DNA from: a virus
Virus record (IMG/VR): IMGVR_UViG_3300017917_001342
Location: 124,001-188,000 of that record
Length of the DNA: 64,000 bases
Direction: 5' to 3' (one strand)
Position numbers and translations under genes: made by a program. Shown piece after piece: positions 1-64,000 of this stretch. The notes under the pieces were generated by a model, which had not been told where the DNA came from, made no database searches, and saw only the letters and a list, made by a program, of their open reading frames with translations. How positions within the stretch are numbered: position 1 is the first letter of the stretch; each line of letters starts with the position of its first letter.

Positions 1-76
1 GGCTTAAAGCAGCGGTTTGCTAAACCGTCGAGGGTCGAAAGGCCCTCCACTGGTTCGAATCCAGTACGCTCCGCCA
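1..76 (+). tRNA. tRNA-Ser(GCU), 5' end cut by the window
   Basis: Anticodon stem GCGGT/ACCGT holds loop TTGCTAA, giving anticodon GCU for AGC/AGU. A long variable arm, a T-arm with TTCGAAT and an encoded CCA follow, as expected for a class II serine tRNA. The first acceptor bases lie outside the window. Confidence 0.9.
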
Positions 77-96
77 ATAAAGTTGTCATTAACCGG

Positions 97-125
97 TTGA
101 CACTGTAACCTAAACCATATAGTAA
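97..125 (+). promoter_or_regulatory. sigma70-type promoter
   Basis: TTGACA at 97-102, a 17-nt spacer and TAGTAA at 120-125 (TATAGT overlaps it with a 15-nt spacer). It lies 28 nt upstream of the small gene at 153. Confidence 0.6.
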
Positions 126-152
126 TATGGCTGTAGCAAACGGAGAACTGCA

Positions 153-239
153 ATGGATATGGACTTTGAAGACTATCTGAACTATGTTCGTCAACTGCTT
201 GAGCAAGCCGAAGAAGACGGCTTTGAGATTGACGGATAA
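153..239 (+). CDS. 28-residue acidic peptide
   Basis: Short ORF with GGAG at 142-145 and a promoter directly upstream. The product starts MDMDFEDYL and is rich in Asp and Glu, with one predicted amphipathic helix. Family not recognised. The promoter, ribosome site and start together support it more than its length does. Confidence 0.55.
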   Translation: MDMDFEDYLNYVRQLLEQAEEDGFEIDG

Positions 240-244
240 CTGAC

Positions 245-311
245 ACTCGGTACTGCTTGGCGGTTAAAGCAGCTAAGTCGCCTTTGTTCCTAGAGGTAGA
301 GCCACACACTT
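245..311 (+). ncRNA. structured RNA motif, copy 1
   Basis: CTGCT (253-257) can pair with AGCAG (268-272) while GGCG (259-263) can pair with CGCC, an H-type pseudoknot, followed by a small hairpin and GTAGAGCCACAC (296-307). Three sequence blocks of 8, 13 and 12 nt recur in the same order at 16991-17044. It may be an independent RNA or the leader of the tRNA-Tyr precursor. Confidence 0.45.
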
Positions 312-314
312 AAT

Positions 315-398
315 GGGTCGTACCCCGCAAGGTGCGGGAGCGGACTGTAACTCCGTCGGGGAAACCCACGCTTGGTTCGATTCCAAGACGACCCACCA
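315..398 (+). tRNA. tRNA-Tyr(GUA)
   Basis: Acceptor GGGTCGT/ACGACCC with discriminator A and encoded CCA. Anticodon arm GCGGA-CTGTAAC-TCCGT gives GUA. The long variable arm fits bacterial tyrosine tRNA. Confidence 0.92.
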
Positions 399-486
399 AA
401 TACTAGGTAAGGCCCAAGGTTGGATACACGGTTGTGTGAAGGTTTGGGAGAAGCAGCAGAGCGAGAGGATGGGGCTGCGTGCTGTA
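399..486 (+). ncRNA. possible structured RNA after tRNA-Tyr
   Basis: CCCAA/TTTGGG, ACAC-GGTT-GTGT and GCAGC/GCTGC hairpins can form in this 88-nt gap. There is no T-arm or CCA. It could be a trailer of the tRNA transcript or the 3' end of the opposing gene's mRNA. Confidence 0.3.
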
Positions 487-765
487 TTACTTTGCTTCTA
501 ATGTATCGAGACGATGCTCTAACACTGCAATGGCTTGTGAATTAGCTGCAATTAGTTCTTTGAGGTCAGCTCTAAGCTTTTCTCGTTCTAATTCGCTGTT
601 AACATTCATTGCCGGTTGATTGTCGTCTGTTACTACTACAGTGACTTTTGCTTTGAGATTGAGTATTTCTTCTTGCATGCTAATCATTGAGGATATAACG
701 TAGATAACACCCGATGTTAGCACTGGCAGAAATGCAAATACTACTTTTTCTAAAATACTACTCAT
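487..765 (-). CDS. small membrane-anchored coiled-coil protein
   Basis: About 92 residues. A hydrophobic segment at residues 4-30 is followed by a charged helical region with heptad-like spacing, so it is probably an N-in anchored coiled coil. The start at 765 is preferred over 777 because a TTGGAG ribosome site overlaps the upstream ATG. The topology resembles small phage lysis accessory proteins, but no family is recognised. It is one of only four - strand genes. Confidence 0.7.
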   Translation of the reverse strand: MSSILEKVVFAFLPVLTSGVIYVISSMISMQEEILNLKAKVTVVVTDDNQPAMNVNSELEREKLRADLKELIAANSQAIAVLEHRLDTLEAK

Positions 766-801
766 GCTATGCTCCAAATTGCATACATATTTAAAGATTT
801 T

Positions 802-878
802 TGTCCCTTAGCTCAGGTGGTTAGAGCGAAGAGCTGATAACTCTTAGGTCGGTGGTTCGAGTCCACCAGGGACAACCA
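802..878 (+). tRNA. tRNA-Ile(GAU)
   Basis: Acceptor TGTCCCT/AGGGACA, discriminator A, encoded CCA. Anticodon arm AAGAG-CTGATAA-CTCTT gives GAU. T-arm GGTGG-TTCGAGT-CCACC. Confidence 0.93.
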
Positions 879-893
879 AACTAGGAGATGTCA

Positions 894-1097
894 ATGCCAC
901 AATTTAACTGTGATAGAGAATGGTGGTCTACTTTAACCAAAGAAGAACAAGATCACTGGCTTGATTTTGCAGAAAGTTGTGGTGCGCCTAGAGAACCGTT
1001 TTTAGTTGATCGCAATCCGGATTATCCAGATTTGGTTTGCATGCCCTGTGTTACTGTTGATATAGACGATGACGAATTAATAGAATTACTCCCGTAG
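894..1097 (+). CDS. small acidic protein, overlaps tRNA-Glu
   Basis: 67 residues, start chosen at 894 because AGGAG (883-887) is then 6 nt away; the ATG at 888 would be too close. It has a WW-x-x-LT-x-EE-x-x-HWL segment and an acidic C-terminus. The TAG stop lies inside the acceptor strand of the next tRNA (9-nt overlap), so mRNA and tRNA maturation compete for one transcript. Family not recognised. Confidence 0.65.
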   Translation: MPQFNCDREWWSTLTKEEQDHWLDFAESCGAPREPFLVDRNPDYPDLVCMPCVTVDIDDDELIELLP

Positions 1098-1165
1098 GAC
1101 TACTCGGTGATGGTCGCTGGCCTTTCAAGTCGGAGAAATGGGTTCGAAACCCATACGGGGGACCA
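1089..1165 (+). tRNA. tRNA-Glu(UUC)
   Basis: Acceptor CTCCCGT/ACGGGGG (one G-U pair), discriminator A, encoded CCA. Anticodon loop CTTTCAA gives UUC. T-arm ATGGG-TTCGAAA-CCCAT. Its first 9 nt are the end of the preceding CDS. Confidence 0.88.
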
Positions 1166-1178
1166 AAATTACTATGTG

Positions 1179-1335
1179 CCTGCGATGGCGAAATTGGAGA
1201 GACGCACCGGCAGGTGAGGCCGGCGGGCTCTAAGGAGTAGCAGTGAGCGAATGGGAGTAGGTCCGGAACGAAACCGCTAGCAATAGAATGCGAAAGTTAC
1301 CCCACATGTAGGTTCAAATCCTACTCGCAGCACCA
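1179..1335 (+). tRNA. tRNA-like RNA with a greatly expanded variable region
   Basis: The 5' end reads like a leucine tRNA (TGGCGAAATTGG D-loop). The 3' end is a perfect T-arm (GTAGG-TTCAAAT-CCTAC), acceptor TCGCAGC (6 of 7 pairs with CCTGCGA), A73 and CCA. The middle arm CCGGC-AGGTGAG-GCCGG would read GUG and lacks U33. About 83 nt of extra hairpins stand between that arm and the T-arm. Total length is 157 nt. It could be an intron-bearing tRNA, a decoy or a degenerate gene; I cannot decide which. Confidence 0.5.
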
Positions 1336-1342
1336 TTATTAT

Positions 1343-1440
1343 TGTCGTGTAACCTCTGTACGCTGTCGACATACGGGGGTATAGATAGGCTAGCGCAAGC
1401 CTGAAAGTGTATGTGGGTGCAACTCCTACCACGACAGCCA
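1343..1440 (+). tRNA. tRNA-like RNA with enlarged D-arm
   Basis: A perfect 7-bp acceptor TGTCGTG/CACGACA, G73 and encoded CCA. The T-arm GTGGG-TGCAACT-CCTAC has an atypical loop. The D-arm position holds a larger hairpin (ACCTC...GGGGT), and the anticodon arm TAGGC/GCCTG has an 8-nt loop TAGCGCAA, so the anticodon is ambiguous. Length 98 nt. Confidence 0.5.
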
Positions 1441-1456
1441 AACAAAAGGTTCGAGA

Positions 1457-1621
1457 ATGAATGAAGAATTATTAAAACAAGCAGAAATTGCATTGGGATC
1501 GTCATTCCGTCTTATGGAACAATATTACTTCTTAAAAAAACGCGGCTGGCATTGTTATTGGAATCTAGATACTGCTATTGCGCATGCAGCAAAAAATGTT
1601 AAATCATTGATTTGGTGTTAA
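1457..1621 (+). CDS. 54-residue hypothetical protein
   Basis: MNEELLKQAEIALG start with a weak AGG ribosome site. The protein is helical with an aromatic centre (EQYYFLKKRGW, HCYWNL). It fills the gap between two RNA genes. Family not recognised. Confidence 0.6.
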   Translation: MNEELLKQAEIALGSSFRLMEQYYFLKKRGWHCYWNLDTAIAHAAKNVKSLIWC

Positions 1622-1631
1622 TACCAATCAT

Positions 1632-1707
1632 CCCTAGGTAGCTCAGTTGGTAGAGCACGTGCCTGAAGAGCATGGTGTCGGCGGTTCGATCCCGTCCCTA
1701 GGGGCCA
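1632..1707 (+). tRNA. tRNA-Phe(GAA)
   Basis: Acceptor CCCTAGG/CCTAGGG, G73, encoded CCA. Anticodon arm CGTGC-CTGAAGA-GCATG gives GAA. Canonical cloverleaf. Confidence 0.92.
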
Positions 1708-1709
1708 TT

Positions 1710-1744
1710 AGATCAAGTCTAGCTGATCTCGAAATAAGCTAGAC
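1710..1744 (+). ncRNA. H-type pseudoknot between tRNA-Phe and a mini tRNA-like RNA
   Basis: AGATCA (1710-1715) pairs with TGATCT (1724-1729) and GTCTAGC (1717-1723) pairs with GCTAGAC (1738-1744). The two perfect helices interleave. It could be a processing signal or part of the following element. Confidence 0.45.
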
Positions 1745-1746
1745 CC

Positions 1747-1814
1747 GCTCCTGCAAGAGGATATACAGTTGTTCGAGCGACTGTATGTGGGATCGTTCCC
1801 CACCAGGAGTATCA
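1747..1814 (+). tRNA. 68-nt mini tRNA-like RNA without a D-arm
   Basis: Acceptor GCTCCTG/CAGGAGT, a T-arm GTGGG-ATCGTTC-CCCAC, and a 3' end reading ATCA instead of NCCA. A single long hairpin (ATACAGT/ACTGTAT) stands in the anticodon position and there is no D-arm. The same unusual T-loop ATCGTTC occurs in the canonical tRNA-Gly at 5349, so the phage tolerates it. Confidence 0.45.
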
Positions 1815-1820
1815 AATATC

Positions 1821-1903
1821 GCGGGCGTGGTGGAATGGTAGACACAGGAGACTTAAAATCTCCCGCTTGATGCATGTCGGTTCGAGTCCGACCGCCCGCA
1901 CCA
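1821..1903 (+). tRNA. tRNA-Leu(UAA)
   Basis: Acceptor GCGGGCG/CGCCCGC, A73, encoded CCA. Anticodon arm GGAGA-CTTAAAA-TCTCC. Class II variable arm. Confidence 0.93.
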
Positions 1904-1948
1904 AAATATAAGGTACGATAAATACTCACATAATTGGGAGTATTGGTT

Positions 1949-2452
1949 ATGCCTAGTAGAGAATTGCCGTGGATAGCAGAAGGTAAAACTGTTTTTGGTT
2001 TACACGAAACCAATAATAATCGACAACTTAGAGAGTGGCTTGTAAGTGATCGTAAAACACTAGGCGACCCCAAAGCGTTACCGTGGTGCGGCGATTACGT
2101 TGAAACTGCTATTAAGAAAAGTTTACCAAAAGAACCATTTACTGGTCCGCTTGCAGACAACCCATATTGGGCAAGAAACTGGATGAGTTTTGGTGTAGCT
2201 ACTAAACCTGTATATGGTGCAGTTGCAGTTTTCCAAAGAGAAGGCGGCGGCGGCCATGTTGGGTTTCTAGTAGGTGAAGATGCTACAGACTATTATGTAC
2301 TAGGTGGTAACCAGTCAAATGCTGTTAACATTAGCAGAATAGATAAAAAGCGTTGTTTAGGTACAAGATGGCCGAGCAGTTACAACAATCTTGGATTGAC
2401 ATTGCCTAGACTTTCTGCTACTAATATACCGAAAACAACAAACGAATTTTAA
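1949..2452 (+). CDS. TIGR02594-type NlpC/P60-like peptidase, probable endolysin
   Basis: 167 residues with the LPWCGDYV motif (Cys47) and the GHVGFLVG motif (His103). These are the Cys/His pair of the TIGR02594 cell-wall peptidase family (NlpC/P60 or CHAP fold), often found in marine phages. There is no signal peptide, so export would need a holin; candidates are the small membrane proteins at 487 and 8697. Start 1949 is chosen for TTGGGAG 8 nt upstream. It probably cleaves peptidoglycan at lysis. Confidence 0.8.
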   Translation: MPSRELPWIAEGKTVFGLHETNNNRQLREWLVSDRKTLGDPKALPWCGDYVETAIKKSLPKEPFTGPLADNPYWARNWMSFGVATKPVYGAVAVFQREGGGGHVGFLVGEDATDYYVLGGNQSNAVNISRIDKKRCLGTRWPSSYNNLGLTLPRLSATNIPKTTNEF

Positions 2453-2458
2453 GACTAT

Positions 2459-2533
2459 TGGGAGATAGTTCAGTGGTAGAACACGGGTTTTTGGTACCCG
2501 GTGTCGGGGGTTCGAGCCCTCCTCTCCCAGCCA
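2459..2533 (+). tRNA. tRNA-Gln(UUG)
   Basis: Acceptor TGGGAGA/TCTCCCA, G73, encoded CCA. Anticodon loop TTTTGGT gives UUG. First of two UUG genes (second at 8268). Confidence 0.92.
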
Positions 2534-2540
2534 ATTATGT

Positions 2541-2617
2541 CAGGGTGTAGCTTAGCCTGGTAAAGTGCCGGACCTGGACTCCGGAGACCGTTGGTTCAAC
2601 TCCAACTACCCTGACCA
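2541..2617 (+). tRNA. tRNA-Pro(UGG) with C33
   Basis: Acceptor CAGGGTG/TACCCTG keeps C1-G72 and A73, as in bacterial proline tRNA; CCA is encoded. Anticodon arm CCGGA-CCTGGAC-TCCGG places UGG at 34-36 but has C instead of U at position 33. A normal tRNA-Pro(UGG) is present at 3162. Confidence 0.85.
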
Positions 2618-2625
2618 AACTATAT

Positions 2626-2702
2626 CTGGGTATAGCTCAGTCTGATAGAGTGCTGCACTCGGAATGCAGAGGCCGCTGGTTTGAATCCAGTTACCCAGAC
2701 CA
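2626..2702 (+). tRNA. tRNA-Pro(CGG)
   Basis: Acceptor CTGGGTA/TACCCAG, A73, encoded CCA. Anticodon arm CTGCA-CTCGGAA-TGCAG gives CGG. Confidence 0.9.
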
Positions 2703-2719
2703 AACACTATAAATACTGT

Positions 2720-3022
2720 ATGCTTATAAGAGAAATACTTTCAGAACTAACATTCATGGGCAGTCCTTGCACAAAGGATTGCAGCGGACACAAAGCTGGC
2801 TATGAATGGGGCATACGTCACAAAGGCAGAACTGCTAAAAGTTGGAGCAACAGTTTCAACAACGGCACGGATATTGCTAAACAAAAAATTGCAATGCGTC
2901 CACAAGGTGGGGGTAAGCTGCCGGGTTATGTAAGCCAAACACCTAGTGCAGTCCGTAAACGTGCTCAACGAGCAGCTAGACCTGCTGTAGCACAGCCGCC
3001 GCAAGCACCTGTTGCAGAATAA
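2720..3022 (+). CDS. phage protein with MLIREILSE start, basic C-terminus
   Basis: 100 residues from the ATG at 2720; upstream in-frame codons lie inside tRNA-Pro. The start MLIREILSEL resembles a leader shared by many marine phage proteins. The centre holds CTKDCSGHKAGYEWG, with two Cys and a His, then a KRAQRAARPAV basic tail with Pro and Gln. It may bind nucleic acid. No ribosome site is visible. Confidence 0.65.
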   Translation: MLIREILSELTFMGSPCTKDCSGHKAGYEWGIRHKGRTAKSWSNSFNNGTDIAKQKIAMRPQGGGKLPGYVSQTPSAVRKRAQRAARPAVAQPPQAPVAE

Positions 3023-3027
3023 ATTAT

Positions 3028-3116
3028 AGGCATCCGGCGACGATGGAGTGTCGTGCTGGTCTCCAAAACCAGTGTCTGTAAAGACTTAGCGAGTTCGAAT
3101 CTCGCGATGCCTGCCA
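3028..3116 (+). tRNA. class II tRNA with a CCA (Trp) anticodon
   Basis: Acceptor AGGCATC/GATGCCT, G73, encoded CCA. Anticodon arm CTGGT-CTCCAAA-ACCAG would read UGG. The variable region is a real long arm (GTCT-GTAA-AGAC), unlike tryptophan tRNAs. A long arm plus G73 is what SerRS recognises, so the charged amino acid is uncertain. A normal tRNA-Trp(CCA) lies at 15223. Confidence 0.8.
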
Positions 3117-3161
3117 AAAAAGAACTTGTATTAAACGAGTTAAATAGTATACTTAAAAAGT

Positions 3162-3238
3162 CGGAGTGTAGCTCAGTTTGGTAGAGCGCCTGGTTTGGGA
3201 CCAGGATGTCGTGGGTTCAAATCCTGCCACTCCGACCA
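3162..3238 (+). tRNA. tRNA-Pro(UGG)
   Basis: Acceptor CGGAGTG/CACTCCG with C1-G72 and A73, encoded CCA. Anticodon arm CCTGG-TTTGGGA-CCAGG. Canonical. Confidence 0.93.
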
Positions 3239-3263
3239 TTTTATTTTGTACTGTGGGGCAATA

Positions 3264-3410
3264 ATGTGTAAGTCTAGTATAGAATACGCAGAATTAGCAG
3301 GTATCAACATATCTGCGTCAAATCTTTCAGCAAAAAAAGACTTGACAAAAGACGAAGAAACTGTTTTAACTTGGCTTACAAAACGTGCAGAATATTTGAA
3401 AAAACTATAG
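3264..3410 (+). CDS. 48-residue hypothetical protein
   Basis: MCKSSIEYAELAG start at the ATG 3264, following GGGGCAAT. It is charged and helical, ending TWLTKRAEYLKKL. It ends in TAG four bases before tRNA-Arg. Family not recognised. Confidence 0.55.
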   Translation: MCKSSIEYAELAGINISASNLSAKKDLTKDEETVLTWLTKRAEYLKKL

Positions 3411-3414
3411 TTAC

Positions 3415-3491
3415 GCCTTCGTAGCTCAGTGGACTAGAGCGGTGCGCTTCGAACGCATTGGCCGGGGGTTCGAATCCCTCCGAGGGCTCCA
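3415..3491 (+). tRNA. tRNA-Arg(UCG)
   Basis: Acceptor GCCTTCG/CGAGGGC, T73, encoded CCA. Anticodon arm GTGCG-CTTCGAA-CGCAT gives UCG. Confidence 0.92.
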
Positions 3492-3556
3492 TTTTAACCT
3501 GTGAACACTGTGTTCACCCTGTATCAGTAAGCAGGCGCGGTATGTGAGAGGACAAT

Positions 3557-3817
3557 ATGAAAACACCCGATGAAAAACAAAAATTCTACGAAACATGCAG
3601 TGCAATATTGAACATTGCACATGAATATAATACTCCTGTAAGACGTAGAACAAGATGGAATACAAGACGACTTGGTAACGGTAGATATCCGGGCTTTGGA
3701 CTAATTCAATGCTTTGGCAGTACTGTGCGAGTTGTTAGTAAACAAGGTACGCGAATGTTCAAAACCTACGAAGAAGTTTATGAATATTTGCATAAAACTA
3801 TTAACATTATAGAATAA
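3557..3817 (+). CDS. 86-residue basic hypothetical protein
   Basis: Strong GAGAGGAC ribosome site. The N-terminal half is helical; the middle has RRRTRWNTRR and GNGRYPGFGLIQ, suggesting a small nucleic-acid-binding fold with a beta segment (STVRVVSKQGTRMF). Family not recognised. Confidence 0.7.
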   Translation: MKTPDEKQKFYETCSAILNIAHEYNTPVRRRTRWNTRRLGNGRYPGFGLIQCFGSTVRVVSKQGTRMFKTYEEVYEYLHKTINIIE

Positions 3818-3819
3818 AT

Positions 3820-3893
3820 GGCTGCGTGATGAAATGGTATCATACCGGATTGTCTATCCGAGGTCGTGGGTTCGATTCCCATCGCGGTCGCCA
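3820..3893 (+). tRNA. tRNA-Asp(GUC), copy 1
   Basis: Acceptor GGCTGCG/CGCGGTC with G-U pairs, G73, encoded CCA. Anticodon loop TTGTCTA gives GUC. Confidence 0.9.
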
Positions 3894-3900
3894 ATTTTTA

Positions 3901-3990
3901 GGATAGATGGCCGAGAGGCTTAAGGCGTTGCTCTCGAAAAGCAAAGGCGGGTAACACCGTCCGTGAGTTCGAATCTCACTCTATCCGCCA
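3901..3990 (+). tRNA. tRNA-Ser(CGA)
   Basis: Acceptor GGATAGA/TCTATCC, G73, encoded CCA. Anticodon arm TTGCT-CTCGAAA-AGCAA. Long variable arm. Confidence 0.93.
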
Positions 3991-4001
3991 TAGTGAATTT
4001 T

Positions 4002-4077
4002 GGGGTCTTAGCTCAGTTGGGAGAGCGGTAGCTTTGCAAGCTTCAGGTCATCGGTTCGATCCCGATAGGCTCCACCA
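4002..4077 (+). tRNA. tRNA-Ala(UGC), copy 1
   Basis: Acceptor GGGGTCT/AGGCTCC, A73, encoded CCA. Anticodon loop TTTGCAA gives UGC. Confidence 0.92.
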
Positions 4078-4080
4078 AAA

Positions 4081-4213
4081 TTAAAGTACTGCGAAAGTGG
4101 TCCTACGGGAGATACGGGTATCTTCCAGTTAAAACAAAAACCCTCCGACGAGTGGACGTAATGCGTCAGAAAACATGCTATTTGATACGACATGCAATGT
4201 CGCAGTACTTTAA
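4081..4213 (+). ncRNA. 133-nt structured RNA closed by a 14-bp perfect helix
   Basis: The ends 4081-4094 and 4200-4213 are perfect reverse complements. Inside, TCC-TACG-GGA (UNCG-type loop), GATA-CGGG-TATC and GACG-TAAT-GCGTC hairpins form a multibranched RNA. There is no T-arm or CCA and no plausible ORF. It lies between tRNA-Ala and tRNA-Thr, so it is probably excised from the tRNA transcript. Confidence 0.6.
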
Positions 4214-4221
4214 ACTATAAC

Positions 4222-4296
4222 GCCCTAATAGCTCAGTGGTAGAGCAACCGCCTTGTAAGCGGTAGGCCGGGAGTTCAAATCTCTCTTGGGGCACCA
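4222..4296 (+). tRNA. tRNA-Thr(UGU), copy 1
   Basis: Acceptor GCCCTAA/TTGGGGC, A73, encoded CCA. Anticodon arm ACCGC-CTTGTAA-GCGGT. Confidence 0.93.
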
Positions 4297-4302
4297 TAAT
4301 AT

Positions 4303-4377
4303 GCGGGATTAGCGCAGTGGTAGCGCACCTCCTTTACACGGAGAGGGTCGGGAGTTCGAATCTCTCATCCCGCACCA
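4303..4377 (+). tRNA. tRNA-Val(UAC), copy 1
   Basis: Acceptor GCGGGAT/ATCCCGC, A73, encoded CCA. Anticodon loop TTTACAC gives UAC. Confidence 0.93.
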
Positions 4378-4415
4378 TATTATCTGTATAACTAAGTTGT
4401 ATGCAGGATACCAAG

Positions 4416-5177
4416 ATGTCGTCTAACCTTTATATAGATAAATTCAAAAAAACCGTTTTAAATCCAAATATAGTTTGGGACACTGATGAAAATACTGACA
4501 TGTGGGTGTTAGATGTGTTTGGATTTGATCGAACTGGTACTTTTATCGATGCAGGTGCAGCCGGAAGAAGCAACAGTTACAACTTAGAAACACACTTTAA
4601 CTGGTCCGGTATTTGTTTAGAACCACACGAAAAATCCTATAAAGAACTAGTCGAATCTGGTAGAAAATTAGTATTAAACAAATGTCTATACGGATACAGC
4701 GGTGAAGTTGAATTCTATGAGTGCAATGGTATTGTACCCGGTAAAACTAACAAAAATGGTGGCGATTGGGTGTCTGATCAATTAAGCTGCATACCGCAAC
4801 ATATTATGCCATGGCATGAAAACGATGTAAAATCAACTGGTAAACTGGTTAGAAAAACTGCTGTTACAATTAGCGAATTACTAGCTACCTATAACATTCA
4901 AACACCTATAGAACTGTTATTGATGGACATCGAAGGGTCTGAAGAATCTGTAATAGAAACGTTACCGTTCGATAGTTGTGTATTTTTGTCAATGGTAATA
5001 GAAAACGGTTTACGATTTGCTGAGTTGCTGTATAATAACAATTACTATATGGTAGAAAATCCCTATAGAGAAAAACCCTACTACGATTATTACTTTTTAC
5101 ACGAGTCGATGATACAACAGTATCCACATAAAATTTACTCGTTAAGTGACATAATAAACATGCGAAATACAAATTAA
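4416..5177 (+). CDS. FkbM-family SAM-dependent methyltransferase
   Basis: 253 residues from 4416, where AGGA lies 7 nt upstream. The SAM-binding segment FIDAGAAGRSNSY is near residue 45, followed by LEPHEKSYKEL, the acidic loop of the Rossmann fold. LLLMDIEGSEESVIETLP is the FkbM signature. FkbM enzymes O-methylate sugars or small molecules; in phages they often sit among glycan or structural genes. No partner gene is nearby, so the substrate is unknown. Confidence 0.8.
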   Translation: MSSNLYIDKFKKTVLNPNIVWDTDENTDMWVLDVFGFDRTGTFIDAGAAGRSNSYNLETHFNWSGICLEPHEKSYKELVESGRKLVLNKCLYGYSGEVEFYECNGIVPGKTNKNGGDWVSDQLSCIPQHIMPWHENDVKSTGKLVRKTAVTISELLATYNIQTPIELLLMDIEGSEESVIETLPFDSCVFLSMVIENGLRFAELLYNNNYYMVENPYREKPYYDYYFLHESMIQQYPHKIYSLSDIINMRNTN

Positions 5178-5178
5178 T

Positions 5179-5254
5179 GGCCTGTTAGTCGAGTGGTTAA
5201 GACGCCTGCCTGTCACGCAGGAGAACACCGGTTCAATCCCGGTACAGGTCGCCA
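5179..5254 (+). tRNA. tRNA-Asp(GUC), copy 2
   Basis: Acceptor GGCCTGT/ACAGGTC, G73, encoded CCA. Anticodon arm CCTGC-CTGTCAC-GCAGG. Confidence 0.92.
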
Positions 5255-5257
5255 TTG

Positions 5258-5346
5258 GTGTTGAGACTGTCCCAACTTAGCGGTGGTTCTCCCTGGGATG
5301 AGATTACGTTCAATAGGGGCCCAGATCGACCACAGGCAGACTAACA
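5258..5346 (+). ncRNA. irregular long hairpin RNA between two tRNAs
   Basis: Nested helices TGTT/AACA, CTGTC/GGCAG, GTGGT/ACCAC and CTGGG/CCCAG are visible, with a loop reading ACGTTCAATAG that looks like a T-loop. There is no ORF and no CCA. Confidence 0.4.
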
Positions 5347-5348
5347 AT

Positions 5349-5422
5349 GCGGGTATCGTATAAAGGTATTACATCTGCTTGCCAAGCAGAAGAAATGGGA
5401 TCGTTCCCCATTACCCGCTCCA
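5349..5422 (+). tRNA. tRNA-Gly(GCC), copy 1, with T-loop ATCGTTC
   Basis: Acceptor GCGGGTA/TACCCGC, T73, encoded CCA. Anticodon arm TCTGC-TTGCCAA-GCAGA. The T-loop is ATCGTTC instead of TTCGANT, so the usual T54-A58 pair is missing. Confidence 0.9.
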
Positions 5423-5436
5423 ATAAATAGAATCAT

Positions 5437-5511
5437 GCTGCCATAGCTCAGTGGTAGAGCTACTGATTAGTAATCAGTGGGTCGGGAGTTCGAATCTCTC
5501 TGGCAGCACCA
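5437..5511 (+). tRNA. tRNA-Thr(AGU)
   Basis: Acceptor GCTGCCA/TGGCAGC, A73, encoded CCA. Anticodon arm ACTGA-TTAGTAA-TCAGT. A34 would need conversion to inosine to read more than ACU. Confidence 0.9.
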
Positions 5512-5518
5512 TAATCAC

Positions 5519-5593
5519 GGGTTTGTAGCTCAACGGTAGAGCAGGTGTCTCTAAAACATCGAGGTGTGGGTTCGAATCCCATCTTACCCGCCA
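5519..5593 (+). tRNA. amber suppressor tRNA(CUA)
   Basis: The cloverleaf is complete: D-arm GCTC/GAGC, anticodon arm GGTGT-CTCTAAA-ACATC with U33 and anticodon CUA, T-arm GTGGG-TTCGAAT-CCCAT, G73, encoded CCA. The acceptor GGGTTTG/CTTACCC has two U-U mismatches. It would decode UAG. UAG still ends about six genes here (894, 3264, 6695, 22211, 42131, 53316), so it is rare as a stop, not abolished. Confidence 0.85.
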
Positions 5594-5599
5594 ATTTTG

Positions 5600-5715
5600 T
5601 ATAAGTAACAATGAGATAGCATCAGAAGAGGAAAAGATGCCAAACGACGGTCATAGACTATAGCCATCAGGAACATGGTAGCTTGATCGACGCTCCCGTG
5701 CTCTTGATGGCGTTA
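5600..5715 (+). ncRNA. structured leader region
   Basis: GCCATCA and TTGATGGC near 5663 and 5703 can pair across about 35 nt; further short hairpins occur upstream. No ORF. It is probably the 5' leader of the following gene, whose AAGGAG site lies just after it. Confidence 0.35.
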
Positions 5716-5732
5716 ACATTAAGGAGCACGGA

Positions 5733-6062
5733 ATGAACCAGGCCATTCACACTGGATTTGATTTTCTTAGCAATTGGATTGCAAGAATAACAGGTAAACC
5801 GCAGAGTTTTTTAATTGCATGTGCAATAGTATTGTGTTGGGCAATAACAGGTCCGCTATTTCATTTTAGCGACACTTGGCAATTGGTCATCAACACAGGT
5901 ACTACTATCACAACATTCCTTATGGTATTTTTGCTGCAAAACACAGGCAACAGAACTATCGAAGAAATGCATGATAGACTGCGTATGTTGGAATCACAAA
6001 ACGCAGAAATTATTGCTGCGTTGAGAAAAATACCGGTTGACCACGCTGCTATAGAAGTGTAA
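5733..6062 (+). CDS. low-affinity iron permease-family small membrane protein
   Basis: 109 residues. Two membrane segments (about 22-42 and 50-70) flank a short loop; the segment INTGTTITTFLMVFLLQNTGNR is the signature of the low-affinity Fe/Cu permease family, and a coiled-coil tail follows. Ribosome site AAGGAGCACGGA is strong. In bacteria this family is linked to metal uptake only by homology. The membrane-plus-coil shape is also like that of the protein at 487. Confidence 0.75.
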   Translation: MNQAIHTGFDFLSNWIARITGKPQSFLIACAIVLCWAITGPLFHFSDTWQLVINTGTTITTFLMVFLLQNTGNRTIEEMHDRLRMLESQNAEIIAALRKIPVDHAAIEV

Positions 6063-6092
6063 GATACACACATAACAAAAGGGTACTACGCA

Positions 6093-6272
6093 ATGAAACG
6101 CAAAAACAAACCAGCGCCTAAAGAGCGCAATCCGTTTGTTCAGCATGCTATGTTCCGCAGCGGAGCAGGCGTGCATGACAAACCTCACAAAGTTAAACGT
6201 GCATCCGAAAAGGTTGCCATGAAGAAACGGGTCAGGGACGGATTCGACCCTGACTATCAAATTGCTGCATAA
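6093..6272 (+). CDS. 59-residue basic phage protein
   Basis: Starts MKRKNKPAPKERNPFVQHAM and continues FRSGAGVHDKPHK, a pattern I associate with short conserved proteins of marine phages. It is very basic and without hydrophobic core, so probably nucleic-acid- or virion-associated. It ends 3 nt before tRNA-Lys. Confidence 0.75.
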   Translation: MKRKNKPAPKERNPFVQHAMFRSGAGVHDKPHKVKRASEKVAMKKRVRDGFDPDYQIAA

Positions 6273-6275
6273 CAT

Positions 6276-6353
6276 GGACCAGTAGCTGAGTTGGTTTAGC
6301 GGGAGACTTTTAATCTCTGTCATACGTGAGTTCGATCCTCACCTGGTTCACCA
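6276..6353 (+). tRNA. tRNA-Lys(UUU)
   Basis: Acceptor GGACCAG/CTGGTTC, A73, encoded CCA. Anticodon arm GGAGA-CTTTTAA-TCTCT. Confidence 0.93.
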
Positions 6354-6454
6354 TTACTTTGACGATAACAGTATAGCAGATCTTGGGTGATTAAGTTCGC
6401 TTTAAAGTGGGATCAGGGATATGTTGCGAGCCCTGCTGTTATCTTCTAAGTAAT
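6353..6454 (+). ncRNA. 102-nt structured RNA with two-part closing helix
   Basis: ATTACTT (6353-6359) pairs with AAGTAAT (6448-6454) and GATAACAG (6364-6371) with CTGTTATC (6436-6443). An inner hairpin CAGGG/CCCTG closes a loop ATATGTTGCGAG. No CCA. It starts on the last base of tRNA-Lys, so release probably follows tRNA processing. Confidence 0.55.
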
Positions 6455-6455
6455 G

Positions 6456-6572
6456 ATTGTTTTGATGATATACTAAGTTGGGTTCCTAGCTTCGCTAGGC
6501 TACAGTGGGTGCCGGCTATCCTGTGAAAATCCGCCGGCACGTTGGATTTTCTTAGTATATCTTCAAAACAAT
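6456..6572 (+). ncRNA. 117-nt structured RNA with 20-bp closing helix
   Basis: ATTGTTTTG (6456-6464)/CAAAACAAT (6564-6572) and GATATACTAAG (6467-6477)/CTTAGTATATC (6551-6561) form the base. Inside are CCTAGC-TTC-GCTAGG and GTGCCGGC (6509-6516)/GCCGGCAC (6533-6540). It is the cleanest non-tRNA fold of the window. Confidence 0.65.
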
Positions 6573-6581
6573 TGTTTTTAT

Positions 6582-6664
6582 GATACACTTGTGGGCACCC
6601 AAGCGTCTTAGTGCGGTATCTGCGGATTGAAAGGGGAGACGGTTCAAATCCGTCGAAGTGTATC
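6582..6664 (+). ncRNA. tRNA-like RNA, extended acceptor, no CCA
   Basis: GATACACTT (6582-6590) pairs with AAGTGTATC (6656-6664). A perfect T-arm GACGG-TTCAAAT-CCGTC (6638-6654) sits next to it as in a tRNA. The D and anticodon regions are not canonical and no CCA is encoded. The start of the next CDS lies about 30 nt downstream. Confidence 0.55.
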
Positions 6665-6694
6665 TTAACAACAATTTGCAACAACAGGTGCAAC

Positions 6695-6997
6695 ATGGCA
6701 GAGTTTTGTTTTATTGGTAAAAAATGCGAAGACGCAGACAAAACTATGCTGTTTGCTGCAACTGATGACCTGCAACCAATTCTAGAAACAGACACATCTA
6801 TGGCACACTTGCTTGCACGTATTGGCAAGTTTAGCAGTGTTAAAGATGCTAAACGCAATGGCTGGGATAAACCAATCCCTAAAGGTTGGGCAGAGTTTAC
6901 TGTTGGTAAAGGTGTTAACAGAGTTGACATTTACATTTGGAACCCAACTACAACACTAGCGGAATTTGTCGAACAGGACGCTGCGACTGAGCAATAG
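6695..6997 (+). CDS. 100-residue conserved-looking hypothetical protein
   Basis: Start at 6695 (MAEFCFIGKKCEDAD). Alternating beta and helix segments: FCFIGKKC, then TMLFAATDDL, a helix ahead of KPIPKGWAEFTV, and RVDIYIWNPT. It ends in TAG; reading through would add 36 residues up to a TAA inside the next promoter region. Family not recognised. Confidence 0.7.
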   Translation: MAEFCFIGKKCEDADKTMLFAATDDLQPILETDTSMAHLLARIGKFSSVKDAKRNGWDKPIPKGWAEFTVGKGVNRVDIYIWNPTTTLAEFVEQDAATEQ

Positions 6998-7064
6998 GTA
7001 ATCCTAGTAGTAGGTACAACGCTCATGCAAATAGAAGCATTGTATTTGGGTGTTGATCTATTGC

Positions 7065-7093
7065 TTGACAAGTTTTTTAAACTGTGCTACAAC
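7065..7093 (+). promoter_or_regulatory. sigma70-type promoter
   Basis: TTGACA 7065-7070, a 17-nt spacer and TACAAC 7088-7093, 28 nt before the start of the SGNH hydrolase gene. Confidence 0.65.
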
Positions 7094-7120
7094 ACAATTC
7101 CAATTTAAGAGGACAGTGTG

Positions 7121-7522
7121 ATGCTAGAATGTTTGATCATGGGCGATAGTATTGCTGTTGGCATTGCTCAGCAACGCCCCGAATGTGTAGTTGAAGCCAA
7201 AATTGGTATCAACAGCATGGATTATGTTAATGGGTTGTACTTTTTCTATGCAGTACCAGATGCAAAGACTACCGTGATTAGTCTTGGTAGTAACGACTTT
7301 GACAATAGCGAAACTTATCCTGTGCTGTTGACACTGCGTGAAGAAATCAAGGGTAACGTGTTGTGGATTTTGCCTGCACGAAATGACGAGGCACGTAATG
7401 TTATGCTAACCATTGCTCGAGAGCGTGGTGACGCAGTTGCAGATACTCGTGCTTGGCCATTGTCACCAGACGGTGTTCATCCTACCGTAAAAGGATACAA
7501 AGGACTGGCACAGTCTTGGTAA
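7121..7522 (+). CDS. SGNH/GDSL-family hydrolase
   Basis: 133 residues, small for the family. Block I IMGDSIAVG carries the nucleophile Ser10, SLGSNDF carries Asn58 of the oxyanion hole, and DGVHPT carries Asp117 and His120, so the catalytic set is complete. Members hydrolyse esters of lipids, sugars or cell-wall acetyl groups; no signal peptide is present. AGAGG lies 8 nt before the ATG at 7121, which is preferred over GTG 7118. It could deacetylate surface glycans or act on the envelope. Confidence 0.8.
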   Translation: MLECLIMGDSIAVGIAQQRPECVVEAKIGINSMDYVNGLYFFYAVPDAKTTVISLGSNDFDNSETYPVLLTLREEIKGNVLWILPARNDEARNVMLTIARERGDAVADTRAWPLSPDGVHPTVKGYKGLAQSW

Positions 7523-7530
7523 AGAATAAT

Positions 7531-7612
7531 GCTCACGTATCCCCCTCCGCTACGAACGGAGAGTCAGGTAATTGGATGGAAGATGGGGGTTCGAGTCCCT
7601 CCGTGAGTACCA
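7531..7612 (+). tRNA. tRNA-Arg(ACG), D-arm missing
   Basis: Acceptor GCTCACG/CGTGAGT, A73, encoded CCA; anticodon arm CTCCG-CTACGAA-CGGAG is perfect and gives ACG; T-arm GGGGG-TTCGAGT-CCCTC. Only 7 nt join acceptor and anticodon stems, so there is no D-arm. Instead 23 nt with a GGTAATTGGAT segment, like a D-loop, follow the anticodon arm. The order of arms looks rearranged. Confidence 0.65.
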
Positions 7613-7630
7613 TATAAAGGAGAATGCACT

Positions 7631-7807
7631 ATGCATGGTTATCAATATCTATTGCCAGCATGTTTGATAGCATGGGCTGTTGCTGTTGTCACACTGTTTC
7701 AATGGCCGCCCTGTGCTAAAATGTATTGGGCAACAGATCAACGATTGAATTGTGTATTGACATCCTGGCACGGTCCTGTACTAAACAATGGTACGTGGAC
7801 CTGGTAA
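7631..7807 (+). CDS. 58-residue single-pass membrane protein
   Basis: AAAGGAGA ribosome site 7 nt upstream. One membrane helix at residues 6-24 (LLPACLIAWAVAVVTLFQW), then a short Cys- and Trp-containing outer part. Could be a lysis accessory or inner membrane protein; family not recognised. Confidence 0.65.
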   Translation: MHGYQYLLPACLIAWAVAVVTLFQWPPCAKMYWATDQRLNCVLTSWHGPVLNNGTWTW

Positions 7808-7812
7808 ATTTT

Positions 7813-7902
7813 GGACGGTTGTTAGAGTGGTTGATTATACGCCCCTGGAAAGGGCGTCTGGATGAAAGTCCAGCGGGGGTTCGAATCCCTCACCGTCCGC
7901 CA
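7813..7902 (+). tRNA. tRNA-Ser(GGA)
   Basis: Acceptor GGACGGT/ACCGTCC, G73, encoded CCA. Anticodon arm CGCCC-CTGGAAA-GGGCG. Long variable arm TGGA-TGAA-AGTCCA. Confidence 0.92.
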
Positions 7903-7924
7903 TTGATTAGTGAAAGGGCATATT

Positions 7925-8116
7925 ATGAAAATCATTGGATTTAAGAAAGGTGCTAACTCAATTAATGCTATAAAATCAGTAAGAAACCATACAGGTATGA
8001 GTCTTGCAGAAAGCAAACGTCTTATTGAAAGTGTACTCGAAGGTAAAATGGTAACACTTGATGAAGACATTGTGCTACGTGAAGAATTAACAGATCAGCT
8101 TTTTATTGTACATTGA
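7925..8116 (+). CDS. ribosomal L7/L12 C-terminal-domain-like small protein
   Basis: 63 residues. The segment AIKSVRNHTGMSLAESKRLI matches the L7/L12 C-terminal motif in which conserved Lys and helix residues contact translation factors (family knowledge). There is no N-terminal dimer domain. The ATG at 7925 follows GAAAGGG. If it folds like L12 CTD it could bind EF-Tu, EF-G or IF2, which would suit the 23S GTPase-centre mimic at 10.06 kb. Resemblance was judged by eye. Confidence 0.6.
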   Translation: MKIIGFKKGANSINAIKSVRNHTGMSLAESKRLIESVLEGKMVTLDEDIVLREELTDQLFIVH

Positions 8117-8156
8117 TTTTGTTCTTTGAAACGGTTAGCGAAAACAGATAAAACAA

Positions 8157-8264
8157 TTCTGTTTTCATCTATACACAAGGCGTAGGCCGCGCCGATGTTA
8201 TGGAAACAGGTTGGCATCAGCCGACTAGGTGGTTCGATTCCACAGTGTATAGTTGAAAACGGAA
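8157..8264 (+). ncRNA. tRNA-like cloverleaf with 16-bp acceptor/leader-trailer helix, no CCA
   Basis: GTTTTCA (8161-8167)/TGAAAAC (8254-8260) stacks on CTATACAC (8169-8176)/GTGTATAG (8245-8252). Inside are GGCG-TAGGCCG-CGCC in D-arm position, GTTGGC-ATCA-GCCGAC in place of the anticodon arm and a T-arm GTGG-TTCGATT-CCAC. It is shaped like a tRNA but has a 4-nt loop where the anticodon should be, so it cannot decode. Confidence 0.65.
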
Positions 8265-8267
8265 TAT

Positions 8268-8342
8268 TGGGGATTAGCCAAGTGGTAAGGCACCGGACTT
8301 TGATTCCGGCATACGGAGGTTCGACCCCTCCATCCCCAGCCA
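8268..8342 (+). tRNA. tRNA-Gln(UUG), copy 2
   Basis: Acceptor TGGGGAT/ATCCCCA, G73, encoded CCA. Anticodon arm CCGGA-CTTTGAT-TCCGG. Confidence 0.92.
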
Positions 8343-8348
8343 AATACT

Positions 8349-8423
8349 GCGCCGGTAGCTCAGAGGCAGAGCAGGGAGCTCTTAACTCCAAGGTCGGGAT
8401 TTCGAAATTCCCCCGGCACACCA
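8349..8423 (+). tRNA. tRNA-Lys(CUU)
   Basis: Anticodon loop CTCTTAA gives CUU. Acceptor GCGCCGG/CCGGCAC has one C-A mismatch at pair 2; A73 and CCA are encoded. The T-stem has a T-T mismatch next to the loop. Confidence 0.82.
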
Positions 8424-8428
8424 ATCTA

Positions 8429-8539
8429 GGGCTGTTACGTCAAACGGACAACACTGGGGCCTGTGTAATACCAAGACAGTAATGTCCTCTGGAGTCAGAT
8501 AACCTTGGGATATCGGTTCGATCCCGATACAGTCCACCA
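8429..8539 (+). tRNA. tRNA-like RNA with a 3-way-junction insertion
   Basis: Acceptor GGGCTGT/ACAGTCC, A73, CCA and T-arm ATCGG-TTCGATC-CCGAT are intact. The centre is about 35 nt too long: CCAAG/CTTGG encloses hairpins GACA-GTAA-TGTC and TCTG-GAGT-CAGA. An ACAC/GTGT stem-loop containing TGGGG could present GGG (Pro). Whether the insertion is removed is unknown. Confidence 0.5.
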
Positions 8540-8544
8540 TTGAT

Positions 8545-8665
8545 AAGCTGTATCTCTAGGGTTAGAGAGAACAGGGCAGAGTGGGTGAAGCGGGGTTCGA
8601 GTCCCCAAACGATGAGGTTCGACTCCAAATCGTGCAGGTGCAATAGACCGCTGTTTTGATCACTA
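8545..8665 (+). ncRNA. structured RNA with two T-arm-like hairpins
   Basis: CTCTA-GGGT-TAGAG, a GGGG-TTCGAGT-CCCC arm and a second hairpin ACGAT/ATCGT around GAGGTTCGACTC occur in series, with AACAG/CTGTT near the ends. There is no acceptor or CCA. Confidence 0.4.
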
Positions 8666-8670
8666 AATAT

Positions 8671-8687
8671 TCCTGTTAACAACAGGA
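8671..8687 (+). promoter_or_regulatory. hairpin overlapping a ribosome site
   Basis: TCCTGTT pairs with AACAGGA, burying the AGGAG of the holin-like gene at 8697. It may delay translation. Confidence 0.4.
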
Positions 8688-8696
8688 GTGTTTAAC

Positions 8697-8894
8697 ATGG
8701 AGTTTCTAAAAGGTTATAAAACTGTAATTTTTAACGTATTAGTATTAATTGCAGGGCTAGCACAAATAACAGATCTTGTTCAATTAGTTGCACCAGAATA
8801 TCTGCCAGCAGTAACGTTAGCAGTTGCAGTTGCAAATCTAATACTGCGTTGGGCAACTGATACTGGAATTTTTAAAACTACACCAACTGTGTGA
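8697..8894 (+). CDS. holin-like small membrane protein
   Basis: 65 residues with two hydrophobic segments (about 9-25 and 38-54) and short charged ends; starts MEFLKGYKTVIFN. Size and topology fit marine phage class II holins, which make the membrane lesion that lets endolysin out. The ATG at 8697 is chosen over GTG 8688 because of ACAGGAG spacing. The probable endolysin is 6 kb upstream, so the link is inference. Confidence 0.65.
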   Translation: MEFLKGYKTVIFNVLVLIAGLAQITDLVQLVAPEYLPAVTLAVAVANLILRWATDTGIFKTTPTV

Positions 8895-9005
8895 TTTAGA
8901 AGGTAAGAACAAAAGGGTAGCGGGCCGTGTGCCTACAGAGATGATGCTCTGCCGAGTAGGGACTACTGAAAGCTGTTTTAAGGTGTCAGCGACAAACCTT
9001 ATTTT
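8895..9005 (+). ncRNA. untranslated spacer with terminator-like end
   Basis: A GC-rich stretch with short hairpins ends in AAGGT/ACCTT followed by ATTTTTTT (8990-9008), a probable terminator before the next promoter. No ORF seen. Confidence 0.4.
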
Positions 9006-9020
9006 TTTACAAAATCATCA

Positions 9021-9047
9021 TTGACAAGTTAGATCAACTAGTATAGT
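9021..9047 (+). promoter_or_regulatory. sigma70-type promoter
   Basis: TTGACA 9021-9026 and TATAGT 9042-9047 with a 15-nt spacer, 36 nt ahead of the CDS at 9083. Confidence 0.55.
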
Positions 9048-9082
9048 TACAGTGTTGTAGAAACACACTAGGAGATACTACA

Positions 9083-9430
9083 ATGCCTTGCAGAGTTGAC
9101 GAAGACTGGGACACTACGCCGCGCCGCGTTGAACGTCACGGGATGGAACTTGCAGACTTTGAAGCTGCACTGTGCGGCGTTTTTACTGCCATTGAGCGGT
9201 GGGGTAATGATACTACCATTGAAGGTCGACTTAAACAGATGCTCGACAAAGTTGATTGGGATGAAGCTGGCGTCCGGCGCAAGACTGTTGAGACCTGGTG
9301 GAAAAAGCATAAAAAAGAAGACGAAGAACGCCGCGTTCGCGAAGCTGCTGCTCGTCGCAAAGAAGAACTCAAAGCTGCTGCAATCAGCAAGCTTTCTATG
9401 GAAGAACGTGCGGCGCTTGGTCTGCTGTAA
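9083..9430 (+). CDS. 115-residue charged helical protein
   Basis: AGGAGATACTACA ribosome site. A compact N-terminal part (residues 1-70, with VDWDEAGVRRKTVETWW) is followed by a highly charged helix KKHKKEDEERRVREAAARRK, likely a coiled coil. Third-position G/C is higher than in the surrounding RNA-rich part, so this frame is clearly the coding one. Function unknown. Confidence 0.75.
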   Translation: MPCRVDEDWDTTPRRVERHGMELADFEAALCGVFTAIERWGNDTTIEGRLKQMLDKVDWDEAGVRRKTVETWWKKHKKEDEERRVREAAARRKEELKAAAISKLSMEERAALGLL

Positions 9431-9457
9431 TAAAAACAATATAAGAAAGGTAGACGC

Positions 9458-9973
9458 ATGAAATACTTGGCATTTTTAGACATAGATGGCGTGTTTACGT
9501 CCAACCGTGTGCAATATGCGTCTGCCAATCCCAACGATATGTGGAATAAGTTTGATCCTATTGCAGTAGACTTTATGAACAAGCTTCACGATCGCGTAGA
9601 CGATTTGCATTTTGTTCTGATCTCTACATGGAAAGAATATCTGCGCGAAGCCGATGAGCAAACGTCACATTGGATAATTGCTGCATTTCGTAACGCAGGC
9701 TTCCGCGGCGAGTTTGCTTCGCCGTGGAAAACTAACCCAGAAAACTTCCCACGTTTTTATGAGCGTGGTATGACTCGTGCAAATGAAATCAAAGAATATC
9801 TTGAAGTCTATGCACCTAGTAACAAAGACTACATTATCTTTGATGATAATGATTACGGGTTTGAAAAGGTACTCGGTAAAAAACGTTGGGTGCATACAGA
9901 CCATGAAAACGGCATCCTTTGGAAACATCAACAACATGCAATGAGCATTGTTGGCCAGTGGGATCCAAAATAA
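9458..9973 (+). CDS. HAD-fold hydrolase of the RNA-repair (SAK-HAD) type
   Basis: 171 residues. FLDIDGVF (Asp8, Asp10) is HAD motif I; VLISTWK holds motif II Thr/Ser; IIFDDNDYGF holds the motif IV acidic residues. This arrangement fits the HAD domain known from Swiss-Army-Knife RNA repair proteins and phage polynucleotide phosphatases, though the wider HAD family is possible. It lies directly before tRNA-Thr and may remove terminal phosphates from broken RNA. Confidence 0.72.
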   Translation: MKYLAFLDIDGVFTSNRVQYASANPNDMWNKFDPIAVDFMNKLHDRVDDLHFVLISTWKEYLREADEQTSHWIIAAFRNAGFRGEFASPWKTNPENFPRFYERGMTRANEIKEYLEVYAPSNKDYIIFDDNDYGFEKVLGKKRWVHTDHENGILWKHQQHAMSIVGQWDPK

Positions 9974-9976
9974 TCT

Positions 9977-10050
9977 GCTCTAATGGTGTAGTGATAACGC
10001 AGGTCCTTGGTACGGACCAATCTCAGGTTTGATTCCTGGTTAGAGCACCA
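9977..10050 (+). tRNA. tRNA-Thr(GGU)
   Basis: Acceptor GCTCTAA/TTAGAGC, A73, encoded CCA. Anticodon arm GGTCC-TTGGTAC-GGACC. Confidence 0.92.
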
Positions 10051-10054
10051 AAAT

Positions 10055-10270
10055 AAAGTATCAGAAGGTTGGCTTAGAAGCAGCACATCCTTTAAAGAGT
10101 GGAACGAAGTACCACAGGAGCGAAAGATGCTATGTCGTACTGCATTGCAAGTGGCATAGTAAGATAGCTAAGTGGGAAAATACGGATAGCAACAGAGTCC
10201 CCAGAGAATACAATGGTATTACAACTGTAAGGCAACTGTTTTCCTTTGGCGTAACAGCACACTGATACTT
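10055..10270 (+). ncRNA. mimic of the 23S rRNA GTPase-associated centre
   Basis: After a closing helix AAGTATCAG/CTGATACTT the RNA reads GGTTGGCTTAGAAGCAGC (10067-10084), then CATCC-TTTAAAGAG, and near its end GCGTAACAGCACACTG (10249-10264). In bacterial 23S rRNA these blocks form helices 42-44 in the same order, the site of L11, L10-L12 stalk action and thiostrepton. In the phage the helix-44 loop is opened and filled with about 146 nt, which itself contains AGCTAAGTGGGAAA, similar to 23S sequence just upstream of helix 42. No ORF. It probably binds ribosomal protein L11 or stalk-dependent factors as a decoy or regulator. Confidence 0.8.
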
Positions 10271-10510
10271 AGAATTCGAACGTCGTAAAGGGCATTGATG
10301 TGAAGCTGTAAACTCAGTTTAACAAGCGAAGAACCTATGGACGGTGGCATTGGTCTATGACTTGGCCATGAATGAGATCTTGAAAAATTAGATACTGGGA
10401 ACCTTTTAAGCTAACCGGGAGCCGCTATCATTCACGTTCGATTATAAGAATGCTCCTTGCTGTGTTCTGCACATTTCACGGCGAGGGAAGGGGGACAGTG
10501 CAGGTCCCCC
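10271..10510 (+). ncRNA. untranslated region ending in a strong hairpin
   Basis: 240 nt without a credible ORF. Several short pairings are possible and it ends with GGGGGAC (10489)/GTCCCCC, a strong GC hairpin without a T-run that separates this unit from the next promoter. It may be the trailer of the rRNA-mimic transcript or a second RNA. Confidence 0.4.
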
Positions 10511-10517
10511 GAGAGAT

Positions 10518-10546
10518 TTGACAAACCGTACTGTTTACAGTAATCT
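10518..10546 (+). promoter_or_regulatory. sigma70-type promoter
   Basis: TTGACA 10518-10523, a 17-nt spacer, TAATCT 10541-10546, 21 nt before the macrodomain start. Confidence 0.7.
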
Positions 10547-10566
10547 ATAAAAAAGATAGGCACAAT

Positions 10567-11016
10567 ATGAAGATCGAATATCGCAAAGGCAACCTGTTTG
10601 ATACCGACATACTGCACATTGTACACGGTTGCAATGCACAGGGTGTAATGGGATCCGGTGTTGCTAAAATTGTCAAAGAACAGTACTTCGATGCATTTAA
10701 GTTCTATGCAGAACAGTATGATGAATCAGGTCTTAAACTAGGCGATGTTCAGTTTGTACCATCTAACGGTAAAGTAATTGTCAACGCTATTACTCAAGAA
10801 AATTTCGGTCGCGATGGTAAACGCTATGTCGACTATAATGCGATTACCGCTGCAATGACTACAATCAATCGCGTATTAAAACTCGGTGGATACACAGAAG
10901 TTGCTATGCCACAAATTGGTGCCGGTTTAGGCGGCGGCGATTGGGATAATGTTATTTCAGGATTAATTGAATACGCAATGACTGATGTTAAACCTGTGGT
11001 TTATGTTTTAGAATAA
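10567..11016 (+). CDS. macrodomain protein, ADP-ribose phosphatase-like
   Basis: 149 residues, the full size of one macrodomain. HGCNAQGVMGSGVA (20-33) is the ADP-ribose-binding loop and IGAGLGGGDW (about 117-126) the phosphate loop, closest in pattern to Poa1p-like enzymes that dephosphorylate ADP-ribose-1''-phosphate, a by-product of tRNA end repair. It could instead remove ADP-ribose from proteins or nucleic acids, countering host ADP-ribosylation defence. It has its own promoter. Confidence 0.85.
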   Translation: MKIEYRKGNLFDTDILHIVHGCNAQGVMGSGVAKIVKEQYFDAFKFYAEQYDESGLKLGDVQFVPSNGKVIVNAITQENFGRDGKRYVDYNAITAAMTTINRVLKLGGYTEVAMPQIGAGLGGGDWDNVISGLIEYAMTDVKPVVYVLE

Positions 11017-11072
11017 ACTATACAAACAATCATATAGATCATAAAATGTGTTAGACTTATGGAGTTTAACAC

Positions 11073-12017
11073 ATGGCTAGTTTACTAGACCCTGCAATAT
11101 TGTTTTTTATATTTGGTATTTTTGCGGGTTTGATTAAATCAAATCTAGCCATACCAGAACAGATTTCTAAATTTCTATCACTGTATTTGCTAATGGCATT
11201 AGGCCTTAAAGGTGGTTTTGCATTAGCTGCAAATGGCTTTACAGGCGAAATTGCATCGGTAATAGCAATAGGTTTACTATTAGCATTTGCTGTACCTATA
11301 TTAGGATATGCTGTGCTACGAACCAAATTAAATGGTTTTGACGCCGCAGCAGTTGCAGCAACTTACGGTTCAGTAAGTGCCGTCACATTTGTTACTGCAA
11401 CTCAATACTTGTCTATGGTTAACGTAGAATATGGCAGTTACATGGCAGCAGTAATGGCACTGATGGAATCACCTGCTATCATCATGGCTGTGGCATTAGC
11501 AGCGTATATCAGAGCAAGTAAGAGCGTTAGCATTAAACATGTATTGCACGAAAGCTTTACAGATGGTGCTCACATATTGCTGTTAGCAGCATTGGCTATT
11601 GGTTTTGTAACAGGTGCTAGTGGCGAAACAGTAATGAAACCATTTGTTGGTGACCTATTCAAAGGGCTGTTGGCATTCTTCCTGTTAGACATGGGACTAC
11701 AAGTTGCCAAGCGCATACCAGAACTTAGAGATAAAAGCATTGCATTGATAGTATATGCTGTTGCGTCTCCTATAGTTCATAGTATACTTGCATTAACACT
11801 GGCAGTGCTGTTTGGTGTATCTGTAGGCAACGCAATACTGTTAATGGTACTTGCTGCTAGTGCAAGTTACATTGCAGTACCAGCCGTATTAAAATTTGCC
11901 ATACCAGAAGCTAACCCTAGTGTTTACTTTGGATTGAGTTTAGGTATTACGTTCCCCTTTAACGTGCTAATAGGTATACCGTTGTATCATTGGCTAGCAT
12001 CATTAGTGATTGGATAA
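11073..12017 (+). CDS. SbtA-family transporter (DUF897), bicarbonate transporter superfamily
   Basis: 314 residues with about ten membrane helices, matching the size and two inverted five-helix repeats of SbtA-like proteins (ILFFIFGIFAGLIKSNL start; second repeat from about residue 165). Cyanobacterial SbtA is a Na+/HCO3- symporter; many bacterial relatives have unproven substrates. TATGGAG lies 8 nt upstream. It sits 95 nt before the alternative oxidase, suggesting a metabolic pair. I do not recall SbtA-like genes being common in phages. Confidence 0.85.
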   Translation: MASLLDPAILFFIFGIFAGLIKSNLAIPEQISKFLSLYLLMALGLKGGFALAANGFTGEIASVIAIGLLLAFAVPILGYAVLRTKLNGFDAAAVAATYGSVSAVTFVTATQYLSMVNVEYGSYMAAVMALMESPAIIMAVALAAYIRASKSVSIKHVLHESFTDGAHILLLAALAIGFVTGASGETVMKPFVGDLFKGLLAFFLLDMGLQVAKRIPELRDKSIALIVYAVASPIVHSILALTLAVLFGVSVGNAILLMVLAASASYIAVPAVLKFAIPEANPSVYFGLSLGITFPFNVLIGIPLYHWLASLVIG

Positions 12018-12112
12018 CAAATGAAATACATTCTAAAATTCTTCGCTACATCGACATCGGGTGATAAGAGTTCACACAGACTCTATACTACTAGGTATGA
12101 GGATCTCTGCCA

Positions 12113-12715
12113 ATGACAGAGCCACAACCAAAAGACTTTAGCGATAGATTTGCTTATAGTTTAACTATGTTCTTTCGTTGGTTTGCTGATACATTTTTTG
12201 CAAAACGCTACGGACACCGTGCAGTGGTTTTAGAAACTGTTGCCGGTGTACCCGGTATGGTTGCAGGCATGTGGCAGCATCTGCGCAGTCTACGTAAAAT
12301 GGAACCAGACAAGCGTGGATGGATTCACACACTGTTAGCAGAAGCTGAAAATGAACGTATGCATTTGATGATCTTTATTGAAATTGCAAAACCAAATTGG
12401 TTTGAACGATTGATTGTAATGTTTGCACAGTTTGTGTTTTGGCATTTCTATTTTGTGCTGTATGTGTTTTTTCCAAAAACTGCACATCGCATGGTTGGAT
12501 ACTTTGAAAATCAAGCAGTTGTAAGTTATACACATTACCTGGAAGAAATTGATGCAGGTCGAGCAGAAAACATACCTGCTCCTAAAATTGCAATTGATTA
12601 CTATCACTTGCATCCCGACGCAAGGTTACGTGATGTTGTTATCGCAGTGCGATTAGATGAACAAGGTCATGCAGATGTTAATCACAGCATGGCAAATGAA
12701 TTAAGCAACGTTTGA
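12113..12715 (+). CDS. aox: alternative oxidase (di-iron ubiquinol oxidase)
   Basis: 200 residues with the AOX four-helix pattern: LETVAGVPG (Glu41), AENERMH (Glu81, His84), and DEQGHADVNH (Glu183, His186). The third motif, normally LEEEA, reads FENQA at 131-135, so one carboxylate of the iron site may be shifted to Glu132 or lost. A hydrophobic helix near 100-122 would bind the inner membrane. AOX passes electrons from ubiquinol to oxygen without proton pumping, and could keep NADH turnover or redox balance during infection. Ribosome site AGGATCT. Confidence 0.88.
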   Translation: MTEPQPKDFSDRFAYSLTMFFRWFADTFFAKRYGHRAVVLETVAGVPGMVAGMWQHLRSLRKMEPDKRGWIHTLLAEAENERMHLMIFIEIAKPNWFERLIVMFAQFVFWHFYFVLYVFFPKTAHRMVGYFENQAVVSYTHYLEEIDAGRAENIPAPKIAIDYYHLHPDARLRDVVIAVRLDEQGHADVNHSMANELSNV

Positions 12716-12721
12716 TACAAT

Positions 12722-12799
12722 GCTTCCGTAGCTCAATGGAATTAGAGTAGCGAGCTTCTACCTCGTTGGTTGTGGGTTCGAGTCCTACCGGGAGCACCA
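12722..12799 (+). tRNA. tRNA-Arg(UCU), copy 1
   Basis: Acceptor GCTTCCG/CGGGAGC, A73, encoded CCA. Anticodon arm GCGAG-CTTCTAC-CTCGT. Confidence 0.92.
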
Positions 12800-12958
12800 A
12801 TATACTAAAGGATTACCCATCGTCCTCCCGCAAGGGTTTATATATGAGGTTGACTAGAGTGGCGTTTAGTTAGTAGCAGACTTCTAAAACTAGAGAGGTC
12901 ACTGGTGTTGTTCGAAATGACAACTAGGTAGCTGGCGCCGAATAAAGCCAGCACACTA
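12800..12958 (+). ncRNA. structured untranslated RNA after tRNA-Arg
   Basis: Contains GTTG/CAAC around TTCGAAATGA, and a strong GCTGGC/GCCAGC hairpin (12933-12954) near its end. A TTCTAAAA segment resembles an arginine anticodon loop but no cloverleaf forms. No ORF. Confidence 0.4.
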
Positions 12959-13027
12959 AATTTTTACTGTTGACAACCTAGACATTGTGTTGCAGTATAG
13001 TGTACAGATTTTCGAAAAGGAAAACTT

Positions 13028-13240
13028 ATGGAACTGATCTTTTTTCTCATTGGCATTGCACTGGTTGCATGGCTAAATCACTATCTTGCTACACAGCGCG
13101 GTCGTAACGCAGTGGGTTGGGCTATTGCGGGTGCAATTTTTGGCATTCTGTCAACAGTGCTATTGCTTATCCTAGGCAAGACTGAAGCACGTGAAGTTGA
13201 AATTACAAGCAAAGCAATCAACACTGCTAACAAAAACTAA
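13028..13240 (+). CDS. 70-residue two-helix membrane protein
   Basis: Membrane helices at about 2-18 and 29-50 separated by HYLATQRGRNAVGW, a loop pattern found in many small bacterial inner membrane proteins. AAAAGGAAAACTT precedes the start. TTGACA at 12970 with TATAGT 20 nt later may drive it. Function unknown. Confidence 0.7.
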   Translation: MELIFFLIGIALVAWLNHYLATQRGRNAVGWAIAGAIFGILSTVLLLILGKTEAREVEITSKAINTANKN

Positions 13241-13477
13241 TAGAAAAACGGCAACGGCTTCTGGTACACCGGTTAACATTCCGAGAAGAAGTGCGGGCTA
13301 GCGTGATTGAATGTGGTAGGAGTAATTACCCTGCCTACATGAGCGCCAAGTGCATAGTTGCCACCAATTTTGCTGGGTATGGCATGGTGCTGCTGAAGAG
13401 GTTGATCACTCCAAGGCGAAGTAGAGAAATGAAACGCTCAAGTGCTTCATCCCGTTCGAATCGGACGCCCGGCGCCA
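13241..13477 (+). ncRNA. very large tRNA-like RNA ending in CCA
   Basis: The 3' end has a weak T-arm around TTCGAAT (13455-13461) and GCCCGGCGCCA. The 5' part from about 13293 reads GCGGGC-TA like an acceptor and positions 8-9, then a D-arm-like region enlarged by the hairpin GGTAGG/CCTAC. GCCA/TGGC encloses a 7-nt loop ATTTTGC that could act as an anticodon arm. No standard tRNA forms; acceptor pairing is imperfect. Confidence 0.4.
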
Positions 13478-13492
13478 TTTAAGGAAATTACA

Positions 13493-13777
13493 ATGGAAGA
13501 ATTGCTTAATGCACATAGGTTTATGATGCGTAGATACAAGTCTATCATCTTAAACCGCAAACTAGAAGATCAAGAGTTTTTAGTAAACTTCTGTGATACT
13601 GCGCAGACTTTAACCAATCCAGACAAACTTAGCCGCTGGGTTGGTTACATACAAGGCATACTGATTGAACGCAAGATAATAGATACAGATTTTGAACGCG
13701 ATGTTAGTAGAGAAATCTACAAACCAATCTATGAACGGTTAGGTTACGATAGTTCAACAGTTGAGGTAACAAAATAA
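13493..13777 (+). CDS. 94-residue hypothetical phage protein
   Basis: Start at 13493 after TAAGGAAATTACA. Helical, with HRFMMRRYKSIILNRKLEDQ and RWVGYIQGILIERKIID, a pattern I associate with short conserved marine phage proteins of unknown role. Ends 7 nt before the next gene. Confidence 0.75.
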   Translation: MEELLNAHRFMMRRYKSIILNRKLEDQEFLVNFCDTAQTLTNPDKLSRWVGYIQGILIERKIIDTDFERDVSREIYKPIYERLGYDSSTVEVTK

Positions 13778-13783
13778 TTTAAC

Positions 13784-14059
13784 ATGCTGCAAACATATTT
13801 TGATCCTGTAACAGTTAATGGCACTGTATATCATCTTAGTACACACGGTGTTGTATTGGAAAGTGCAATAAAACAGAATGAAATACAGCTTGTGCCTGTT
13901 ATGCGTGTTTATGTAACTATCAATGGTGTTACACACAAACTGCATAATAAAGTTTGTTTTTATGACACGGAAGAAATATCATCAATGGATCTTTTTAAAG
14001 TTCAAAATGACTTTTATGCCAATGTTCAACAAGAAATAAAACACATTTTGTTAAACTAA
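13784..14059 (+). CDS. 91-residue hypothetical protein
   Basis: Beta-rich (TVNGTVYHLSTHGVVLE, RVYVTINGVTHKLHNKV) with a helical tail. No clear ribosome site, so translation is probably coupled to the gene before it. Family not recognised. Confidence 0.65.
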   Translation: MLQTYFDPVTVNGTVYHLSTHGVVLESAIKQNEIQLVPVMRVYVTINGVTHKLHNKVCFYDTEEISSMDLFKVQNDFYANVQQEIKHILLN

Positions 14060-14114
14060 CTATTGACACCAATCACAGTCCTATGCTATGTAAACTCAAG
14101 CAAAGGAGAACGTC

Positions 14115-14429
14115 ATGGGTTATGCATTTGAAAACTACTATCGCGGTGAGTTTGAGAATCACCGAGTTGAGATTTTCATTGGACGCGATTTGGACCTTGA
14201 TGTACTCAATGCTACCGGTGATGTTGTACCAGGTCGTATCAGAGACACACAGCTTTATGTTGATCTTGTGATTAACGGCGAAGTGTTGAAAGAAGATACT
14301 GTGTACGGTGATATTGTTGCTGGCGAGTTTCTGCGTGATGCAATTGGCTATGGGCCTGCAAAGGACATGCTTACAAAAATGAATCTACCTAAAAACAGCC
14401 TTATGTGGCGGCTAGGACAAAAGAGTTAA
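14115..14429 (+). CDS. 104-residue hypothetical protein
   Basis: AAAGGAGAACGTC ribosome site and TTGACA 50 nt upstream (14064). Acidic and beta-rich, with FIGRDLDLDVLNATG and YVDLVINGEVLK. Family not recognised. Confidence 0.7.
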   Translation: MGYAFENYYRGEFENHRVEIFIGRDLDLDVLNATGDVVPGRIRDTQLYVDLVINGEVLKEDTVYGDIVAGEFLRDAIGYGPAKDMLTKMNLPKNSLMWRLGQKS

Positions 14430-14432
14430 ATT

Positions 14433-14777
14433 ATGCGATTGGTTAATCGTCCGTTGGCAGAAATACAAAATAAAACGCCCGAACTTGCACGTGATATAAT
14501 CGAATGCATTTTTTCCAATTGGTTTGTTTACCATAAAAACAGCAAGACATTTACACGAATTCCCGTTATCAGATATGCAAATAATGATGCAAATATCAGC
14601 ATGGGATATTGCGCTGCTGAAAAAGCAGTATGGATAGCAGCAAGTAGTCCTAATGTAACTGCTCGCGATTTGCTACTAGTATGGCAGCTAACATTAGTTA
14701 AACACCAGATGTCATTACGTATTGACAATGTGCTTAAAAGCTGCTATAAACAGCTAGATAATTTGACAACGCCGTAA
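14433..14777 (+). CDS. 114-residue hypothetical protein
   Basis: Follows the previous stop by 3 nt. Contains AVWIAASSPNVTARDLLLVW and two Cys. It ends just before tRNA-His. Family not recognised. Confidence 0.65.
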   Translation: MRLVNRPLAEIQNKTPELARDIIECIFSNWFVYHKNSKTFTRIPVIRYANNDANISMGYCAAEKAVWIAASSPNVTARDLLLVWQLTLVKHQMSLRIDNVLKSCYKQLDNLTTP

Positions 14778-14787
14778 GGCTTAAAAT

Positions 14788-14863
14788 CCTGACTTAGTGA
14801 TAGCGGTTAGCACGTCGGTCTGTGGAACCGATAGGGGTGGTTCGAATCCACCAGTCAGGACCA
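14788..14863 (+). tRNA. tRNA-His(GUG) lacking G-1, with A73
   Basis: Acceptor CCTGACT/AGTCAGG, discriminator A, encoded CCA. The base before position 1 is T, so there is no G-1:C73 pair. Anticodon arm TCGGT-CTGTGGA-ACCGA. Loss of G-1 with A73 is known from a subset of Alphaproteobacteria with a matching HisRS. Confidence 0.9.
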
Positions 14864-14879
14864 ATAAACGGAGCATGAA

Positions 14880-15212
14880 ATGACTGCTGAAATGACAGAT
14901 GCACAAGTCGAATCAACTCTAATCAACATTGCCCTTGAAAAAGGCAATGATGATAAAGCTATAGTTGATTGGTTTTTGGCATTGCCTAATGAAACTAGGA
15001 CGCGAATTGGAAAATTTATCAGCGATGCAAATAACCGCGAAGGTTTCTATCCAGCATGGCAAGTTGAATACATGCGCATCAAACGTGATGTTCATGGTAA
15101 AAACATTTTTGTTCCTAAGAATCCAGAACTGTGGAAAGACTATTGGAACAAGCCCGGGTCAGCACCACAAGGCCATGTCGAATCTTTGCCGCGCACTGCG
15201 GTAAATAGTTGA
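14880..15212 (+). CDS. 110-residue hypothetical protein
   Basis: CGGAGCATGAA ribosome site. N-terminal helix (MTAEMTDAQVESTLINIALEKG), then an aromatic, charged C-terminal half with LWKDYWNKPGSAPQ. Ends shortly before tRNA-Trp. Family not recognised. Confidence 0.65.
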   Translation: MTAEMTDAQVESTLINIALEKGNDDKAIVDWFLALPNETRTRIGKFISDANNREGFYPAWQVEYMRIKRDVHGKNIFVPKNPELWKDYWNKPGSAPQGHVESLPRTAVNS

Positions 15213-15222
15213 TAGAATACGT

Positions 15223-15296
15223 AGGGGTGTGGTGAAATGGTATCACAGAAGTCTCCAAAACTTTTAGCGGGGGTTCGATTCCCTCCACCCCTGCCA
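15223..15296 (+). tRNA. tRNA-Trp(CCA)
   Basis: Acceptor AGGGGTG/CACCCCT, G73, encoded CCA. Anticodon arm GAAGT-CTCCAAA-ACTTT and a short variable loop, as normal for tryptophan. Confidence 0.93.
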
Positions 15297-15300
15297 TAAC

Positions 15301-15732
15301 TTACTTAGATTGAAAAGCGTTACAGCAGCCTTTTGCGTCAACTTTTTCGTTTAGATCAAATGCATCTGGCATTTTTTCATTTAGTAGTTTGAATAAGTCG
15401 CAAGCTGAATCTTTGAACCATACACAGTTTTCGCAGCGTACTTGACCTAACACATAGCCAGCTTGTTCCGGAGTCACTGCGCCCGATATAGGTTGATCAT
15501 CATGTGGTTTACCGTGCAGATACAATCCGCAACTTGCATTGGCAACTACTTTGTCATTTTTGCCAAAAATGCCGCAACGTTCTTTAGTTGGTAAAAACAA
15601 TTGGCAGGTACTGCACTGTGCAAATTCGTCTTTATCACCTTTAGGTGGCAAATAGATGAATGCATTCACTGTTAGCTTGTTTGAACCGCTATCAGTAGCT
15701 TCTAACAGATTTATAATACGTCGCATATCCAT
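15301..15732 (-). CDS. cysteine-rich protein, possible iron-sulfur or zinc protein
   Basis: 143 residues with about ten Cys in two similar blocks: CSTCQLF...CGIFG...CGLY and CENCVWF...CDLF...CCNAF. The spacing resembles high-potential iron-sulfur-like proteins but could equally bind zinc. Starts MDMRRIINLLEA (or at Met3). No signal peptide. It runs against the RNA genes around it. Confidence 0.7.
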   Translation of the reverse strand: MDMRRIINLLEATDSGSNKLTVNAFIYLPPKGDKDEFAQCSTCQLFLPTKERCGIFGKNDKVVANASCGLYLHGKPHDDQPISGAVTPEQAGYVLGQVRCENCVWFKDSACDLFKLLNEKMPDAFDLNEKVDAKGCCNAFQSK

Positions 15733-15816
15733 AAAGTTATTTATTACCTATAAACCATAGCGTTTGGACGCACAACCATTGGGTATAGTGTAGTCACTAA
15801 GTGGGGCACTTGTGCC

Positions 15817-15844
15817 GAACAGGGTTCGCGCCTGTTCTTTTTTT
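15817..15844 (+). terminator. intrinsic terminator
   Basis: GAACAGG (15817-15823), a 7-nt loop, CCTGTTC (15831-15837) and a run of T. It separates the upstream unit from the long RNA operon. Confidence 0.8.
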
Positions 15845-15876
15845 CAAAAAAACTGCATTTATTTTAAAAAATGCTG

Positions 15877-15905
15877 TTGACCATGCTGGCAAGAACAGCT
15901 ATGTT
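15877..15905 (+). promoter_or_regulatory. promoter of the first RNA operon
   Basis: TTGACC 15877-15882, a 17-nt spacer, TATGTT 15900-15905. Confidence 0.7.
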
Positions 15906-15911
15906 ATGTGA

Positions 15912-15943
15912 GTAAGCAAAACAGCTTACACGCTCTTTGACAA
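15912..15943 (+). promoter_or_regulatory. boxB-like hairpin and boxA, rRNA-type antitermination leader
   Basis: Hairpin GTAAGC (15912-15917)/GCTTAC (15924-15929) is followed after 2 nt by GCTCTTTGACAA, close to the rRNA boxA (GCTCTTTAACA). The same hairpin-boxA order occurs at 28834-28868. boxA recruits NusB/S10 to prevent early termination on long untranslated RNA (family knowledge). Confidence 0.8.
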
Positions 15944-15984
15944 GATAGAAAACACAATAGACTTGGTAGTGTGAGGAACACGTA

Positions 15985-16074
15985 AACCCAAGTTGCGTAA
16001 CGTGTGCTGTTACTACCGCGCGGTTCGGGATACTGTAAAGTATTACTCGTATTGCTAATTGTAGCAGCACACAC
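15985..16074 (+). ncRNA. stem-closed RNA element 1 of the operon
   Basis: GTGTGCTG (16002-16009) pairs with CAGCACAC (16065-16072); inside are ATACT-GTAA-AGTAT and a CGCGGTTCGGG segment like a T-arm. An upstream ACACG can compete for CGTGT. Confidence 0.45.
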
Positions 16075-16075
16075 T

Positions 16076-16237
16076 AAACAGAAACTGGTAGCTATAGCAT
16101 ATTGTTAATGCGCTATGATATCAGAGGAAGACAGTGTGGCGGCTGTCCAGAGCACTAGCTCTGCAAGCACAAATCAGCTAACATGTGTACTGATACTGGA
16201 GAAACCTGTCGATTCAGGTCAATGGCTGTTTCTGTTT
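16076..16237 (+). ncRNA. multibranched RNA element 2 of the operon
   Basis: AAACAGAAAC (16076-16085)/GTTTCTGTTT (16228-16237) close the element. Within it are ATAGC/GCTAT, TATCAG/CTGATA enclosing GACAG/CTGTC and CAGAGC-ACTA-GCTCTG, and a final ACCTG-TCGATT-CAGGT hairpin. The terminal helix resembles those at 17871 and 28915. Confidence 0.55.
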
Positions 16238-16473
16238 TTACTTGCAACCTGCCTATGTGGAATTGCGTGATAATCTGCTGCGTCAGGCCTGAAGGGACAA
16301 TTCCCGCGGCGCAATGGAAGAGCCACATTAGTCAAAACGTTGAGATTGTATCAAGATGCGAGTGGGTTGCAACTAAAAACAGAAAAGGCATTGACGTAGT
16401 AAATACGCGATGCTACATTAACTACGTAGACGGTAAACAGTTTACAGGTTCTTTGACAATTAGGGAATACTAA
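16183..16473 (+). CDS. doubtful ORF within the RNA operon
   Basis: 96 codons. The last 50 residues (from WKSHISQNVEIV to GSLTIREY) look protein-like, with alternating strands and normal codon choice, but there is no ribosome site and the first half overlaps the structured element 16076-16237. A shorter protein with a start near 16310 is possible. Confidence 0.3.
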   Translation: MCTDTGETCRFRSMAVSVFTCNLPMWNCVIICCVRPEGTIPAAQWKSHISQNVEIVSRCEWVATKNRKGIDVVNTRCYINYVDGKQFTGSLTIREY

Positions 16474-16576
16474 CAGTTGCGGTTGGGGCACAAGTGGTTG
16501 GCCTGAATCCATAAAACTCCTTGGGTGATGCCTGTCGGGAGCAAGCTGAGTTCGAATCTCAGACGCAACTGTTAGT
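16469..16576 (+). ncRNA. tRNA-like RNA with 13-bp perfect acceptor helix, no CCA
   Basis: ACTAACAGTTGCG (16469-16481) is the exact complement of CGCAACTGTTAGT (16564-16576). A perfect T-arm CTGAG-TTCGAAT-CTCAG lies one base inside. The D and anticodon areas do not fold canonically. Confidence 0.65.
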
Positions 16577-16584
16577 TAATAAAC

Positions 16585-16704
16585 AGCAACGCAAGTCTGT
16601 GTAATGCTAAGAGATCGGGGTTCAAATCCCCGGATTGCGGGGAAACCAGGCGAACTAGCTTAACTGGTAAAAGCGATTAGCGTAACAGGTATGCTTGCGT
16701 TGCT
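16585..16704 (+). tRNA. circularly permuted tRNA, element 1
   Basis: Arms occur in permuted order: GCTAA (16606-16610, anticodon 3' strand), 5-nt variable loop, T-arm CGGGG-TTCAAAT-CCCCG, acceptor 3' strand GATTGCG, an 8-10 nt bridge containing ACCA, acceptor 5' strand GGCGAAC, TA, D-arm GCTTAACTGGTAAAAGC, then TTAGC (16677-16681), which pairs with GCTAA. A helix CTGT/ACAG and a perfect 11-bp helix AGCAACGCAAG/CTTGCGTTGCT extend the anticodon stem. The acceptor has two mismatches. Mature ends would have to be made by joining the loop and cutting the bridge. The anticodon cannot be fixed by eye. Confidence 0.7.
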
Positions 16705-16705
16705 T

Positions 16706-16818
16706 TGATAATACAGGGTGTTGTTTGAATAACACTTGCCGGTGTCACGGGTTCGAGTCCCGTTCGGTCCATTGCGGGTCGATAGCTCAGTTGGTAGAGC
16801 ATGGTGAGAGTATCAAAC
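16706..16818 (+). tRNA. circularly permuted tRNA, element 2
   Basis: T-arm ACGGG-TTCGAGT-CCCGT (16747-16763) is followed by acceptor 3' strand TCGGTCC, A73, the bridge TTGC, acceptor 5' strand GGGTCGA (16776-16782), TA and a perfect D-arm GCTC-AGTTGGTA-GAGC. The two acceptor strands pair at all 7 positions (two G-U). TGCCG before the variable loop can pair with TGGTG after the D-arm, and GTTTGA (16723)/TCAAAC (16813) extends that helix. Without permutation these parts make no tRNA. Confidence 0.75.
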
Positions 16819-17370
16819 ATTCATCCTGTTGTAAACGACATGGGCCCGAACTAAGTATCGGATAATAAAATAAAAAGGCCATAAGCGCAGCAGCGCAACG
16901 TCTTAAGTGACCATTTGTAGCAGCCTAGGCTACACCGAGGCACATGTTAACTAGCGCAGGGTGACGAACCCGTAAGACGCAAGAATATTGGTACTGCTAC
17001 TTGAAATGCAGCTAAGTCGCTCGAATACGAGAGTAGAGCCACACGCAGGAGGGTCCAACTGAAAGAGAAGGCGCTACCAAGTACACCATCAACTAAGTTG
17101 AATGTTTGTGCGACTTTAGGTAGAGATGCTACCCAGCAGAGTTTGCAAATCTAATGAGCTCGCACTGAAATTGGAATACGGTGTTAAAAGTTGCAATACT
17201 GATTCAAACGTATTAGTATACCCATCTTAATACGTTGGTGTTAATGGCTTGTGGGTAACGGTAACTTAACTTAGCAATAGGTTAGACGCGGAGGGACTAT
17301 CAGCGAAAGCTTGCATACCCATAGATGTGATGCCGGGCTGGCAGGGAGGAATGAGACTCCCACTTTGATA
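16807..17370 (+). ncRNA. large ornate RNA 1
   Basis: CAAACATTCA (16814-16823) is the exact complement of TGAATGTTTG (17099-17108) 275 nt away. Further helices include GTGCGA/TCGCAC (17108/17160), GGTAG/CTACC, ACGTATTA/TAATACGT (17209/17228), CTATCA/TGATAG (17297/17365), TGCC/GGCA, GGGAG/CTCCC, and AGC-GAAA-GCT. No ORF of note. It includes copy 2 of the motif at 245-311 (16991-17044). Density of hairpins and GNRA loops suggests a compact folded RNA. Confidence 0.6.
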
Positions 17371-17376
17371 GATTTT

Positions 17377-17453
17377 GGGGGATTAGCTCAATTGGTTAGA
17401 GCGCCGGACTCATAATCCGTAGGTTGCTGGTTCGAGTCCTGCATTCCCTACCA
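17377..17453 (+). tRNA. tRNA-Met or tRNA-Ile2 (CAU)
   Basis: Acceptor GGGGGAT/ATTCCCT (two G-U), A73, encoded CCA. Anticodon loop CTCATAA gives CAU. With three CAU genes in the window, this or 18890 may be the lysidine-type isoleucine tRNA; the sequence alone does not decide it. Confidence 0.85.
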
Positions 17454-17476
17454 TGTTTTATTAGTTGGAGAACAAT

Positions 17477-17647
17477 ATGAAAGTTGAAGCAAAAACACTT
17501 GTTGAATTGAAACAAAAAATTCGCAACAAAATGAAATGGCCAGACCGACGTACATGGACTCAACAAGAAACTGAAGAATTTAACTCTAAGTTTACAATTG
17601 AAATGGATCGCGATAGATCCGTATTTTTTGTTAAACCAAAAGAATAA
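17477..17647 (+). CDS. 56-residue charged protein
   Basis: TTGGAGAACAAT precedes the ATG 17477. A Lys-rich helix (ETKTLVELKQKIRNK-like) and a short beta end (SKFTIEMDRDRSVFFV). Family not recognised. Confidence 0.65.
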   Translation: MKVEAKTLVELKQKIRNKMKWPDRRTWTQQETEEFNSKFTIEMDRDRSVFFVKPKE

Positions 17648-17649
17648 CA

Positions 17650-17765
17650 CGCCTGCTAGTCAAGAGTAGAAAAGCAATGAGACTAGTAGGTCCTTAGCGG
17701 GATAAACAAAGTAACCTGTGGCGCAGTGCTTGCGAGCATGGATGAAACGTAAGTGTTTAGACTAT
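17650..17765 (+). ncRNA. hairpin and spacer RNA
   Basis: CCTGCTAGTC (17652) and GACTAGTAGG (about 17681) pair with one mismatch over 10 bp. The rest up to 17765 contains no convincing fold or ORF. Confidence 0.35.
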
Positions 17766-17868
17766 AACTGATATGCATCTCCTCCTTCCCCGCTAGCTAG
17801 GACGGGTTGGTTGTAGATCTGATGCTGATCGAATGGTTCGAATCCTGGGAGAGCACTGCATATCAGTT
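17766..17868 (+). ncRNA. tRNA-like RNA with 12-bp perfect outer helix
   Basis: AACTGATATGCA (17766-17777)/TGCATATCAGTT (17857-17868) are exact complements. Next inside, TCTCC/GGGAGA forms an acceptor-like helix and TGG-TTCGAAT-CCT a weak T-arm. No CCA. Confidence 0.55.
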
Positions 17869-17870
17869 TA

Positions 17871-17994
17871 AATTCTGTTTTCACATGTACTATGTTCTGG
17901 GAACACTTTAACCAGGGTTAGAGTGCTGGGTTCGATTCCCGGGCGGGTTAAATGGGGGTTCGAGTCCCTCAGTAGTACAGTTGAAAGCAGAATT
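17871..17994 (+). ncRNA. tRNA-like cloverleaf with a nested second T-arm
   Basis: The outer helix 17871-17892/17973-17994 has about 20 of 22 pairs (AATTCTG-TTTTCA... with ...TGAAA-GCAGAATT). Inside are a D-arm-like GTTC-TGG-GAAC, an anticodon-position stem TTTAACC/GGGTTAAA that holds another hairpin CTGGG-TTCGATT-CCCGG, and a normal T-arm GGGGG-TTCGAGT-CCCTC. No CCA follows the acceptor. Confidence 0.6.
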
Positions 17995-17997
17995 TGC

Positions 17998-18153
17998 AAT
18001 TCGGTTTCTACCTGCATTAGACAGTGTAAAGGTGCATATACTTTGGGCGAACGTAGTAAGATAGGATGAAGTACAAGTCCCGTATCTGCTAGTAGTTTTT
18101 GGACAAGGTGGGGCCAGTTCGAATCTGGCACTGATGCAGTTAGAAACAGAATT
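17998..18153 (+). ncRNA. tRNA-like RNA, 20-bp outer helix
   Basis: AATTCGGTTTCTACCTGCAT (17998-18017) pairs with 18134-18153 at 18 of 20 positions, continuing into TAG/CTG. T-arm GCCAG-TTCGAAT-CTGGC (18113-18129) is perfect. The centre includes GTCC/GGAC around a long loop. No CCA. It ends 3 nt before the initiator-like tRNA. Confidence 0.6.
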
Positions 18154-18155
18154 TT

Positions 18156-18234
18156 TGCGGGGTAGAGAAGTCTGGTCGTTCTCGCCGGGCTCATAACTCG
18201 GAGATCAGTGGTTCAAATCCACTCCCCGCAACCA
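18156..18234 (+). tRNA. initiator-type tRNA-Met(CAU)
   Basis: Anticodon arm CGGG-CTCATAA-CTCG, with the G-rich stem of initiators, and the 3' part GGTTCAAATCC...CCCCGCAACCA. Position 1 is T and pairs with A72; bacterial initiators normally have an unpaired C1-A72, which matters for formylation. Confidence 0.85.
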
Positions 18235-18241
18235 ATATTAT

Positions 18242-18320
18242 GAGTGTGTAACCCGCGGAGGGTTGAAGATACAAGAAGCTGTTGTATCGAGCGAGGTCAT
18301 TCTTCAGCGCAGACTCACCA
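18242..18320 (+). ncRNA. 79-nt tRNA-sized RNA ending in CCA, no T-loop
   Basis: GAGTGTG pairs with CAGACTC (6 of 7) and ACCA ends the RNA. AACCC-GCGGA-GGGTT is in D-arm position and GATACAA-GAAGCTG-TTGTATC is a strong 7-bp hairpin with a 7-nt loop. A T-arm is not recognisable. Confidence 0.4.
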
Positions 18321-18324
18321 ATTA

Positions 18325-18540
18325 TAACTAAATGCGGATAGCACCGCTTGCATACTGAGTAAGTATTAGCACGCCGCATATATCCCACCAGAGTGTCGGT
18401 AAACCACGGTAAGGGGAAGGTGCTTGAAGACATTGTATTACGTGTGGCAAATACTAGAGTATTACCTACTCCCACTTATCAGGGAATTACCTGCGCTGTA
18501 CATCTTAGATGATAACGGTTGCAAACACGATAAGACGTAA
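18325..18540 (+). ncRNA. untranslated region with a small multibranched fold
   Basis: ATGCGG/CCGCAT (18332/18374) encloses ATACT/AGTAT. The remaining 150 nt show only weak pairings and no ORF; they may be the leader of the secreted protein gene. Confidence 0.35.
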
Positions 18541-18573
18541 TATAATTAAAACACTTATATAGGATATAATCCA

Positions 18574-18882
18574 ATGATTAAATCAATTATCGTTGTAGCA
18601 TTGCTTGCTGTTGCACCATTGTCTGCAAATGCAAACGAGTTAACAGCAGAACAAGAAAATTTTTGCATTAATATCGGTAAATTATCTGCTATGACTGCAA
18701 CACTTCGTGATACAGGACTCAGTGCATCTGATGTTTTTGGACTGTTATCCGATAAAGGTTTAAACGATAAACTTGCATTTATGGTAGTTAATATTGCATA
18801 TGAAAAAATGCCATATGCTTCACCTGATGCAGTTGCTGGTGTTACTCGCATTGCATGTGTGCAAGCTGTTAAAGAACAATAA
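18574..18882 (+). CDS. small secreted or periplasmic protein
   Basis: 102 residues with a signal peptide (MIKSIIVVALLAVAPLSANA, cleavage about residue 20). The mature part is helical with two Cys (near 29 and 96) that could form a disulfide. ATAGGATATAATCC precedes the start. Possible superinfection or periplasmic factor; family not recognised. Confidence 0.7.
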   Translation: MIKSIIVVALLAVAPLSANANELTAEQENFCINIGKLSAMTATLRDTGLSASDVFGLLSDKGLNDKLAFMVVNIAYEKMPYASPDAVAGVTRIACVQAVKEQ

Positions 18883-18889
18883 CAATTTC

Positions 18890-18966
18890 GGTGCCGTAGT
18901 TCAGATGGTTAGAACGCCTGGCTCATAACTAGGAGGTCGTTGGTTCGATTCCAACCGGCACTACCA
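18890..18966 (+). tRNA. tRNA-Met(CAU), elongator-like
   Basis: Acceptor GGTGCCG/CGGCACT, A73, encoded CCA. Anticodon arm CCTGG-CTCATAA-CTAGG. Confidence 0.88.
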
Positions 18967-19003
18967 AATAAATATCAAACACTAACACTGCATCGGAGAA
19001 ATT

Positions 19004-19222
19004 GTGTATACTGCAATAATAATGATGTGTTCTATGGATTTGCAGTGTTATACCATTGCAACTGACACTGGATATTTTGAAACCTATGCACAGTGTAAAC
19101 AAGCGATAAAAGAATTGATAACCGGCGAAGATTTTCAAACTACATACATGATTGAAAACGGTGAATACGTTTACTACGTGTACGGCGAACGATGTATAAA
19201 TTGGAATGACGTTGACGTTTAA
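19004..19222 (+). CDS. 72-residue protein with GTG start
   Basis: CGGAGAAATT lies before GTG 19004. Cys-containing (MMCSMDLQCYTIATDTGYF) and Tyr-rich at the end (GEYVYYVYGERC). It could be a short disulfide-bonded protein. Family not recognised. Confidence 0.6.
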   Translation: MYTAIIMMCSMDLQCYTIATDTGYFETYAQCKQAIKELITGEDFQTTYMIENGEYVYYVYGERCINWNDVDV

Positions 19223-19281
19223 AATATTTTTTGATATTGCATATATCAGAGATAAGTACTAACATAGTAAAGAGATAGCGT

Positions 19282-19356
19282 TCCCTAGTAGCTCAGGGGC
19301 AGAGCAGCTGACTGTTAATCAGCGGGTCGGTGGTTCGAAACCATCCTGGGGAGCCA
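19282..19356 (+). tRNA. tRNA-Asn(GUU)
   Basis: Acceptor TCCCTAG/CTGGGGA, G73, encoded CCA. Anticodon arm GCTGA-CTGTTAA-TCAGC. Confidence 0.93.
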
Positions 19357-19690
19357 AAATTTTCAAAAGGCAGTATAGTTTGCACGGATGAGTGTACCAA
19401 TGCAAATCAAACGCTTTGCGTTTTGAATGTTGTAAGTCGCCACATCGAGGTCGGGAAAATAGATGCTTTATATAGGGCCTTGCGGGGCGCTTATGTAGAC
19501 AACCTCTATTTGTAACCTTGGGAACCCGGATACTGAAAAGTGGATGCATACACGTTCCTTTTGATTTTGAATGGTCCGGAATCGCCTCTTAACAATGCGC
19601 ACCATTTATAGCAGGGATTTACCTGTGAACCCCGAGGACGCTCGGGACTACGGACATCCCGGGGTAATAAGCCCCATTTTATTATAAAAT
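19357..19690 (+). ncRNA. about 330-nt untranslated RNA with terminator
   Basis: No ORF is convincing. CCCGAG-GACG-CTCGGG (19631-19646) and GGGG (19661)/CCCC (19675) followed by ATTTTATT end the unit. CCTTGGGAACCCGG and other GC islands suggest more structure upstream. It may be one ncRNA or the trailer of tRNA-Asn. Confidence 0.45.
19661..19683 (+). terminator. probable intrinsic terminator
   Basis: GGGG-TAATAAG-CCCC followed by ATTTTATTAT, 53 nt before the radical SAM genes. Confidence 0.55.
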
Positions 19691-19735
19691 TTACACATAT
19701 ATCAAGTATAATTACTTGTAAAATATAGTGTGATA

Positions 19736-20971
19736 ATGGATCAATTTTTTCAAAAAACTGTAGGTAGCAATTTTGCATGCGGCTATAAATGGGCATGGAG
19801 TACCATACGGTTACAGACTAGAACAACAAATAGTTGTCATAGAACCGATCAAGACATTATCACACCAGAAACATTTGATTCATTTCATAACACACCAATT
19901 AAATTGCAAACTCGCAAAGCCATGTTAAATGGACAATGGCCGGGTCACGGTTGCGAGTACTGTAAACACATAGAAGATTCTGGTGGCATCAGTGATCGCA
20001 TGTATGCTAATGAACATATACACAACGCTTACATACCTCATGAACTAATAACTAATCCAAAATCGTTAAAAACTACACCCACTATGGTTGAGGTGTATTT
20101 TAGTAATCTTTGCAATATGAGTTGCATTTACTGTAATGAATCATTTAGCACAGTTTGGGAACAAGAAAAACTCAAACACAACGAGCCGATTGCATCTAAT
20201 TTACTGTCGATTAGTTCTGTCGATTACAAAAAAATGACAGACGCATTTTTTACTTGGTTAGATAAAAATATCTATTCGATATTTGAGCTAAACATTTTGG
20301 GCGGCGAACCATTCTTTCAACCAGAACTTGATAGAATGTTAGCATTTATAGAAACGCACCCAAATCCAGATCTAACACTTAAAATATTTTCTAACTTAAA
20401 AGTTCCTACACAAAAGTTTTCTACTATTCTACGTAAATTAGATAGTTTTATCGAATGTAATATAGTCAAACAAGTTGAAATAATAACCAGTATAGACTGT
20501 TGGGGGCCGGAACAAGAATACATACGTACAGGAATTTCTCTTCGTCAATGGGAAGAGAATTTTTCGTACATGGTAAAAAATCATCAAAATATTAACATAC
20601 GAACCCACGGTACCATCACCTGTCTTACCATTAAGACTATATATGGCTTAATTGAAAAAATTAACTTTTACAATAGTTTCAGATCTAACTCTGAGATAAT
20701 TTATTCGTCCGATTTGCTAGTAGAACCAGAGTTCTTACAGTCGGGTATATTCCCATCGGGTTTTTTCGACGATGATTTTGCTGCTATTTTACAAATAGTA
20801 CAAGAAGATTATACAAAAGAGAAAATAACCAATCATTGGTTATCTGTAAACAATCATCAGTATAAACCAGAACTTATTTCAAAACTAAAAGCATTTTTAA
20901 CAACACTTGATATCAGACGCAACACCAACTGGAAATCTACATTTAAATGGCTAGATGAGTTTCAAGTGTAA
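19736..20971 (+). CDS. radical SAM protein, twitch type (paralogue 1)
   Basis: 411 residues. CNMSCIYC (126-133) is the CX3CX2C motif that holds the radical [4Fe-4S] cluster, and ILGGEPFF the SAM-binding GGE motif. An N-terminal Cys-rich part (HRTDQD, GHGCEYCKHIEDSGGISDR) could hold a second cluster. The short barrel fits twitch-domain radical SAM proteins, reported in marine phages with unknown substrates. The start 19736 ATG is used, not GTG 19730. First of three tandem paralogues with 2- and 1-nt gaps. Confidence 0.82.
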   Translation: MDQFFQKTVGSNFACGYKWAWSTIRLQTRTTNSCHRTDQDIITPETFDSFHNTPIKLQTRKAMLNGQWPGHGCEYCKHIEDSGGISDRMYANEHIHNAYIPHELITNPKSLKTTPTMVEVYFSNLCNMSCIYCNESFSTVWEQEKLKHNEPIASNLLSISSVDYKKMTDAFFTWLDKNIYSIFELNILGGEPFFQPELDRMLAFIETHPNPDLTLKIFSNLKVPTQKFSTILRKLDSFIECNIVKQVEIITSIDCWGPEQEYIRTGISLRQWEENFSYMVKNHQNINIRTHGTITCLTIKTIYGLIEKINFYNSFRSNSEIIYSSDLLVEPEFLQSGIFPSGFFDDDFAAILQIVQEDYTKEKITNHWLSVNNHQYKPELISKLKAFLTTLDIRRNTNWKSTFKWLDEFQV

Positions 20972-20973
20972 AC

Positions 20974-22209
20974 ATGGAAAATATGTTTGAAAAATTAACA
21001 GGTTATCGTGCCGGATGTGCAGCTAAATGGAATTGGAGCACAGTTTTTTTAAACCAAGGCACAACTGCTAGCTGCCACAGAACCGATACTGATACTGTAG
21101 ATCATATATCTATACACAATTTTCATAATACCCCGCTAAAGTTGAAAACACGTCAACTGATGCAGCAAGGACAATGGCCAGGGCATGGGTGTGAGTATTG
21201 TAAACATATAGAAAACTCCGGTGGTATCAGCGACAGAATGAATTCAAATTCTCTGTTTAATGGCAAAAAGATTCCGCACGAATTGCTTGTTAATACAGAT
21301 GCAATACACACAACGCCCACGGTACTAGAAATAAATTTTACCAATTTATGTAACATGAGTTGTATATATTGCAGCGAAGGATGGAGTTCTGTATGGGAAC
21401 AGGAAAATATCAAATTCAATGATCGCATTGAACAAGCCCCTAGACTATTAAAAGGCGCAGAGTACGAAAGAATCCTGTTTGAATTCTTTCAATGGTTAGA
21501 CACAAACGTCGAACATTTGTCAGACCTACACATATTAGGTGGGGAACCATTTATTATGCCAGAATTTGACAAAACCGTCGAGTTTCTAAAAACACGCAAG
21601 TTGCCAGATTTGAATTTGGTAGTAATTACCAATTTGAAAATAACCAGAGACAAGCTAACTCAACACCTGTCGGTATTGAATTCGCTATTAGACAACAATG
21701 CCATTGGATCTGTAAGAATAGTTGCTAGTTTAGATTGTTGGGGACCGGAACAAGAGTATATACGTACTGGATTGTCCTTGCAGCAATGGGAAGACAACTT
21801 TGCATTTATAGTAAAAAACTATCGTAACATAGACATCAATGTACACAGTACAATCACAGGTCTTTCTATAAAGACCACCGACAGTTTAATAGACAAAATC
21901 AACTATTACAGGACATTGCTAGATAACAATAAAAACATTATTCATTCTAAGAATTTTGTTACAGGCTTTAGTTACTTGAGTCCAAAAATTTACCCTTATG
22001 GTTTTTTTGATAGCGATTTTGAAAAAATATTGACCAAAATAACTGATAGTTATGAGCTAGAAGAAATGAAAGGCTATAAATTATCAATTGATAACGAGCC
22101 ATATAACCCAGCTCTAATAGAAGATTTAAAACGATATCTAGATAAATTGGATTTTAGAAGAAACACAAATTGGCGTAACTATTTTTCATGGTTAGACGAG
22201 TTTAATTAA
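20974..22209 (+). CDS. radical SAM protein, twitch type (paralogue 2)
   Basis: 411 residues, colinear with its neighbours: CNMSCIYC near 126, LGGEPF near 190, SLDCWGPEQEYIRTG near 260 and the N-terminal GCEYCKHIENSGGISDR. All cluster residues are present, so it should be active. The C-terminus FRRNTNWRNYFSWLDEF is shared by all three. Expressed with paralogue 1 by translational coupling (2-nt gap). Confidence 0.82.
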   Translation: MENMFEKLTGYRAGCAAKWNWSTVFLNQGTTASCHRTDTDTVDHISIHNFHNTPLKLKTRQLMQQGQWPGHGCEYCKHIENSGGISDRMNSNSLFNGKKIPHELLVNTDAIHTTPTVLEINFTNLCNMSCIYCSEGWSSVWEQENIKFNDRIEQAPRLLKGAEYERILFEFFQWLDTNVEHLSDLHILGGEPFIMPEFDKTVEFLKTRKLPDLNLVVITNLKITRDKLTQHLSVLNSLLDNNAIGSVRIVASLDCWGPEQEYIRTGLSLQQWEDNFAFIVKNYRNIDINVHSTITGLSIKTTDSLIDKINYYRTLLDNNKNIIHSKNFVTGFSYLSPKIYPYGFFDSDFEKILTKITDSYELEEMKGYKLSIDNEPYNPALIEDLKRYLDKLDFRRNTNWRNYFSWLDEFN

Positions 22210-22210
22210 A

Positions 22211-23461
22211 ATGGAAGATCAGTTTTCAAAACTCACCAATGGAAAATTTGGATGTGGTTACAAATGGGCATGGAGCACAATTTTTTTACAGCAAGGGTCT
22301 AGCTCTAGTTGTCATCGTACTATGCAGGACTTTTTTGATGAACAAACTGTGCAACAGTTTCATAACTCTCCATTGAAGCTGCAAAGTCGTAAAGCCATGT
22401 TAGATGGTCAATGGCCGGGGCATGGTTGTGAATACTGCAAAAATATAGAGGCTGCTGGCGGTATTAGTGATAGACAACAAATAAACAAAAAATTTCAAGG
22501 TCTTATTGTACCTAAAGAACTGTTAACTGATTCTACTGCAATCAATGTATCGCCTACTATGATTGAATTGCATTTTAGTAATTTGTGTAATATGAGTTGC
22601 ATATATTGTAACCAACGATTCAGTTCGGTATGGGAACAAGAAAATTTAAAGCACGGCAACATATTTGCAGATACCGAATTTCTATTAAATCACAGTGCAA
22701 CCGGTCGTATGATAGATTCATTTTTTGATTGGCTGCACTACAATATAGGCAATTTAGTTAAAATTAACATACTTGGTGGTGAACCATTTTATCAATCTGA
22801 GTTTTATAGATTTATAGATTTCTTAGCCGAGCATCCAAATCCAAATTTAGACATTACTGTGTTTTCTAATTTAAAAGTTAATGAAAATAAATTTTCATCG
22901 GCATTGAAACGATTAGAAACTTTTGTAAAATCCAACATTGTCAAAAGTGTAGAAATAGTTGCTAGTTTAGATTGTTGGGGACCTGAACAAGAATACGTTA
23001 GAACTGGGCTGTCTTTACAACAATGGGAAGATAATTTTGCACTGTTGGTAAACAATTTTCAAGATATTGAAGTACAAATTCATGGCACAATATCAAGTTT
23101 GACTATTAAAACTATCCCAGATCTACTCAACAAGATTAATTTTTACAATAGTATGCGTAGTAAACACCCAATAAGTTACTCTAATAACATACTAGTGCAT
23201 CCAAATTGCTTACAACCTGGTATATTTCCTTTGGGGTTTTTTGATGATGATTTCAACAAAATACTGCCTCTTATACAAAATCAAGCAGAACACGATGAAA
23301 TGCAAGGCTATTTCAAAACCATTAACAATACAGACTACAATCCTCAATTGATAATTGAATTGAAACAATACCTAGACACGTTGGATATCAGACGACACAC
23401 AAATTGGAAAACAGTGTTTCCATGGTTAGATCAGTTCGATGTTGACAAACATCACAGTTAG
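22211..23461 (+). CDS. radical SAM protein, twitch type (paralogue 3)
   Basis: 416 residues with the same motifs (CNMSCIYC, ILGGEPFY, SLDCWGPEQEYVRTG). Starts 1 nt after paralogue 2. It ends with TAG directly followed by TGA, so amber suppression would not extend it. The three differ over most of their length, suggesting old duplication and distinct substrates. No obvious precursor peptide gene lies next to the set. Confidence 0.82.
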   Translation: MEDQFSKLTNGKFGCGYKWAWSTIFLQQGSSSSCHRTMQDFFDEQTVQQFHNSPLKLQSRKAMLDGQWPGHGCEYCKNIEAAGGISDRQQINKKFQGLIVPKELLTDSTAINVSPTMIELHFSNLCNMSCIYCNQRFSSVWEQENLKHGNIFADTEFLLNHSATGRMIDSFFDWLHYNIGNLVKINILGGEPFYQSEFYRFIDFLAEHPNPNLDITVFSNLKVNENKFSSALKRLETFVKSNIVKSVEIVASLDCWGPEQEYVRTGLSLQQWEDNFALLVNNFQDIEVQIHGTISSLTIKTIPDLLNKINFYNSMRSKHPISYSNNILVHPNCLQPGIFPLGFFDDDFNKILPLIQNQAEHDEMQGYFKTINNTDYNPQLIIELKQYLDTLDIRRHTNWKTVFPWLDQFDVDKHHS

Positions 23462-23470
23462 TGATAGTAT
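23442..23470 (+). promoter_or_regulatory. promoter inside the end of the radical SAM gene
   Basis: TTGACA near 23442 with TAGTAT 17 nt later, about 25 nt before the next gene. Confidence 0.45.
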
Positions 23471-23491
23471 CACTGTAGAAAGGGCTGTGTT

Positions 23492-23971
23492 ATGAATGAC
23501 GATTATTACAAGTTGCGAGCAGAAGCTGTAACACGAGAACATATTCAACGTGTAGCAGAGCTACTTGGCAAATGTGCAACAGAATTAATTGCTCGTGGAG
23601 TAAACCACGACAAATCTAAACTAGAAGATCCGGAATTGCCAATTCTAGCAACTGTACAAGAAATTGTTGATAAAAATGGCTATTCTGAATATGGATCACC
23701 AGAATACTACGAAGTAATGCGTATTCTAAAACCTATGCATGAACATCATTATGCAAACAATAGGCATCATCCCGAATATTACCCAGATGGTGTAAACGGA
23801 ATGACACTGTTCGACCTTATTGAAATGTTTATAGATTGGAAAGCTGCTAGTGATCGCGCAAATGATCCACTAATGCACATTAGTCATTCTACAAAACGCT
23901 ACGGTATCGACACACAACTAGCTACGATACTGCGTAACACTGCTGATTATTTAGATTTTAAACACAACTGA
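23492..23971 (+). CDS. DUF5662-like protein
   Basis: 159 residues; GAAAGGGCTGTGTT precedes the start. The pattern NHDKSKLEDPE, then HEHHYANNRHHPEYY and FDLIEMFIDWKAASDR is that of DUF5662, a helical family common in phages with His and Asp residues that may bind metal. Function unknown. Confidence 0.75.
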   Translation: MNDDYYKLRAEAVTREHIQRVAELLGKCATELIARGVNHDKSKLEDPELPILATVQEIVDKNGYSEYGSPEYYEVMRILKPMHEHHYANNRHHPEYYPDGVNGMTLFDLIEMFIDWKAASDRANDPLMHISHSTKRYGIDTQLATILRNTADYLDFKHN

Positions 23972-24056
23972 AACAACTTGATTTTTTCCTAAGTGTGTGT
24001 TAAATATATAAAGTGCGGTATAGATCCGTACTACACACACAGAGAAAGTTATTAAA

Positions 24057-24380
24057 ATGAATACACCAGATTATCAAAAAATGGCCAATGATGTTGCAGA
24101 AACTGTAAAAGCTGCATTGGTTCCTGAAATTAAATTCAGCAAAAACGGCTATGAAATCCGTAGCGACATTCTCAAAGAAGCCAAGGACTTGGTTGCTCAA
24201 GACTTCCACATGAAATGGCAAGGTTGGGAACTTACTGCGAAACGTGACGAAAAAACTGGTCAAATTGTTACAGCAGTTGGCATGCCTGAGTTTCCAGGAC
24301 TTGATAAGGTTCTAGAAACTGCTGAAAAAATGTACGAGTTTGTTAACTACGGCAAGCGCCGCGAAGATAACAAAAAGTAA
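24057..24380 (+). CDS. 107-residue hypothetical protein
   Basis: AGAGAAAGTTATTAAA before the start. Helical N-terminus, then EIKFSKNGYEIRSDILKEA and a basic tail KRREDNKK. Seems soluble. Family not recognised. Confidence 0.65.
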   Translation: MNTPDYQKMANDVAETVKAALVPEIKFSKNGYEIRSDILKEAKDLVAQDFHMKWQGWELTAKRDEKTGQIVTAVGMPEFPGLDKVLETAEKMYEFVNYGKRREDNKK

Positions 24381-24388
24381 TATCAACT

Positions 24389-24412
24389 GTAGTGGGCGTA
24401 ACTGCCCACTAC
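24389..24412 (+). terminator. strong hairpin, probable terminator or processing site
   Basis: GTAGTGGGC (24389-24397)/GCCCACTAC (24404-24412), perfect 9 bp, after the CDS. The following bases ACTTTAAC are only moderately T-rich. Confidence 0.5.
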
Positions 24413-24426
24413 ACTTTAACAAATTT

Positions 24427-24449
24427 GGTTCCTTAGCTCAGCTGGAACA
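24427..24449 (+). pseudogene. 5' fragment of a tRNA split by an insertion
   Basis: GGTTCCT-TA-GCTCAGCTGGA is an acceptor strand, positions 8-9 and most of a D-arm. GGTTCCT pairs at all 7 positions with AGGGACC at 24947-24953, about 500 nt downstream. The sequence between carries a complete tRNA-Arg and an HNH gene. Confidence 0.65.
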
Positions 24450-24463
24450 GGAAAACATATGCT

Positions 24464-24540
24464 GGTTCCGTAGCTCAGTTGGATAGAGCAGGGAACTTCT
24501 AATTCCAAGGTCGAGGGTTCGAATCCTTCCGGGACCGCCA
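24464..24540 (+). tRNA. tRNA-Arg(UCU), copy 2, within a leader-trailer helix
   Basis: Acceptor GGTTCCG/CGGGACC, G73, encoded CCA; anticodon loop CTTCTAA gives UCU. GGAAAACATATG upstream and CATATGTTTTCC, which includes the CA of CCA, pair perfectly in the precursor, so the CCA end would be buried until processing. Confidence 0.9.
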
Positions 24541-24586
24541 TATGTTTTCCATTGGTTAGAGATAAATACTCTAACCAGGAGCAATA

Positions 24587-24919
24587 ATGACATCATTCAC
24601 TTGTAGAACATGCGGCATAGAAGGTGAAGAAAACTTCTATAAAACTGCAAAGTATCAATGCAAGAAGTGCTGGAATCAGCGCACTTACAAAACAGGCATT
24701 GACAAGATCAATAAACTTAAATCTGAACTAGGCGGATGCTGTGCGCGATGCGGTTACGATAAGTATCTAGGCGCACTTGAGTTCCACCATTTGGATCCCA
24801 CAGTAAAAGAATTTGCACTAGGACACAAGAGGGGGCTGTCTGAAGAAGCACTTCGAAAAGAGATTAACAAGTGCATCCTACTGTGTGCGAACTGTCATAG
24901 AGAAGAACATCAAGTCTAA
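24587..24919 (+). CDS. HNH homing endonuclease
   Basis: 110 residues. CRTCG...CKKC and CARCGYDKYLGALEFHHLDP...CILLCANCHREEH are the zinc-ribbon and HNH parts; the catalytic His pair (EFHHLDP) and C-terminal His are present. Such small enzymes nick or cut a target and drive their own spread. The stop codon lies inside the 3' tRNA half, consistent with insertion there. Confidence 0.85.
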   Translation: MTSFTCRTCGIEGEENFYKTAKYQCKKCWNQRTYKTGIDKINKLKSELGGCCARCGYDKYLGALEFHHLDPTVKEFALGHKRGLSEEALRKEINKCILLCANCHREEHQV

Positions 24920-24957
24920 GCAGTGGGTCGCAGGTTCGAGTCCTGCAGGGACCGCCA
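24911..24957 (+). pseudogene. 3' fragment of the split tRNA
   Basis: Loop-like GTCTAA, a variable loop GGGTC, T-arm GCAGG-TTCGAGT-CCTGC, acceptor AGGGACC, G73 and CCA. UCU would be the anticodon if the loop is AGTCTAA. The matching 5' half is at 24427. Confidence 0.65.
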
Positions 24958-24963
24958 TTTTAA

Positions 24964-24992
24964 TTGACACAGTACAAGTTCTGTGCTATAAA
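24964..24992 (+). promoter_or_regulatory. consensus promoter of the tRNA-Gly unit
   Basis: TTGACA 24964-24969, exactly 17 nt, TATAAA 24987-24992, 9 nt before the tRNA-Gly gene. Confidence 0.8.
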
Positions 24993-25001
24993 TAAGTTAA
25001 T

Positions 25002-25076
25002 GCGGGTGTAACTCAGAGGTAGAGTGTCAGCCTTCCAAGCTGTTCGTCGTGGGTTCGATTCCCATCGCCCGCTCCA
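25002..25076 (+). tRNA. tRNA-Gly(UCC)
   Basis: Acceptor GCGGGTG/CGCCCGC (one mismatch-tolerant G-C set), T73, encoded CCA. Anticodon loop CTTCCAA gives UCC. Confidence 0.92.
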
Positions 25077-25082
25077 AATTAC

Positions 25083-25157
25083 AGACTGTTAGTTCATTAG
25101 TAGAACGCTTGCGTGACATGCAAGAGGTAGTGGGAGCGTAACCCACACAGTCTACCA
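25083..25157 (+). tRNA. tRNA-Val(GAC) with unusual T-loop
   Basis: Acceptor AGACTGT/ACAGTCT, A73, encoded CCA. Anticodon arm CTTGC-GTGACAT-GCAAG. The T-loop is AGCGTAA instead of TTCGANT. Confidence 0.88.
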
Positions 25158-25167
25158 GATAGAAAAC

Positions 25168-25839
25168 ATGTTCACATATCAACACATACGTAACGAAGTT
25201 AAACGACGCTGTAAAGCACAGCCGGCAACAATGATAGTGCCATGGGTATTAGATTATATCAATGCACACTTAGCAACACTGCCACCTAACAGTGTTATAG
25301 CAGAACTAGGTACATTTGTTGGTGGTACAGCAGTTTTATTTGCACAATCGCATCCATCGTTTGTGATACACACATATGATATAAACAAGTTTGACAATTT
25401 TGCCAACAGTTCAATGCTACAGTCATTAGATAAACGATACGACCTGCCATTGCTTAACAAAGATGATATTGTTGAAATTCAACGGTTGCATTTAGAAGAC
25501 TACCCTAATATAGTAATGCATGTTGAAGATTCGGCTAAGATCACAGTTGATAATTTATCAGCAGTACTAATAGACGATAATCGAGACGAGCACTCACTAT
25601 TTGAGTTGTTACACACTATTTGGCCGTTGTTGAATGATAACGGTATGATTTTTGCAGATGACGCAGATAATCCACATATACACAATGCGTTTTATAAATT
25701 TGCTAAAATCAAAGATTTAGAGTTGACAATATACAGTAAATGCATTAAATTAGTAAAAACAGCAGCAATGTCGGACAAAAGACAGTTTGATTTTAAAGAC
25801 ACCCTGTTGCACAGAATAACAATAGGAGACCACGTATGA
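25168..25839 (+). CDS. class I SAM-dependent methyltransferase
   Basis: 223 residues; IAELGTFVGGTAVLFA (about 44-59) is motif I, HTYDIN the acidic loop, and SAVLIDDNRD plus IFADDAD fit the Methyltransf_24 group. The target could be a small molecule or glycan. ATGA overlap with the next small gene shows co-translation. Confidence 0.75.
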   Translation: MFTYQHIRNEVKRRCKAQPATMIVPWVLDYINAHLATLPPNSVIAELGTFVGGTAVLFAQSHPSFVIHTYDINKFDNFANSSMLQSLDKRYDLPLLNKDDIVEIQRLHLEDYPNIVMHVEDSAKITVDNLSAVLIDDNRDEHSLFELLHTIWPLLNDNGMIFADDADNPHIHNAFYKFAKIKDLELTIYSKCIKLVKTAAMSDKRQFDFKDTLLHRITIGDHV

Positions 25840-25949
25840 GAAAAGCAGTTCACAAAGCAAACGTTAAGCGTCAGGCGCTTATGCTCAAGCGTGGTTGGGT
25901 AGGTCGAAAGAATCGCAAGCAAAAGCGCATGGCTGTTGCTGCAAGTTAA
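25836..25949 (+). CDS. 37-residue very basic peptide
   Basis: ATGA overlap with the methyltransferase and a good ATAGGAGACCACGT site. MRKAVHKANVKRQALMLKRG and RKNRKQKRM make it about 40% Lys/Arg. Probably binds nucleic acid or ribosomes; it resembles small basic ribosomal proteins only in composition. Confidence 0.7.
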   Translation: MRKAVHKANVKRQALMLKRGWVGRKNRKQKRMAVAAS

Positions 25950-25956
25950 ATTATTT

Positions 25957-26032
25957 GGGGTGTTAGCTCAGCTGGGAGAGCGGTAGCTTTGCAAGCTTCA
26001 GGTCAGGAGTTCGATCCTCCTACACTCCACCA
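25957..26032 (+). tRNA. tRNA-Ala(UGC), copy 2
   Basis: Acceptor GGGGTGT/ACACTCC, A73, encoded CCA. Anticodon loop TTTGCAA. Confidence 0.93.
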
Positions 26033-26050
26033 AAATATAAGGATGATATC

Positions 26051-26233
26051 ATGTTTGGTTTTTTGAATTCGACTCTTAAAGCAGCAGCAGCCGTAGTTGA
26101 TATTCCTGTTTCTATTGCAGCCGATGTGGTTACACTTGGCGGAGCATTGACAGATAAAGATACACTGTATACTACAGATGCAGCAAGTCGACTGGTTCAA
26201 AATGTCAAGAACATGACCGATCCAAAGGAATAA
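26051..26233 (+). CDS. 60-residue conserved-type phage protein
   Basis: AAGGATGATATC site. MFGFLNSTLKAAAAVVDIPV and ADVVTLGGALTDK form amphipathic segments typical of short phage proteins seen in many enterobacterial and marine phages. Function unknown. Confidence 0.7.
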   Translation: MFGFLNSTLKAAAAVVDIPVSIAADVVTLGGALTDKDTLYTTDAASRLVQNVKNMTDPKE

Positions 26234-26234
26234 T

Positions 26235-26309
26235 GCGGAATTAGCTCAGTGGTAGAGCGTCTCGTTTACACCGAGAATGTCGGGAGTTCGAAACTCTCAT
26301 TCCGCACCA
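26235..26309 (+). tRNA. tRNA-Val(UAC), copy 2
   Basis: Acceptor GCGGAAT/ATTCCGC, A73, encoded CCA. Anticodon arm TCTCG-TTTACAC-CGAGA. Confidence 0.93.
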
Positions 26310-26775
26310 TAAACTAGTTATAGAACAACTGTTGCGCGGCGCCAATCGGCGAAAGGTTGGGCAGTTGTCATAGCAAAATAGATTTGAGCGATAGAATGTT
26401 ATGCGCGGTGCACTCTGAATGCAACAGGCGATAACAACATGGCAATAATCAAATACCGTTCGTAACGATAGAATGTTATGCGCGATGCCCTTAGAAGGTA
26501 GCAGGCGATAACAACATGGTGAGAACAACAATAGAACATGCGATTTTACTGAATAGACTGCATGTCATTGTAAATTAGAAAGCAGAATACAACATAGTTG
26601 TTGCTATAGAATGTATTCTTTTTATATTAAAATAGACTGCTAAACACTATAGAGCCTGTGTATCACTAACAAAACATTATCTAGTAAGCACAGGCCATAG
26701 ACAAGAAAACTGTTGCTAAACCTATAGAGTAGCTTTTCTTTTAGATAGAAAGGATGCCATAGGAGGCAAAAATAA
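26310..26775 (+). repeat. array of stem-loops each preceded by (T)ATAGA
   Basis: At least six stem-loops occur in series: near 26323 (ACAACTG/CAGTTGT), 26391 and 26469 (two close copies, GATAGAATGTTATGCGCG ... GGCGATAACAACATGG), 26543 (ACATGC/GCATGT), 26583 (AGAATACA/TGTATTCT), 26654 (GCCTGTG/CACAGGC) and 26702 (AAGAAAA/TTTTCTT). Most begin with ATAGA or TATAGA and several end with CATAG or CATGG. No ORF. The regular layout suggests an array of small RNAs or of protein-binding sites. Confidence 0.6.
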
Positions 26776-26836
26776 ATTGCAAAATTATCGAATATTCTGC
26801 GTATGAATATCATAATTAGGCATAAATTAACTTAGT

Positions 26837-26912
26837 GCTGTCATAGCTCAGCTGGTAGAGCATCTGATTTGTAATCAGAGGGTCGGGAGTTCAAGTCTCT
26901 CTGGCAGCACCA
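26837..26912 (+). tRNA. tRNA-Thr(UGU), copy 2
   Basis: Acceptor GCTGTCA/TGGCAGC, A73, encoded CCA. Anticodon arm TCTGA-TTTGTAA-TCAGA. Confidence 0.92.
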
Positions 26913-26923
26913 TTCAATACAAT

Positions 26924-26998
26924 GTCGCGTTAGCAAAACGTTAATGCGCTGCCCCGCAAAGGTAGAGGACTGTGGTTAAATTCCCAGACGCGACTCCA
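26924..26998 (+). tRNA. tRNA-Cys(GCA) with C33
   Basis: Acceptor GTCGCGT/ACGCGAC, T73 as in cysteine tRNA, encoded CCA. Anticodon arm CTGCC-CCGCAAA-GGTAG gives GCA with C at 33. The T-stem has one mismatch. Confidence 0.82.
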
Positions 26999-27005
26999 AT
27001 TCAAT

Positions 27006-27089
27006 GCGACTGTGGTGGAATGGTAGACACGCTAGCTTGAGGTGCTAGTGGCGCAAGCCGTGGAAGTTCGAATCTTCTCAGTCGCACCA
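27006..27089 (+). tRNA. tRNA-Leu(GAG)
   Basis: Acceptor GCGACTG/CAGTCGC, A73, encoded CCA. Anticodon arm CTAGC-TTGAGGT-GCTAG. Long variable arm. Confidence 0.92.
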
Positions 27090-27129
27090 AATATTTCTCA
27101 ATAGTAGTTTTTTCACAGTAAATATCTTT

Positions 27130-28251
27130 ATGGAAAACACTGATAAAGATTTTTATTGTGCAGCACCGTTTGTGAATAGATCGTACGATCCAAACGGTAA
27201 AGTTAAACCTTGTTGCGAATGGCACAACTTAGATACAACTGTCGACGATGAACAACAGTTGATTTCTCTACGATCTCAATTTTTACAAAACAAACCAAAT
27301 CCCTGTTGTAAAGTCTGTCATAAAACAGAAGCTGCTGGGGTACAATCTACTAGAAATGATTTTAACAACAGGTACGGTAGACCAACTGTACCTGTGCTGC
27401 GTCATTTGGATCTAAGTCTAGGCAATCTATGTAATTTCAAATGTAGAATGTGCAGCAGTTTTTTTAGCACAAAATGGGCCAGTGACGAACAAGCATTGGG
27501 ATTGATTCCACACAAGTTGTACAGACGTACCTGGGATGAATTGAAACATTTAGACATATCAAATGTAGATATGATCAAGTTCAAAGGTGGCGAGCCTTTT
27601 CTAGAACAAGAAACAATGATCAATACCCTAACTGCAATCTTATCTCAAAAAGGCTCGTTAGAAAATATTACAGTTGTTGTAAACACAAATGGATCTATAG
27701 AAATAGAACCAAGATTGATAGAGTTGTTGTCTCTTTGCAAAACTGTTAACTTAACAGTTAGTATAGATGGATACGGTAAAGTAAACGAATATCAACGCAC
27801 AGGCGCAGTATGGAATGTAATAGAAAAAAATCTATTAGATTTTCAAAAAAATCTCAACAATAACTTTGACTTATCTATATGGTCTGTGTGGACTATACTC
27901 AACATTACTAACTTAAAAACACTGTTAGGCTGGGTTACAACCAACTTGCCTAGATACAAAATCTATGGTACTACGCTGCATTTTCCAGAAGAGTTTGCTA
28001 TACGCAATATACCAGACCAACTAAAAACGCAATTTTTTAATGACATTAGCAATTGGTGTGAACTCGATCACAACGACGGTGTGCTAGAAAACAAATTACA
28101 GATTTTAAATGAGTTACAACAACAGCCTATAAAAACGATCAACGAAGTTAAATCTTACATAGATAGCCTTGACAAAGTTAGAAATGAGTCGTTTTCTTTA
28201 ATAGATCCTGTGATGTATGCGGCATTTTTTGAATCAACTGTTGACATATGA
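27130..28251 (+). CDS. radical SAM protein, twitch type (separate subfamily)
   Basis: 373 residues. CNFKCRMC (101-108) and FKGGEPFL are the cluster and SAM motifs; an N-terminal CAAPF...KVKPCCEW and CCKVCHKTEAAG resemble the two-cluster (SPASM-like) region. It is distinct from the three paralogues at 19.7-23.5 kb in motif wording and length. No strong ribosome site. Substrate unknown. Confidence 0.82.
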   Translation: MENTDKDFYCAAPFVNRSYDPNGKVKPCCEWHNLDTTVDDEQQLISLRSQFLQNKPNPCCKVCHKTEAAGVQSTRNDFNNRYGRPTVPVLRHLDLSLGNLCNFKCRMCSSFFSTKWASDEQALGLIPHKLYRRTWDELKHLDISNVDMIKFKGGEPFLEQETMINTLTAILSQKGSLENITVVVNTNGSIEIEPRLIELLSLCKTVNLTVSIDGYGKVNEYQRTGAVWNVIEKNLLDFQKNLNNNFDLSIWSVWTILNITNLKTLLGWVTTNLPRYKIYGTTLHFPEEFAIRNIPDQLKTQFFNDISNWCELDHNDGVLENKLQILNELQQQPIKTINEVKSYIDSLDKVRNESFSLIDPVMYAAFFESTVDI

Positions 28252-28269
28252 TATAAGACCTATTATCTT
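28241..28269 (+). promoter_or_regulatory. sigma70-type promoter
   Basis: TTGACA 28241-28246, a 17-nt spacer, TATCTT 28264-28269, before the gene at 28307. Confidence 0.6.
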
Positions 28270-28306
28270 CTACGCTAATCATTGACAACCCTTGTGAGGT
28301 GACATT

Positions 28307-28693
28307 ATGGCTAGCAAAACTGATATGCTTATTGCTAAAGCACTTAGCACCGATAGCGAAGATGAAGCTATTGCATGCCTTAAAATGGCACGTAAACAAG
28401 GTGCATCTCATACCGCAGTTTCTACTAACAAGTCAACTCAAGACTGGGAAGCACTTGCACGCAAGTATCATAAAATTGCCTATGAAAATCAAGAAGACCT
28501 TAAACGTACCAAAGCTGCATTGAAATCACTGATGGTTTCAAAAACCATACATGCTGCGTACAGCAGTCTACAAGAAAACGATGCTGCTAAACTGCGTAAA
28601 CAGTTGTCGGCAGCAAAGAATGAAACTTACAAATGGAAAATGGTAAGTTTTGGTATACTGTGTTTTTGTACTTTTTTAATGTTTTTGATTTAA
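28307..28693 (+). CDS. DUF2786-like, C-terminally membrane-anchored coiled-coil protein
   Basis: 128 residues. The N-terminal 40 (TDMLIAKALSTDSEDEAIA, MARKQG) resemble DUF2786; a long charged helix follows and residues 108-128 are one membrane helix at the very C-terminus (tail anchor). Role unknown. Confidence 0.65.
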   Translation: MASKTDMLIAKALSTDSEDEAIACLKMARKQGASHTAVSTNKSTQDWEALARKYHKIAYENQEDLKRTKAALKSLMVSKTIHAAYSSLQENDAAKLRKQLSAAKNETYKWKMVSFGILCFCTFLMFLI

Positions 28694-28700
28694 TTTACTG

Positions 28701-28729
28701 TTGACAACGTTCAAGTAACACACTATATT
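28701..28729 (+). promoter_or_regulatory. promoter before a hairpin RNA
   Basis: TTGACA 28701-28706, 17-nt spacer, TATATT 28724-28729. Confidence 0.7.
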
Positions 28730-28736
28730 AACAACA

Positions 28737-28790
28737 TGAAGCAGCACAAATTGAGTTGAAAAACAAAAAAGTGCTGCTTCAAAAAAAATA
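28737..28790 (+). ncRNA. short hairpin RNA
   Basis: GAAGCAGCAC (28739) and GTGCTGCTTC (28771-28780) are exact complements around an A-rich loop. A 7-codon ORF (ATG AAG CAG ... TGA) starts in the same place, so it could be a leader peptide with attenuator. A poly-A run follows. Confidence 0.45.
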
Positions 28791-28798
28791 AAAAACAG

Positions 28799-28827
28799 TT
28801 GACACGCTGTACGTAAGGTGTTAAAGT
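28799..28827 (+). promoter_or_regulatory. promoter of the second RNA operon
   Basis: TTGACA 28799-28804, 17-nt spacer, TAAAGT 28822-28827. Confidence 0.7.
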
Positions 28828-28833
28828 AACTGA

Positions 28834-28868
28834 GTAAACAACAAAACGGTTTACATGCTCTTTAAAAA
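28834..28868 (+). promoter_or_regulatory. boxB-like hairpin and boxA, rRNA-type leader
   Basis: GTAAAC (28834-28839)/GTTTAC (28849-28854), then GCTCTTTAAAAA (28857-28868). Same order and spacing as at 15912-15943. Confidence 0.75.
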
Positions 28869-28914
28869 TTTACATGTGGTCCTAGCGCAAGCGATAATGG
28901 ACAAGAAGCGAAAG

Positions 28915-29036
28915 TTTCTGTTTACACATATTGTAACTGCTTTAGGTAATAGCATTTCGGTAATGCGCACTTGCTTAATCGAGTGAGATACGGTTCGAGT
29001 CCGCACCAAGCAAATTACAATAGCTGTAAACAGAAA
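28915..29036 (+). ncRNA. tRNA-like RNA with two-part outer helix, no CCA
   Basis: TTTCTGTTTAC (28915-28925)/GTAAACAGAAA (29026-29036), then ATTGTAA/TTACAAT and TGCTT/AAGCA. Inside are GCATT/AATGC, CACTTG-CTTAAT-CGAGTG and a T-arm around TTCGAGT. The centre could present UAA but the loop is 6 or 8 nt. Confidence 0.6.
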
Positions 29037-29079
29037 TTGCACGATATTAACGTTGTGAAACGTGGATGTTGTGTTTACG

Positions 29080-29921
29080 CATTGGGGGTTTAGCCTCAAC
29101 AGGATAAGTGCAGTGATGCACCCAAAGCTAGAAAGCCTACATACTAGCGCCAGCAGTGGTCCATCTAAACAAGCCTGAACTAGACTTGACTCGGGTTAAA
29201 CCGAAAGCAAGTCCCGTCCGTAGAAAGGCGGTAGGCAGTAAGTTAGGAATAGTGTCCGAAAGGATAGTTGCAGAGCCAGTCGGTGAGCGATAAGAGGGTT
29301 GGCGCCCAAACACTGTTCAGCCAAACTAACGAATGCTGAAAGTTAACAGGTAGGTACAGAGTCTGAGCCCGCAAGCAAAGGCATGGTACCATTTCGAGAG
29401 TGGAAGGGTTAGGCCCCGGATACTTGAAGAAACACTGATTAGTCCGCAAGACGAAAGGTATGAGGTGTGCTGTATTGGGTATGTCAAAAGCATATTCAGC
29501 AGCCGAGGTAGCACATCTCGGATAGGTTGCAAAATCAGCTAATGGTAAGCTAATTCCCTTCTAAGGAATCGATTGCAGGTTCAACTCCTGTTTTTGAAAA
29601 ATGCAAAGTCTACCTCGGTATGTAGTGTAAGGTGTCAAATACTTGAGGCGCAAGCCAATCAAGTTCAACAAAGCTCGCAAGGCAGCGTTGATTTGTGCTA
29701 GAAGTTTCGTAGCCCGCAAGGCTTAATGGTCCGCAAGATCAACGGAAAACAAGGTGCAGAATAGCTACATACGACGAGTCTACTGCCTGACTCTAAAAAC
29801 GGCGACACTGTTAATGGACTAGGTTACCGCAAGGGACTTAGTGGATGTCGGAAGAAAGCGGCTCGCAAGGCTGGCAATAATGTCCGAAGCGTTAACATCG
29901 AACGTGTAATCTCAGCGTTTG
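29080..29921 (+). ncRNA. large ornate RNA 2, GOLLD-like
   Basis: About 840 nt without an ORF, full of GNRA-capped hairpins (many GCAA loops such as CCCGCAAGC, CTCGCAAGG, CCGCAAGA). A tRNA-like domain sits inside a 9-bp helix CCGAGGTAG (29503-29511)/CTACCTCGG (29610-29618). Size, phage context, neighbouring tRNAs and an internal tRNA match the GOLLD RNA class described from bacterial and phage genomes. I identify it by these features, not by alignment. It starts after an rRNA-type leader and ends at a terminator. Confidence 0.6.
29528..29599 (+). tRNA. tRNA-Arg(UCU)-like domain inside the ornate RNA
   Basis: Acceptor TGCAAAA/TTTTGAA (6 of 7), D-arm AGCT/AGCT, anticodon arm ATTCC-CTTCTAA-GGAAT giving UCU, a 5-nt variable loop and T-arm GCAGG-TTCAACT-CCTGT. 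No CCA is encoded. Confidence 0.75.
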
Positions 29922-29926
29922 TTTTA

Positions 29927-29948
29927 AAAAGGTCCTTCGGGACCTTTT
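29927..29948 (+). terminator. terminator of the ornate RNA operon
   Basis: AAAAGGTCC-TTCG-GGACCTTTT followed by CT; UUCG tetraloop. Confidence 0.8.
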
Positions 29949-29999
29949 CTCATGACTGATGCATTGATAAATATTCTGCATTTTAAATGGTATATTACA

Positions 30000-30665
30000 A
30001 TGAGATACAACGAGATCATAGCAGAAGCAGAAGTACCACAAGTCGACATCGAACATCTGGGAAACTGGACGGTATCTCTGAGTAAAGAACCTATTATACT
30101 CAAGTCAGTAACTGGCGACAAACCACAATTTGTAGCCAGAATCACTAACAAACGAAAAACAGGCGTAGTATTCACAGGCGCGGGACCTACACAAGGTGCT
30201 GCTCGCGATGCAGCAATGGCAAATGCTGCAAAAATGGATAGACCCGAAACTGTGAAAAAATATTCACATATCGAATGCCTAATGAACGTAGATTTCATTA
30301 ATACGTACATAGATGACCTATCTAATACGTATTTTAAATTTGTTCGAGACGATAACGACCAAACTGAATTAGTACTTGCTAGCAAGCATTTTGCAAAAGT
30401 ATATGCTAAAGAATTGATTCAACAGGGTTTTATGAAAGCATATCCCCATGCAAATCGTACTGCATGTAGATTCCTAATTAACCAACAAATCATGGAAAAA
30501 TACGGTCTTGTACCAAATATGCGTTACATTCTCAGAGAAGGAGACACTGACGACTATGGTAACCAAATGTTCGAATTGGTACCAACATTTAGGTCACAAG
30601 GACCGTGGGACAGTTTATTGCTAAACACCCCCGGTATGACTATAGCTGCAATTCCAGAGAAATAA
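30000..30665 (+). CDS. 221-residue hypothetical phage protein
   Basis: Start at 30000 (MRYNEIIAEAEV, a leader pattern of marine phage proteins). The middle has GVVFTGAGPTQGAARDAAMAN and a helical region; the C-terminal part is mixed. Soluble, no motif I can name. An upstream in-frame ATG at 29952 lies in the terminator trailer. Confidence 0.7.
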   Translation: MRYNEIIAEAEVPQVDIEHLGNWTVSLSKEPIILKSVTGDKPQFVARITNKRKTGVVFTGAGPTQGAARDAAMANAAKMDRPETVKKYSHIECLMNVDFINTYIDDLSNTYFKFVRDDNDQTELVLASKHFAKVYAKELIQQGFMKAYPHANRTACRFLINQQIMEKYGLVPNMRYILREGDTDDYGNQMFELVPTFRSQGPWDSLLLNTPGMTIAAIPEK

Positions 30666-30729
30666 TCAAAATACTTAATCTTACACGATTGACAGACTGT
30701 GGTTCTTAGGACACACTATGTACATGATG

Positions 30730-30760
30730 TTGCTAATCGGACACAGACCGGTAGCAAATC
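30730..30760 (+). promoter_or_regulatory. leader hairpin
   Basis: TTGCTA...TAGCAA with CGG/CCG inside forms a stem in the leader of the ParB-like gene. TTGACA lies 40 nt upstream. Confidence 0.4.
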
Positions 30761-30796
30761 ATTACATAGCACACCAGAACAAAATGGAGAACCAAA

Positions 30797-32032
30797 ATGT
30801 CAAGTGCAACGACAACTCTTGTCGCTAATCCCACACGGACAAATGTAGCGGCAACTCAACCTGTTGCAGCAAACTCTACTCAGAGTTATGCTGCTGTTCG
30901 CAATAAGCGATTTTCTAACAAAAAAGGTCTTAGCGTTACTATTGCTAAACGTTGGAACGATCTTGTTGCAGCGATGACCCCAACTGAACAAGCATCAGTA
31001 CAACAGCAATTAAACAATGCAATTGCTGAATTTCAACGGCGCATGCCGCATGTTAAATCCTGGGACGATTTAGATCTAGTTGAATCTAAAACTGTAACAA
31101 TGACTGCAATCTATATCGATGTAACTATTCAGCGTCTATTAGATGTTAATTGGGTATTGAAGATACTGAACAAATTCAAAGAAACCATGGTAATGCCAAT
31201 ATCACTATACAAGGATGATAATGGGGTTTACCATGCTCGAGACGGGCAACACACACTTATCATGCTATGGTTAGTTGCTACTAAGATACTAGGACTAAAC
31301 CCTGACACTGTTCAAGTACCAGTTAACATCTACAAAGATAAAACTCGTGCAGAAGTTCGTGAAAACTTTATCACTAGCAACAGCGACGGTAAACTACCTC
31401 TTGATGCATTTGACATCTACGAGCAAAAAGTAACAGGTGTACGGGTAGATAACAGCAAGAACCCAGAGTGGATCGAAGCAGAACGTAAACAACAACATAT
31501 TGAAAACAACGGATTGTTTGTTACTTCTAAAAAGTTCGGCGATGAAAATCAACCAGGCGCAATTAGTCGTTTGCACGAAATTAACAAAATGACTGTAGAC
31601 GCTGTAAAGAATTGCTGTGAATATCTCAAACTAGTAGGTTGTGACAAGCGACCTGTTAAAGAAAAAGAAATGGTAATGATGGGTCAATTCTTTGATCGTT
31701 GTTATCATGCAGAACAAAAATACAAGTACAATAGAGAAGACGGTGATCCAAAAGTTGTTGTTAATACAGCATTTATTGCTGATCTTGCAACAACCACAAC
31801 AAAGCTTTGGGATGCAGATTTTGCACCAGAAAGCAAATTTTGGAAGAAGGGTGCTGTTGCATATGTGAACTGGCATAAGACTACTGGTATTAATACCAAG
31901 CCAAAGTTTCTAAGCGAACCTGTTCATGGCTTACCTTTTATGCTTGCTTGTTTGAATAAACATTTTGCACATGCGATACCGCAGAATCGCAGCACATCAG
32001 AATTTACTCCAGCAGAAAAGGATCTATTCTAA
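30797..32032 (+). CDS. ParB/Srx-like domain protein
   Basis: 411 residues. MPISLYKDDNGVYHARDGQH and the following helix match the ParB N-terminal fold, where DGQHR-type residues bind CTP or another nucleotide. The rest is helical and unlike plasmid ParB. ATGGAGAACCAAA site. Overlaps the next gene (TAATG). Such proteins in phages may act in partition-like or DNA-binding roles; the HNH gene next to it suggests a nuclease pair. Confidence 0.75.
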   Translation: MSSATTTLVANPTRTNVAATQPVAANSTQSYAAVRNKRFSNKKGLSVTIAKRWNDLVAAMTPTEQASVQQQLNNAIAEFQRRMPHVKSWDDLDLVESKTVTMTAIYIDVTIQRLLDVNWVLKILNKFKETMVMPISLYKDDNGVYHARDGQHTLIMLWLVATKILGLNPDTVQVPVNIYKDKTRAEVRENFITSNSDGKLPLDAFDIYEQKVTGVRVDNSKNPEWIEAERKQQHIENNGLFVTSKKFGDENQPGAISRLHEINKMTVDAVKNCCEYLKLVGCDKRPVKEKEMVMMGQFFDRCYHAEQKYKYNREDGDPKVVVNTAFIADLATTTTKLWDADFAPESKFWKKGAVAYVNWHKTTGINTKPKFLSEPVHGLPFMLACLNKHFAHAIPQNRSTSEFTPAEKDLF

Positions 32033-32517
32033 TGTTGTATGCAGAATATGATGTTGTAAAATCCGCTGCTGTGTTGCGTGCAGAAGTTGGTAAAATCTGT
32101 ATTGTACCAGGTTGTAATGGGCACTTAACTCAGATGCAAGGACCGGGTAGCGGAGTGCTATGTAGAACTCATCAGCTCAAGCAACGTGAATACGGCGGCA
32201 TGGGTAGGATTGACAGACCTTGGACATTCCATCGCAAAAAGCACTGTCAACAATGTGGGTTTAATCCGTTTGAAGATAGTAAAAACCAATACTTTCATCT
32301 CAGTGTTTCAGACCCAGATCTGTGGAATAGATTGTGTAGAAACAAGCTGATAGGTGATCACATTATTAGAAAAGCAGATGGCGGTGAGGACACAGAAGAA
32401 AACATACAAACACTGTGTCTTAACTGTAACAGCGACAAAACTATCTTTAACGAAGACTGGCGCAGACCTGATAAGAAAGTGTTGTTAGACGAAGACAACA
32501 ACGTTATCGAAGACTAA
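32032..32517 (+). CDS. HNH endonuclease, coupled to the ParB-like gene
   Basis: 161 residues. A zinc site CIVPGC...C/H precedes HCQQCGF, and LIGDHIIRKADGG plus LCLNCNSDKT is the HNH core with His and Asn. TAATG overlap makes it translationally coupled. The tight pairing suggests a functional unit rather than a lone homing enzyme. Confidence 0.85.
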   Translation: MLYAEYDVVKSAAVLRAEVGKICIVPGCNGHLTQMQGPGSGVLCRTHQLKQREYGGMGRIDRPWTFHRKKHCQQCGFNPFEDSKNQYFHLSVSDPDLWNRLCRNKLIGDHIIRKADGGEDTEENIQTLCLNCNSDKTIFNEDWRRPDKKVLLDEDNNVIED

Positions 32518-32520
32518 CTG

Positions 32521-32539
32521 AAAGGCGCTAAGCGCCTTT
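32521..32539 (+). terminator. hairpin terminator
   Basis: AAAGGCGC-TAA-GCGCCTTT directly after the HNH gene; the T-run is short (TTTCAT). Confidence 0.6.
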
Positions 32540-32543
32540 CATA

Positions 32544-32572
32544 TTGACAATAAGTTTTAAATTTGTTAACAT
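32544..32572 (+). promoter_or_regulatory. sigma70-type promoter
   Basis: TTGACA 32544-32549, 17-nt spacer, TAACAT 32567-32572, 23 nt before the gene. Confidence 0.6.
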
Positions 32573-32594
32573 AGACTGATTAAAGGATAACATC

Positions 32595-32804
32595 ATGGCT
32601 AAAAAATCTATTACTAAAATCAGCGATAAATTGGCTAAAGTAAACGAAAACTTCACTGTTAACATGTACGACAACGGATTTATGATCGAAGTCGGTGGTC
32701 GCGATCACGACGAAGAATGGGCAACAGTAAAGCTAATGGTAAGCACAGTAGACGAGCTAGTTGCACTAGTTCGTGAAACTGTTGATATGGATCGAGATAA
32801 TTAA
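32595..32804 (+). CDS. 69-residue hypothetical protein
   Basis: AAAGGATAACATC site. Lys-rich start, beta segment FTVNMYDNGFMIEVGG, then an acidic helix. Family not recognised. Confidence 0.65.
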   Translation: MAKKSITKISDKLAKVNENFTVNMYDNGFMIEVGGRDHDEEWATVKLMVSTVDELVALVRETVDMDRDN

Positions 32805-32811
32805 TACACAA

Positions 32812-32899
32812 GGACGGGTGCGAGAGTGGTTTAATCGAGCGGTCTTGAAAACCGTCGTACCGCAAGGTACCGTGGGTTCGAATCCCACCCCGTCCGCCA
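32812..32899 (+). tRNA. tRNA-Ser(UGA)
   Basis: Acceptor GGACGGG/CCCGTCC, G73, encoded CCA. Anticodon arm GCGGT-CTTGAAA-ACCGT. Variable arm GTACC-GCAA-GGTAC. Confidence 0.93.
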
Positions 32900-32914
32900 T
32901 AATCCCCGTACAAT

Positions 32915-33120
32915 AGTATTGAGGGTCTTATCAAAAACTGTGTTTGTGTAACAACGAGCGTGTTGACCACTAGTGTACATTAACACACGATAAGCGTATG
33001 CTGAAGTACGATAGCGTTCAGTAGGCTACATGATGTGAAGGTGGCAGTTGTGCAGCACAGCTAAAGGAGGATGATACCCCATGCTGCAATATTTGTTGAT
33101 TTTTTGTTTTTTAGACAGTA
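32915..33120 (+). ncRNA. about 200-nt structured untranslated RNA
   Basis: CTTATC (about 32926)/GATAAG (about 32990), TGTGTT/AACACA pairings, CTGAA/TTCAG and GCAGC/GCTGC hairpins are visible; a T-rich tract (TTTTTTGTTTTTTAG) near 33100-33115 may terminate it. No ORF. Confidence 0.45.
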
Positions 33121-33143
33121 ATATATGTATAAATAAATTTGAT

Positions 33144-33218
33144 GCGGGTGTAGCTCAGGGGTAGAGCGGCGGCTTGCCAAGCCTCAGGTCGTGGGTTCGA
33201 ATCCCATCGCCCGCTCCA
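33144..33218 (+). tRNA. tRNA-Gly(GCC), copy 2
   Basis: Acceptor GCGGGTG/CGCCCGC, T73, encoded CCA. Anticodon loop TTGCCAA. Confidence 0.92.
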
Positions 33219-33237
33219 TGAATCCAAAAGGTCTTAA

Positions 33238-33789
33238 ATGGAAATTAAACTTCCCACAATTGATCAACTTAGATCAATGGGAACACCTGCATACTTTGGT
33301 TTAGGATTTATCCAACTCAAAGTGGATCAGACCTATCGCTTTCATTTTTATCACAACAGTTTAGAACCTATTGTACCAGACGATGAAATACATGATCATC
33401 GTTACAATTTCAAAAGTCATGTACTGCAAGGTACTTTTACACAATATCTATTTGAACTTGTACCAAATCCCAATGGTGCATTTGAAATACAAAACGTAAA
33501 CTGTCAAGGTCCAACTGATCAAGTTTTTGAAAAAACCTACGGTAATCTAAAATTGCTTAATCAAAGTACTTATACTGCTGGTTCAAGTTACTGGATAAAC
33601 GGCGATGTGTTACATACTGTGTTTGCAAAAAATAATGCAATAACTCTGTTAGAACGCGAAGATATTAAAAAAGACTACGCAAGAGTTGCAAGACCTGTTG
33701 GTGTAGAAACAGTATGCCCGTTTTCACAACCCCTAGAAGAATCGCGTTGTTGGGAATTAATTGAAGACATGTTACCTAAACAGTCTTGA
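33238..33789 (+). CDS. cupin-like phage protein
   Basis: 183 residues, beta-rich. RFHFYHNSLEPIVPDDEIHDHRYNFKSHVLQG contains an H-x-H type metal motif and a second His comes from GDVLHTVFAKN, the spacing expected for a cupin barrel. It could be a dioxygenase, an isomerase or a structural beta protein. No ribosome site of note. Confidence 0.6.
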   Translation: MEIKLPTIDQLRSMGTPAYFGLGFIQLKVDQTYRFHFYHNSLEPIVPDDEIHDHRYNFKSHVLQGTFTQYLFELVPNPNGAFEIQNVNCQGPTDQVFEKTYGNLKLLNQSTYTAGSSYWINGDVLHTVFAKNNAITLLEREDIKKDYARVARPVGVETVCPFSQPLEESRCWELIEDMLPKQS

Positions 33790-33816
33790 CAATTTTGAAA
33801 TAAGTAGTAATATAAC
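33786..33816 (+). promoter_or_regulatory. promoter of tRNA-Leu(CAA)
   Basis: TTGACA 33786-33791 and TAATATAAC about 33808-33816, overlapping the end of the preceding CDS. Confidence 0.55.
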
Positions 33817-33827
33817 TGTTAACAAAC

Positions 33828-33911
33828 GCCCCAGTGGTGGAATGGTAGACGCGGTTGACTCAAAATCAATTGCCGAAAGGCGTGGGGGTTCAAGTCCCTC
33901 CTGGGGCACCA
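33828..33911 (+). tRNA. tRNA-Leu(CAA)
   Basis: Acceptor GCCCCAG/CTGGGGC, A73, encoded CCA. Anticodon arm GTTGA-CTCAAAA-TCAAT. Long variable arm. Confidence 0.92.
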
Positions 33912-33932
33912 TACACTGAATCGAGAACCTAA

Positions 33933-34145
33933 TTGGAAGCTGTAGTAGGGCTATTTTTTATAGTAGCAATCATAGTAGGTCTTATCGTCGGCGGTATACA
34001 GACATTCCAACGACATTGGGTTGTAGCACTGCTGCTTTTGATATTTTTCACACCGTTGTGGATTTGTTGGGCAATAGTAGAACTATTTCTACCAAAACCA
34101 GTCAAGAAACCATTGCACATAACTGTAACCCATCACTACAAATAA
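33933..34145 (+). CDS. 70-residue membrane protein, TTG start
   Basis: TTG 33933 preceded by GAGAACC. Two hydrophobic segments (3-22 and 29-52) and a basic tail. Function unknown. Confidence 0.55.
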   Translation: MEAVVGLFFIVAIIVGLIVGGIQTFQRHWVVALLLLIFFTPLWICWAIVELFLPKPVKKPLHITVTHHYK

Positions 34146-34160
34146 TTACCTAGGTGATAC

Positions 34161-34646
34161 ATGAAACTTGTTCGTCAAAGCCGTGCTGTACGCAAAAATC
34201 AAGTCGTAGCTTCTTTCCTTGAACGTCAAGCTGAATATGCAGAAGCAAAAACTGCGTATGACAGTGCTTATGCAAAACTCAAAGCTGAAGCTACTAGAGT
34301 GCTAAAACTCTATGTACCGCTAAAAAATGCAGTCAGTGATCGCAACTGGTCTAACAAAACCATTGATAAAATCAAAATTAAAAAAAGTGGTCGAGTTATT
34401 GAACTAGAACTATATCTAAGCAGTAGGTATGGTGACGAGCATCTATCATATTGGGAATTTCCGTCCTGGATGATCGGTGCTACCGACGAGCGCATTGTTG
34501 AAGGTCTTAACCAGATCATTGAAGAAGACGGCCGAAGATTTGCTCGCAAAGAACAGGAACGTCAAGCACAGATTCGCGCAGCAGAACTTGCCAAACTTGA
34601 AGAACTAAAACAAAAATACAGTGAGAGTGAAAATGTCGTATCGTAA
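34161..34646 (+). CDS. 161-residue charged helical protein
   Basis: CTAGGTGATAC precedes the start. Two long helices with a beta segment between (KSGRVIELELYLSS), ending in KEQERQAQIRAAELAKLEEL, probably a coiled coil. Overlaps the next gene by 14 nt. Family not recognised. Confidence 0.65.
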   Translation: MKLVRQSRAVRKNQVVASFLERQAEYAEAKTAYDSAYAKLKAEATRVLKLYVPLKNAVSDRNWSNKTIDKIKIKKSGRVIELELYLSSRYGDEHLSYWEFPSWMIGATDERIVEGLNQIIEEDGRRFARKEQERQAQIRAAELAKLEELKQKYSESENVVS

Positions 34647-34821
34647 GATAGAAGTAGACGGTAAAGAATACCAATATGTAGTTGGCAAAAGCAATGTCAA
34701 AGTCAAAGGCGTAGGCGTCTGGGGCAAGCATGAGATTGGCTATGTTATTGATGATCGCGAAGTTCGTGTGCAGCCTTCGCATGTTGTTGATGCAATTCGT
34801 AAAACAGTAAATAGTCATTGA
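34633..34821 (+). CDS. 62-residue beta-rich protein
   Basis: Start at 34633 (MSYRKIEVDGKEY) within the end of the preceding gene. KVKGVGVWGKHEIGYVIDDREVRVQPSHV suggests a small beta barrel of the OB or SH3 type. Family not recognised. Confidence 0.6.
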   Translation: MSYRKIEVDGKEYQYVVGKSNVKVKGVGVWGKHEIGYVIDDREVRVQPSHVVDAIRKTVNSH

Positions 34822-34845
34822 CAACTGTGTAATAGGCTGTAATAT
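34818..34845 (+). promoter_or_regulatory. promoter of tRNA-Leu(UAG)
   Basis: TTGACA 34818-34823 and TAATAT 34840-34845 (16-nt spacer), starting on the stop codon of the gene before. Confidence 0.65.
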
Positions 34846-34860
34846 ATAGATAAGAAATAT

Positions 34861-34945
34861 GCGGGTATGGCGGAATTGGCAGACGCACTGGATTTAGGTT
34901 CCAGCGCCGCAAGGCGTGAAGGTTCGACCCCTTTTACCCGCACCA
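34861..34945 (+). tRNA. tRNA-Leu(UAG)
   Basis: Acceptor GCGGGTA/TACCCGC, A73, encoded CCA. Anticodon arm CTGGA-TTTAGGT-TCCAG. Long variable arm. Confidence 0.93.
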
Positions 34946-34962
34946 AGTTTAAAGGAAACAGT

Positions 34963-35190
34963 TTGAAGTGGCGTTGTTTAATTACCGATCCGCCAACTGG
35001 TGATGAATATGCTGTTTTGCTGTTTCCTTTAAAGACAGATTGTGGTGTGCTTTACACTGTGAGTAATCCTCATTATGCTCGTGGAAAGTATGCATTAGAT
35101 CAGGGATACACACATTGGTGTGAATTTGAATTAGCGCCAGACCACGATAAATGGGAAGAATGGCAAAATAATTTAATTTCGGAGCATTGA
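34963..35190 (+). CDS. 75-residue protein with TTG start
   Basis: AAAGGAAACAG precedes TTG 34963; the longer frame runs back into tRNA-Leu and is rejected. MKWRCLITDPPTGDEYAVLL start, Trp-rich acidic C-terminus. Family not recognised. Confidence 0.6.
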   Translation: MKWRCLITDPPTGDEYAVLLFPLKTDCGVLYTVSNPHYARGKYALDQGYTHWCEFELAPDHDKWEEWQNNLISEH

Positions 35191-35192
35191 CT

Positions 35193-35393
35193 ATGGCAAA
35201 ACCCCAATTCGGTAAAGGTAGCGTAGTACAACTTGCAAGTGGTGGTCCTACAATGACTGTTATGGAACATTACACCGATTATAGCAAACCCGGTCTCTAT
35301 GGTACCGACACTGTGAGATGTGGTTGGTTTGATAACGAAAATAATTACCGTGAAGGTAAATTTACAACCGAATCTGTACTTTGGATAAAATGA
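35193..35393 (+). CDS. DUF2158 (YodC-like) protein
   Basis: 66 residues. FGKGSVVQLASGGPTMTV is the family's hallmark and RCGWFDNENNYREGKF its second half. DUF2158 proteins are small SH3-like beta folds of unknown role found in phages and bacteria. Confidence 0.8.
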   Translation: MAKPQFGKGSVVQLASGGPTMTVMEHYTDYSKPGLYGTDTVRCGWFDNENNYREGKFTTESVLWIK

Positions 35394-35411
35394 ATTTATA
35401 ATGACTATAAT

Positions 35412-35496
35412 GCCCGCTTGGTGAAACAGGTAGACACAAGAGACTTAAAATCTCTCGCTTTATTGCGTGCCGGTTCGACCCCGGCAGCGGGCACCA
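35412..35496 (+). tRNA. tRNA-Leu(UAA), copy 2
   Basis: Acceptor GCCCGCT/AGCGGGC, A73, encoded CCA. Anticodon loop CTTAAAA. Confidence 0.92.
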
Positions 35497-35517
35497 ATTA
35501 ATAAAAATGAAAATGAA

Positions 35518-35754
35518 ATGACACCTCAAGAAATTGCAGACTACAAACAACAATGGCTTAGCAAAGGCGGTTATGTTGTAGATACACACAGTGATCTAGA
35601 TGTTGCAGGTAAAGATTGGTGTAGACGCAATATCGGTAGGCACGAGTGGACATTTAAACCGCACACTGCTGTATATCAACACACATTTTGTTTTGAATCC
35701 AAAACACATGCTGAGCAGTTTGCAACGCATTTTAACGCAAAGGTTTCAACATGA
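35518..35754 (+). CDS. 78-residue hypothetical protein
   Basis: MTPQEIADYKQQWLSKGGY start; upstream frame lies in tRNA. DVAGKDWCRRNIGRHEWTF is followed by an aromatic end. ATGA overlap with the next gene. The adjacent gene has a similar size and aromatic composition, suggesting related partners. Confidence 0.65.
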   Translation: MTPQEIADYKQQWLSKGGYVVDTHSDLDVAGKDWCRRNIGRHEWTFKPHTAVYQHTFCFESKTHAEQFATHFNAKVST

Positions 35755-36005
35755 AATTAGATCTTGATAAACTCACAGTGACATTCAACTACGCACCATA
35801 TCATCACGTGTTAGTTGAGCCAGGACCAAAAGACTATGATTGGGTGTTTACACAGCAATTTAAAAGTTGGTTAAGCACTAATATGATCAAAGTGTTTACT
35901 GATTTTGATTGTGGTGACAGCGGTGATCATAGTCCAATTACCACACTGCGATTTCAAACGCCACAAGATGCACAAGAGTTTTATAACACTTGGAACAGAG
36001 AATGA
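35751..36005 (+). CDS. 84-residue hypothetical protein
   Basis: MKLDLDKLTVTFNYAPYHHV start, C-terminal helix with LRFQTPQDAQEFYNTW, an RRM-like beta-alpha-beta pattern. Followed by a bidirectional terminator. Confidence 0.65.
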   Translation: MKLDLDKLTVTFNYAPYHHVLVEPGPKDYDWVFTQQFKSWLSTNMIKVFTDFDCGDSGDHSPITTLRFQTPQDAQEFYNTWNRE

Positions 36006-36031
36006 AAAAGACGGGCAATGCCCGTCTTTTT
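36005..36031. terminator. bidirectional terminator
   Basis: AAAAAGACGGGC-AAT-GCCCGTCTTTTT between convergent genes. Confidence 0.9.
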
Positions 36032-36049
36032 ATTTGACCTGTGTTACAG

Positions 36050-36301
36050 TTAGTTGATAACTGCGGTTTCGCGTTCTGCCATAGCTTCTGCAATTTCAGC
36101 TTGCGCAATTTCCTGCATCAGCAAGGACATTTCCGCTTGAATTTCTGCTTGGAATCGGTCTTTGTGCTTGTGAACAATGTACTTGATAGGTTCAAAGTCG
36201 CCCAGCATACCCATGATGCCAATTGCTTGAATAGCAACATCTGGCTCTGTAACCAGTTCGTCAAGCAACAGCTTTTGCGTTTCAGTAAGATCAAAAAACA
36301 T
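36050..36301 (-). CDS. 83-residue helical protein
   Basis: Strong AGGAG site on the - strand and an own promoter at 36334-36361. All-helical, acidic, starting MFFDLTETQKLLLDEL and ending in a charged helix. Function unknown. Confidence 0.75.
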   Translation of the reverse strand: MFFDLTETQKLLLDELVTEPDVAIQAIGIMGMLGDFEPIKYIVHKHKDRFQAEIQAEMSLLMQEIAQAEIAEAMAERETAVIN

Positions 36302-36333
36302 CTTAGTCTCCTGCGTTGTGCTACATGTTCATA

Positions 36334-36361
36334 TACATAGCAGGCTCTGTTATAGTGTCAA
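36334..36361 (-). promoter_or_regulatory. - strand promoter
   Basis: On the - strand TTGACA (36356-36361), 16 nt, TATGTA (36334-36339). Confidence 0.6.
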
Positions 36362-36458
36362 CCATAAAATAAGAAATTTTGTTCTTGCAAGTTGTTTATA
36401 ACGAGTATATGTTGATCATATCGAAATTGACTATCTATACCTGAGAAAGGGTTGAACT

Positions 36459-37028
36459 ATGATTGATGTTGCATTTGCCGCTTTTGGTGGTGCTTGGCTT
36501 GCAATTTTTATGCTGGCCTTTGTTGTTGTTGGTGTGATTGCTAACGAACTTGACAGCTTCTTTATGGGTGCTGCTACACTGTTGGTTGGCTTTGTGGGTC
36601 TGCAATGGATGTTTGGCTTGCCAATTTGGCAAACAGTTGCAGCCAATCCGTTCGTGCTGATCCTCTACGTTGCAGTGTATGTTGCAATTGGTGCACTTAT
36701 TACTGGTCTTTGGAGTTGGCCTAACTATATCCGAGAGAATGCCGACAATATCAAATATGCGTTTGAAGAGCATGTGCGAGCACAGAAGCGCGGCGGCCAC
36801 GAAGTTACGTTTGATCAGTTTCTTGTGTCGATTAGCTATCCATACAAAGCTAGCAAAAACAAAGACCGTCTTGCTGCCTGGGTACTGATGTGGCCGTTCG
36901 GTTTGCTGTGGGATCTGATTCATCGCCCTGCACGTTGGATTTGGAACGTTGCTTACTTTGGGCTTGGTGATGTGTTCGAAACTATCAGCAAGAACACTGC
37001 TCGCAAGGTTTACGAACGCAGCAAATGA
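36459..37028 (+). CDS. phage integral membrane protein
   Basis: 189 residues. Three membrane helices at about 3-27, 33-53 and 65-87, then an amphipathic cytoplasmic part with two more hydrophobic stretches (AAWVLMWPFGLLWDLI). GAAAGGGTTGAACT site. Function unknown. Confidence 0.7.
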   Translation: MIDVAFAAFGGAWLAIFMLAFVVVGVIANELDSFFMGAATLLVGFVGLQWMFGLPIWQTVAANPFVLILYVAVYVAIGALITGLWSWPNYIRENADNIKYAFEEHVRAQKRGGHEVTFDQFLVSISYPYKASKNKDRLAAWVLMWPFGLLWDLIHRPARWIWNVAYFGLGDVFETISKNTARKVYERSK

Positions 37029-37213
37029 GCTATACCTGTAGACTTAATGAAGATCTTACAGTTACGTATGCAGGCAGCGATGTCTGCATACGTTATAATG
37101 ACCATTACTGGAGTCATACACCAGAGCAGACAGTGACTATACCCATTGACAAACTCAATATGTTGATTGCTGCACTTAACGACATTAAAACAATACGAAG
37201 CAAAGAGTGGTAA
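37025..37213 (+). CDS. 62-residue hypothetical protein
   Basis: ATGA overlap with the membrane protein. Beta-rich (MSYTCRLNEDLTVTYAGSDVCIRY) with a terminal helix. Family not recognised. Confidence 0.6.
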   Translation: MSYTCRLNEDLTVTYAGSDVCIRYNDHYWSHTPEQTVTIPIDKLNMLIAALNDIKTIRSKEW

Positions 37214-37214
37214 T

Positions 37215-37568
37215 ATGAGCGAATTAAAACAAATGATTGTAATGCGCAAAGATTTGAATATGCGCAAAGGTAAACTTGTTGCCCAAGGTGCTCACGCAGC
37301 TATGAAAGCCACGCTGAAAAACTTTGGTCATCCAAATGTAGCCAAATGGCTAGAAGGCAAGTTTACTAAAATCGCTGTCAGTGTAGACAGTGAAGAAGAA
37401 CTGTTTGCTGTGATGAACAAAGCCAAAGACGCAGGTCTTATTGTAGAGTTGATCACTGATGCAGGTCTTACTGAATTCAATGGTGTACCTACCAATACCT
37501 GCATTGCCGTAGGCCCAGCTACTCACGAAGATCTGCTACCAATCACCGGCCATCTAAAATTATTATAA
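37215..37568 (+). CDS. pth2: peptidyl-tRNA hydrolase, Pth2 type
   Basis: 117 residues, full Pth2 length. MIVMRKDLNMRKGKLVAQGAHAAM (from residue 7) is the family's N-terminal signature with catalytic Lys/Gln-His residues; TNTCIAVGPATHEDLLPITG is the C-terminal part. Pth2 cleaves peptides from peptidyl-tRNA released by stalled ribosomes, recycling tRNA. It is the archaeal/eukaryotic type, not bacterial Pth. In a phage with a full tRNA set it may protect that pool. Start 37215. Confidence 0.88.
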   Translation: MSELKQMIVMRKDLNMRKGKLVAQGAHAAMKATLKNFGHPNVAKWLEGKFTKIAVSVDSEEELFAVMNKAKDAGLIVELITDAGLTEFNGVPTNTCIAVGPATHEDLLPITGHLKLL

Positions 37569-37579
37569 AGGTTTAATCA

Positions 37580-38545
37580 ATGGAAATTTTAACGACACTG
37601 GTTTTAGGAACACCTGCTTGGATGTGGTTGGTGTTTTTATCAACTGTAATTGTACTACTGGTATTTGATCTAGGTGTTCTGCACAAGGATTCACATGAGA
37701 TTGGAGTTGCAGAAAGTCTTAAACTGTCTGCGGTATACATTGCTATCGGACTAGCATTTGCTGGCTTTGTTTGGTATCAGATCGGTGAAGCACAGGCATT
37801 TGAATATCTCACAGCGTTTGTTGTAGAAAAGACTCTGGCACTTGACAACATCTTTGTTATTGCGCTGATTTTTGGATTCTTTGCTATACCGCGTGAATAT
37901 CAGCATCGTGTGTTGTTTTGGGGTATTCTAGGTGTTATTGTTCTACGCGGTATTATGATTGGGCTTGGTGCTACACTAGTAGCAGAGTTTGGTTGGATAC
38001 TTTATATATTTGCCGCATTCTTAATTGTCACCGGTATTAAGATGCTGTTTGTTAAAGAAAAGGAAAACAATCTAGAAAACAACATTGCTCTAAAGTTTAT
38101 GCGTAAACGTTTTAACGTTACTGATAAACTACACGGTCAGAAGTTTCTAGTAAAGATTGCAGACAAATGGTTTGTGACACCACTGTTTTTGGCATTGGTA
38201 TTAGTTGAATTTGCAGATGTCATTTTTGCTGTAGACAGTGTACCAGCGGTTTTTGCAATTACTACTGATCCATTTATTGTGTATACCAGCAACATCTTTG
38301 CAATTCTTGGACTGCGAGCATTGTACTTTGCACTGGATGCAGTACTGCATCGTTTCCACTATCTAAAATCTGCACTGTCTATACTGTTGGTGTTTATTGG
38401 TAGCAAGATCTTTATAGCAGACTTCCTTGGATTAGAAAAGTTTCCAGCTGAATGGTCTCTAGGTATCACTTTTGCTATACTCGGTGCAGGTGTGATCTAT
38501 TCGTTGATTAAGACACGAACCAAGACGGAGATTACAAATGGGTAA
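37580..38545 (+). CDS. terC: TerC-family integral membrane protein
   Basis: 321 residues with about eight membrane helices. EKTLALDNIFVIALIF and EFADVIFAVDSVPAVFAI are the two diagnostic acidic helices, thought to bind metal ions (Mn2+ export or tellurite resistance in bacteria). AAAGGTTTAATCA site. TelA-like and Clp genes at 60-64 kb complete a tellurium-type set. Role in a phage is unproven; envelope protection or metal homeostasis are possible. Confidence 0.88.
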   Translation: MEILTTLVLGTPAWMWLVFLSTVIVLLVFDLGVLHKDSHEIGVAESLKLSAVYIAIGLAFAGFVWYQIGEAQAFEYLTAFVVEKTLALDNIFVIALIFGFFAIPREYQHRVLFWGILGVIVLRGIMIGLGATLVAEFGWILYIFAAFLIVTGIKMLFVKEKENNLENNIALKFMRKRFNVTDKLHGQKFLVKIADKWFVTPLFLALVLVEFADVIFAVDSVPAVFAITTDPFIVYTSNIFAILGLRALYFALDAVLHRFHYLKSALSILLVFIGSKIFIADFLGLEKFPAEWSLGITFAILGAGVIYSLIKTRTKTEITNG

Positions 38546-38729
38546 AAAAGTCAAAGATCCATTTAAAGTTTGGACTAAAACACTATGTCATCATAACTTC
38601 ACAGCAGTAGATCCCAGACAGCCTTGCGATAGGGCTGTCTGTGTCTGCAACCAGTCATATAATCATAGACTCGAAGTTAGTAGACAACGACGTAGAGAAC
38701 ACAAAGTAAAAACTTCGGAAAATGCATAA
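38538..38729 (+). CDS. 63-residue basic Cys-containing protein
   Basis: Overlaps the end of terC by 8 nt. Contains CHHNF...CDRAVCVCNQSYNH, four Cys and two His that could bind zinc, and a basic tail. Confidence 0.6.
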   Translation: MGKKVKDPFKVWTKTLCHHNFTAVDPRQPCDRAVCVCNQSYNHRLEVSRQRRREHKVKTSENA

Positions 38730-38737
38730 TTAATTAT

Positions 38738-38965
38738 ATGTACAAAGTAATAGTCATAGGCAATGACGGATACACTATAAAATTAGCAGACTGGGATAAT
38801 AAGCCAGATTGCGAAGATGTGGTCTGTTTTAGTGGCGACGATACAGATCTTGTACCTCATGTTTATGAAAATCCCAATTCCGAATCTGCTATAGAAAAAC
38901 GCAATTGGGCAATTAAAAATGAATGTCAACAACGAATGTTTAAAGCCTACTACGACAAAAAATAA
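38738..38965 (+). CDS. 75-residue acidic hypothetical protein
   Basis: MYKVIVIGNDGYTIKLADW start; acidic middle with three Cys; helical end. No strong ribosome site. Family not recognised. Confidence 0.6.
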   Translation: MYKVIVIGNDGYTIKLADWDNKPDCEDVVCFSGDDTDLVPHVYENPNSESAIEKRNWAIKNECQQRMFKAYYDKK

Positions 38966-38968
38966 CTG

Positions 38969-39003
38969 TTGCATTTTTAACTGCACTGTGCTATAGTGAG
39001 TTA
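38969..39003 (+). promoter_or_regulatory. promoter of a structured leader RNA
   Basis: TTGCAT, 17-nt spacer, TATAGT (about 38970-38998). Confidence 0.55.
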
Positions 39004-39009
39004 TTGATT

Positions 39010-39190
39010 ATGCGAAAAAAGGTTCGTAGTAGCGGCTAGTAATCCAGGAACCTTGCGGCAAATAAGGTGAGAACGCCCGCCTCACACACCAGCAATGGTA
39101 AAGTAGCGAAAGCGAAGAGATGTAGGAATCTTGTCTATATGGCAAGTTGAAAACAGGGACCCTACTATTTGCCAATACCCATTAAGATCG
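39010..39190 (+). ncRNA. structured leader RNA
   Basis: AAGGTTC/GAACCTT, GGCAAATA (about 39056)/TATTTGCC (about 39167) and GTGAG-AACGCCCGC-CTCAC fold within the 180 nt before the DUF3307 gene. It could be an independent ncRNA or a riboswitch-like leader. Confidence 0.45.
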
Positions 39191-39225
39191 TCTGTAGGCT
39201 AGCCAAATTTTTAAAAAGGTGTGTT

Positions 39226-39663
39226 ATGCAGCTAGAGCTATTGTTGGTATTACAAATATTATTTGCACATTGGGTCAGCGACTTTGTGTTGCAAAGCCAT
39301 TGGATGGCAACAAATAAAAGCCGTGATTGGCTGGCACTAACTGCCCATGCTGTGACTTACACTGTGAGTATGTTGTTGATAATGTTTGTTTTTATCACTG
39401 CAACTATGTATTTTAATACAGAACCGGGAACACTAGGTTCAATATTGTTTGTGTTTTTTCCAGTCACAGTTGCATATTTTGTTGCAGTATGGGCAGTTAT
39501 CAACGGTGTGTTACATTTTATAACTGACGCTGTGACAAGTAGAATTACATCTAAGCTGTGGCAAAAAGGCGACATGCATAACTTTTTTGTAGTAGTTGGA
39601 TTTGATCAACTCTTGCATTATGTGTGTTTATTTGCTACGTTGACCGCATTGTGGAATTATTAA
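39226..39663 (+). CDS. DUF3307 membrane protein
   Basis: 145 residues, start at 39226 after AAAGGTGTGTT. LLLVLQILFAHWVSDFVLQSHWMA is the DUF3307 start; four membrane helices follow, with a conserved HFITDAV segment. Function unknown. Confidence 0.75.
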   Translation: MQLELLLVLQILFAHWVSDFVLQSHWMATNKSRDWLALTAHAVTYTVSMLLIMFVFITATMYFNTEPGTLGSILFVFFPVTVAYFVAVWAVINGVLHFITDAVTSRITSKLWQKGDMHNFFVVVGFDQLLHYVCLFATLTALWNY

Positions 39664-39675
39664 GAGGATATAGGA

Positions 39676-40230
39676 ATGAGTAGATATAAAGATGAACAAA
39701 GGTTTTCGGCGGGCGACACTGTTATTGCAATCAACGGCAAGCGTCCTTTTAGAGTAACATCTACATGGGGTAATCGTGTGTCTGGTCGTTATTTGCACAG
39801 TGACAACCCTGCAAACTTTTACACAGACCAAGTAAAGCTTTACGAAGAAAACGATACAGATGAAGGAAAGAAAATGAGTCAATCCATTTACAAAGTTACA
39901 CTAGATAACGGCGAAGTTACTTTTGGTACCAAAGCTGGTGCAACTGCACAAGGCATGGTACTGATTGAAGAAAAAGGTACAGGCAAGATTCTGATTGTCA
40001 ATGACGGTCAACTTGAAGAACAACTGCCGTACACTTTTGCAGTACGTACACAAGGCAACACTCAACACTACATTGGCAAGCCGGGTATTGTTGAAAAGGG
40101 CGACATTGTGATCGTCATGGATCAAGGTGTTGACAAGTTTGTTGTTGGTATGGTTTCGGCCGTTGATACCAAGAACAAGAGCGCAACTAAGACTTTCAAG
40201 GGCCGCAAGGTACTAACAGAAGATCTTTAA
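39676..40230 (+). CDS. two-part beta-rich protein with a possible internal start
   Basis: 184 residues from AGAGGATATAGGA-ATG. Residues 1-66 look like a small SH3-like domain (RFSAGDTVIAINGKRPFRV). Residue 67 is Met with its own GAAGGAAAGAAA site, so residues 67-184 may also be made separately. The second part (SIYKVTLDNGEVTFGTKAG) is beta-rich. A fusion of two genes or a dual-start gene. Confidence 0.65.
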   Translation: MSRYKDEQRFSAGDTVIAINGKRPFRVTSTWGNRVSGRYLHSDNPANFYTDQVKLYEENDTDEGKKMSQSIYKVTLDNGEVTFGTKAGATAQGMVLIEEKGTGKILIVNDGQLEEQLPYTFAVRTQGNTQHYIGKPGIVEKGDIVIVMDQGVDKFVVGMVSAVDTKNKSATKTFKGRKVLTEDL

Positions 40231-40254
40231 GATAAGGCGGGCAACCGCCTTATC
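40231..40254 (+). terminator. strong hairpin terminator
   Basis: GATAAGGCGG-GCAA-CCGCCTTATC, perfect 10 bp. Confidence 0.75.
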
Positions 40255-40275
40255 TACAACATAAAGGAACACACT

Positions 40276-40527
40276 ATGTCTAAACCACAGATGGAAATTA
40301 TCTTTGCACCCGGATGCTTTGATGAGTTTGAAGGTACGCAAGAAGAACTAGAAGCCTTTATAGCTGAGATCACTGAAACATTGTTGTCCGGTAATATTCA
40401 AGAAGACTGTGTAGTCAGTGATGAATTCGTTGCTACACGACATGTAGTTGAAGACGACGAAGATGAGTTTGATATTGCTGCATCAATTGAGCAGATGACG
40501 CAAGCACGAAAGCGTATGCTGAACTAA
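40276..40527 (+). CDS. 83-residue acidic protein
   Basis: AAAGGAACACACT site. MSKPQMEIIFAPGCFDEFEGTQ start, then a helix of the pattern EELEAFIAEI. Very acidic. Common among marine phages by my recollection of this start; function unknown. Confidence 0.65.
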   Translation: MSKPQMEIIFAPGCFDEFEGTQEELEAFIAEITETLLSGNIQEDCVVSDEFVATRHVVEDDEDEFDIAASIEQMTQARKRMLN

Positions 40528-40535
40528 ATAACTGC

Positions 40536-40688
40536 ATGAGACTGCATGAGATCAAATCAAAGCCTCAGACTATTGCGTCTGCAACTGGCAAAAACGGTAT
40601 GATAAACCGTAAAAAATCTGCTGCGGCAGTGGACCCACGTGGCTATTTCAAAAATACCAAAAGTGCTTTTAAAAACGTTAAAGAGTAA
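40536..40688 (+). CDS. 50-residue basic phage peptide
   Basis: MRLHEIKSKPQTIASATGKN start of the type seen in small marine phage proteins, Lys-rich end (KNTKSAFKNVKE). Stops 1 nt before tRNA-Thr. A second ATG lies 10 nt in. Confidence 0.6.
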   Translation: MRLHEIKSKPQTIASATGKNGMINRKKSAAAVDPRGYFKNTKSAFKNVKE

Positions 40689-40763
40689 GCCTTGTTAGTT
40701 CAAGTGGTATAACAGCGGATTCGTAACCCGCGGTCAACAGTTCGATTCTGTTACAAGGCACCA
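40689..40763 (+). tRNA. tRNA-Thr(CGU)
   Basis: Acceptor GCCTTGT/ACAAGGC, A73, encoded CCA. Anticodon loop TTCGTAA with one A-C mismatch in the stem. Confidence 0.9.
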
Positions 40764-41048
40764 TTACAGCAATGGATCATCTAACCACCGCATAATTGCA
40801 AATTTAAGCATAGACACAGCACGGTCTGGTGTAAGATTAAACCATTCACCTTTCAATCGCAAATACCCAAGTTCTGTGTGTAGTTTGCGTTCTAGTATAC
40901 GTACACGATGTTCTGGTACTGGTTCAGTATGATGAATTTTTAGTGGTGTAGGGTTGCCAGTTTGCAAAGTTTTCAAACGCTTTGCAACGTCTTTGCTAAA
41001 TCCAATTTTCTGGCGATCAGTGTCAGTGCCTATAATATACAAGTACAT
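40764..41048 (-). CDS. T5orf172 (GIY-YIG-like) protein
   Basis: 94 residues. MYLYIIGTDTDRQKIGFSKD and RLKTLQTGNPTPL are the signature of the T5orf172/MUG113 group of GIY-YIG nucleases; RILERKLHTELG follows. The frame extends upstream only over the next gene, so Met 41048 is the likely start. Possibly a homing or RNA/DNA repair nuclease. Confidence 0.75.
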   Translation of the reverse strand: MYLYIIGTDTDRQKIGFSKDVAKRLKTLQTGNPTPLKIHHTEPVPEHRVRILERKLHTELGYLRLKGEWFNLTPDRAVSMLKFAIMRWLDDPLL

Positions 41049-41084
41049 GAAGATACTTATACAGTGTCGAGACCAAGTTAATGG

Positions 41085-41114
41085 TTGACACTGTGAAAAT
41101 CTTTGTGCTATACG
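41085..41114 (+). promoter_or_regulatory. sigma70-type promoter
   Basis: TTGACA 41085-41090, 18-nt spacer, TATACG 41109-41114. Confidence 0.55.
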
Positions 41115-41150
41115 TCTGTTTGTCATAACGTATTCAATAAAGGACATCAC

Positions 41151-42131
41151 ATGCAAGATGTAACTATCCTCAACGGTAGCTATCGCAACCAACCTCTCAC
41201 TGATGTTCGTTGCACACTGGTCCGTCCTATCAAAATTGGTAGCCGCGGTTGGTATGGCAACTTTCAAATCACTGGCATGGGTAACATTCGTGTTCAACTG
41301 CCCGACGAAAACAGCCTGATCTATCACGGCACTATCAAGTCAAAGAATTCAGATGCAGTTGCAGCAGAAGAAGCTACAGATGAGCAGATTGCAAATCGCA
41401 TTGAGGATCGTTTTAAGATCCTTGAAGAAATCACCGCAGGTGTTGCAAGCGACAATGTTCGCAGTCTGATTGTCAGCGGTGCGCCTGGTATGGGTAAAAG
41501 CGTTGGCATTCAAAACGTTCTCGATAACAACGACGACCTTGAATACAACAAGGTCAGTGGTTCTATCGCCAGTGCGTTCCAACTGTATCAACTGCTGTTT
41601 GACAATGCAGAGCATCACAATGTGTTGATCCTCGATGACTGCGACAGCCTGTTGTTTGACGGCGACTGTGTTAACCTGCTCAAAGCTGCACTTGAAAGCG
41701 GTGATCGTCCTCGCATTGTGAACTATAACAGCGAAAGTGTTGTCAAGCTGGGTATGCCCAAAAGCTTTGAGTTCAATGGGCGTGTGATTTTCATCACTAA
41801 CCTGGACTTCCAACAGATCATTGACAAAGACCGCGGTGCTGCAAAACACATTGCTGCACTGGTTGACCGTAGCCTGTATCTTGACTTGAGCATGCATACA
41901 CGCCGCGAAATTTGGTGCAGGATCGAAACCATGGTGCGTAAGCACAAGATGTTGAAGACCTTTGGTCTCGACGATGATATGATTGAACTGCTGCTGGAAT
42001 ATGTCAAAGAGCGTCGCGATGATTTCCGTCGCCTTAGCCTGCGCACAGTGGTTCAACTTGCACAGTTTGCTAAGACTAGCCCGGATGGTTGGCGCCGTAT
42101 GAGCGAAGCGTTCCAAATGAGGCCGCGGTAA
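41151..42131 (+). CDS. AAA-type ATPase 1
   Basis: 326 residues. GAPGMGKS (110-117) is the P-loop and LILDDCD (159-165) Walker B; FITNLDF fits sensor 1. The N-terminal 100 residues hold a beta-rich domain. A P-loop in the middle with a helical C-terminal lid fits AAA ATPases of DnaC or T4 type. ATAAAGGACATCAC site. Substrate unknown; gene 48812 is a second member. Confidence 0.8.
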   Translation: MQDVTILNGSYRNQPLTDVRCTLVRPIKIGSRGWYGNFQITGMGNIRVQLPDENSLIYHGTIKSKNSDAVAAEEATDEQIANRIEDRFKILEEITAGVASDNVRSLIVSGAPGMGKSVGIQNVLDNNDDLEYNKVSGSIASAFQLYQLLFDNAEHHNVLILDDCDSLLFDGDCVNLLKAALESGDRPRIVNYNSESVVKLGMPKSFEFNGRVIFITNLDFQQIIDKDRGAAKHIAALVDRSLYLDLSMHTRREIWCRIETMVRKHKMLKTFGLDDDMIELLLEYVKERRDDFRRLSLRTVVQLAQFAKTSPDGWRRMSEAFQMRPR

Positions 42132-42406
42132 TGCCCGCTAGACAGGACCCGCGATTCCTAACTGCACAAGAGCATCGTAGAACCTTTGAGGAAACTGCTA
42201 AACAGTTTCCTCACTGTGTCACGGTCAAGGCTCTCAAAATTGCAAACGGTAAACGTCTTCGTGTAAGAGAATGGTTCCATGATCATAACCTCAGAGTATA
42301 TCAACTCTACGGTGACCGCGCTGATGTGTTGTGGAATACTAAATGGAACCAATTCTATTTCAAGAACAAAGAACACGCTTTACAATTTGCACTAACATGG
42401 TCATAG
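42131..42406 (+). CDS. 91-residue protein ending in UAG
   Basis: TAATG overlap with the ATPase. Basic and aromatic (REWFHDHNLRVYQLYGDR, WNQFYFKNKEHALQFA). The UAG stop is followed in frame by the gene at 42416 with no other stop, so suppression would fuse the two. Confidence 0.7.
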   Translation: MPARQDPRFLTAQEHRRTFEETAKQFPHCVTVKALKIANGKRLRVREWFHDHNLRVYQLYGDRADVLWNTKWNQFYFKNKEHALQFALTWS

Positions 42407-42415
42407 GAGGACTGT

Positions 42416-43069
42416 ATGTCAGACACTGTTAAGCGCCATTGGCGCATTGCTATTCACGGTTGGGGTGGAGAGATTGTATTCGATCCCAGCACTGAAGAAG
42501 AATATGAATATTGGAACAGTGATCAACCATATATTGATATGGATATTGATCCAGCTGAAGAAGAAAGCGCACTTGCGTATTATGTTTGGGAAAATAGCTG
42601 TGAGCCAGGTATGTTTCCCAATGTCCCAGATCAGTTTCAAAACGACAACAACTGGTTTGATAGAGACACACTGCTTCATATCAACGGAGCAGATTTTGAA
42701 TCTGCATATATAACCATTGAAGAAGTCAACGGCGATGATTGGGATGCTGATCCAATTGCAGAACTTGTTGAAAACATGGGGCTTGGCGACTATGCTGAAC
42801 AAAACAGTGTGGCATTTGAACAAGTAGACTTTGAACCAGACGAAGAGTATCTTTTCCATGGTTTTAGCGAAGAAAAAGGTACGTTTTTCAATGGCATAGT
42901 TTCCACAGATGGCGAGTTTAACCCGTACAAGCTGAGTTTTGTTATTACCAACACCCCTGTTGGTTACAGTATTGTATCCGAAGTAAAATATGACGGAGAA
43001 TTTGTGGAGAATTCTCTAGGGTCTGATACCGATGGTAAAGGCATGACCATCGAGATTATCAGCAACTAA
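42416..43069 (+). CDS. 217-residue acidic protein
   Basis: GGAGGACTGT site. Very acidic (about 25% Asp/Glu), with HWRIAIHGWGGEIVFDP and a beta-rich C-terminus. In frame with the preceding gene across UAG-GAG-GAC-TGT. Could be a DNA mimic by charge, but no family is recognised. Confidence 0.7.
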   Translation: MSDTVKRHWRIAIHGWGGEIVFDPSTEEEYEYWNSDQPYIDMDIDPAEEESALAYYVWENSCEPGMFPNVPDQFQNDNNWFDRDTLLHINGADFESAYITIEEVNGDDWDADPIAELVENMGLGDYAEQNSVAFEQVDFEPDEEYLFHGFSEEKGTFFNGIVSTDGEFNPYKLSFVITNTPVGYSIVSEVKYDGEFVENSLGSDTDGKGMTIEIISN

Positions 43070-43211
43070 CTGTCATAAATCTGTTACAAAAACGCATAGC
43101 TGGTATCAATAAAATATAGAGAACATGCATATCAGCTATGCATTTGCAGCAATTGTTTTTTGCACCGCAGCATGATATATAGTATGTACACAGAGACAGA
43201 AGGATATCATT

Positions 43212-43424
43212 ATGATTAGAAAAATCATTGCAATTGTGGCTGCAAATCTTGCAGAACGTAGTACTATCAGAGAACTTAATAGACTAAGTGATCGCGAACT
43301 CAATGACATTGGCATCAGCCGTTGGGACATTCCAAACCTTGCTAAGCAAGAAGCCAATGCAAAGTTTAGCGAATTTTTTTCGTATAAAACACCTGTTAGA
43401 GCAAACGGTGTTACACATGCATAA
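43212..43424 (+). CDS. DUF1127 protein
   Basis: 70 residues. LNRLSDRELNDIGISRWDIP is the DUF1127 signature, a motif typical of alpha- and gammaproteobacterial small proteins, some of which bind RNA and affect phosphate or growth control. Probably host-derived. Confidence 0.85.
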   Translation: MIRKIIAIVAANLAERSTIRELNRLSDRELNDIGISRWDIPNLAKQEANAKFSEFFSYKTPVRANGVTHA

Positions 43425-43590
43425 TTTTGTGCTAGCGTTTTTTAACGCATTTACAAATATGTTTGGTCGTAGCGACTACCGATCCGAACAACAAAAGTTA
43501 GAACGCTTTTTAGGTCAAGCTGAAAATCGTTATCATCTAGAACAACTGGAACGTGAATATTTCAGTAAAGCAGGAAACACATGGCGCTGA
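43417..43590 (+). CDS. DUF3563-like protein
   Basis: 57 residues, overlapping DUF1127 by 8 nt. SEQQKLERFLGQAENRYHLEQLEREY matches the short DUF3563 pattern. The two small families together point to an alphaproteobacterial source. Confidence 0.7.
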   Translation: MHNFVLAFFNAFTNMFGRSDYRSEQQKLERFLGQAENRYHLEQLEREYFSKAGNTWR

Positions 43591-43607
43591 ACAGCGCCAT
43601 GTTTTTT
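43580..43607 (+). terminator. intrinsic terminator
   Basis: CATGGCGCTG-AA-CAGCGCCATG then TTTTTT, overlapping the end of the DUF3563 gene. Confidence 0.9.
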
Positions 43608-43623
43608 ATTAGGGAATTGTATC

Positions 43624-43695
43624 ATGTGGCCATATAATGACGACGAATGGGATTTTATAAGCAAGCCAAGAAACAAAGGCAAGCAACCCAAGTAA
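43624..43695 (+). CDS. 23-residue peptide
   Basis: MWPYNDDEWDF start, basic end NKGKQPK; weak GGGAATTGT site. Kept because it fills the gap in frame and is acidic-basic like real phage peptides, but it may be chance. Confidence 0.35.
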   Translation: MWPYNDDEWDFISKPRNKGKQPK

Positions 43696-43800
43696 TCTAA
43701 CACTGTAACATACTGTAACAGAACGTGTAGATTAAATGTTTACTTTATTATGAGTTGAGTTGACTTTTAGTCATAAATTAAACATACTAACGCATACAAA

Positions 43801-43827
43801 AAGGGTGCTAAGTCGACTCACACCCTT
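43801..43827 (+). promoter_or_regulatory. leader hairpin before the porin
   Basis: AAGGGTG/CACCCTT around CTAAGTCGACT; the loop sequence GCTAAGTCG is also part of the RNA motif at 269 and 17008. Confidence 0.45.
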
Positions 43828-43855
43828 ATGTGTAAATTTTACAAAGGAAAAATCA

Positions 43856-44413
43856 ATGAAAAAGACTATGATTGCTGTTGCTGCATTTGCAGCGTTTGCC
43901 GCTACTGCTGCTGTTGCTGAAACTACAGTTGCACTAACTTACGGTCAAGATTTCACTGCTGCTGGTTTCGGTGAAAAGACTTCTGACACTGTGGGTATCG
44001 CTGTTGCACATGATCTTGGTGCTTACACACTCGGCGCTTCTTACAGCGGTGATGCAGATGCACAAAACCTCGAAGCAACTGTTGGCCGTCACTTTGCAGT
44101 TAACGATCAACTCAGCATCGGTGCTGCACTTGGTGTTGGCCAGCGTTTTGACACCAACGACTTTGCATACTACACTGTTTCTGCAGATGCAGATGTTAAG
44201 GTCACTGACAAGCTGAGCTGGACTGCTGTTGAGTACCGTTATCGTAACGCATTTGACACTGCTAACGATTACGAATCGCATCGTCTTGGCACAGGTGTTA
44301 GCTATGCACTTACAGACGCTGTTGCTGTAAACGCAAGTGTTTACCGTAACTTTGACGGTGATCTTGATGCAACCGGCAATGCTGCATCAGTTGGTCTTGC
44401 TTACAAGTTCTAA
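43856..44413 (+). CDS. outer membrane beta-barrel protein (porin-like)
   Basis: 185 residues with a clear signal peptide (MKKTMIAVAAFAAFAATAAVA, cut about residue 21), alternating beta strands and a C-terminal Phe (YKF), the recognition end for the BAM complex. It resembles small alphaproteobacterial porins. A phage-encoded outer membrane protein could block superinfection or alter uptake. AAAGGAAAAATCA site, strong terminator after. Confidence 0.8.
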   Translation: MKKTMIAVAAFAAFAATAAVAETTVALTYGQDFTAAGFGEKTSDTVGIAVAHDLGAYTLGASYSGDADAQNLEATVGRHFAVNDQLSIGAALGVGQRFDTNDFAYYTVSADADVKVTDKLSWTAVEYRYRNAFDTANDYESHRLGTGVSYALTDAVAVNASVYRNFDGDLDATGNAASVGLAYKF

Positions 44414-44439
44414 TAGCAGACACAGCTAAAACTAAAGAG

Positions 44440-44468
44440 CCCTGGGGTAACACCCAGGGTTTCTTTTT
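44440..44468 (+). terminator. intrinsic terminator
   Basis: CCCTGGG-GTAACA-CCCAGGG then TTTCTTTTT. Confidence 0.88.
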
Positions 44469-44473
44469 GACCA

Positions 44474-44502
44474 TTGACAAGTTGTCTATCACTGTATATT
44501 AT
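44474..44502 (+). promoter_or_regulatory. consensus promoter
   Basis: TTGACA 44474-44479, 17-nt spacer, TATTAT 44497-44502. Confidence 0.75.
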
Positions 44503-44528
44503 GTGATAATGAACAATGGTAAGAGAAA

Positions 44529-44738
44529 ATGAAAACTCTAATTGAAGTTGTAGATAGACTAGCACCCATTGGCATTGCAACTTGGTTGATTATGGATATG
44601 GTTTCTTATCCAGAACATGCGTTGATTGCAGTAGCTGGTATTGGTGGTTGGCTGTGTTATGTGCATGAGCGTAGACGCAGTTTTTTACTTGCAATTCAAT
44701 TAGCACATCTATTGAAAGAAATAAGAAAAAATGCTTGA
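44529..44738 (+). CDS. 69-residue membrane protein
   Basis: Two hydrophobic segments (10-27, 33-47) and a basic C-terminus (HERRRSF, KEIRKNA). Overlaps the next gene by 8 nt. Function unknown. Confidence 0.65.
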   Translation: MKTLIEVVDRLAPIGIATWLIMDMVSYPEHALIAVAGIGGWLCYVHERRRSFLLAIQLAHLLKEIRKNA

Positions 44739-45294
44739 TGTAATTACAAACTCCGTTAAGGACATTTGGTTTATCAGTGACACACATTTTGGTCACTCAA
44801 ACTTCCTTAACTTCAAAGACTCAAACGGTAATCAAATCCGTAAGTTTGCTAACGTGAACGAAATGGATGATTTTATGATCACCAATTGGAACGAAAATAT
44901 CAAACCTGGTGACAAGGTTTATCACCTTGGTGATGTTGCTATGGGCAATCCTGCCGCAGCAAATACACTAGGTAAACTGCACGGTCATAAGCGACTGATT
45001 CTTGGTAACCACGACATTGTTAATCAAGATCTTACTAAACATTTCCGTAAGATCAGCATGTGGCGTGTGTTCCGCGAATATGACTTTATCTGTAGTCATG
45101 TACCGCTGCGTGAAGATTCAATGATGACTACGTTTAACCTGCACGGTCATATTCACCAAAATCCCAGCCCGAGCAATCGGCATATGAATCTCTGCGTAGA
45201 GCATACTGGTTACAAGCCCGTGCATCTAGAAGACATTCTCACTGAACTGGAACGTCGTCGTCCTGAAATTGGCGAGATTGCCCGTGCATATTAA
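44731..45294 (+). CDS. calcineurin-like metallophosphoesterase
   Basis: 187 residues with all core motifs: FISDTHFGH, GDVAMG, LGNHDI and HGHIH, giving the two-metal site. Members of this size cleave phosphodiesters of nucleotides, cyclic nucleotides or nucleic-acid ends. It lies near the RNA-repair-like genes 45575 and 46017, so RNA end processing is one option. Confidence 0.85.
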   Translation: MLDVITNSVKDIWFISDTHFGHSNFLNFKDSNGNQIRKFANVNEMDDFMITNWNENIKPGDKVYHLGDVAMGNPAAANTLGKLHGHKRLILGNHDIVNQDLTKHFRKISMWRVFREYDFICSHVPLREDSMMTTFNLHGHIHQNPSPSNRHMNLCVEHTGYKPVHLEDILTELERRRPEIGEIARAY

Positions 45295-45520
45295 TCTGTT
45301 TACCGCCAATGGCTATTTGGTAGTACAACTGTTAGAAGGTAATCTAGTTGTAAGTGAAAGCAGTATTTCAGTAAGGGATCTACTTGCTGCTGTACCTAAC
45401 AATGCAATGCCTACAGATGATCTCTATATTCATGGTGCACCAAGACACAATCAGCAGATACTGACTAGAGAACAAAACGAAGCACTGCTTTTAGCAGAAC
45501 TTAAAAACAAAACCACTTGA
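45284..45520 (+). CDS. 78-residue protein with GTG start
   Basis: GTG 45284 overlaps the stop of the preceding gene; MHINLFTANGYLVVQLLEGN start. Mixed alpha/beta. Family not recognised. Confidence 0.55.
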   Translation: MHINLFTANGYLVVQLLEGNLVVSESSISVRDLLAAVPNNAMPTDDLYIHGAPRHNQQILTREQNEALLLAELKNKTT

Positions 45521-45544
45521 CACTGCTTTTATCTATGCTATTGT
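45517..45544 (+). promoter_or_regulatory. sigma70-type promoter
   Basis: TTGACA 45517-45522, 16-nt spacer, TATTGT 45539-45544. A near copy stands before 46648 (TTGACT...TATTGT). Confidence 0.65.
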
Positions 45545-45574
45545 CTGCATAGAACAGCACAATAGGAAACTGAG

Positions 45575-46015
45575 ATGAGCAAAGTAATTGTATTTGATGT
45601 TGATGGCACGCTGGCCGACATGGAGCACCGCCGTCATTGGGTTGCAGAAAAACCCAAGAACTGGCCTGCATTTAATGCTGGTATGATTCGTGACACTACG
45701 CATGAAGACATTGTATGGCTCGCTCAACTGTTTGCTGCACAGGGTCACACTATCATCATCTGTTCTGGGCGTGGCGACGAAACTCGCAATGTAACTGAGC
45801 AATGGCTGCGTGATAACAGCGTACCGTTCACTCAGGTCTACATGCGTAGCTTCAAAGACTATCGCCAAGACAGCATTGTCAAAGTTGAACTGCTGGCACA
45901 GATTCGCGAACAACATGGCGAGCCTTGGCTGTGGTTTGATGATCGTCAACAGGTTGTTGATGCTATTCGTGCAGAAGGCGTTCGTGTTCTGCAAGTTGCA
46001 CCGGGGAATTTCTAA
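45575..46015 (+). CDS. HAD polynucleotide 3'-phosphatase-like protein
   Basis: 146 residues. FDVDGTLADMEHR (Asp8, Asp10), IIICSGRGDETR and WFDDRQQVV are HAD motifs I, II and IV, in the wording of the phosphatase half of T4-type polynucleotide kinase. No kinase half is attached. It would remove 3' phosphate or cyclic phosphate from RNA or DNA breaks. Next gene starts 1 nt after its stop. Confidence 0.8.
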   Translation: MSKVIVFDVDGTLADMEHRRHWVAEKPKNWPAFNAGMIRDTTHEDIVWLAQLFAAQGHTIIICSGRGDETRNVTEQWLRDNSVPFTQVYMRSFKDYRQDSIVKVELLAQIREQHGEPWLWFDDRQQVVDAIRAEGVRVLQVAPGNF

Positions 46016-46016
46016 A

Positions 46017-46391
46017 ATGACTTACAAACTGTTTCTCGATGATTACCGTCATCCTCCGTTTCTTGATATCAAAGGGTTTAGCTATCCACATCAGGGCGAA
46101 TGGATAATTGCTCGTAGCATGGATCAGGCAATCCAAATTGTTAAAAATCGTGGGTTGCCCGACTTCATTGCTTTTGATCATGATCTCGAAGATCAACACT
46201 ATGATGGCGAACTTGGCCAGGAACGCACTGGTTATGAATTTGCCAAATGGTTTGCTGATTATGTGCTTGACAATAACCTCGAACTGCCTGCACACTTTGA
46301 TTACGTAGTTCACAGCATGAATCCTGCTGGTGCCGAAAACATTCGCGCATACATGCGTAACTTCATGCGATTTTATCAAAGTGGTAGGTAA
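46017..46391 (+). CDS. cyclic-phosphate-processing receiver-like domain (cREC)
   Basis: 124 residues. LFLDDYRHP (Asp8, Asp9), FDHDL (His55, Asp56) and HSMNPAGAENI are the cREC signature, a receiver-like fold predicted to process 2',3'-cyclic phosphates in RNA repair systems. Co-transcribed with the phosphatase gene. Together they could heal cut tRNA before ligation; a ligase is not visible in the window. Confidence 0.78.
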   Translation: MTYKLFLDDYRHPPFLDIKGFSYPHQGEWIIARSMDQAIQIVKNRGLPDFIAFDHDLEDQHYDGELGQERTGYEFAKWFADYVLDNNLELPAHFDYVVHSMNPAGAENIRAYMRNFMRFYQSGR

Positions 46392-46588
46392 TGAAGTTTT
46401 CAGAAAAGCAGCGTGATTGGTTTCATGTTATGAAACTGTGGGTCCGTGTTAATACATTCTTTCCGCCTAGTGCGATGGTTTTTACTCTCATGGACCCACA
46501 TGTACAACAATGCTTTCGAGATGCGTTAAAAGAATACGATGCTGCGTTAGCTGCATATAATCTAAAATATCCTAAGAAATGGTATTGA
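46391..46588 (+). CDS. 65-residue hypothetical protein
   Basis: TAATG overlap with the cREC gene. Helical, aromatic, with FFPPSAMVFTLMDPHVQQC. Family not recognised. Confidence 0.6.
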   Translation: MKFSEKQRDWFHVMKLWVRVNTFFPPSAMVFTLMDPHVQQCFRDALKEYDAALAAYNLKYPKKWY

Positions 46589-46647
46589 CTGTATCTACAT
46601 TGATGCTATTGTCTATGTATAGGATTTAGCACACTGGAGCGTTTGCT

Positions 46648-47046
46648 ATGAAACTCGGCGAAAAACTGGCTAAAACTGTTGACGAACTTGAGGCTGCAAA
46701 GATCAAAAAGCTTGAAGAACAAGCTGCGGCTGACCTTGCAAAGGTTCGCAAAGAACGTCAAGAGCTTCACAATTTTGTCGATGATTTCCGTCAGTATCTG
46801 ATTGATACTATCACGGCTGACAAAGTACCTGCACAGAAGGTTAAAAACTACGAACGGCAGCAGTGGATTCGCGATGCCGTTAAAGGCACTGCTAAGCATC
46901 AGGACATTTGGAATGGCCTGCGCAATTGGGCTCGTGAACAAGCGTTGACAATCATTGCTCGCGAAGATCACGACGGCATGGGTATGGAAAGCTGGATCAC
47001 GCTCACTGCTGATGCAGTTCGTCCAGGTACTAGGGGTCTGTATTGA
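46648..47046 (+). CDS. 132-residue helical protein
   Basis: Lys/Glu-rich coiled-coil start (KTVDELEAAKIKKLEEQAA), then ADKVPAQKVKNYERQQW. Promoter TTGACT/TATTGT 60 nt upstream. Function unknown. Confidence 0.65.
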   Translation: MKLGEKLAKTVDELEAAKIKKLEEQAAADLAKVRKERQELHNFVDDFRQYLIDTITADKVPAQKVKNYERQQWIRDAVKGTAKHQDIWNGLRNWAREQALTIIAREDHDGMGMESWITLTADAVRPGTRGLY

Positions 47047-47291
47047 GTGATGTAATTAAATCTGCAAGACTAAGTGTTTCAAATCTTGGCGGCAGCGAGT
47101 TAAAAGCCGTTGCTGCCAATGAAGGTCTTCAAGAACTTTTTAAACAAAAACAAGCGTTGATGGCAGAAATGAATGTTGCTAAAAGAGCAGCAGCAGATGC
47201 CGCCGCAGTCCCATATTTAGAAGCAATTGCAGAAGTAGATCAAATGTATGCAATGCTGCTAGCAATGCTAGGGGACAACAAAGATGGCTAA
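47043..47291 (+). CDS. 82-residue helical protein, TTG start
   Basis: TTGA overlap: TTG 47043 shares bases with the preceding stop. All-helical, Ala-rich (KRAAADAAAVPYLEAIA). Overlaps the next gene by 8 nt. Confidence 0.6.
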   Translation: MSDVIKSARLSVSNLGGSELKAVAANEGLQELFKQKQALMAEMNVAKRAAADAAAVPYLEAIAEVDQMYAMLLAMLGDNKDG

Positions 47292-47523
47292 GACCATTAT
47301 ACATGTCAATCAACATGTAATTAGAAGTAATCACAAAACTGGCGAACGCAATCCCACGCTAACTGTAAAGCGTGGCAAGACCAATACCTATGCTAGTGAA
47401 GTTGTAATCAACGGTCCTAGCAGAGTTGTATACAGTCCAGATAAGCCGCTTAGCTGTGGCGCAAAAGTATGGATTGAAACTGAAAGCGAAGTATCATTTA
47501 TAGGCGATCATAAGGAACTCTAA
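47284..47523 (+). CDS. 79-residue beta-rich protein
   Basis: MAKTIIHVNQHVIRSN start, beta strands with KTNTYASEVVINGPS. Stops 3 nt before the next gene. Family not recognised. Confidence 0.6.
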   Translation: MAKTIIHVNQHVIRSNHKTGERNPTLTVKRGKTNTYASEVVINGPSRVVYSPDKPLSCGAKVWIETESEVSFIGDHKEL

Positions 47524-47526
47524 TCA

Positions 47527-48747
47527 ATGGCAATCAACAGCATTAAAATTCCAGCTAAGCACTATGTTGGCATGGTTAAACGACAGACTGAAAAAATCCC
47601 TCTTGGTTTTATTACACCTTGGGGAGAAGATGCTGCTGCAAAGAAACGTATGGACACTGTCGATAGTTGGTCCAAACAGAGTTACTATGGTAATAAAGCG
47701 TTGCCAGCAATGGTAATTGACAACGTGCCAATGGCTGGATTTAAGATGACTACTGACATTCGCAGTAGCAGCTATGGCGGCGTTGACAAATGGCGCATTG
47801 AAGATCCACGTGGTTTTGAGTTGGAAATCACCAGTCACAACCTTGCACAACTGCTCAGTGTTGGTATGATCGATCGTGGCGAAATTATGGATACCTGTGT
47901 TTGGGCTCGCAATGGTCAACAGAATGTACTGCTCAGTACTAACACTGATGAATATAAGGAGGCTGTAGAAAACACTGCTGTTGCTAATATGAAGGCAGAA
48001 TGGAAAGACGTCAAAGTCGGAAATAAGATTCTGTTGCAAAATAACATCACTGGTGTTTGGCTTGGACGTATGCATCAGCTGGGCTGGAATAGCAGTCATT
48101 ATGACGAAGCGGCCTGGACTAAGAACGAAGTTGTATCAGCTGATAAAAGTCAACACATCATCTATGTAGAAACCGCAGATAGCGAAGAACTACATGTTAT
48201 TGCAAGTCCAAAACTCGCAGCTATTGTAGAATCTACTACAATGACTGATGCAGATGCAGAACTGTTTGCAAATCGCAAACTCGTAAATCCAAAATGCAAA
48301 ACTGTTACTAATGGATACAGCACAATTCTTGCACTCACAGTTGGTAGTGTTAAAGCTGGAAAAACTATGACGTTTGAACTAACGCCAACTGATATCGGTA
48401 CCGAAGCAGAATTGCAGGCACATGTAAAAAATCGTCGCAGCAGCACAGCTATTTTTATTGATGCAGGTGACAAGGGCATTGTTAAACTGTTTGATCAAAG
48501 CTATTACGGCCGCACTAACACTACTCCAATTGGTGCAGTTGTGTATCTAAAGGATCGATTTGCAGCACATGAACTAGTGCCGCATACAACACAAGAACTA
48601 AATGACAACTATTACAACCGTCGCTATTATACTAAACAGCTAAGCTACAATTTTCAGTGGACTGATAATTGCGTTGGTAAACTCTGCACACTGACTATCA
48701 AATTGCAGACTAAAACTGGCAACATTATCCGTTGCACACTGCAATAA
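47527..48747 (+). CDS. 406-residue hypothetical phage protein
   Basis: Long beta-rich protein: KIPLGFITPWGEDAAAKKRM near residue 23, a repeated aromatic pattern and YYNRRYYTKQLSYNFQW near the end. No signal or membrane helix. Size and composition could suit a structural or DNA-associated protein; no family recognised. Confidence 0.7.
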   Translation: MAINSIKIPAKHYVGMVKRQTEKIPLGFITPWGEDAAAKKRMDTVDSWSKQSYYGNKALPAMVIDNVPMAGFKMTTDIRSSSYGGVDKWRIEDPRGFELEITSHNLAQLLSVGMIDRGEIMDTCVWARNGQQNVLLSTNTDEYKEAVENTAVANMKAEWKDVKVGNKILLQNNITGVWLGRMHQLGWNSSHYDEAAWTKNEVVSADKSQHIIYVETADSEELHVIASPKLAAIVESTTMTDADAELFANRKLVNPKCKTVTNGYSTILALTVGSVKAGKTMTFELTPTDIGTEAELQAHVKNRRSSTAIFIDAGDKGIVKLFDQSYYGRTNTTPIGAVVYLKDRFAAHELVPHTTQELNDNYYNRRYYTKQLSYNFQWTDNCVGKLCTLTIKLQTKTGNIIRCTLQ

Positions 48748-48750
48748 CAG

Positions 48751-48779
48751 TTGACACACTCAAACTATCCTGCTATAAC
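48751..48779 (+). promoter_or_regulatory. consensus promoter
   Basis: TTGACA 48751-48756, 17 nt, TATAAC 48774-48779, 33 nt before the ATPase gene. Confidence 0.75.
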
Positions 48780-48811
48780 TCACACATCGAAAACAACACA
48801 CAGAGGCTAAA

Positions 48812-49885
48812 ATGACTCATTACCTTAAGAACGGCAACGCCTACAAAGTAGCTGACGAAAACAGCATGGAAATGTATAGCAAGTTGCCAGTAGGTAACTA
48901 TATTATCGGACAGGATATGTTTGGTAATTTCTATCTTGAACAAGTTGATTCGTTCACTGCACCGTCGCGTATCTACGGTGATACCACTAAGATGGTTGAT
49001 CGTATTCTGCGCACTTACCAAAGCCGTCCGGCTAGCACTGGTGTTATGCTTACTGGCGAAAAGGGTTCCGGTAAGACTCTGCTCAGCAAGATGCTTAGCA
49101 TTGTTGGAGCCGAACAGGGCATTCCCACAATTATCATCAACAGCGCCTGGAAAGGTGATGCATTCAACAAGCTGATGCAAGACATTGATCAGCCGTGCAT
49201 TGTTGTTTTCGATGAATTTGAGAAAGTCTACGACAGCAATGAGCAGGAAGCTATCCTTACGCTGCTCGACGGTGTGTTTCCCAGCAAGAAACTGTTTGTG
49301 CTGACTTGCAACGACAAATGGCGTGTTGACCAACATATGCGTAACCGTCCGGGACGTATTTTTTACATGCTGGACTACACTGGTCTTGATCAGGGATTTG
49401 TTCGCGAGTACTGCGAAGAAAACCTCGACGACAAAACTCAAATCGACGCTGTGTGCAATGCTGCTAGCCTGTTTACCAGCTTCAACTTTGACATGCTCAA
49501 GGCAGTTGTTGAGGAAATGAACCGCTACAACGAAACTCCGCAGCAAGTGCTTAAGTACCTCAATGCTAAGCCAGAGTTCATCAATGCTGACAGCTTTACT
49601 GTTGAAGCTGTTGTTGACGGCGAGCCGATCAAGCGTGCTGACATTTCGCCGGAAACTTGGCGCGGTAACCCACTGCGTGACGAGCTTAACATCAGCGTTA
49701 AGCGTGTGCTCGAAAATGTCGATGAAGACGAAGACGAGTACGAATGGGTTGACATTGAGATGAACAATGGCAACCTTAAGAAAGTCGACGGCAACAACGG
49801 TCGCTTTGTGTTTACCAACGAGGATGGCACTATCATCCTTACTCGTGTGCAAGCACCGAAAGTTGATTACTGGGGTGTGCTCTAA
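48812..49885 (+). CDS. AAA-type ATPase 2
   Basis: 357 residues. GEKGSGKT (82-89) Walker A, IVVFDEFE (130-137) Walker B, LTCNDKW sensor 1 and RPGRIFY, an arginine-finger-like segment. After the AAA core comes an acidic C-terminal extension (DEDEDEYEW). Own promoter and terminator, so a single-gene unit. A remodelling or motor protein of unknown target. Confidence 0.82.
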   Translation: MTHYLKNGNAYKVADENSMEMYSKLPVGNYIIGQDMFGNFYLEQVDSFTAPSRIYGDTTKMVDRILRTYQSRPASTGVMLTGEKGSGKTLLSKMLSIVGAEQGIPTIIINSAWKGDAFNKLMQDIDQPCIVVFDEFEKVYDSNEQEAILTLLDGVFPSKKLFVLTCNDKWRVDQHMRNRPGRIFYMLDYTGLDQGFVREYCEENLDDKTQIDAVCNAASLFTSFNFDMLKAVVEEMNRYNETPQQVLKYLNAKPEFINADSFTVEAVVDGEPIKRADISPETWRGNPLRDELNISVKRVLENVDEDEDEYEWVDIEMNNGNLKKVDGNNGRFVFTNEDGTIILTRVQAPKVDYWGVL

Positions 49886-49901
49886 GTTATCACTAACACC
49901 A

Positions 49902-49925
49902 ATCAGGGCGCTTCGGCGCCCTGAT
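49902..49925 (+). terminator. hairpin terminator
   Basis: ATCAGGGCGC-TTCG-GCGCCCTGAT, perfect 10 bp with UUCG loop. Confidence 0.85.
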
Positions 49926-49948
49926 TCTATTTCGTATAGGAGTTCGAT

Positions 49949-50620
49949 TTGATACAACCATTTATACACAAGGACGACGTACTGATTGTAGAAAGACTAT
50001 GCAGTGTTAGATCTAATTTTTGGATTGCTGGCGGTGCACCTTTAAATTGGTATCAAAATATACCAGCAGACAGCGACATAGATTTATATTTCAAAAGCCA
50101 AAAAGATTACAACACATTAAACGATGCGTTATCCGCTGCATATGAGTCCGACGAGCATGTAGCAACAGACGGATACTTTACACTGTTTAGCAGTGCAACA
50201 AAGAAAAAAGCAAGACTGTTTAAAAACGATATTGTAGTCCAACACCGACACAATACAGAAAACGCAGTTACCTACACACTAGGTGTTGCTACTAAAACCG
50301 GTGACATAGACGAAGACTTTCCTATTTGGAAAGTTCAGTTGATCAAACGTAAATTCTACGATACCGTACAAGAAGTCATTGATGATTTTGATATTACTGT
50401 GTGTCAAATTGCACTAGACGTGCTTGTTAGACCCGTCACTGGTAAACTGTTTGCAGAAGATGTTGCTGCTAAACGTTTGAGATTTAATCGTCTATCACCT
50501 GGCAGCGCAAAAAGATTGATAAAATATTGGACCTATGGCTATACTCCCAGCGATGAGGTATTACAATCAGTTATTGATCATCCAGACCTAGATCTGCGTG
50601 TATCGGGAGATGACTACTAA
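49949..50620 (+). CDS. nucleotidyltransferase-fold protein, TTG start
   Basis: 223 residues; AGGAG 8 nt before TTG 49949. FWIAGGAPLNWYQN and DSDIDLYF carry the GG/GS and DxD motifs of the pol-beta nucleotidyltransferase fold, in the wording of phage relatives of CCA-adding enzyme. The rest is shorter than CCA enzymes and lacks their tRNA-binding domains as far as I can see. Adding nucleotides to RNA ends, perhaps CCA to CCA-less tRNA-like RNAs, is speculative. Confidence 0.7.
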   Translation: MIQPFIHKDDVLIVERLCSVRSNFWIAGGAPLNWYQNIPADSDIDLYFKSQKDYNTLNDALSAAYESDEHVATDGYFTLFSSATKKKARLFKNDIVVQHRHNTENAVTYTLGVATKTGDIDEDFPIWKVQLIKRKFYDTVQEVIDDFDITVCQIALDVLVRPVTGKLFAEDVAAKRLRFNRLSPGSAKRLIKYWTYGYTPSDEVLQSVIDHPDLDLRVSGDDY

Positions 50621-51024
50621 TGAGTACGCAAAGACATCAAGCTGCTTGGAGCAAACTCAGTCCAGTTCCAACTATGCATTATCATCCGCCTAGTGCTAGT
50701 CACATTGTCTATTGGAATGGTGTTGGTATGGTACGCAGCACTGCATTAATACTGTTAGGCACATGGTGGAACGTAATGTGGCCAACACCTAAGATGCGAG
50801 ACAAATCCTATGAAGAGTTTATCAAAGCATATAGACTGGGCGCATTTGGTGATGTAGACTGGGACAATATCATCCCACGTGATCCCAAACAATATTATGC
50901 GTTAATTACCAAATGGATAAACAAACACCAAGACCAACCTCCGCATCAACTAAAAGAACAATATACATTCCAAGAAGCATTGGCTTGGTTTAAAACAGAT
51001 AACGAAACTGTAATTGACGACTAA
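50620..51024 (+). CDS. 134-residue hypothetical protein
   Basis: ATG overlaps the preceding stop by 1 nt. Trp- and Pro-rich, with ALILLGTWWNVMWPTPKMRD and a helical end. Family not recognised. Confidence 0.6.
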   Translation: MSTQRHQAAWSKLSPVPTMHYHPPSASHIVYWNGVGMVRSTALILLGTWWNVMWPTPKMRDKSYEEFIKAYRLGAFGDVDWDNIIPRDPKQYYALITKWINKHQDQPPHQLKEQYTFQEALAWFKTDNETVIDD

Positions 51025-51069
51025 CATGGTCGTAAGGTATAGTTATAGATTAACTCAATAGGAGAATAT

Positions 51070-52167
51070 ATGTCGTACCTTTTCACTAGTGAAAGTGTCA
51101 GCGAAGGGCATCCGGACAAAGTAGCAGATGCTATTAGTGATGCTGTTTTAGACATGGTAATGAGTCATAAAGATTCAGCAATGCGTTGTGCATGTGAAAC
51201 CCTGGTTACTACTAATCGTGTTGTGATTGCAGGCGAATACAAAGGCGTACTAGGTTCTAGCGCAGTTGATGACACTGTACGCAGTGTTATTAGACAAATA
51301 GGTTATGAACAACCAGGGTTTGATTGGCGTACCGTAGAAATTACAAACCTCATGCACGGCCAAAGTGCTGATATTGCACTTGGCACTGATAATTTTGGTG
51401 CAGGTGATCAAGGTCTTATGTTTGGCTATGCTTGCAACGAAAACAGCAACTACATGCCAAGTGCAATCTACTACAGTCACCGTATCGTAGAAGAACTAAC
51501 TAGACTGCGCAAGCTAGGCGGCGAAGAAAGCTGGCTTGGCCCAGACGCAAAAAGTCAAGTTACATTTGAATACGACGACAACAATAAACCTGTGCGTATT
51601 GCCAAAGTTGTTTGTAGTACACAGCATAGCGAGTCAGTTGACATTGTTCGTGTACGCGAAGTAGTAGAAACTATCATACGCGGTGTATTGCCTGCTAATC
51701 TAGTTGATACTAATACAGAATTCTACATTAACCCAACTGGACGTTTTGTTATCGGCGGACCAGATGGTGACACAGGCTTAACCGGTCGTAAGATCATTGT
51801 TGATACCTATGGTGGTTATGCACCGCACGGTGGTGGTGCGTTTAGTGGTAAAGATCCTACCAAAGTTGATCGCAGTGCTGCATATATGATGCGTTATCTT
51901 GCAAAGAACATTGTGGCAAGTGGTCGTGCTGATTGGGCAACTGTACAGGTCAGCTATGCTATTGGTGTTAAAGATCCAATGAGTTTCTACGTAGAAAGCA
52001 ACGGCGATAGCAGAGCTCTTACTGCATGGATTAAAGACAATGTTGATCTAACTCCCGCAGGAATTATTAAACATTTCGACTTGTTCAGACCTATCTATAG
52101 TGCTACAACTAACTACGGACACTTCGGCAAGAATGGCTTGCCATGGGAAAAGGTAGATCTATTCTAA
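51070..52167 (+). CDS. metK: S-adenosylmethionine synthetase
   Basis: 365 residues, slightly shorter than the 380-400 of bacterial enzymes. SESVSEGHPDKVADAISDA (ATP/metal site), MFGYAC, GPDGDTGLTGRKIIVDTYGG and GGGAFSGKDPTKVDRSAAY are intact, so it should make SAM from ATP and methionine. ATAGGAGAATAT site. It would feed the two methyltransferases and four radical SAM enzymes of this window, and could replenish SAM removed by phage-induced metabolism. Confidence 0.92.
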   Translation: MSYLFTSESVSEGHPDKVADAISDAVLDMVMSHKDSAMRCACETLVTTNRVVIAGEYKGVLGSSAVDDTVRSVIRQIGYEQPGFDWRTVEITNLMHGQSADIALGTDNFGAGDQGLMFGYACNENSNYMPSAIYYSHRIVEELTRLRKLGGEESWLGPDAKSQVTFEYDDNNKPVRIAKVVCSTQHSESVDIVRVREVVETIIRGVLPANLVDTNTEFYINPTGRFVIGGPDGDTGLTGRKIIVDTYGGYAPHGGGAFSGKDPTKVDRSAAYMMRYLAKNIVASGRADWATVQVSYAIGVKDPMSFYVESNGDSRALTAWIKDNVDLTPAGIIKHFDLFRPIYSATTNYGHFGKNGLPWEKVDLF

Positions 52168-53192
52168 TGACAAACTCTTCAATCAAGCGCATTGGTTTTG
52201 CTTGCAAATGGCTCGACAGCGACATTGCTGCACGAAATGATGATCTTAACACAAGTACTACCACTGTGGCTTGGTTGAACAGGCAAACTCGAGACGTCGC
52301 AGAACAGCGTCTTTGGGATCTTATGATTCACAACATTCGATCTGCTAGACTGCTAGTGGAAGCAGTTGCTAAACTAGCGCCGCAATTGCGTATGGTACGA
52401 CTGGGCAGCGATATTTTGCCAGTATATACTGAATCAACTTGGAGTTATTTTTGGTCTAAGCCAGATGTCATTGCCTACGCTGAACGTGAGTTTGCTCGTG
52501 TAGGTGAAGCAGCTCGTGTCAATGATGTTCGATTGAGCATGCACCCTGGCCAGTTCACTGTGCTTGCTAGCGACAATCCTGATATTGTCAATCGCAGTAT
52601 TGCAGAATTTGAATATCATGTTGACATGGCTCGTTGGATGGGCTATGGTCAACGTTTCCAAGATTTTAAAATCAATGTGCATATCAGTGGCAAACAAGGT
52701 CCGGCGGGTATTCGTGCAGTACTGCCGCGCCTTTCAATTGAAGCACGTAACTGTATTACCATTGAGAACGACGAGAACGGTTGGGGGCTCGATGCTAGTC
52801 TTGAACTAGAACGAGACGTCCCGCTTGTGCTTGATATCCACCATCATTGGGTTCGCTCAGGTGAATATATTCAAGCCAACGACGATCGTGTTAAGCGTGT
52901 GATTGATAGTTGGCGCGGTGTACGTCCTGCAATGCATTACAGTGTTAGCAGAGAAGACTATGTGGTTAACCACGATGTTAACAATCTTCCTGATATGGAA
53001 TCTTTGTTGTCAACTGGTTACAAGAAACAGAAACTGCGGGCGCATAGCGACTACTATTGGAATGTTGCTGCCAACAATTGGGCGCTGAGTTTCAACGAAA
53101 ATTTTGATATTATGTGCGAAAGCAAGGCAAAGAATCTTGCTAGCAAAAAACTATTTGAATACGCAAATCAGACCGGCATACTGCTAGTCTAA
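52167..53192 (+). CDS. uvsE: UV damage endonuclease (UvdE/UvsE)
   Basis: 341 residues, TIM-barrel family. RIGFACKWL start; MHPGQFTVL and HISGK hold metal-binding His, ENDENGWG and DIHHHW the acidic and His ligands. It nicks DNA 5' of UV photoproducts and some other lesions. TAATG overlap with metK makes it coupled. Useful for a phage in sunlit water. Confidence 0.9.
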   Translation: MTNSSIKRIGFACKWLDSDIAARNDDLNTSTTTVAWLNRQTRDVAEQRLWDLMIHNIRSARLLVEAVAKLAPQLRMVRLGSDILPVYTESTWSYFWSKPDVIAYAEREFARVGEAARVNDVRLSMHPGQFTVLASDNPDIVNRSIAEFEYHVDMARWMGYGQRFQDFKINVHISGKQGPAGIRAVLPRLSIEARNCITIENDENGWGLDASLELERDVPLVLDIHHHWVRSGEYIQANDDRVKRVIDSWRGVRPAMHYSVSREDYVVNHDVNNLPDMESLLSTGYKKQKLRAHSDYYWNVAANNWALSFNENFDIMCESKAKNLASKKLFEYANQTGILLV

Positions 53193-53315
53193 CTTTGTAG
53201 AACACTGCTGATAACCTGACCCGGGTGGTTGAATTGGGTGGCTCACCTTCAGGATAGGAGGGACGCCAGTGTGCAGCAGCACGGCTGATTTTCACTACCC
53301 ACTGATGGTGGATGA
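53193..53315 (+). ncRNA. untranslated, GC-rich spacer
   Basis: Short hairpins such as GGTGGTT and CTCACC pairings, no ORF and no terminator T-run. Function not visible. Confidence 0.3.
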
Positions 53316-53504
53316 GTGAAGTCCACCAAAGTGGTTCCGTATTACAAATCAAACTTCCTGAACTTCAGCGCAAAAAGCAAGCAAACGGTAAAAGCTTCGA
53401 AAGAAGCACTTGAGATATTAGGCGGTAATCTCACGTCTATGATTATCAGTGGTGGTGTGTCCGAGGGTCACTGGTATAGACGAGCAGGCATTAAGCGTAA
53501 TTAG
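53316..53504 (+). CDS. 62-residue possible protein, GTG start
   Basis: GGTGGATGA precedes GTG 53316. Protein-like pattern with KSKQTVKASKEALEILGGN and a basic end; stops with TAG. Codon use is like its neighbours but there is no overlap or operon link. Confidence 0.45.
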   Translation: MKSTKVVPYYKSNFLNFSAKSKQTVKASKEALEILGGNLTSMIISGGVSEGHWYRRAGIKRN

Positions 53505-53825
53505 GGAGGCAATCGTAACAGCCCCTATCCTGTAACAAGGTGGTGAACAGATGGACAGGTGAAATGACTCAGCGAATAGCATTTTATTTTTTACACGGTG
53601 GCAAAGTTGTCGCCGTGTGGCTAGAGATCTAGCGAATAACAATAGAATATTAATTCATTATCAATAAGATAAAAGCGATTGAGTTTATGAGTGCAGCTTG
53701 CGAAACGACATAAACGAAAGGCGCATTGAGTCTTTAGACTCAATATCAAACTGATTTACACTTTAATGAATAATTCTGATTTAACTTTTTTGGTTTAGCA
53801 GCTACAATAGAAAAAAGGAAAGCAT
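53505..53825 (+). ncRNA. 320-nt untranslated region with hairpins
   Basis: ACACGG/CCGTGT (about 53591), GTTTAT/ATAAAC (53687/53709) and ATTGAGTC-TTTA-GACTCAAT (53726-53745) are visible; no ORF. AT content rises toward the next gene. It may be the edge of an insertion. Confidence 0.4.
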
Positions 53826-54539
53826 ATGAAATACGGCAATGTTGTTAAGTTTAATCTAGATGTATCGGGTACTATTTTGTCTGTAAAAGACATGTACGAA
53901 CCTAACACAGTAAAAGACATAAAAGAAAAAATCGCCAATCGAGAAGTTGGTAAACAAGTTGATCGTTGGGCTAGTTATACATTTAAAAATTATAATCATG
54001 GTAAAGGTGCAGATACTTCATTTAACGGTATCCCTCTTGAGATTAAAAGTAGGTGGGATCAAGCCAAACTTAATAGCACTGTATCTATAGGTAACATTAC
54101 AGAAAATGCAATTAAAACGAATAGATATAGTAACTTAGTTGATATTAAAAACAAGCTACAATATATGGTAATGGTTCATTACAAACTAGTATTAGTTAAT
54201 AACGTCATTGATCATGATCATATAGAAATAACAGGACATGATTTCTATAATCTAACCAGTAACGAAATACAAGCTGAACTAGAACACTTGCTTAACTGTG
54301 CTATTGATGCCTATAACAATAAAAATATAAAGCCGGTAACTAATGAGTGTTTAACACCTGTTAGCGATGATAATACAACACATTGGTATAAGTTTGGGGA
54401 TACGTCTAAGCTGTATATTGAAACTGAAATTAATTCAGGTAGACTTGCTGTTAAAATGTCATATTCATATCTACTTAGCTTAGGCAGACAAGTGCAAAAT
54501 ATTCGAGTTTTAAACAAAAACCCTTGTTTTGAATATTAA
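53826..54539 (+). CDS. putative PD-(D/E)XK endonuclease
   Basis: 237 residues. Asp63 followed by PLEIKSR (Glu72, Lys74) fits a PD-(D/E)XK active site; VGKQVDRWASYTF resembles the entry helix of type II restriction enzymes. The gene is more AT-rich than its flanks and sits alone after a 320-nt gap, suggesting transfer. Could be a homing, repair or host-DNA-degrading nuclease. Based on motif only. Confidence 0.5.
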   Translation: MKYGNVVKFNLDVSGTILSVKDMYEPNTVKDIKEKIANREVGKQVDRWASYTFKNYNHGKGADTSFNGIPLEIKSRWDQAKLNSTVSIGNITENAIKTNRYSNLVDIKNKLQYMVMVHYKLVLVNNVIDHDHIEITGHDFYNLTSNEIQAELEHLLNCAIDAYNNKNIKPVTNECLTPVSDDNTTHWYKFGDTSKLYIETEINSGRLAVKMSYSYLLSLGRQVQNIRVLNKNPCFEY

Positions 54540-54550
54540 AAGATAAAACT

Positions 54551-54790
54551 ATGTTCTGGGATCAAGAACCAAGCGATTTTGTTGTAGACTCTGTGCATAC
54601 CAGTCATGTGATGCACTACACTAATGAAACTTGGTATGATAAATTCTGCATCAATTGTGGAGAAACCAATCAAGTACCGAAAGGATTGAGCAAGCTTGTA
54701 TTGCTCTGTCCTAACGAACCAGAACAGCATCGTATCGCCCGACTGCTGGGAGCAAGTGATGAATTTATTAAATCTACGGAGCAAACATGA
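54551..54790 (+). CDS. 79-residue zinc-ribbon-like protein
   Basis: FCINCGET and LLCPNEPEQH hold three Cys and a His in zinc-ribbon spacing. Overlaps the next gene by 4 nt (ATGA). Function unknown. Confidence 0.6.
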   Translation: MFWDQEPSDFVVDSVHTSHVMHYTNETWYDKFCINCGETNQVPKGLSKLVLLCPNEPEQHRIARLLGASDEFIKSTEQT

Positions 54791-55395
54791 TAGATTACAA
54801 CCAGATTGCCGCAGCTATAGATTTTTATGCTAACAAGGGGTTTCAGCGTATCGAAACCCCTTGGCTAGTGTCTAAAGATATTGCAGATCTAACAAAACCG
54901 TTAGATGCTAGCACTTACATTGTTCAAAAAGACAGTGAACGTAAACAAAAAGCGTTTGTTGCCAGCGGTGAACAGAGTTTTCTCTATTTGATCAACAAAG
55001 GGCATTTGCCTTCGAGTGGTCGGTATCAAACTGTGACACCTTGCTTAAGAGATGATGCGTGGGATACAACTCACATGAAAAACTTTATCAAACTTGAATT
55101 GATAGAGTATATCACCTACAGCGATTATTCAAACATCAAACTAAACACTATTACTGCTGTGCATCGCATGGTTGATCAAGCACTGAGTTTCTTTTCAACC
55201 AAAGTAGATGCATCACTGCTGTCAGTGATAAACACTTCTACAAAAGATTCTGTATCATTTGATATCAACCTTGACGGCGTTGAAATTGGCAGTTATGGTT
55301 ACAGAAACAGTATGTTCTGTGAATGGATCTACGGCACAGGCATAGCAGAACCCAGATTTTCAAGATTAGTTAACAGTGTAAAAAGGAAACGATAA
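54787..55395 (+). CDS. stand-alone class II aminoacyl-tRNA synthetase-like domain
   Basis: 202 residues. GFQRIETPWL (Pro25) fits class II motif 1; TPCLRDDAWDTTHMKNFIKLELIEY (Arg88 to about 108) reads like motif 2, the R...rHxxEF...LE pattern; GTGIAEPRFSRL (Arg190) is motif 3. No anticodon-binding domain. Similar minimal catalytic domains can act as HisZ-like regulators, amide ligases or amino-acid-activating enzymes. With odd tRNAs nearby, charging or modifying tRNA is attractive but unproven. Confidence 0.68.
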   Translation: MIDYNQIAAAIDFYANKGFQRIETPWLVSKDIADLTKPLDASTYIVQKDSERKQKAFVASGEQSFLYLINKGHLPSSGRYQTVTPCLRDDAWDTTHMKNFIKLELIEYITYSDYSNIKLNTITAVHRMVDQALSFFSTKVDASLLSVINTSTKDSVSFDINLDGVEIGSYGYRNSMFCEWIYGTGIAEPRFSRLVNSVKRKR

Positions 55396-55655
55396 TGGCT
55401 GGATATCATCTACGAGAGATTCCACGCGGTGAATACGGCGAAGTATCTAAAATCAAAGAAGAATATGAAGAATTCTTAGAAAGTCTCGAACAGAACAATC
55501 CCATAATGGCCCTGGTAGAACTCAGTGATCTCATTGGCGCAATCGAAGGCTACGCTAAGAAACACTATAACATATCACTAGATGAAATTATGGCATTGAA
55601 AAATGCTACAGAACGTGCATTTAAATCAGGATGCCGTACACCCAAACGCTATTGA
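55395..55655 (+). CDS. mazG: MazG-like nucleotide pyrophosphohydrolase
   Basis: 86 residues. EEYEEFLESLEQ and ELSDLIGAIEGYA carry the EExxE and ExxD metal ligands of the MazG fold. Phage MazG proteins hydrolyse dNTPs or alarmones. ATG overlaps the preceding stop. Confidence 0.82.
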   Translation: MAGYHLREIPRGEYGEVSKIKEEYEEFLESLEQNNPIMALVELSDLIGAIEGYAKKHYNISLDEIMALKNATERAFKSGCRTPKRY

Positions 55656-55681
55656 CACTGTGCAACGACTGTGTTATATAC
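55653..55681 (+). promoter_or_regulatory. consensus promoter
   Basis: TTGACA 55653-55658, 17 nt, TATATA 55676-55681, overlapping the mazG stop. Confidence 0.75.
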
Positions 55682-55714
55682 CAAGCATCGTAACCGAATA
55701 TAGAGGATATTCGA

Positions 55715-56287
55715 ATGTCTAAGATTAAGTTTGTTCTTGCAATTGTGTTTACACTGTTTGCTACCAACATCGCAGTAGCAGGTTCGTGTGATCAACTAGA
55801 AGTGCCAGGCATGACTGACAGTCAACTGATTGATCTCAAGAAAAAGTGTGTTGACATGTCTGGGACTGGATCTGCTACTGTATCTGCTAACAACATGGCA
55901 GAATATGCAGAACTTGGCAAAAAGTATGGCATTGCACTTAGCGAAGTTGCAAAGAGCATTGGCACTACTGTAAACGAACTTGCACAAACCCCGGTTGGTA
56001 AGTTTATGCTGGTTATGGTTGCGTATCAGGTTCTTGGCAACGATCTGCTTGGTATTGTGGGTAGCTTCCTGTGGTTTGGTATTATGATCCCGCTGTGGGT
56101 TTACATGTTCCACCGCATGGTATTAAGCACTCGCAAAACATATGAAAACTTTGATGCCAACGGCAAACTGACCAAGCGTGAGATTCAGCCAGTTAACTGG
56201 AGTGATGCGCCGGGTGTCATTGCTATTGTGATGATGTTTGTAATGCTGTTCATCTGCGTTAGCGGCTTCTTTATGGCGTTTGGTTAA
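55715..56287 (+). CDS. secreted-type membrane protein
   Basis: 190 residues: signal peptide or first helix (1-22), a mature part with two Cys, then membrane helices near 102-131 and 165-188. Periplasmic domain plus two-helix anchor. Role unknown. Confidence 0.65.
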   Translation: MSKIKFVLAIVFTLFATNIAVAGSCDQLEVPGMTDSQLIDLKKKCVDMSGTGSATVSANNMAEYAELGKKYGIALSEVAKSIGTTVNELAQTPVGKFMLVMVAYQVLGNDLLGIVGSFLWFGIMIPLWVYMFHRMVLSTRKTYENFDANGKLTKREIQPVNWSDAPGVIAIVMMFVMLFICVSGFFMAFG

Positions 56288-56297
56288 TAGGTGTAAA

Positions 56298-56792
56298 GTG
56301 AAAGAAGAACTGCAAACTCAACTAGAAACACGGTATCCGCTGATTTTTTCACAACGTTGTGAAATCTCATGTGGTGACGGCTGGTTTAATCTAGTTAATA
56401 CTCTGTGTCATACTATCCAAGGTCACATTGACAGTCGTGCTAGACAACGCGATTGGGCGATCAAACAGAATGAACGTCGTGAGCAGCGTATCGCTGCTGG
56501 TGAAACTGCGGTACAAGCAGAATACGACATACCAGAAGTTGTTGAGCAAGCAATTGCTCAACAGATCAAAGAAAAGTTCGGTACACTGCGTTTTTATATC
56601 ACAGGCGGTGACGATTACATCCATGGTGCAATTAATCTAGCTGATCATCTTAGCGAAACTATTTGCGAAGAATGTGGCAACGTTGGTCAACGACGTAATG
56701 GCAGTTGGATTAGAACACTGTGTGATGACCATCATGTGGCAAAGAGTCTTGGTGCGCATAGTGGCTTTTTGAATAAGATTGACAACCAATAA
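56298..56792 (+). CDS. 164-residue protein with GTG start
   Basis: AGGTGTAAA precedes GTG 56298. CEISCGDGWFNLV start and ICEECGNVGQRR zinc-like pair, with FGTLRFYITGGDDY between; this pattern recurs in many phage genomes. Function unknown. Confidence 0.7.
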   Translation: MKEELQTQLETRYPLIFSQRCEISCGDGWFNLVNTLCHTIQGHIDSRARQRDWAIKQNERREQRIAAGETAVQAEYDIPEVVEQAIAQQIKEKFGTLRFYITGGDDYIHGAINLADHLSETICEECGNVGQRRNGSWIRTLCDDHHVAKSLGAHSGFLNKIDNQ

Positions 56793-56856
56793 ACTAGACA
56801 ATATAAATAACTGCGCAACGGGATAGACCCAACGCATAACAATAGTAGGATTTACT

Positions 56857-57954
56857 ATGGACAAAAAATATGATATGGCTGTATTCATCGGCCGCCTTGA
56901 GCCCTTTACTGAAGCACACCGTCGAAATGTGCAAACTGCGCTCAACAATGCAAAAAAAGTCACTGTGATTATTGGCTCTGCAAATGCGCCACGCAGTCAT
57001 CGTTTGCCTTTTACTTTTGAAGAACGTGCAGCAATGGTCAAAGCTGCGTTTCCGGCAGATGCAGATCGTATCTACTGCGAACCTGTTGAAGATACTATCT
57101 ACAACGACGAACAGTGGGTTAAAAACGTACAAGCTGCTGTGAAGCATGCGTTTACTGCTGCATTTGGTGCTTGGCATCCACTGGCAAAAGTTGCACTGGT
57201 TGGGCACGGCAAAGACAGCACTAGCTTTTACCTAAAACTGTTTCCACAGTGGGAAAGCATCAACGTACCTAATCACAAAAATATCAATGCAACTGATGTT
57301 CGTAAAAAGTTTTTCAGCGTTGATTCGATGTATGAACCAATTATGAATGTGCTGTCGCTAGACGAACTTCCGCAGTCGACTATTGATTTTCTACACAAAT
57401 TTTCTATGTCGCCTGACTACAGCAACATTGTAGATGAATACGAATTTGTTAAAAAGTATCGCAGTGCATGGGATGCTGCACCGTTTCCTCCGACATTTGT
57501 CACTGTTGACAGTGTGATTGTGCAGAGTGGTCACATCTTGCTTGTAGAACGTGGTGCTCGTCCTGGTAAAGGACTTTGGGCATTGCCGGGTGGGTTCCTT
57601 CGTGCATACGACGAACTTGACAGCAAATCTGGTAAGATGAAGCCAGCAGACAAGACTATGCTCGACGGTGCTATCCGCGAACTGCGTGAAGAAACTAAGA
57701 TCAAAGTGCCAGAACCAGTTCTGCGTGGCAATGTAAAAGCATCACAGGTGTTTGCTGATCCGAACCGCAGCAGCCGCGGGCGTACTATTACACATGCGTT
57801 TCTTATTCATCTTCCGCCAAACGAAGAACTGCCTAAAGTCAAAGGCAGCGACGATGCAAAGAAAGCCAAATGGGTACCGCTTGCAGACGTTAAACGCAAT
57901 ATGATGTTTGAAGATCACTATGACATCATTTTGTCTATGACTGCACTGATCTAA
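56857..57954 (+). CDS. nadM: bifunctional NMN adenylyltransferase and Nudix hydrolase
   Basis: 365 residues. GRLEPFTEAH (12-21) is the nucleotidylyltransferase motif and residues 1-170 the NMNAT domain, which joins NMN and ATP to NAD+. The C-terminal half is a Nudix domain: GGFLRAYDEL ... GAIRELREETKI, with an insertion before the RELREE part; it would hydrolyse ADP-ribose. NMNAT-Nudix fusions are known in bacteria and phages. With NAMPT (59057) it restores NAD+. Confidence 0.9.
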   Translation: MDKKYDMAVFIGRLEPFTEAHRRNVQTALNNAKKVTVIIGSANAPRSHRLPFTFEERAAMVKAAFPADADRIYCEPVEDTIYNDEQWVKNVQAAVKHAFTAAFGAWHPLAKVALVGHGKDSTSFYLKLFPQWESINVPNHKNINATDVRKKFFSVDSMYEPIMNVLSLDELPQSTIDFLHKFSMSPDYSNIVDEYEFVKKYRSAWDAAPFPPTFVTVDSVIVQSGHILLVERGARPGKGLWALPGGFLRAYDELDSKSGKMKPADKTMLDGAIRELREETKIKVPEPVLRGNVKASQVFADPNRSSRGRTITHAFLIHLPPNEELPKVKGSDDAKKAKWVPLADVKRNMMFEDHYDIILSMTALI

Positions 57955-57965
57955 GGACAAAGAAA

Positions 57966-58196
57966 ATGGCACATTACACTCAGGGTGACAAAAGTCGAGC
58001 AATATGCGAAGACTGTAATCGCATTGTTACTACTACATTTGAAATTCGTGATGTGCCATTTTTTGACGGATCTGGCCTAGCAGAAAATGTTCTTGTTGCT
58101 GTATGCGATGATTGTAACAGTGTAGTAGCAATACCTGCACAATCTGCATTGGAAATACGAGCAGCTTGGGATAAAACAAGATTGGAATCAAAATGA
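57966..58196 (+). CDS. 76-residue zinc-ribbon protein
   Basis: CEDCN and CDDCN form a four-Cys knuckle. Ends overlapping the SLOG gene (ATGA). It may be a small binding partner in the NAD cluster. Confidence 0.6.
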   Translation: MAHYTQGDKSRAICEDCNRIVTTTFEIRDVPFFDGSGLAENVLVAVCDDCNSVVAIPAQSALEIRAAWDKTRLESK

Positions 58197-58594
58197 AAAT
58201 TGGTGTTACAGGTACTCGCAGCGGAATGAATGAAACACAATTTGCCGAAGTGCAAAACTATCTAAGTCAGTTTGATCCTGCTACTACAGAACTACATCAC
58301 GGTGACTGTGTTGGCGTAGATGCCGAAGTAGCTGTTCTTGCAAAATCGTTGGGTATGCGTGTTGTATGTCATCCACCTGAGAAGGATGATCTTCGTGCAT
58401 TCGTTGAAAGTGACGAATCTAAAACGCCGCTAAGCTACTTTGCTCGTAACCGTAACATTGTAGATGAAACTGATCAATTGCTAGTTGTGCCATATCAAGA
58501 TAAACATCAGCCCAATGGTGGTACTTGGTACACACATGACTATGCAAAGAAAAAACATAAAAACACCATTGTGTTTTTTCCTAAAAGAGACTAA
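58193..58594 (+). CDS. SLOG-family (DUF2493-like) protein
   Basis: 133 residues. GVTGTRSG, LHHGDCVGVDAEVAVLA, CHPPEKDD and YFARNRNIV are the SLOG fold's nucleotide-binding segments. SLOG proteins bind or cleave NAD-, cADPR- or nucleotide-like ligands in defence systems; here one sits between NMNAT-Nudix and NAMPT, so it may bind or remove a NAD-derived signal. Confidence 0.75.
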   Translation: MKIGVTGTRSGMNETQFAEVQNYLSQFDPATTELHHGDCVGVDAEVAVLAKSLGMRVVCHPPEKDDLRAFVESDESKTPLSYFARNRNIVDETDQLLVVPYQDKHQPNGGTWYTHDYAKKKHKNTIVFFPKRD

Positions 58595-58650
58595 ATTATA
58601 GTATAAGTCCTCGAAATAGATTGAGGCAGCAACGTCAAGGGATACTTGAA

Positions 58651-58995
58651 ATGACCGTTAAACCTATTAAGCCGAGCGAACTGCCGGCTGTGCGACTAAA
58701 ACAAATTCCAGACACTGTGATTGACTGCTGGAATAACATTATCGCAAAAAACTGGAACCCCACAAACAAGCGCAGTTGTGTACTGCAAAAGGATATTGTC
58801 GCGCTTATCCTCGAACAGCATCCAGATATTGAACGTCATACTGTATTTGACGAGCATTGGCTGGATATCGAAGATCTCTATCGCGAACAGGGTTGGCTTG
58901 TAAAATATGACAAGCCACACTACACTGAAAGCTACGAAGCTAATTTTGAATTCCGTGAAAATCCTGTGCCTGATCTAAGTGACAGGCAACGCTAA
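58651..58995 (+). CDS. 114-residue hypothetical protein
   Basis: Start at 58651 after AAGGGATACTTGAA. Helical, acidic, with ADVVALILEQHPD-like segments. It shares its leader pattern with the following NAMPT gene (AAGGGAGACTTGAAAA). Confidence 0.65.
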   Translation: MTVKPIKPSELPAVRLKQIPDTVIDCWNNIIAKNWNPTNKRSCVLQKDIVALILEQHPDIERHTVFDEHWLDIEDLYREQGWLVKYDKPHYTESYEANFEFRENPVPDLSDRQR

Positions 58996-59056
58996 CAGTT
59001 ACTAACCAAGTCCAACTGATAGACAGTTGGCATCTAACTCAAGGGAGACTTGAAAA

Positions 59057-60436
59057 ATGACTAACCTAATCCTAAACACAGACAGCTACAAAGCCAGCCA
59101 TTGGGGACAATACCCTAAAGGCACTGAAAACGTTTTCAGCTACATCGAAAGCCGCGGTGGCATCTTTGATCGCACAGTGGTATTTGGACCGCAGATGTTT
59201 GTCAAAAACACGCTGATGAAAGGTGTCACAGTAGACAACGTTAAAGAAGCCAAAGAAATGTGGACTGCACATGGCGAGCCTTTTAACGAAGACGGCTGGA
59301 TGGACATTGCAACACGACTCGGTGGTAAACTACCTCTGCTAATCAAAGCTGTACCCGAAGGCACTGTGCTACCAACTCACAACGCTATGGTTACAGTTGA
59401 AGCTACTGATCCCAAGCACTACTGGTTGACCAGCTACGTTGAAACACCACTGCTTCGTGCAGTTTGGTACCCAACTACAGTTGCTACTCTCAGCTGGCAT
59501 ATCAAGCAGTTGATCAAAGCTGCAATTGAAAAGACTAGTGATGTTCCTGAACAGATTGCATTCAAACTGCATGACTTTGGTGCTCGCGGTGTCAGCAGCG
59601 AAGAAACTGCTATGATCGGTGGCGCTGCACACCTTGTCAACTTCATGGGTACTGACACTATGAGCGGCATTGTTGCTGCTAAGCGTTTCTATCATGAACC
59701 CATGGCAGGTTTCAGTATTCCTGCTGCTGAACACAGCACTATGACTAGCTGGGAACGCGATCACGAAGTAGATGCGTATGCAAACATGATTGATCTCTAT
59801 GCTAAGCCTGGTGCACTGTTTGCAGTTGTTAGCGACAGCTATGACTTTTGGAATGCTGTTAGCAACATCTGGGGCGAGCAACTGCGAGAACGTGTGATCA
59901 ACAGTGGTGCAACACTGGTAGTGCGTCCTGATAGCGGTGATCCTACTACTGTGCCTGTTAAAGCTATTCAGTTGCTTGCTGAAAAGTTTGGTTACACTGT
60001 AAACAGCAAAGGTTACAAAGTTCTGCCTAGCTGTGTGCGAGTGATCCAAGGTGACGGTATCACACTGGACAGCATCAAAGTTATCATCAAGAATCTCACT
60101 GATGCTGGCTTTGCTATTGACAACCTTGCATTTGGTATGGGCGGCGGACTTGGTCAGATGGTCAACCGTGACACACTGAAGTTTGCACAGAAAGCCAGTG
60201 CTGCTAAAGTCAACGGTGTATGGCGCGATGTCTACAAAGACCCCGTAACTGACCACGGTAAGCGTAGCAAGCGCGGTCGTCTTGCACTGGTACGTGACCG
60301 TGGACACTGGGAAACTGTACGCGAAGAAGATCGCATGGGTGTTGATTACCTGGAACCAATCTTCTGCAACGGCGAACTGCTGCGTGACCAAACCTTTGCA
60401 GATATTCGCGCTCGTAGCGAAATTGCACAAGACTAA
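59057..60436 (+). CDS. nadV: nicotinamide phosphoribosyltransferase (NAMPT)
   Basis: 459 residues. DSYKASHWGQYPKGTENVFS start, LHDFGARGVSSEETAM, PAAEHSTMTSWERDHE (catalytic His) and LVVRPDSGDP are the NAMPT motifs. It makes NMN from nicotinamide and PRPP, which NMNAT (56857) converts to NAD+. This pair matches the two-enzyme NAD+ reconstitution route (NARP2) reported to counter NAD-depleting defence. Strong AAGGGAGACTTGAAAA site. Confidence 0.93.
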   Translation: MTNLILNTDSYKASHWGQYPKGTENVFSYIESRGGIFDRTVVFGPQMFVKNTLMKGVTVDNVKEAKEMWTAHGEPFNEDGWMDIATRLGGKLPLLIKAVPEGTVLPTHNAMVTVEATDPKHYWLTSYVETPLLRAVWYPTTVATLSWHIKQLIKAAIEKTSDVPEQIAFKLHDFGARGVSSEETAMIGGAAHLVNFMGTDTMSGIVAAKRFYHEPMAGFSIPAAEHSTMTSWERDHEVDAYANMIDLYAKPGALFAVVSDSYDFWNAVSNIWGEQLRERVINSGATLVVRPDSGDPTTVPVKAIQLLAEKFGYTVNSKGYKVLPSCVRVIQGDGITLDSIKVIIKNLTDAGFAIDNLAFGMGGGLGQMVNRDTLKFAQKASAAKVNGVWRDVYKDPVTDHGKRSKRGRLALVRDRGHWETVREEDRMGVDYLEPIFCNGELLRDQTFADIRARSEIAQD

Positions 60437-60442
60437 AACTTT

Positions 60443-60475
60443 AGTAGAGAGTGTAATAACTCTCTACTATCTTTT
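60443..60475 (+). terminator. intrinsic terminator
   Basis: AGTAGAGAGT-GTAATA-ACTCTCTACT followed by ATCTTTTTC. Confidence 0.85.
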
Positions 60476-60488
60476 TCTAAAGTAACTA

Positions 60489-60517
60489 TTGACACCATTC
60501 AAAATAACTGCTATAAA
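60489..60517 (+). promoter_or_regulatory. consensus promoter
   Basis: TTGACA 60489-60494, 17 nt, TATAAA 60512-60517, 40 nt before the TelA-like gene. Confidence 0.8.
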
Positions 60518-60556
60518 TCAACTCTTAGATTAACAACTCATACGAGGTCGAATACC

Positions 60557-62221
60557 ATGAGTGCTAGCGCATCACTATCGCGTAAACAACAACTTGAAGA
60601 AATTCTTGCCGTTCGCGGCAAGGCTGCACCAACTGCTAAGCAAAAAGAAGAAGTTGCTGCAAAAGATTCTCGATTTGCAAAGATTGAAACTAATCCTTTC
60701 TTTCAAGCAATTTTCGACGAATCACTAAGCCCTGAACAAAAGCAAGCTGCTGTTACCAAGCTGCTTACATTCACAGGTACACGAGAAGAAAATCGTGAAC
60801 GTGTTAAGGCGTTTGACCTGTTCAAAGAATATCTGCAAAGTGAACGCGAAGTTATGGCTACGCAGATCATCAAGATGAGCGATACCAAAAACTTTGCCAC
60901 GCTGAAAACTACGTTTGAAGATATCAACTCGTCGCTGATTCAGTTTGAAAACGACATGAAGCCGTTGACAGACATTATCGACGCACTGCATGAACTGCGG
61001 GCTGATAACCAAACACTTGATGCGTTCCGTGAAATCAAAGATGAAGAAGCTCGTGCTGCTGCTATTGCAAAGCGTGATGCCGAAATCACTGACCAGATTA
61101 ATGCTGTGCAGGCACGTATCAATGAACTCAAAACTCAAAACAAAGTTGAAGAACAAAAGAAAGGTTTCTTTGGCTTTGGTGGGTTGAAGCCCGATGCGAT
61201 CCAAAACATCGCACGTAACAATGTAGCTATTGAAAACGCTGCTGCTGAACTGCAAAAAATGGCAGACGAGGCCAAAGCCAATGCTGCAAAAAATACCAAC
61301 ACTGAAAGCAAAGTTACTAATCTTGCAGCTAAAGAAAAGCTGAAAGAAATGCTTAACCTTGCCACTGATGAACATCAGCAACGTTCGCAGAACTTGATCA
61401 ATAGTGCTGTTAACTTTGTTCAAACTTCTAAGAGCAAGATTGAAACTATTCGTGAACACCTGTCTAACATGGGTGGGCAGATTCAAAATCTCGATGATGC
61501 TAACAGCCAAATGAGTTTCATCTATGCTATCCTTGGTGAAGGTGTCAAGGGTGCAGAAAATGAAAACAAAAAGCTGCGCGAATCTGTACTGCAAGCACCT
61601 GAAACTGAAAACATGGTTGAGAAACTGACACGCGAATCCAAACAGCGTGATCTCAATGAGCATATTCAAATGCTTGAAGTCAGTGCTGCTGATACCACTG
61701 CAACGGTTGCGGACTTGACCAGTGCTAGCATTCGTATTAAGAATATGAATGACGCTAACCAAAGTCAGATCCAAATGGCTCGTGACATGCATGCTCGCGG
61801 TGTTGCTGGTGTTGCAGACCGACTGAGTACTGTTATCCAAGCTGTTGGTGCTGCTGCAATTGCCGAGTCTAATGCTATGACTGCTGAAACACTGCACACT
61901 ATGTCTACTAACACTGACATTATTGCGCAGAAAGAGTCGATGCGTATCGCAATGGGTCTGCAGGATCGCAACAACGACATGGTTCGTGCTATCGAAAGCC
62001 TTGCACAGTATGGCGAAGTCAACAAGGTTGCTACCGAGTTTACACGTCAAGGTATCGAAACGCTGCGTGAAAATCTTAACTTGATGGAACAGACTGCCCG
62101 AGAGGTTGCAGAAACTGTGCTTGAAAGCAAGAGCGTAGTTGCTGATGTTGTCATGGGTAAGAATGCCGATGACAACAAAGCAGTTGAAACCAAAAAAGCC
62201 AAAAGCCCGTTTAACCTCTAA
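60557..62221 (+). CDS. TelA-family (toxic anion resistance) protein
   Basis: 554 residues, longer than bacterial TelA (about 380). It is almost wholly helical with coiled coils; the region from about 330 (LHTMSTNTDIIAQKESM, QGIETLRENLNLMEQTAR) is the TelA part and the first 200 residues are an added domain. TelA proteins act with TerC and Clp-like genes; in phages such cassettes are known but their role is unclear. TACGAGGTCGAATACC leads the start. Confidence 0.78.
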   Translation: MSASASLSRKQQLEEILAVRGKAAPTAKQKEEVAAKDSRFAKIETNPFFQAIFDESLSPEQKQAAVTKLLTFTGTREENRERVKAFDLFKEYLQSEREVMATQIIKMSDTKNFATLKTTFEDINSSLIQFENDMKPLTDIIDALHELRADNQTLDAFREIKDEEARAAAIAKRDAEITDQINAVQARINELKTQNKVEEQKKGFFGFGGLKPDAIQNIARNNVAIENAAAELQKMADEAKANAAKNTNTESKVTNLAAKEKLKEMLNLATDEHQQRSQNLINSAVNFVQTSKSKIETIREHLSNMGGQIQNLDDANSQMSFIYAILGEGVKGAENENKKLRESVLQAPETENMVEKLTRESKQRDLNEHIQMLEVSAADTTATVADLTSASIRIKNMNDANQSQIQMARDMHARGVAGVADRLSTVIQAVGAAAIAESNAMTAETLHTMSTNTDIIAQKESMRIAMGLQDRNNDMVRAIESLAQYGEVNKVATEFTRQGIETLRENLNLMEQTAREVAETVLESKSVVADVVMGKNADDNKAVETKKAKSPFNL

Positions 62222-62237
62222 TTAAGGGACTATAACA

Positions 62238-64000
62238 ATGCAATTTCTGATTTCGGGTCGCGAAGTTCTTGAACGTAACAAAGACTTTAAACTAGTAGGA
62301 CGCGACAACGATCTCAAGCGTTTGTCCTCGGTACTGATGCGGACCAAAGCCGCATCAGTAATCCTAGTTGGTCCTGGCGGTGTAGGTGTTACTGCACTGT
62401 GCATGGGGCTACAAGCTGCTAAAGAAGATCCTAACGTTGCCTTTGACATTGTTAGCAAGCGTATCTTCTGGCTTAAAACAGATGAACTGTTTGGCCAAGG
62501 CAATATGGAAGCTATCAACAAAGGCTTTACCAGTGTTCTAAATATTCTCAAACGTACACCTGATAGTATCCTTGTAATTGAAGACACTCGTGATTTTATC
62601 GAAGCTGCTCGCAACAACGGTTGCAGCCACTTTATCAACGGTCTTAACTCTGTAGTAAAGAATGGTGAAAGTCAGGTTATTCTTGAAGCAAAAGATCAAG
62701 ACTTGGATATGATCTTTGCTGCACACAGCGACATGCGTCAATGCTACACTATGATTGACATCAGCGAACCGTTTGGTAATGATCTCAAAGAGATTGTAAA
62801 AACAAATGCTGCATCACTTGAACAGCATCACGGTATTCGTATTGAGCCGGATGCTATTGATACTGCAATTGATCTTACAAACAAGTATCGTACTCGTGAT
62901 GCTAGCCTTAGTCGTGCTCAACCAGAACGCAGCTATAACCTGCTAGACCGTGCTCTTGCAACATATCGTCTTGAAGCACATAAGCGTCATCCAAAGATTG
63001 ATCTGCTGCTCAGCAAAGGTGTGCCAGCTGATTCTGCTGAAATTCTTCAACTAGAAACTGAGTTTGCAAAAACTCAAGCTAGGATTAAAGAACTCTACAA
63101 TCTACAGCGTGAAGGCGAGATTGCAGTGATCAACCTAGAAGAGCAAATTGCTAAGCAAAAGCAACTAGATGACGAAGCTGCTGCTCGTGGTGAAACAGTA
63201 GAAGAAGAGCAGCCACAGCGTCGTATTCAAATGTTCAGCAGTGTTGCTAAAGCTGCGGGCTTTGAAAGCGCAAAAGTTCGTGCGCTGCGTGAAGAAGTTC
63301 GTCGCTTCCAAGCAGTGATCAACGAAAATCGTGCAGAGTTTGATGTGCTTACAGAAGCTATCAACGAACAACTGTGTCTTACCAAAGACATTGTGCTTGC
63401 AGAGTTTAGTCGTTTGAGCGGTATCCCTGCTAACAAGCTAAACGAAGATGAACGCGAAAAACTGCGTAATCTTGAAGCTACACTAAATGGTCGTGTGTTT
63501 GGTCAAAGCACAGTTATTGCTAAGATTGCCAATGCTATCAAAGTTGCACGTATTGGTCGTCGCAATGGTAACAAGCCGCAGGCTAGCTTCTTGATCATGG
63601 GCCCAAGTGGTACTGGTAAGACTGAAGTCTGTAAAGCACTGGCACATGCACTGAAAGATGATGAAGCTGCACTTACTCGCTTTGACATGAGTGAATACAT
63701 GGAAAAGCACAGTGTTGCTAAACTGATTGGTGCACCTGCAGGTTACGAAGGCAGCGAGCGCGGTGGTATTCTTACCAACGCAATGCGTCAGAATCCAAAC
63801 CGTATCATTCTGTTTGATGAAATTGAAAAAGCTGACCCCGCAGTGTTTGACCTGTTCCTACAGATTCTCAGTGATGGTCGACTGACTGATAACCATGGGC
63901 GTACTGTTAACTTCAGTGAGTCTATGATTATCATGACTACTAACATAGGGCAAACATTCTTCCTCAATGACAGCCTTAGCGATGAAGAAAGCGAACGTCT
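62238..64000 (+). CDS. ClpA/ClpB-type AAA+ ATPase, 3' end beyond the window
   Basis: At least 587 residues. NBD1 has GPGGVGVT (45-52) in which the P-loop Lys is Val, and LVIED for Walker B, so it should not hydrolyse ATP. A coiled-coil middle domain (about 255-370) and NBD2 with intact GPSGTGKT (about 455), FDEIEKAD and SMIIMTTN follow. NBD2 gives the ClpB/A signature. A two-domain disaggregase with a dead first ring, following TelA by 16 nt. Confidence 0.85.
   Translation, partial: MQFLISGREVLERNKDFKLVGRDNDLKRLSSVLMRTKAASVILVGPGGVGVTALCMGLQAAKEDPNVAFDIVSKRIFWLKTDELFGQGNMEAINKGFTSVLNILKRTPDSILVIEDTRDFIEAARNNGCSHFINGLNSVVKNGESQVILEAKDQDLDMIFAAHSDMRQCYTMIDISEPFGNDLKEIVKTNAASLEQHHGIRIEPDAIDTAIDLTNKYRTRDASLSRAQPERSYNLLDRALATYRLEAHKRHPKIDLLLSKGVPADSAEILQLETEFAKTQARIKELYNLQREGEIAVINLEEQIAKQKQLDDEAAARGETVEEEQPQRRIQMFSSVAKAAGFESAKVRALREEVRRFQAVINENRAEFDVLTEAINEQLCLTKDIVLAEFSRLSGIPANKLNEDEREKLRNLEATLNGRVFGQSTVIAKIANAIKVARIGRRNGNKPQASFLIMGPSGTGKTEVCKALAHALKDDEAALTRFDMSEYMEKHSVAKLIGAPAGYEGSERGGILTNAMRQNPNRIILFDEIEKADPAVFDLFLQILSDGRLTDNHGRTVNFSESMIIMTTNIGQTFFLNDSLSDEESER

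Follow-up and report, generated by a model that had tools for sequence, protein, structure and literature searches.

A tRNA-like domain in the linker of a phage GOLLD RNA that begins with an rRNA-operon-like leader

The window, by which we mean the whole 64,000-nucleotide stretch of DNA of a very large phage analysed here (bases 124001-188000 of a 518,643-base virus record), encodes on its plus strand a large RNA that is virtually certain to be a GOLLD RNA. At the level of sequence, this RNA combines both GOLLD domains, a tRNA-shaped domain that sits in the linker and is closed off by a covarying helix, and a boxA leader resembling the start of an rRNA operon. The best overall explanation, to which we give a probability of roughly 0.4, is a GOLLD cage that carries an unchargeable, exchangeable tRNA mimic, is transcribed from an rrn-like antiterminated start, and perhaps acts as bait. 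A tRNA in the linker is in itself an arrangement already known, since the available text of PMC12286853 states that phage-encoded tRNAs are sometimes present there. What the present analysis adds is a linker that looks like a socket, mimics that appear to be exchangeable and mostly unchargeable, and, in many of these RNAs, a start that resembles that of an rRNA operon.

An earlier note on this DNA had described positions 29080-29921 as a GOLLD-like large RNA and had looked to the Rfam model for a strong match over the 3' half. The Rfam GOLLD covariance model (RF02032, gathering score 150 bits) does match positions 29462-29918 (+) with 234.1 bits (E=3.8e-65, 64 kb searched), spanning model positions 1-416 of 416, and the match was found again in a narrow search. 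The 5' half also belongs to GOLLD: an HMM trained on 5' domains from 59 further tRNA-bearing GOLLDs, excluding the window and its nearest relative, matches 29087-29458 (E=5.9e-43). We place the 3' domain at 29462-29918 (+) and the 5' domain at 29081-29461 (+), the latter being 88% identical to that of L132, a locus on a 157,923-base contig. This locus is the closest relative among the matches listed, and its identity of 88% holds from about 29051 as far as the 3' end. Because the variable 5' domain is also present, the RNA extends over about 29081-29948; the extent given earlier was thus nearly exact, while leaving out a leader of about 240 nt upstream. A score above the gathering threshold, a 5' region of about 400 nt, a phage tRNA setting and a variable linker, all of them features of GOLLD membership, are found here.

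The GOLLD model matched none of 14 control genomes (0/14), and no second GOLLD was found elsewhere in the virus record. Folded as a single sequence, the body has an ordinary energy (z -1.27); the case for the GOLLD body is made by the family model and by comparative conservation, not by folding energy. The GCAA loops remarked on previously can be seen in the sequence as loops of the CGCAAG type. At the 3' end, a terminator-like hairpin (29927-29948, +) formed by a perfect 9-bp inverted repeat (29927-29935/29940-29948) around a 4-nt loop would be expected to end the transcript. The hairpin part of the strong terminator proposed in the earlier note is therefore present, but few T follow it and the terminator scan does not include it in its list. 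The downstream protein (29952-30665) found no relatives in viral_contigs when used as query, tblastn of the 411-aa neighbour protein found none either, and a strict pattern for the 3' end gave no match.

The surroundings are rich in tRNAs, 46 of which, all on the plus strand and between genes, are spread over 315-40763 of the window; this agrees with the earlier remark that GOLLDs occur near tRNAs and sometimes contain one. One of the tRNAs (5519-5593, anticodon CTA, labelled Pyl by ARAGORN) is a possible amber suppressor. A skipping-rope RNA (RF02924; 39057-39173, +; 46.9 bits, cut-off 36.7) lies about 9 kb downstream of the GOLLD. Two radical-SAM proteins are encoded at 19730-20971 (phrog_14086 match) and 27130-28251 (phrog_1802 match), the second gene ending about 830 nt upstream of the GOLLD body. 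A cytidyltransferase/NUDIX-type protein (56857-57954, phrog_395) and a nicotinamide phosphoribosyltransferase (59057-60436, phrog_448) are likely a NAD salvage pair.

The linker that follows the first hairpin of the 3' domain is filled in the window RNA by a tRNA-like domain (29527-29600, +), which starts 70 nt into the 3' domain at a site that is unpaired and AU-rich in the GOLLD model. Its cloverleaf is recognised above cut-off by both ARAGORN (anticodon TCT) and cmscan (53.1 bits), in accordance with the tRNA-Arg(UCU)-like domain of the earlier reading. The 9-bp helix said to hold this domain is exact: CCGAGGTAG at 29503-29511 (+) pairs with CTACCTCGG at 29610-29618 (+), and the helix covaries in 51 related RNAs. 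According to the available text of PMC12286853, GOLLD env-38 (833 nt) forms a homo-14-mer RNA cage by cryo-EM, and its linker (nt 497-538) is disordered and lies inside the hollow of the cage. Counting from the 3' end, this linker and the site of the window tRNA domain are the same region. The acceptor stem of the window domain is incomplete, with one non-standard pair in the alignment to the Rfam tRNA model (cmscan), and an encoded CCA is absent, unlike in most free tRNAs of these phages; the missing CCA could be added by a host CCA enzyme. Given the lack of CCA, the non-standard acceptor pair and the membership in a pool with damaged acceptor ends, the window domain is probably not a working tRNA-Arg.

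This pool was assembled with two patterns taken from conserved GOLLD stretches and a third that joins the T loop to the end of the linker; the fetched loci are those among the matches listed, and the proportions reported here are no measure of prevalence. Among the 138 loci fetched by pattern (L002-L139, among the matches listed), 100 were submitted to the covariance model and 98 were positive; the remaining 38 and most loci of the T-loop pattern were assigned by nhmmer or by pattern alone. The nhmmer model, trained on 89 of 107 segments with the window included, gave 143 unique GOLLD 3' regions among the matches listed, 66 with an ARAGORN tRNA inside and 77 without. In 64 of these 66 (among the matches listed), the embedded tRNA lies 62-75 nt into the 3' domain, the others being L272 (47) and L300 (51). 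When the T-loop condition is left aside, a tRNA is found inside 26 of 107 unique segments among the matches listed. For comparison, the same loci supplied 63 unique embedded domains and 1060 unique free tRNAs, which were scored alike using the best of seven acceptor registers; the acceptor and CCA scores of free tRNAs are limited to those with the T-loop motif (600/1060). The T-loop pattern demands GGTTCRANTCC, so that in the loci fetched with it an invariant T stem at pairs 4-5 and a surviving T loop follow from the search itself. Helix closure was counted in 51 of 66 RNAs, leaving out 15 without anchor motifs. The GOLLD tree has 59 rows, leaving out matches shorter than 400 or lacking a three-letter anticodon, and the comparison of cores with bodies also drops L104 and L272, which have short flanks. 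We would stress that kinship among the loci inflates all comparative counts and that the p-values are not independent. The T-loop/linker pattern was also found in bacterial genomes (118 stretches among the matches listed), 18 of which were scanned by the covariance model. The sole GOLLD in these 18 stretches, and the sole one of them in the nhmmer matches (among the matches listed), lies on a Thalassospira xianhensis contig (L371; 4923-5395, -); it has an embedded tRNA-like domain with anticodon CGT and is presumably part of a prophage.

As a class, the embedded domains combine a preserved tRNA shape with a decayed acceptor end. Among the matches listed, all seven acceptor pairs are present in 8/63 embedded domains compared with 510/600 free tRNAs, CCA in 2/63 compared with 508/600, and, for Asn types, G73 in 1/23 compared with 25/25. 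Within the embedded acceptor stems listed, the outer three pairs are 63-65% paired and pairs 4-7 are 92-98% paired. The anticodon-stem pairs hold in 55-59 of 59 embedded domains and T-stem pairs 1-3 in 59-61 of 61, with compensatory changes in both stems (among the matches listed). The closing helix behaves similarly among the matches listed, with pairs 3-9 holding in 50-51 of 51 RNAs, pairs 4-7 showing compensatory changes, pair 1 holding in 48/51 and pair 2 in 40/51. Because these stems hold while acceptor pairs, CCA and G73 are lost, it seems that selection preserves the tRNA shape but not the end that would carry the amino acid.

One related locus has an unusual insert. The linker of L125 holds, 63 nt into the GOLLD 3' domain, a circularly permuted tRNA-Ser(UGA) in the order T arm, acceptor 3' strand, CCA, 8-nt loop, acceptor 5' strand, D arm and anticodon arm. 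It has a complete 7-bp acceptor stem and CCA, is joined to the cage via the variable arm and not via the acceptor, and is recognised by ARAGORN when rearranged to the ordinary order. This permuted tRNA looks made for processing or charging. A layout search of the 143 GOLLD 3' regions listed gave no permuted tRNAs other than L125 and two overlapping L057 matches, close to where the 3' domain begins, that were taken for chance.

The best-placed alternative, although still unlikely, is that the domain represents a genuine tRNA gene, excised by host RNases and completed by the CCA enzyme, with the GOLLD RNA acting as a precursor or as a store for late release. This would agree with the recognition by two tRNA finders, with the intact acceptor stem and CCA of the L125 tRNA in the same place, and with the annotation of the equivalent domain as a plain tRNA-Arg in GenBank, both for Phaeobacter phage MD18 and for phage DSS3_MAL1. 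Moreover, at least six of the seven acceptor pairs are kept in 40/63 embedded domains (among the matches listed), so some of them may still be processed. Such a role is difficult to reconcile with the loss of CCA and of the Asn-type G73, and with the presence of two free tRNA-Arg(UCU) genes in the window (12722-12799 and 24464-24540). Several embedded anticodons (atg 2, att 2, cag 1, tta 1) are absent from the 1060 free tRNAs among the matches listed, and the embedded pseudo-tRNA of a mycobacterial GOLLD gave no separate signal in the available text of PMC6582537. Taking both sides together, we think it quite likely that the embedded domain is not an ordinary working tRNA.

The anticodons of the embedded domains are biased and change often. 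Asn and Lys anticodons occur in 38/63 embedded domains compared with 89/1060 free tRNAs among the matches listed (Fisher p=1.2e-22, a value that is too small because the loci are related), and in 15 of the 26 embedded domains found without the T-loop requirement (among the matches listed). On the 59-row GOLLD tree of the matches listed, 30 anticodon changes are counted compared with a shuffled mean of 33.5, suggesting that anticodon turnover is almost what would be expected at random. Whole cores appear to move. For example, L259 and L264 have a core identical to that of L270 in bodies that are 70% and 72% alike to L270, and bodies that are 89% alike can carry cores that are 61-64% alike (e.g., L279 and L202, cores 61%). 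The rank correlation with the body is 0.43 for the tRNA core vs 0.69-0.82 for six other segments of 55-80 nt (among the matches listed), which suggests that turnover of the linker domain is nearly uncoupled from that of the GOLLD body. Near-identical cores may also differ by a single anticodon base, as in L122 (Asn) and L264 and L259 (Lys), or L035 (Pro) and L134 (Ser). A recent copying of the embedded domain from a free tRNA was considered and rejected, as none of the 877 free tRNAs listed is close (median best identity 0.78). Our literature search returned no report of linker tRNA-domain exchange in GOLLDs.

Slightly less probable than a working tRNA is a neutral passenger: insertions would be tolerated in the linker, where phages rich in tRNAs often recombine, and the anticodon bias would go back to a founder effect. 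In the available text of PMC12286853 it is the linker of GOLLD that varies and is disordered, the 77 of 143 unique 3' regions listed that lack an ARAGORN tRNA fit this explanation, and the permuted tRNA of L125 is an example of an odd insert that is tolerated. However, arms that stay paired through compensatory changes while the acceptor end decays would not be expected of a passenger, the anticodon bias persists despite rapid turnover of the cassette, and the free tRNAs listed offer no close source for the embedded cores.

The second component of the preferred reading, an exchangeable mimic inside an antiterminated transcript, concerns the leader. The rRNA-like leader of the earlier note is present in the form of a boxA with promoter-like sites before it, but lies outside the coordinates given there. 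Two promoter-like sites, P1 (TTGACA-17-TATATT; 28701-28729, +; 11/12 matches) and P2 (TTGACA-17-TAAAGT with TG before; 28799-28827, +; 29 nt before boxA), are followed by a boxB-like hairpin (GTAAAC/GTTTAC; 28834-28854, +) whose loop is not GNRA. Directly after this hairpin lies the boxA GCTCTTTAAAA (28857-28867, +), an exact match to GYTCTTTAANA, which is the gamma-proteobacterial boxA consensus in the available text of PMC5725501. In rrn operons, boxB and then boxA come just after promoter P2 (PMC10250234, available text). Farther downstream, a leader stem-loop (28915-29036, +) has 22-nt arms (28915-28936 with 29015-29036) that are 91% paired, and the leader fold over 28838-29085 has a z of -3.31. 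The interior of this stem (28938-29013) has a faint likeness to a tRNA; it was considered as a second real tRNA and found unsupported, since ARAGORN reports a tRNA only at its 80% threshold, 17 of 200 shuffles reach it too, and cmscan finds nothing at E<=10.

Taken singly, the promoter and box elements are not unusual: the scanned stretch has 4 promoter-like sites compared with 3.6 expected in shuffles (no excess), 21.5% of shuffles reach the score of the boxB-like hairpin, and GYTCTTTAANA occurs 9 times in the phage genome compared with 10 for the reversed control. Since the motif is no commoner than its control, the case for boxA rests on position and conservation. In the stretches 400-800 nt before the 3' domain (45.2 kb, 113 loci, among the matches listed), 26 GYTCTTTAANA sites were found compared with an expectation of 0.59 based on the remainder of these loci (27 in 2.06 Mb), and 0 on the opposite strand. 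Among the boxA-like sites listed, 20/28 have a promoter -10 ending 24-35 nt upstream, and 14/28 have a GNRA hairpin ending 0-4 nt before boxA (shuffles: mean 0.10, maximum 1 in 300 rounds). Of the tRNA-bearing GOLLDs with 1000 nt upstream among the matches listed, 21/56 have the boxA consensus and 35/56 do not; in 13 of these 35, a promoter-like site lies near the start of the body instead. The leader stretch of L132 has, by eye, a similar two-promoter layout and gave no blastn alignment with the window leader. Many such GOLLDs, including that of the window, thus appear to begin with an rrn-style leader of promoter, often a hairpin, and boxA, and we regard boxA-type antitermination of the window RNA as reasonably probable. 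No report of an rrn-style boxA leader on a GOLLD was returned by our literature search.

In the proposed mechanism, host Nus factors acting at boxA would keep RNA polymerase from stopping on the long untranslated transcript, and may also help the RNA to fold. If the published structure applies, GOLLD copies would assemble into a hollow 14-mer cage, with the linker, and hence the tRNA domain, lying within the cavity. The steps that follow are the least certain. The tRNA domain would have no decoding role, and would be an unchargeable tRNA mimic whose cassette is swapped between phages. The cage might then collect the mimic or present it as bait, the target being a host factor that reads the anticodon arm of tRNAs, for instance a defence anticodon nuclease.

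In related phages the domain is swapped and mostly looks incapable of being charged, so its role may be that of bait or cargo and not of a working tRNA. A bait for an anticodon-arm enzyme would be in keeping with preserved arms, loss of the acceptor end, rapid exchange, and an Asn/Lys bias that overlaps the targets of the defence nuclease AriB, which are Lys(UUU), Thr(UGU) and Asn(GUU) and are countered by tRNAs of phage T5 (PMC12409363, available text). It fits poorly with the intact permuted tRNA of L125 and with the Arg(UCU) anticodon of the window, which does not appear on the AriB target list in the available text of that source. The AriB site U36AAU39 is likewise nearly absent, occurring in 2/47 embedded domains with U36 compared with 94/365 free tRNAs among the matches listed. 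This disfavours bait that AriB-like enzymes cut, and a nuclease-resistant competitor would be needed. A closed cage would also hide the bait unless it opens. We therefore hold this use of the domain to be tentative and, on balance, unlikely.

More doubtful than the passenger is a docking role, in which the tRNA domain attaches the RNA to ribosomes and the cage collects or parks them late in infection. Binding of ribosomes to GOLLD in pull-downs is cited by Kretsch et al. (PMC12286853, available text), and an intact anticodon arm with a variable anticodon, together with the rrn-like leader, would suit such a role. Yet most domains lack an acceptor end that could extend to the peptidyl centre, many GOLLDs among the matches listed have no tRNA, and ribosomes within the cage are given as a hypothesis in the available text of PMC12286853. 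Least probable of all is that the domain is purely a folding or assembly module that holds the linker open or whose anticodon loop kisses elsewhere in the RNA: its near-constant position and the covarying closing helix would fit, but the env-38 cage forms around a disordered 42-nt linker that is too short for a tRNA (PMC12286853, available text), and kissing was rejected because anticodon-loop 6-mers have a complement in their own RNA no more often (0.289) than in RNAs with other loops (0.285).

The preferred reading, a GOLLD cage with an exchangeable and mostly unchargeable mimic, may have wider use. The structure of GOLLD cages has been solved; if the linker is a socket for exchangeable mimics, swapping or deleting the cassette becomes a direct handle on their function. 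The boxA leader suggests that some phages may route GOLLD RNA through the bacterial rRNA machinery. In annotation, a tRNA called inside a GOLLD, as happens in MD18 and DSS3_MAL1, should be kept out of counts of ordinary tRNA genes until tested. A broader proposal, slightly less likely than bait itself, is that a group of phage GOLLDs are swappable-cargo cages, in which a helix-closed socket would take exchanged, Asn/Lys-biased, mostly unchargeable mimics as host-matched bait, on a transcript antiterminated in rRNA style.

Among known systems, the window RNA shares with GOLLD RF02032 a full-length model match above the cut-off, the 5' and 3' domains, the variable linker and the neighbourhood of phage tRNAs. 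It differs in having a tRNA-like domain in the linker, as some GOLLDs do (PMC12286853, available text), and in its boxA leader. The GOLLD of Mycobacterium (Maub type strain) likewise has a tRNA-like domain inside and lies in a tRNA cluster, and its authors judge the domain to be a pseudo-tRNA; it is located on a bacterial chromosome, and the diversity and exchange of anticodons are not treated in the available text of PMC6582537.

Phaeobacter phage MD18 (169.6 bits) and Sinorhizobium phage Phosso (186.6 bits) both have a GOLLD match with a tRNA match inside. In MD18 the embedded anticodon is UCU (ARAGORN), as in the window, and in MD18 and DSS3_MAL1 it is a tRNA-Arg annotation that lies beneath the GOLLD match. 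The GOLLD is unannotated in the MD18 and Phosso stretches examined, and the embedded domain of Phosso was found by cmscan and missed by ARAGORN. The MD18, DSS3_MAL1 and Phosso loci came up at 60-80% identity when a related GOLLD served as query, whereas blastn of the whole window locus against named phage records gave no match. In two Roseobacter-group phages, an alphaproteobacterial-type tmRNA lies just 3' of the GOLLD (L428, MD18, 2296-2711; L430, DSS3P8, 2227-2613) and has no annotated feature in the stretches examined.

The leaders of GOLLDs share with the rrn antitermination leader (boxB-boxA-boxC after P2) the order of promoter, hairpin and boxA and their close spacing. The GOLLD RNA, however, is not ribosomal, and the likeness is one of sequence. 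Finally, the embedded Asn(GUU) and Lys(UUU) anticodons overlap the AriB targets that phage tRNAs countering PARIS/AriB address (PMC12409363, available text). Such defence-countering phage tRNAs, whether directed against PARIS/AriB or against retrons, are free and working, whereas the GOLLD domain is locked into its RNA and mostly unchargeable.
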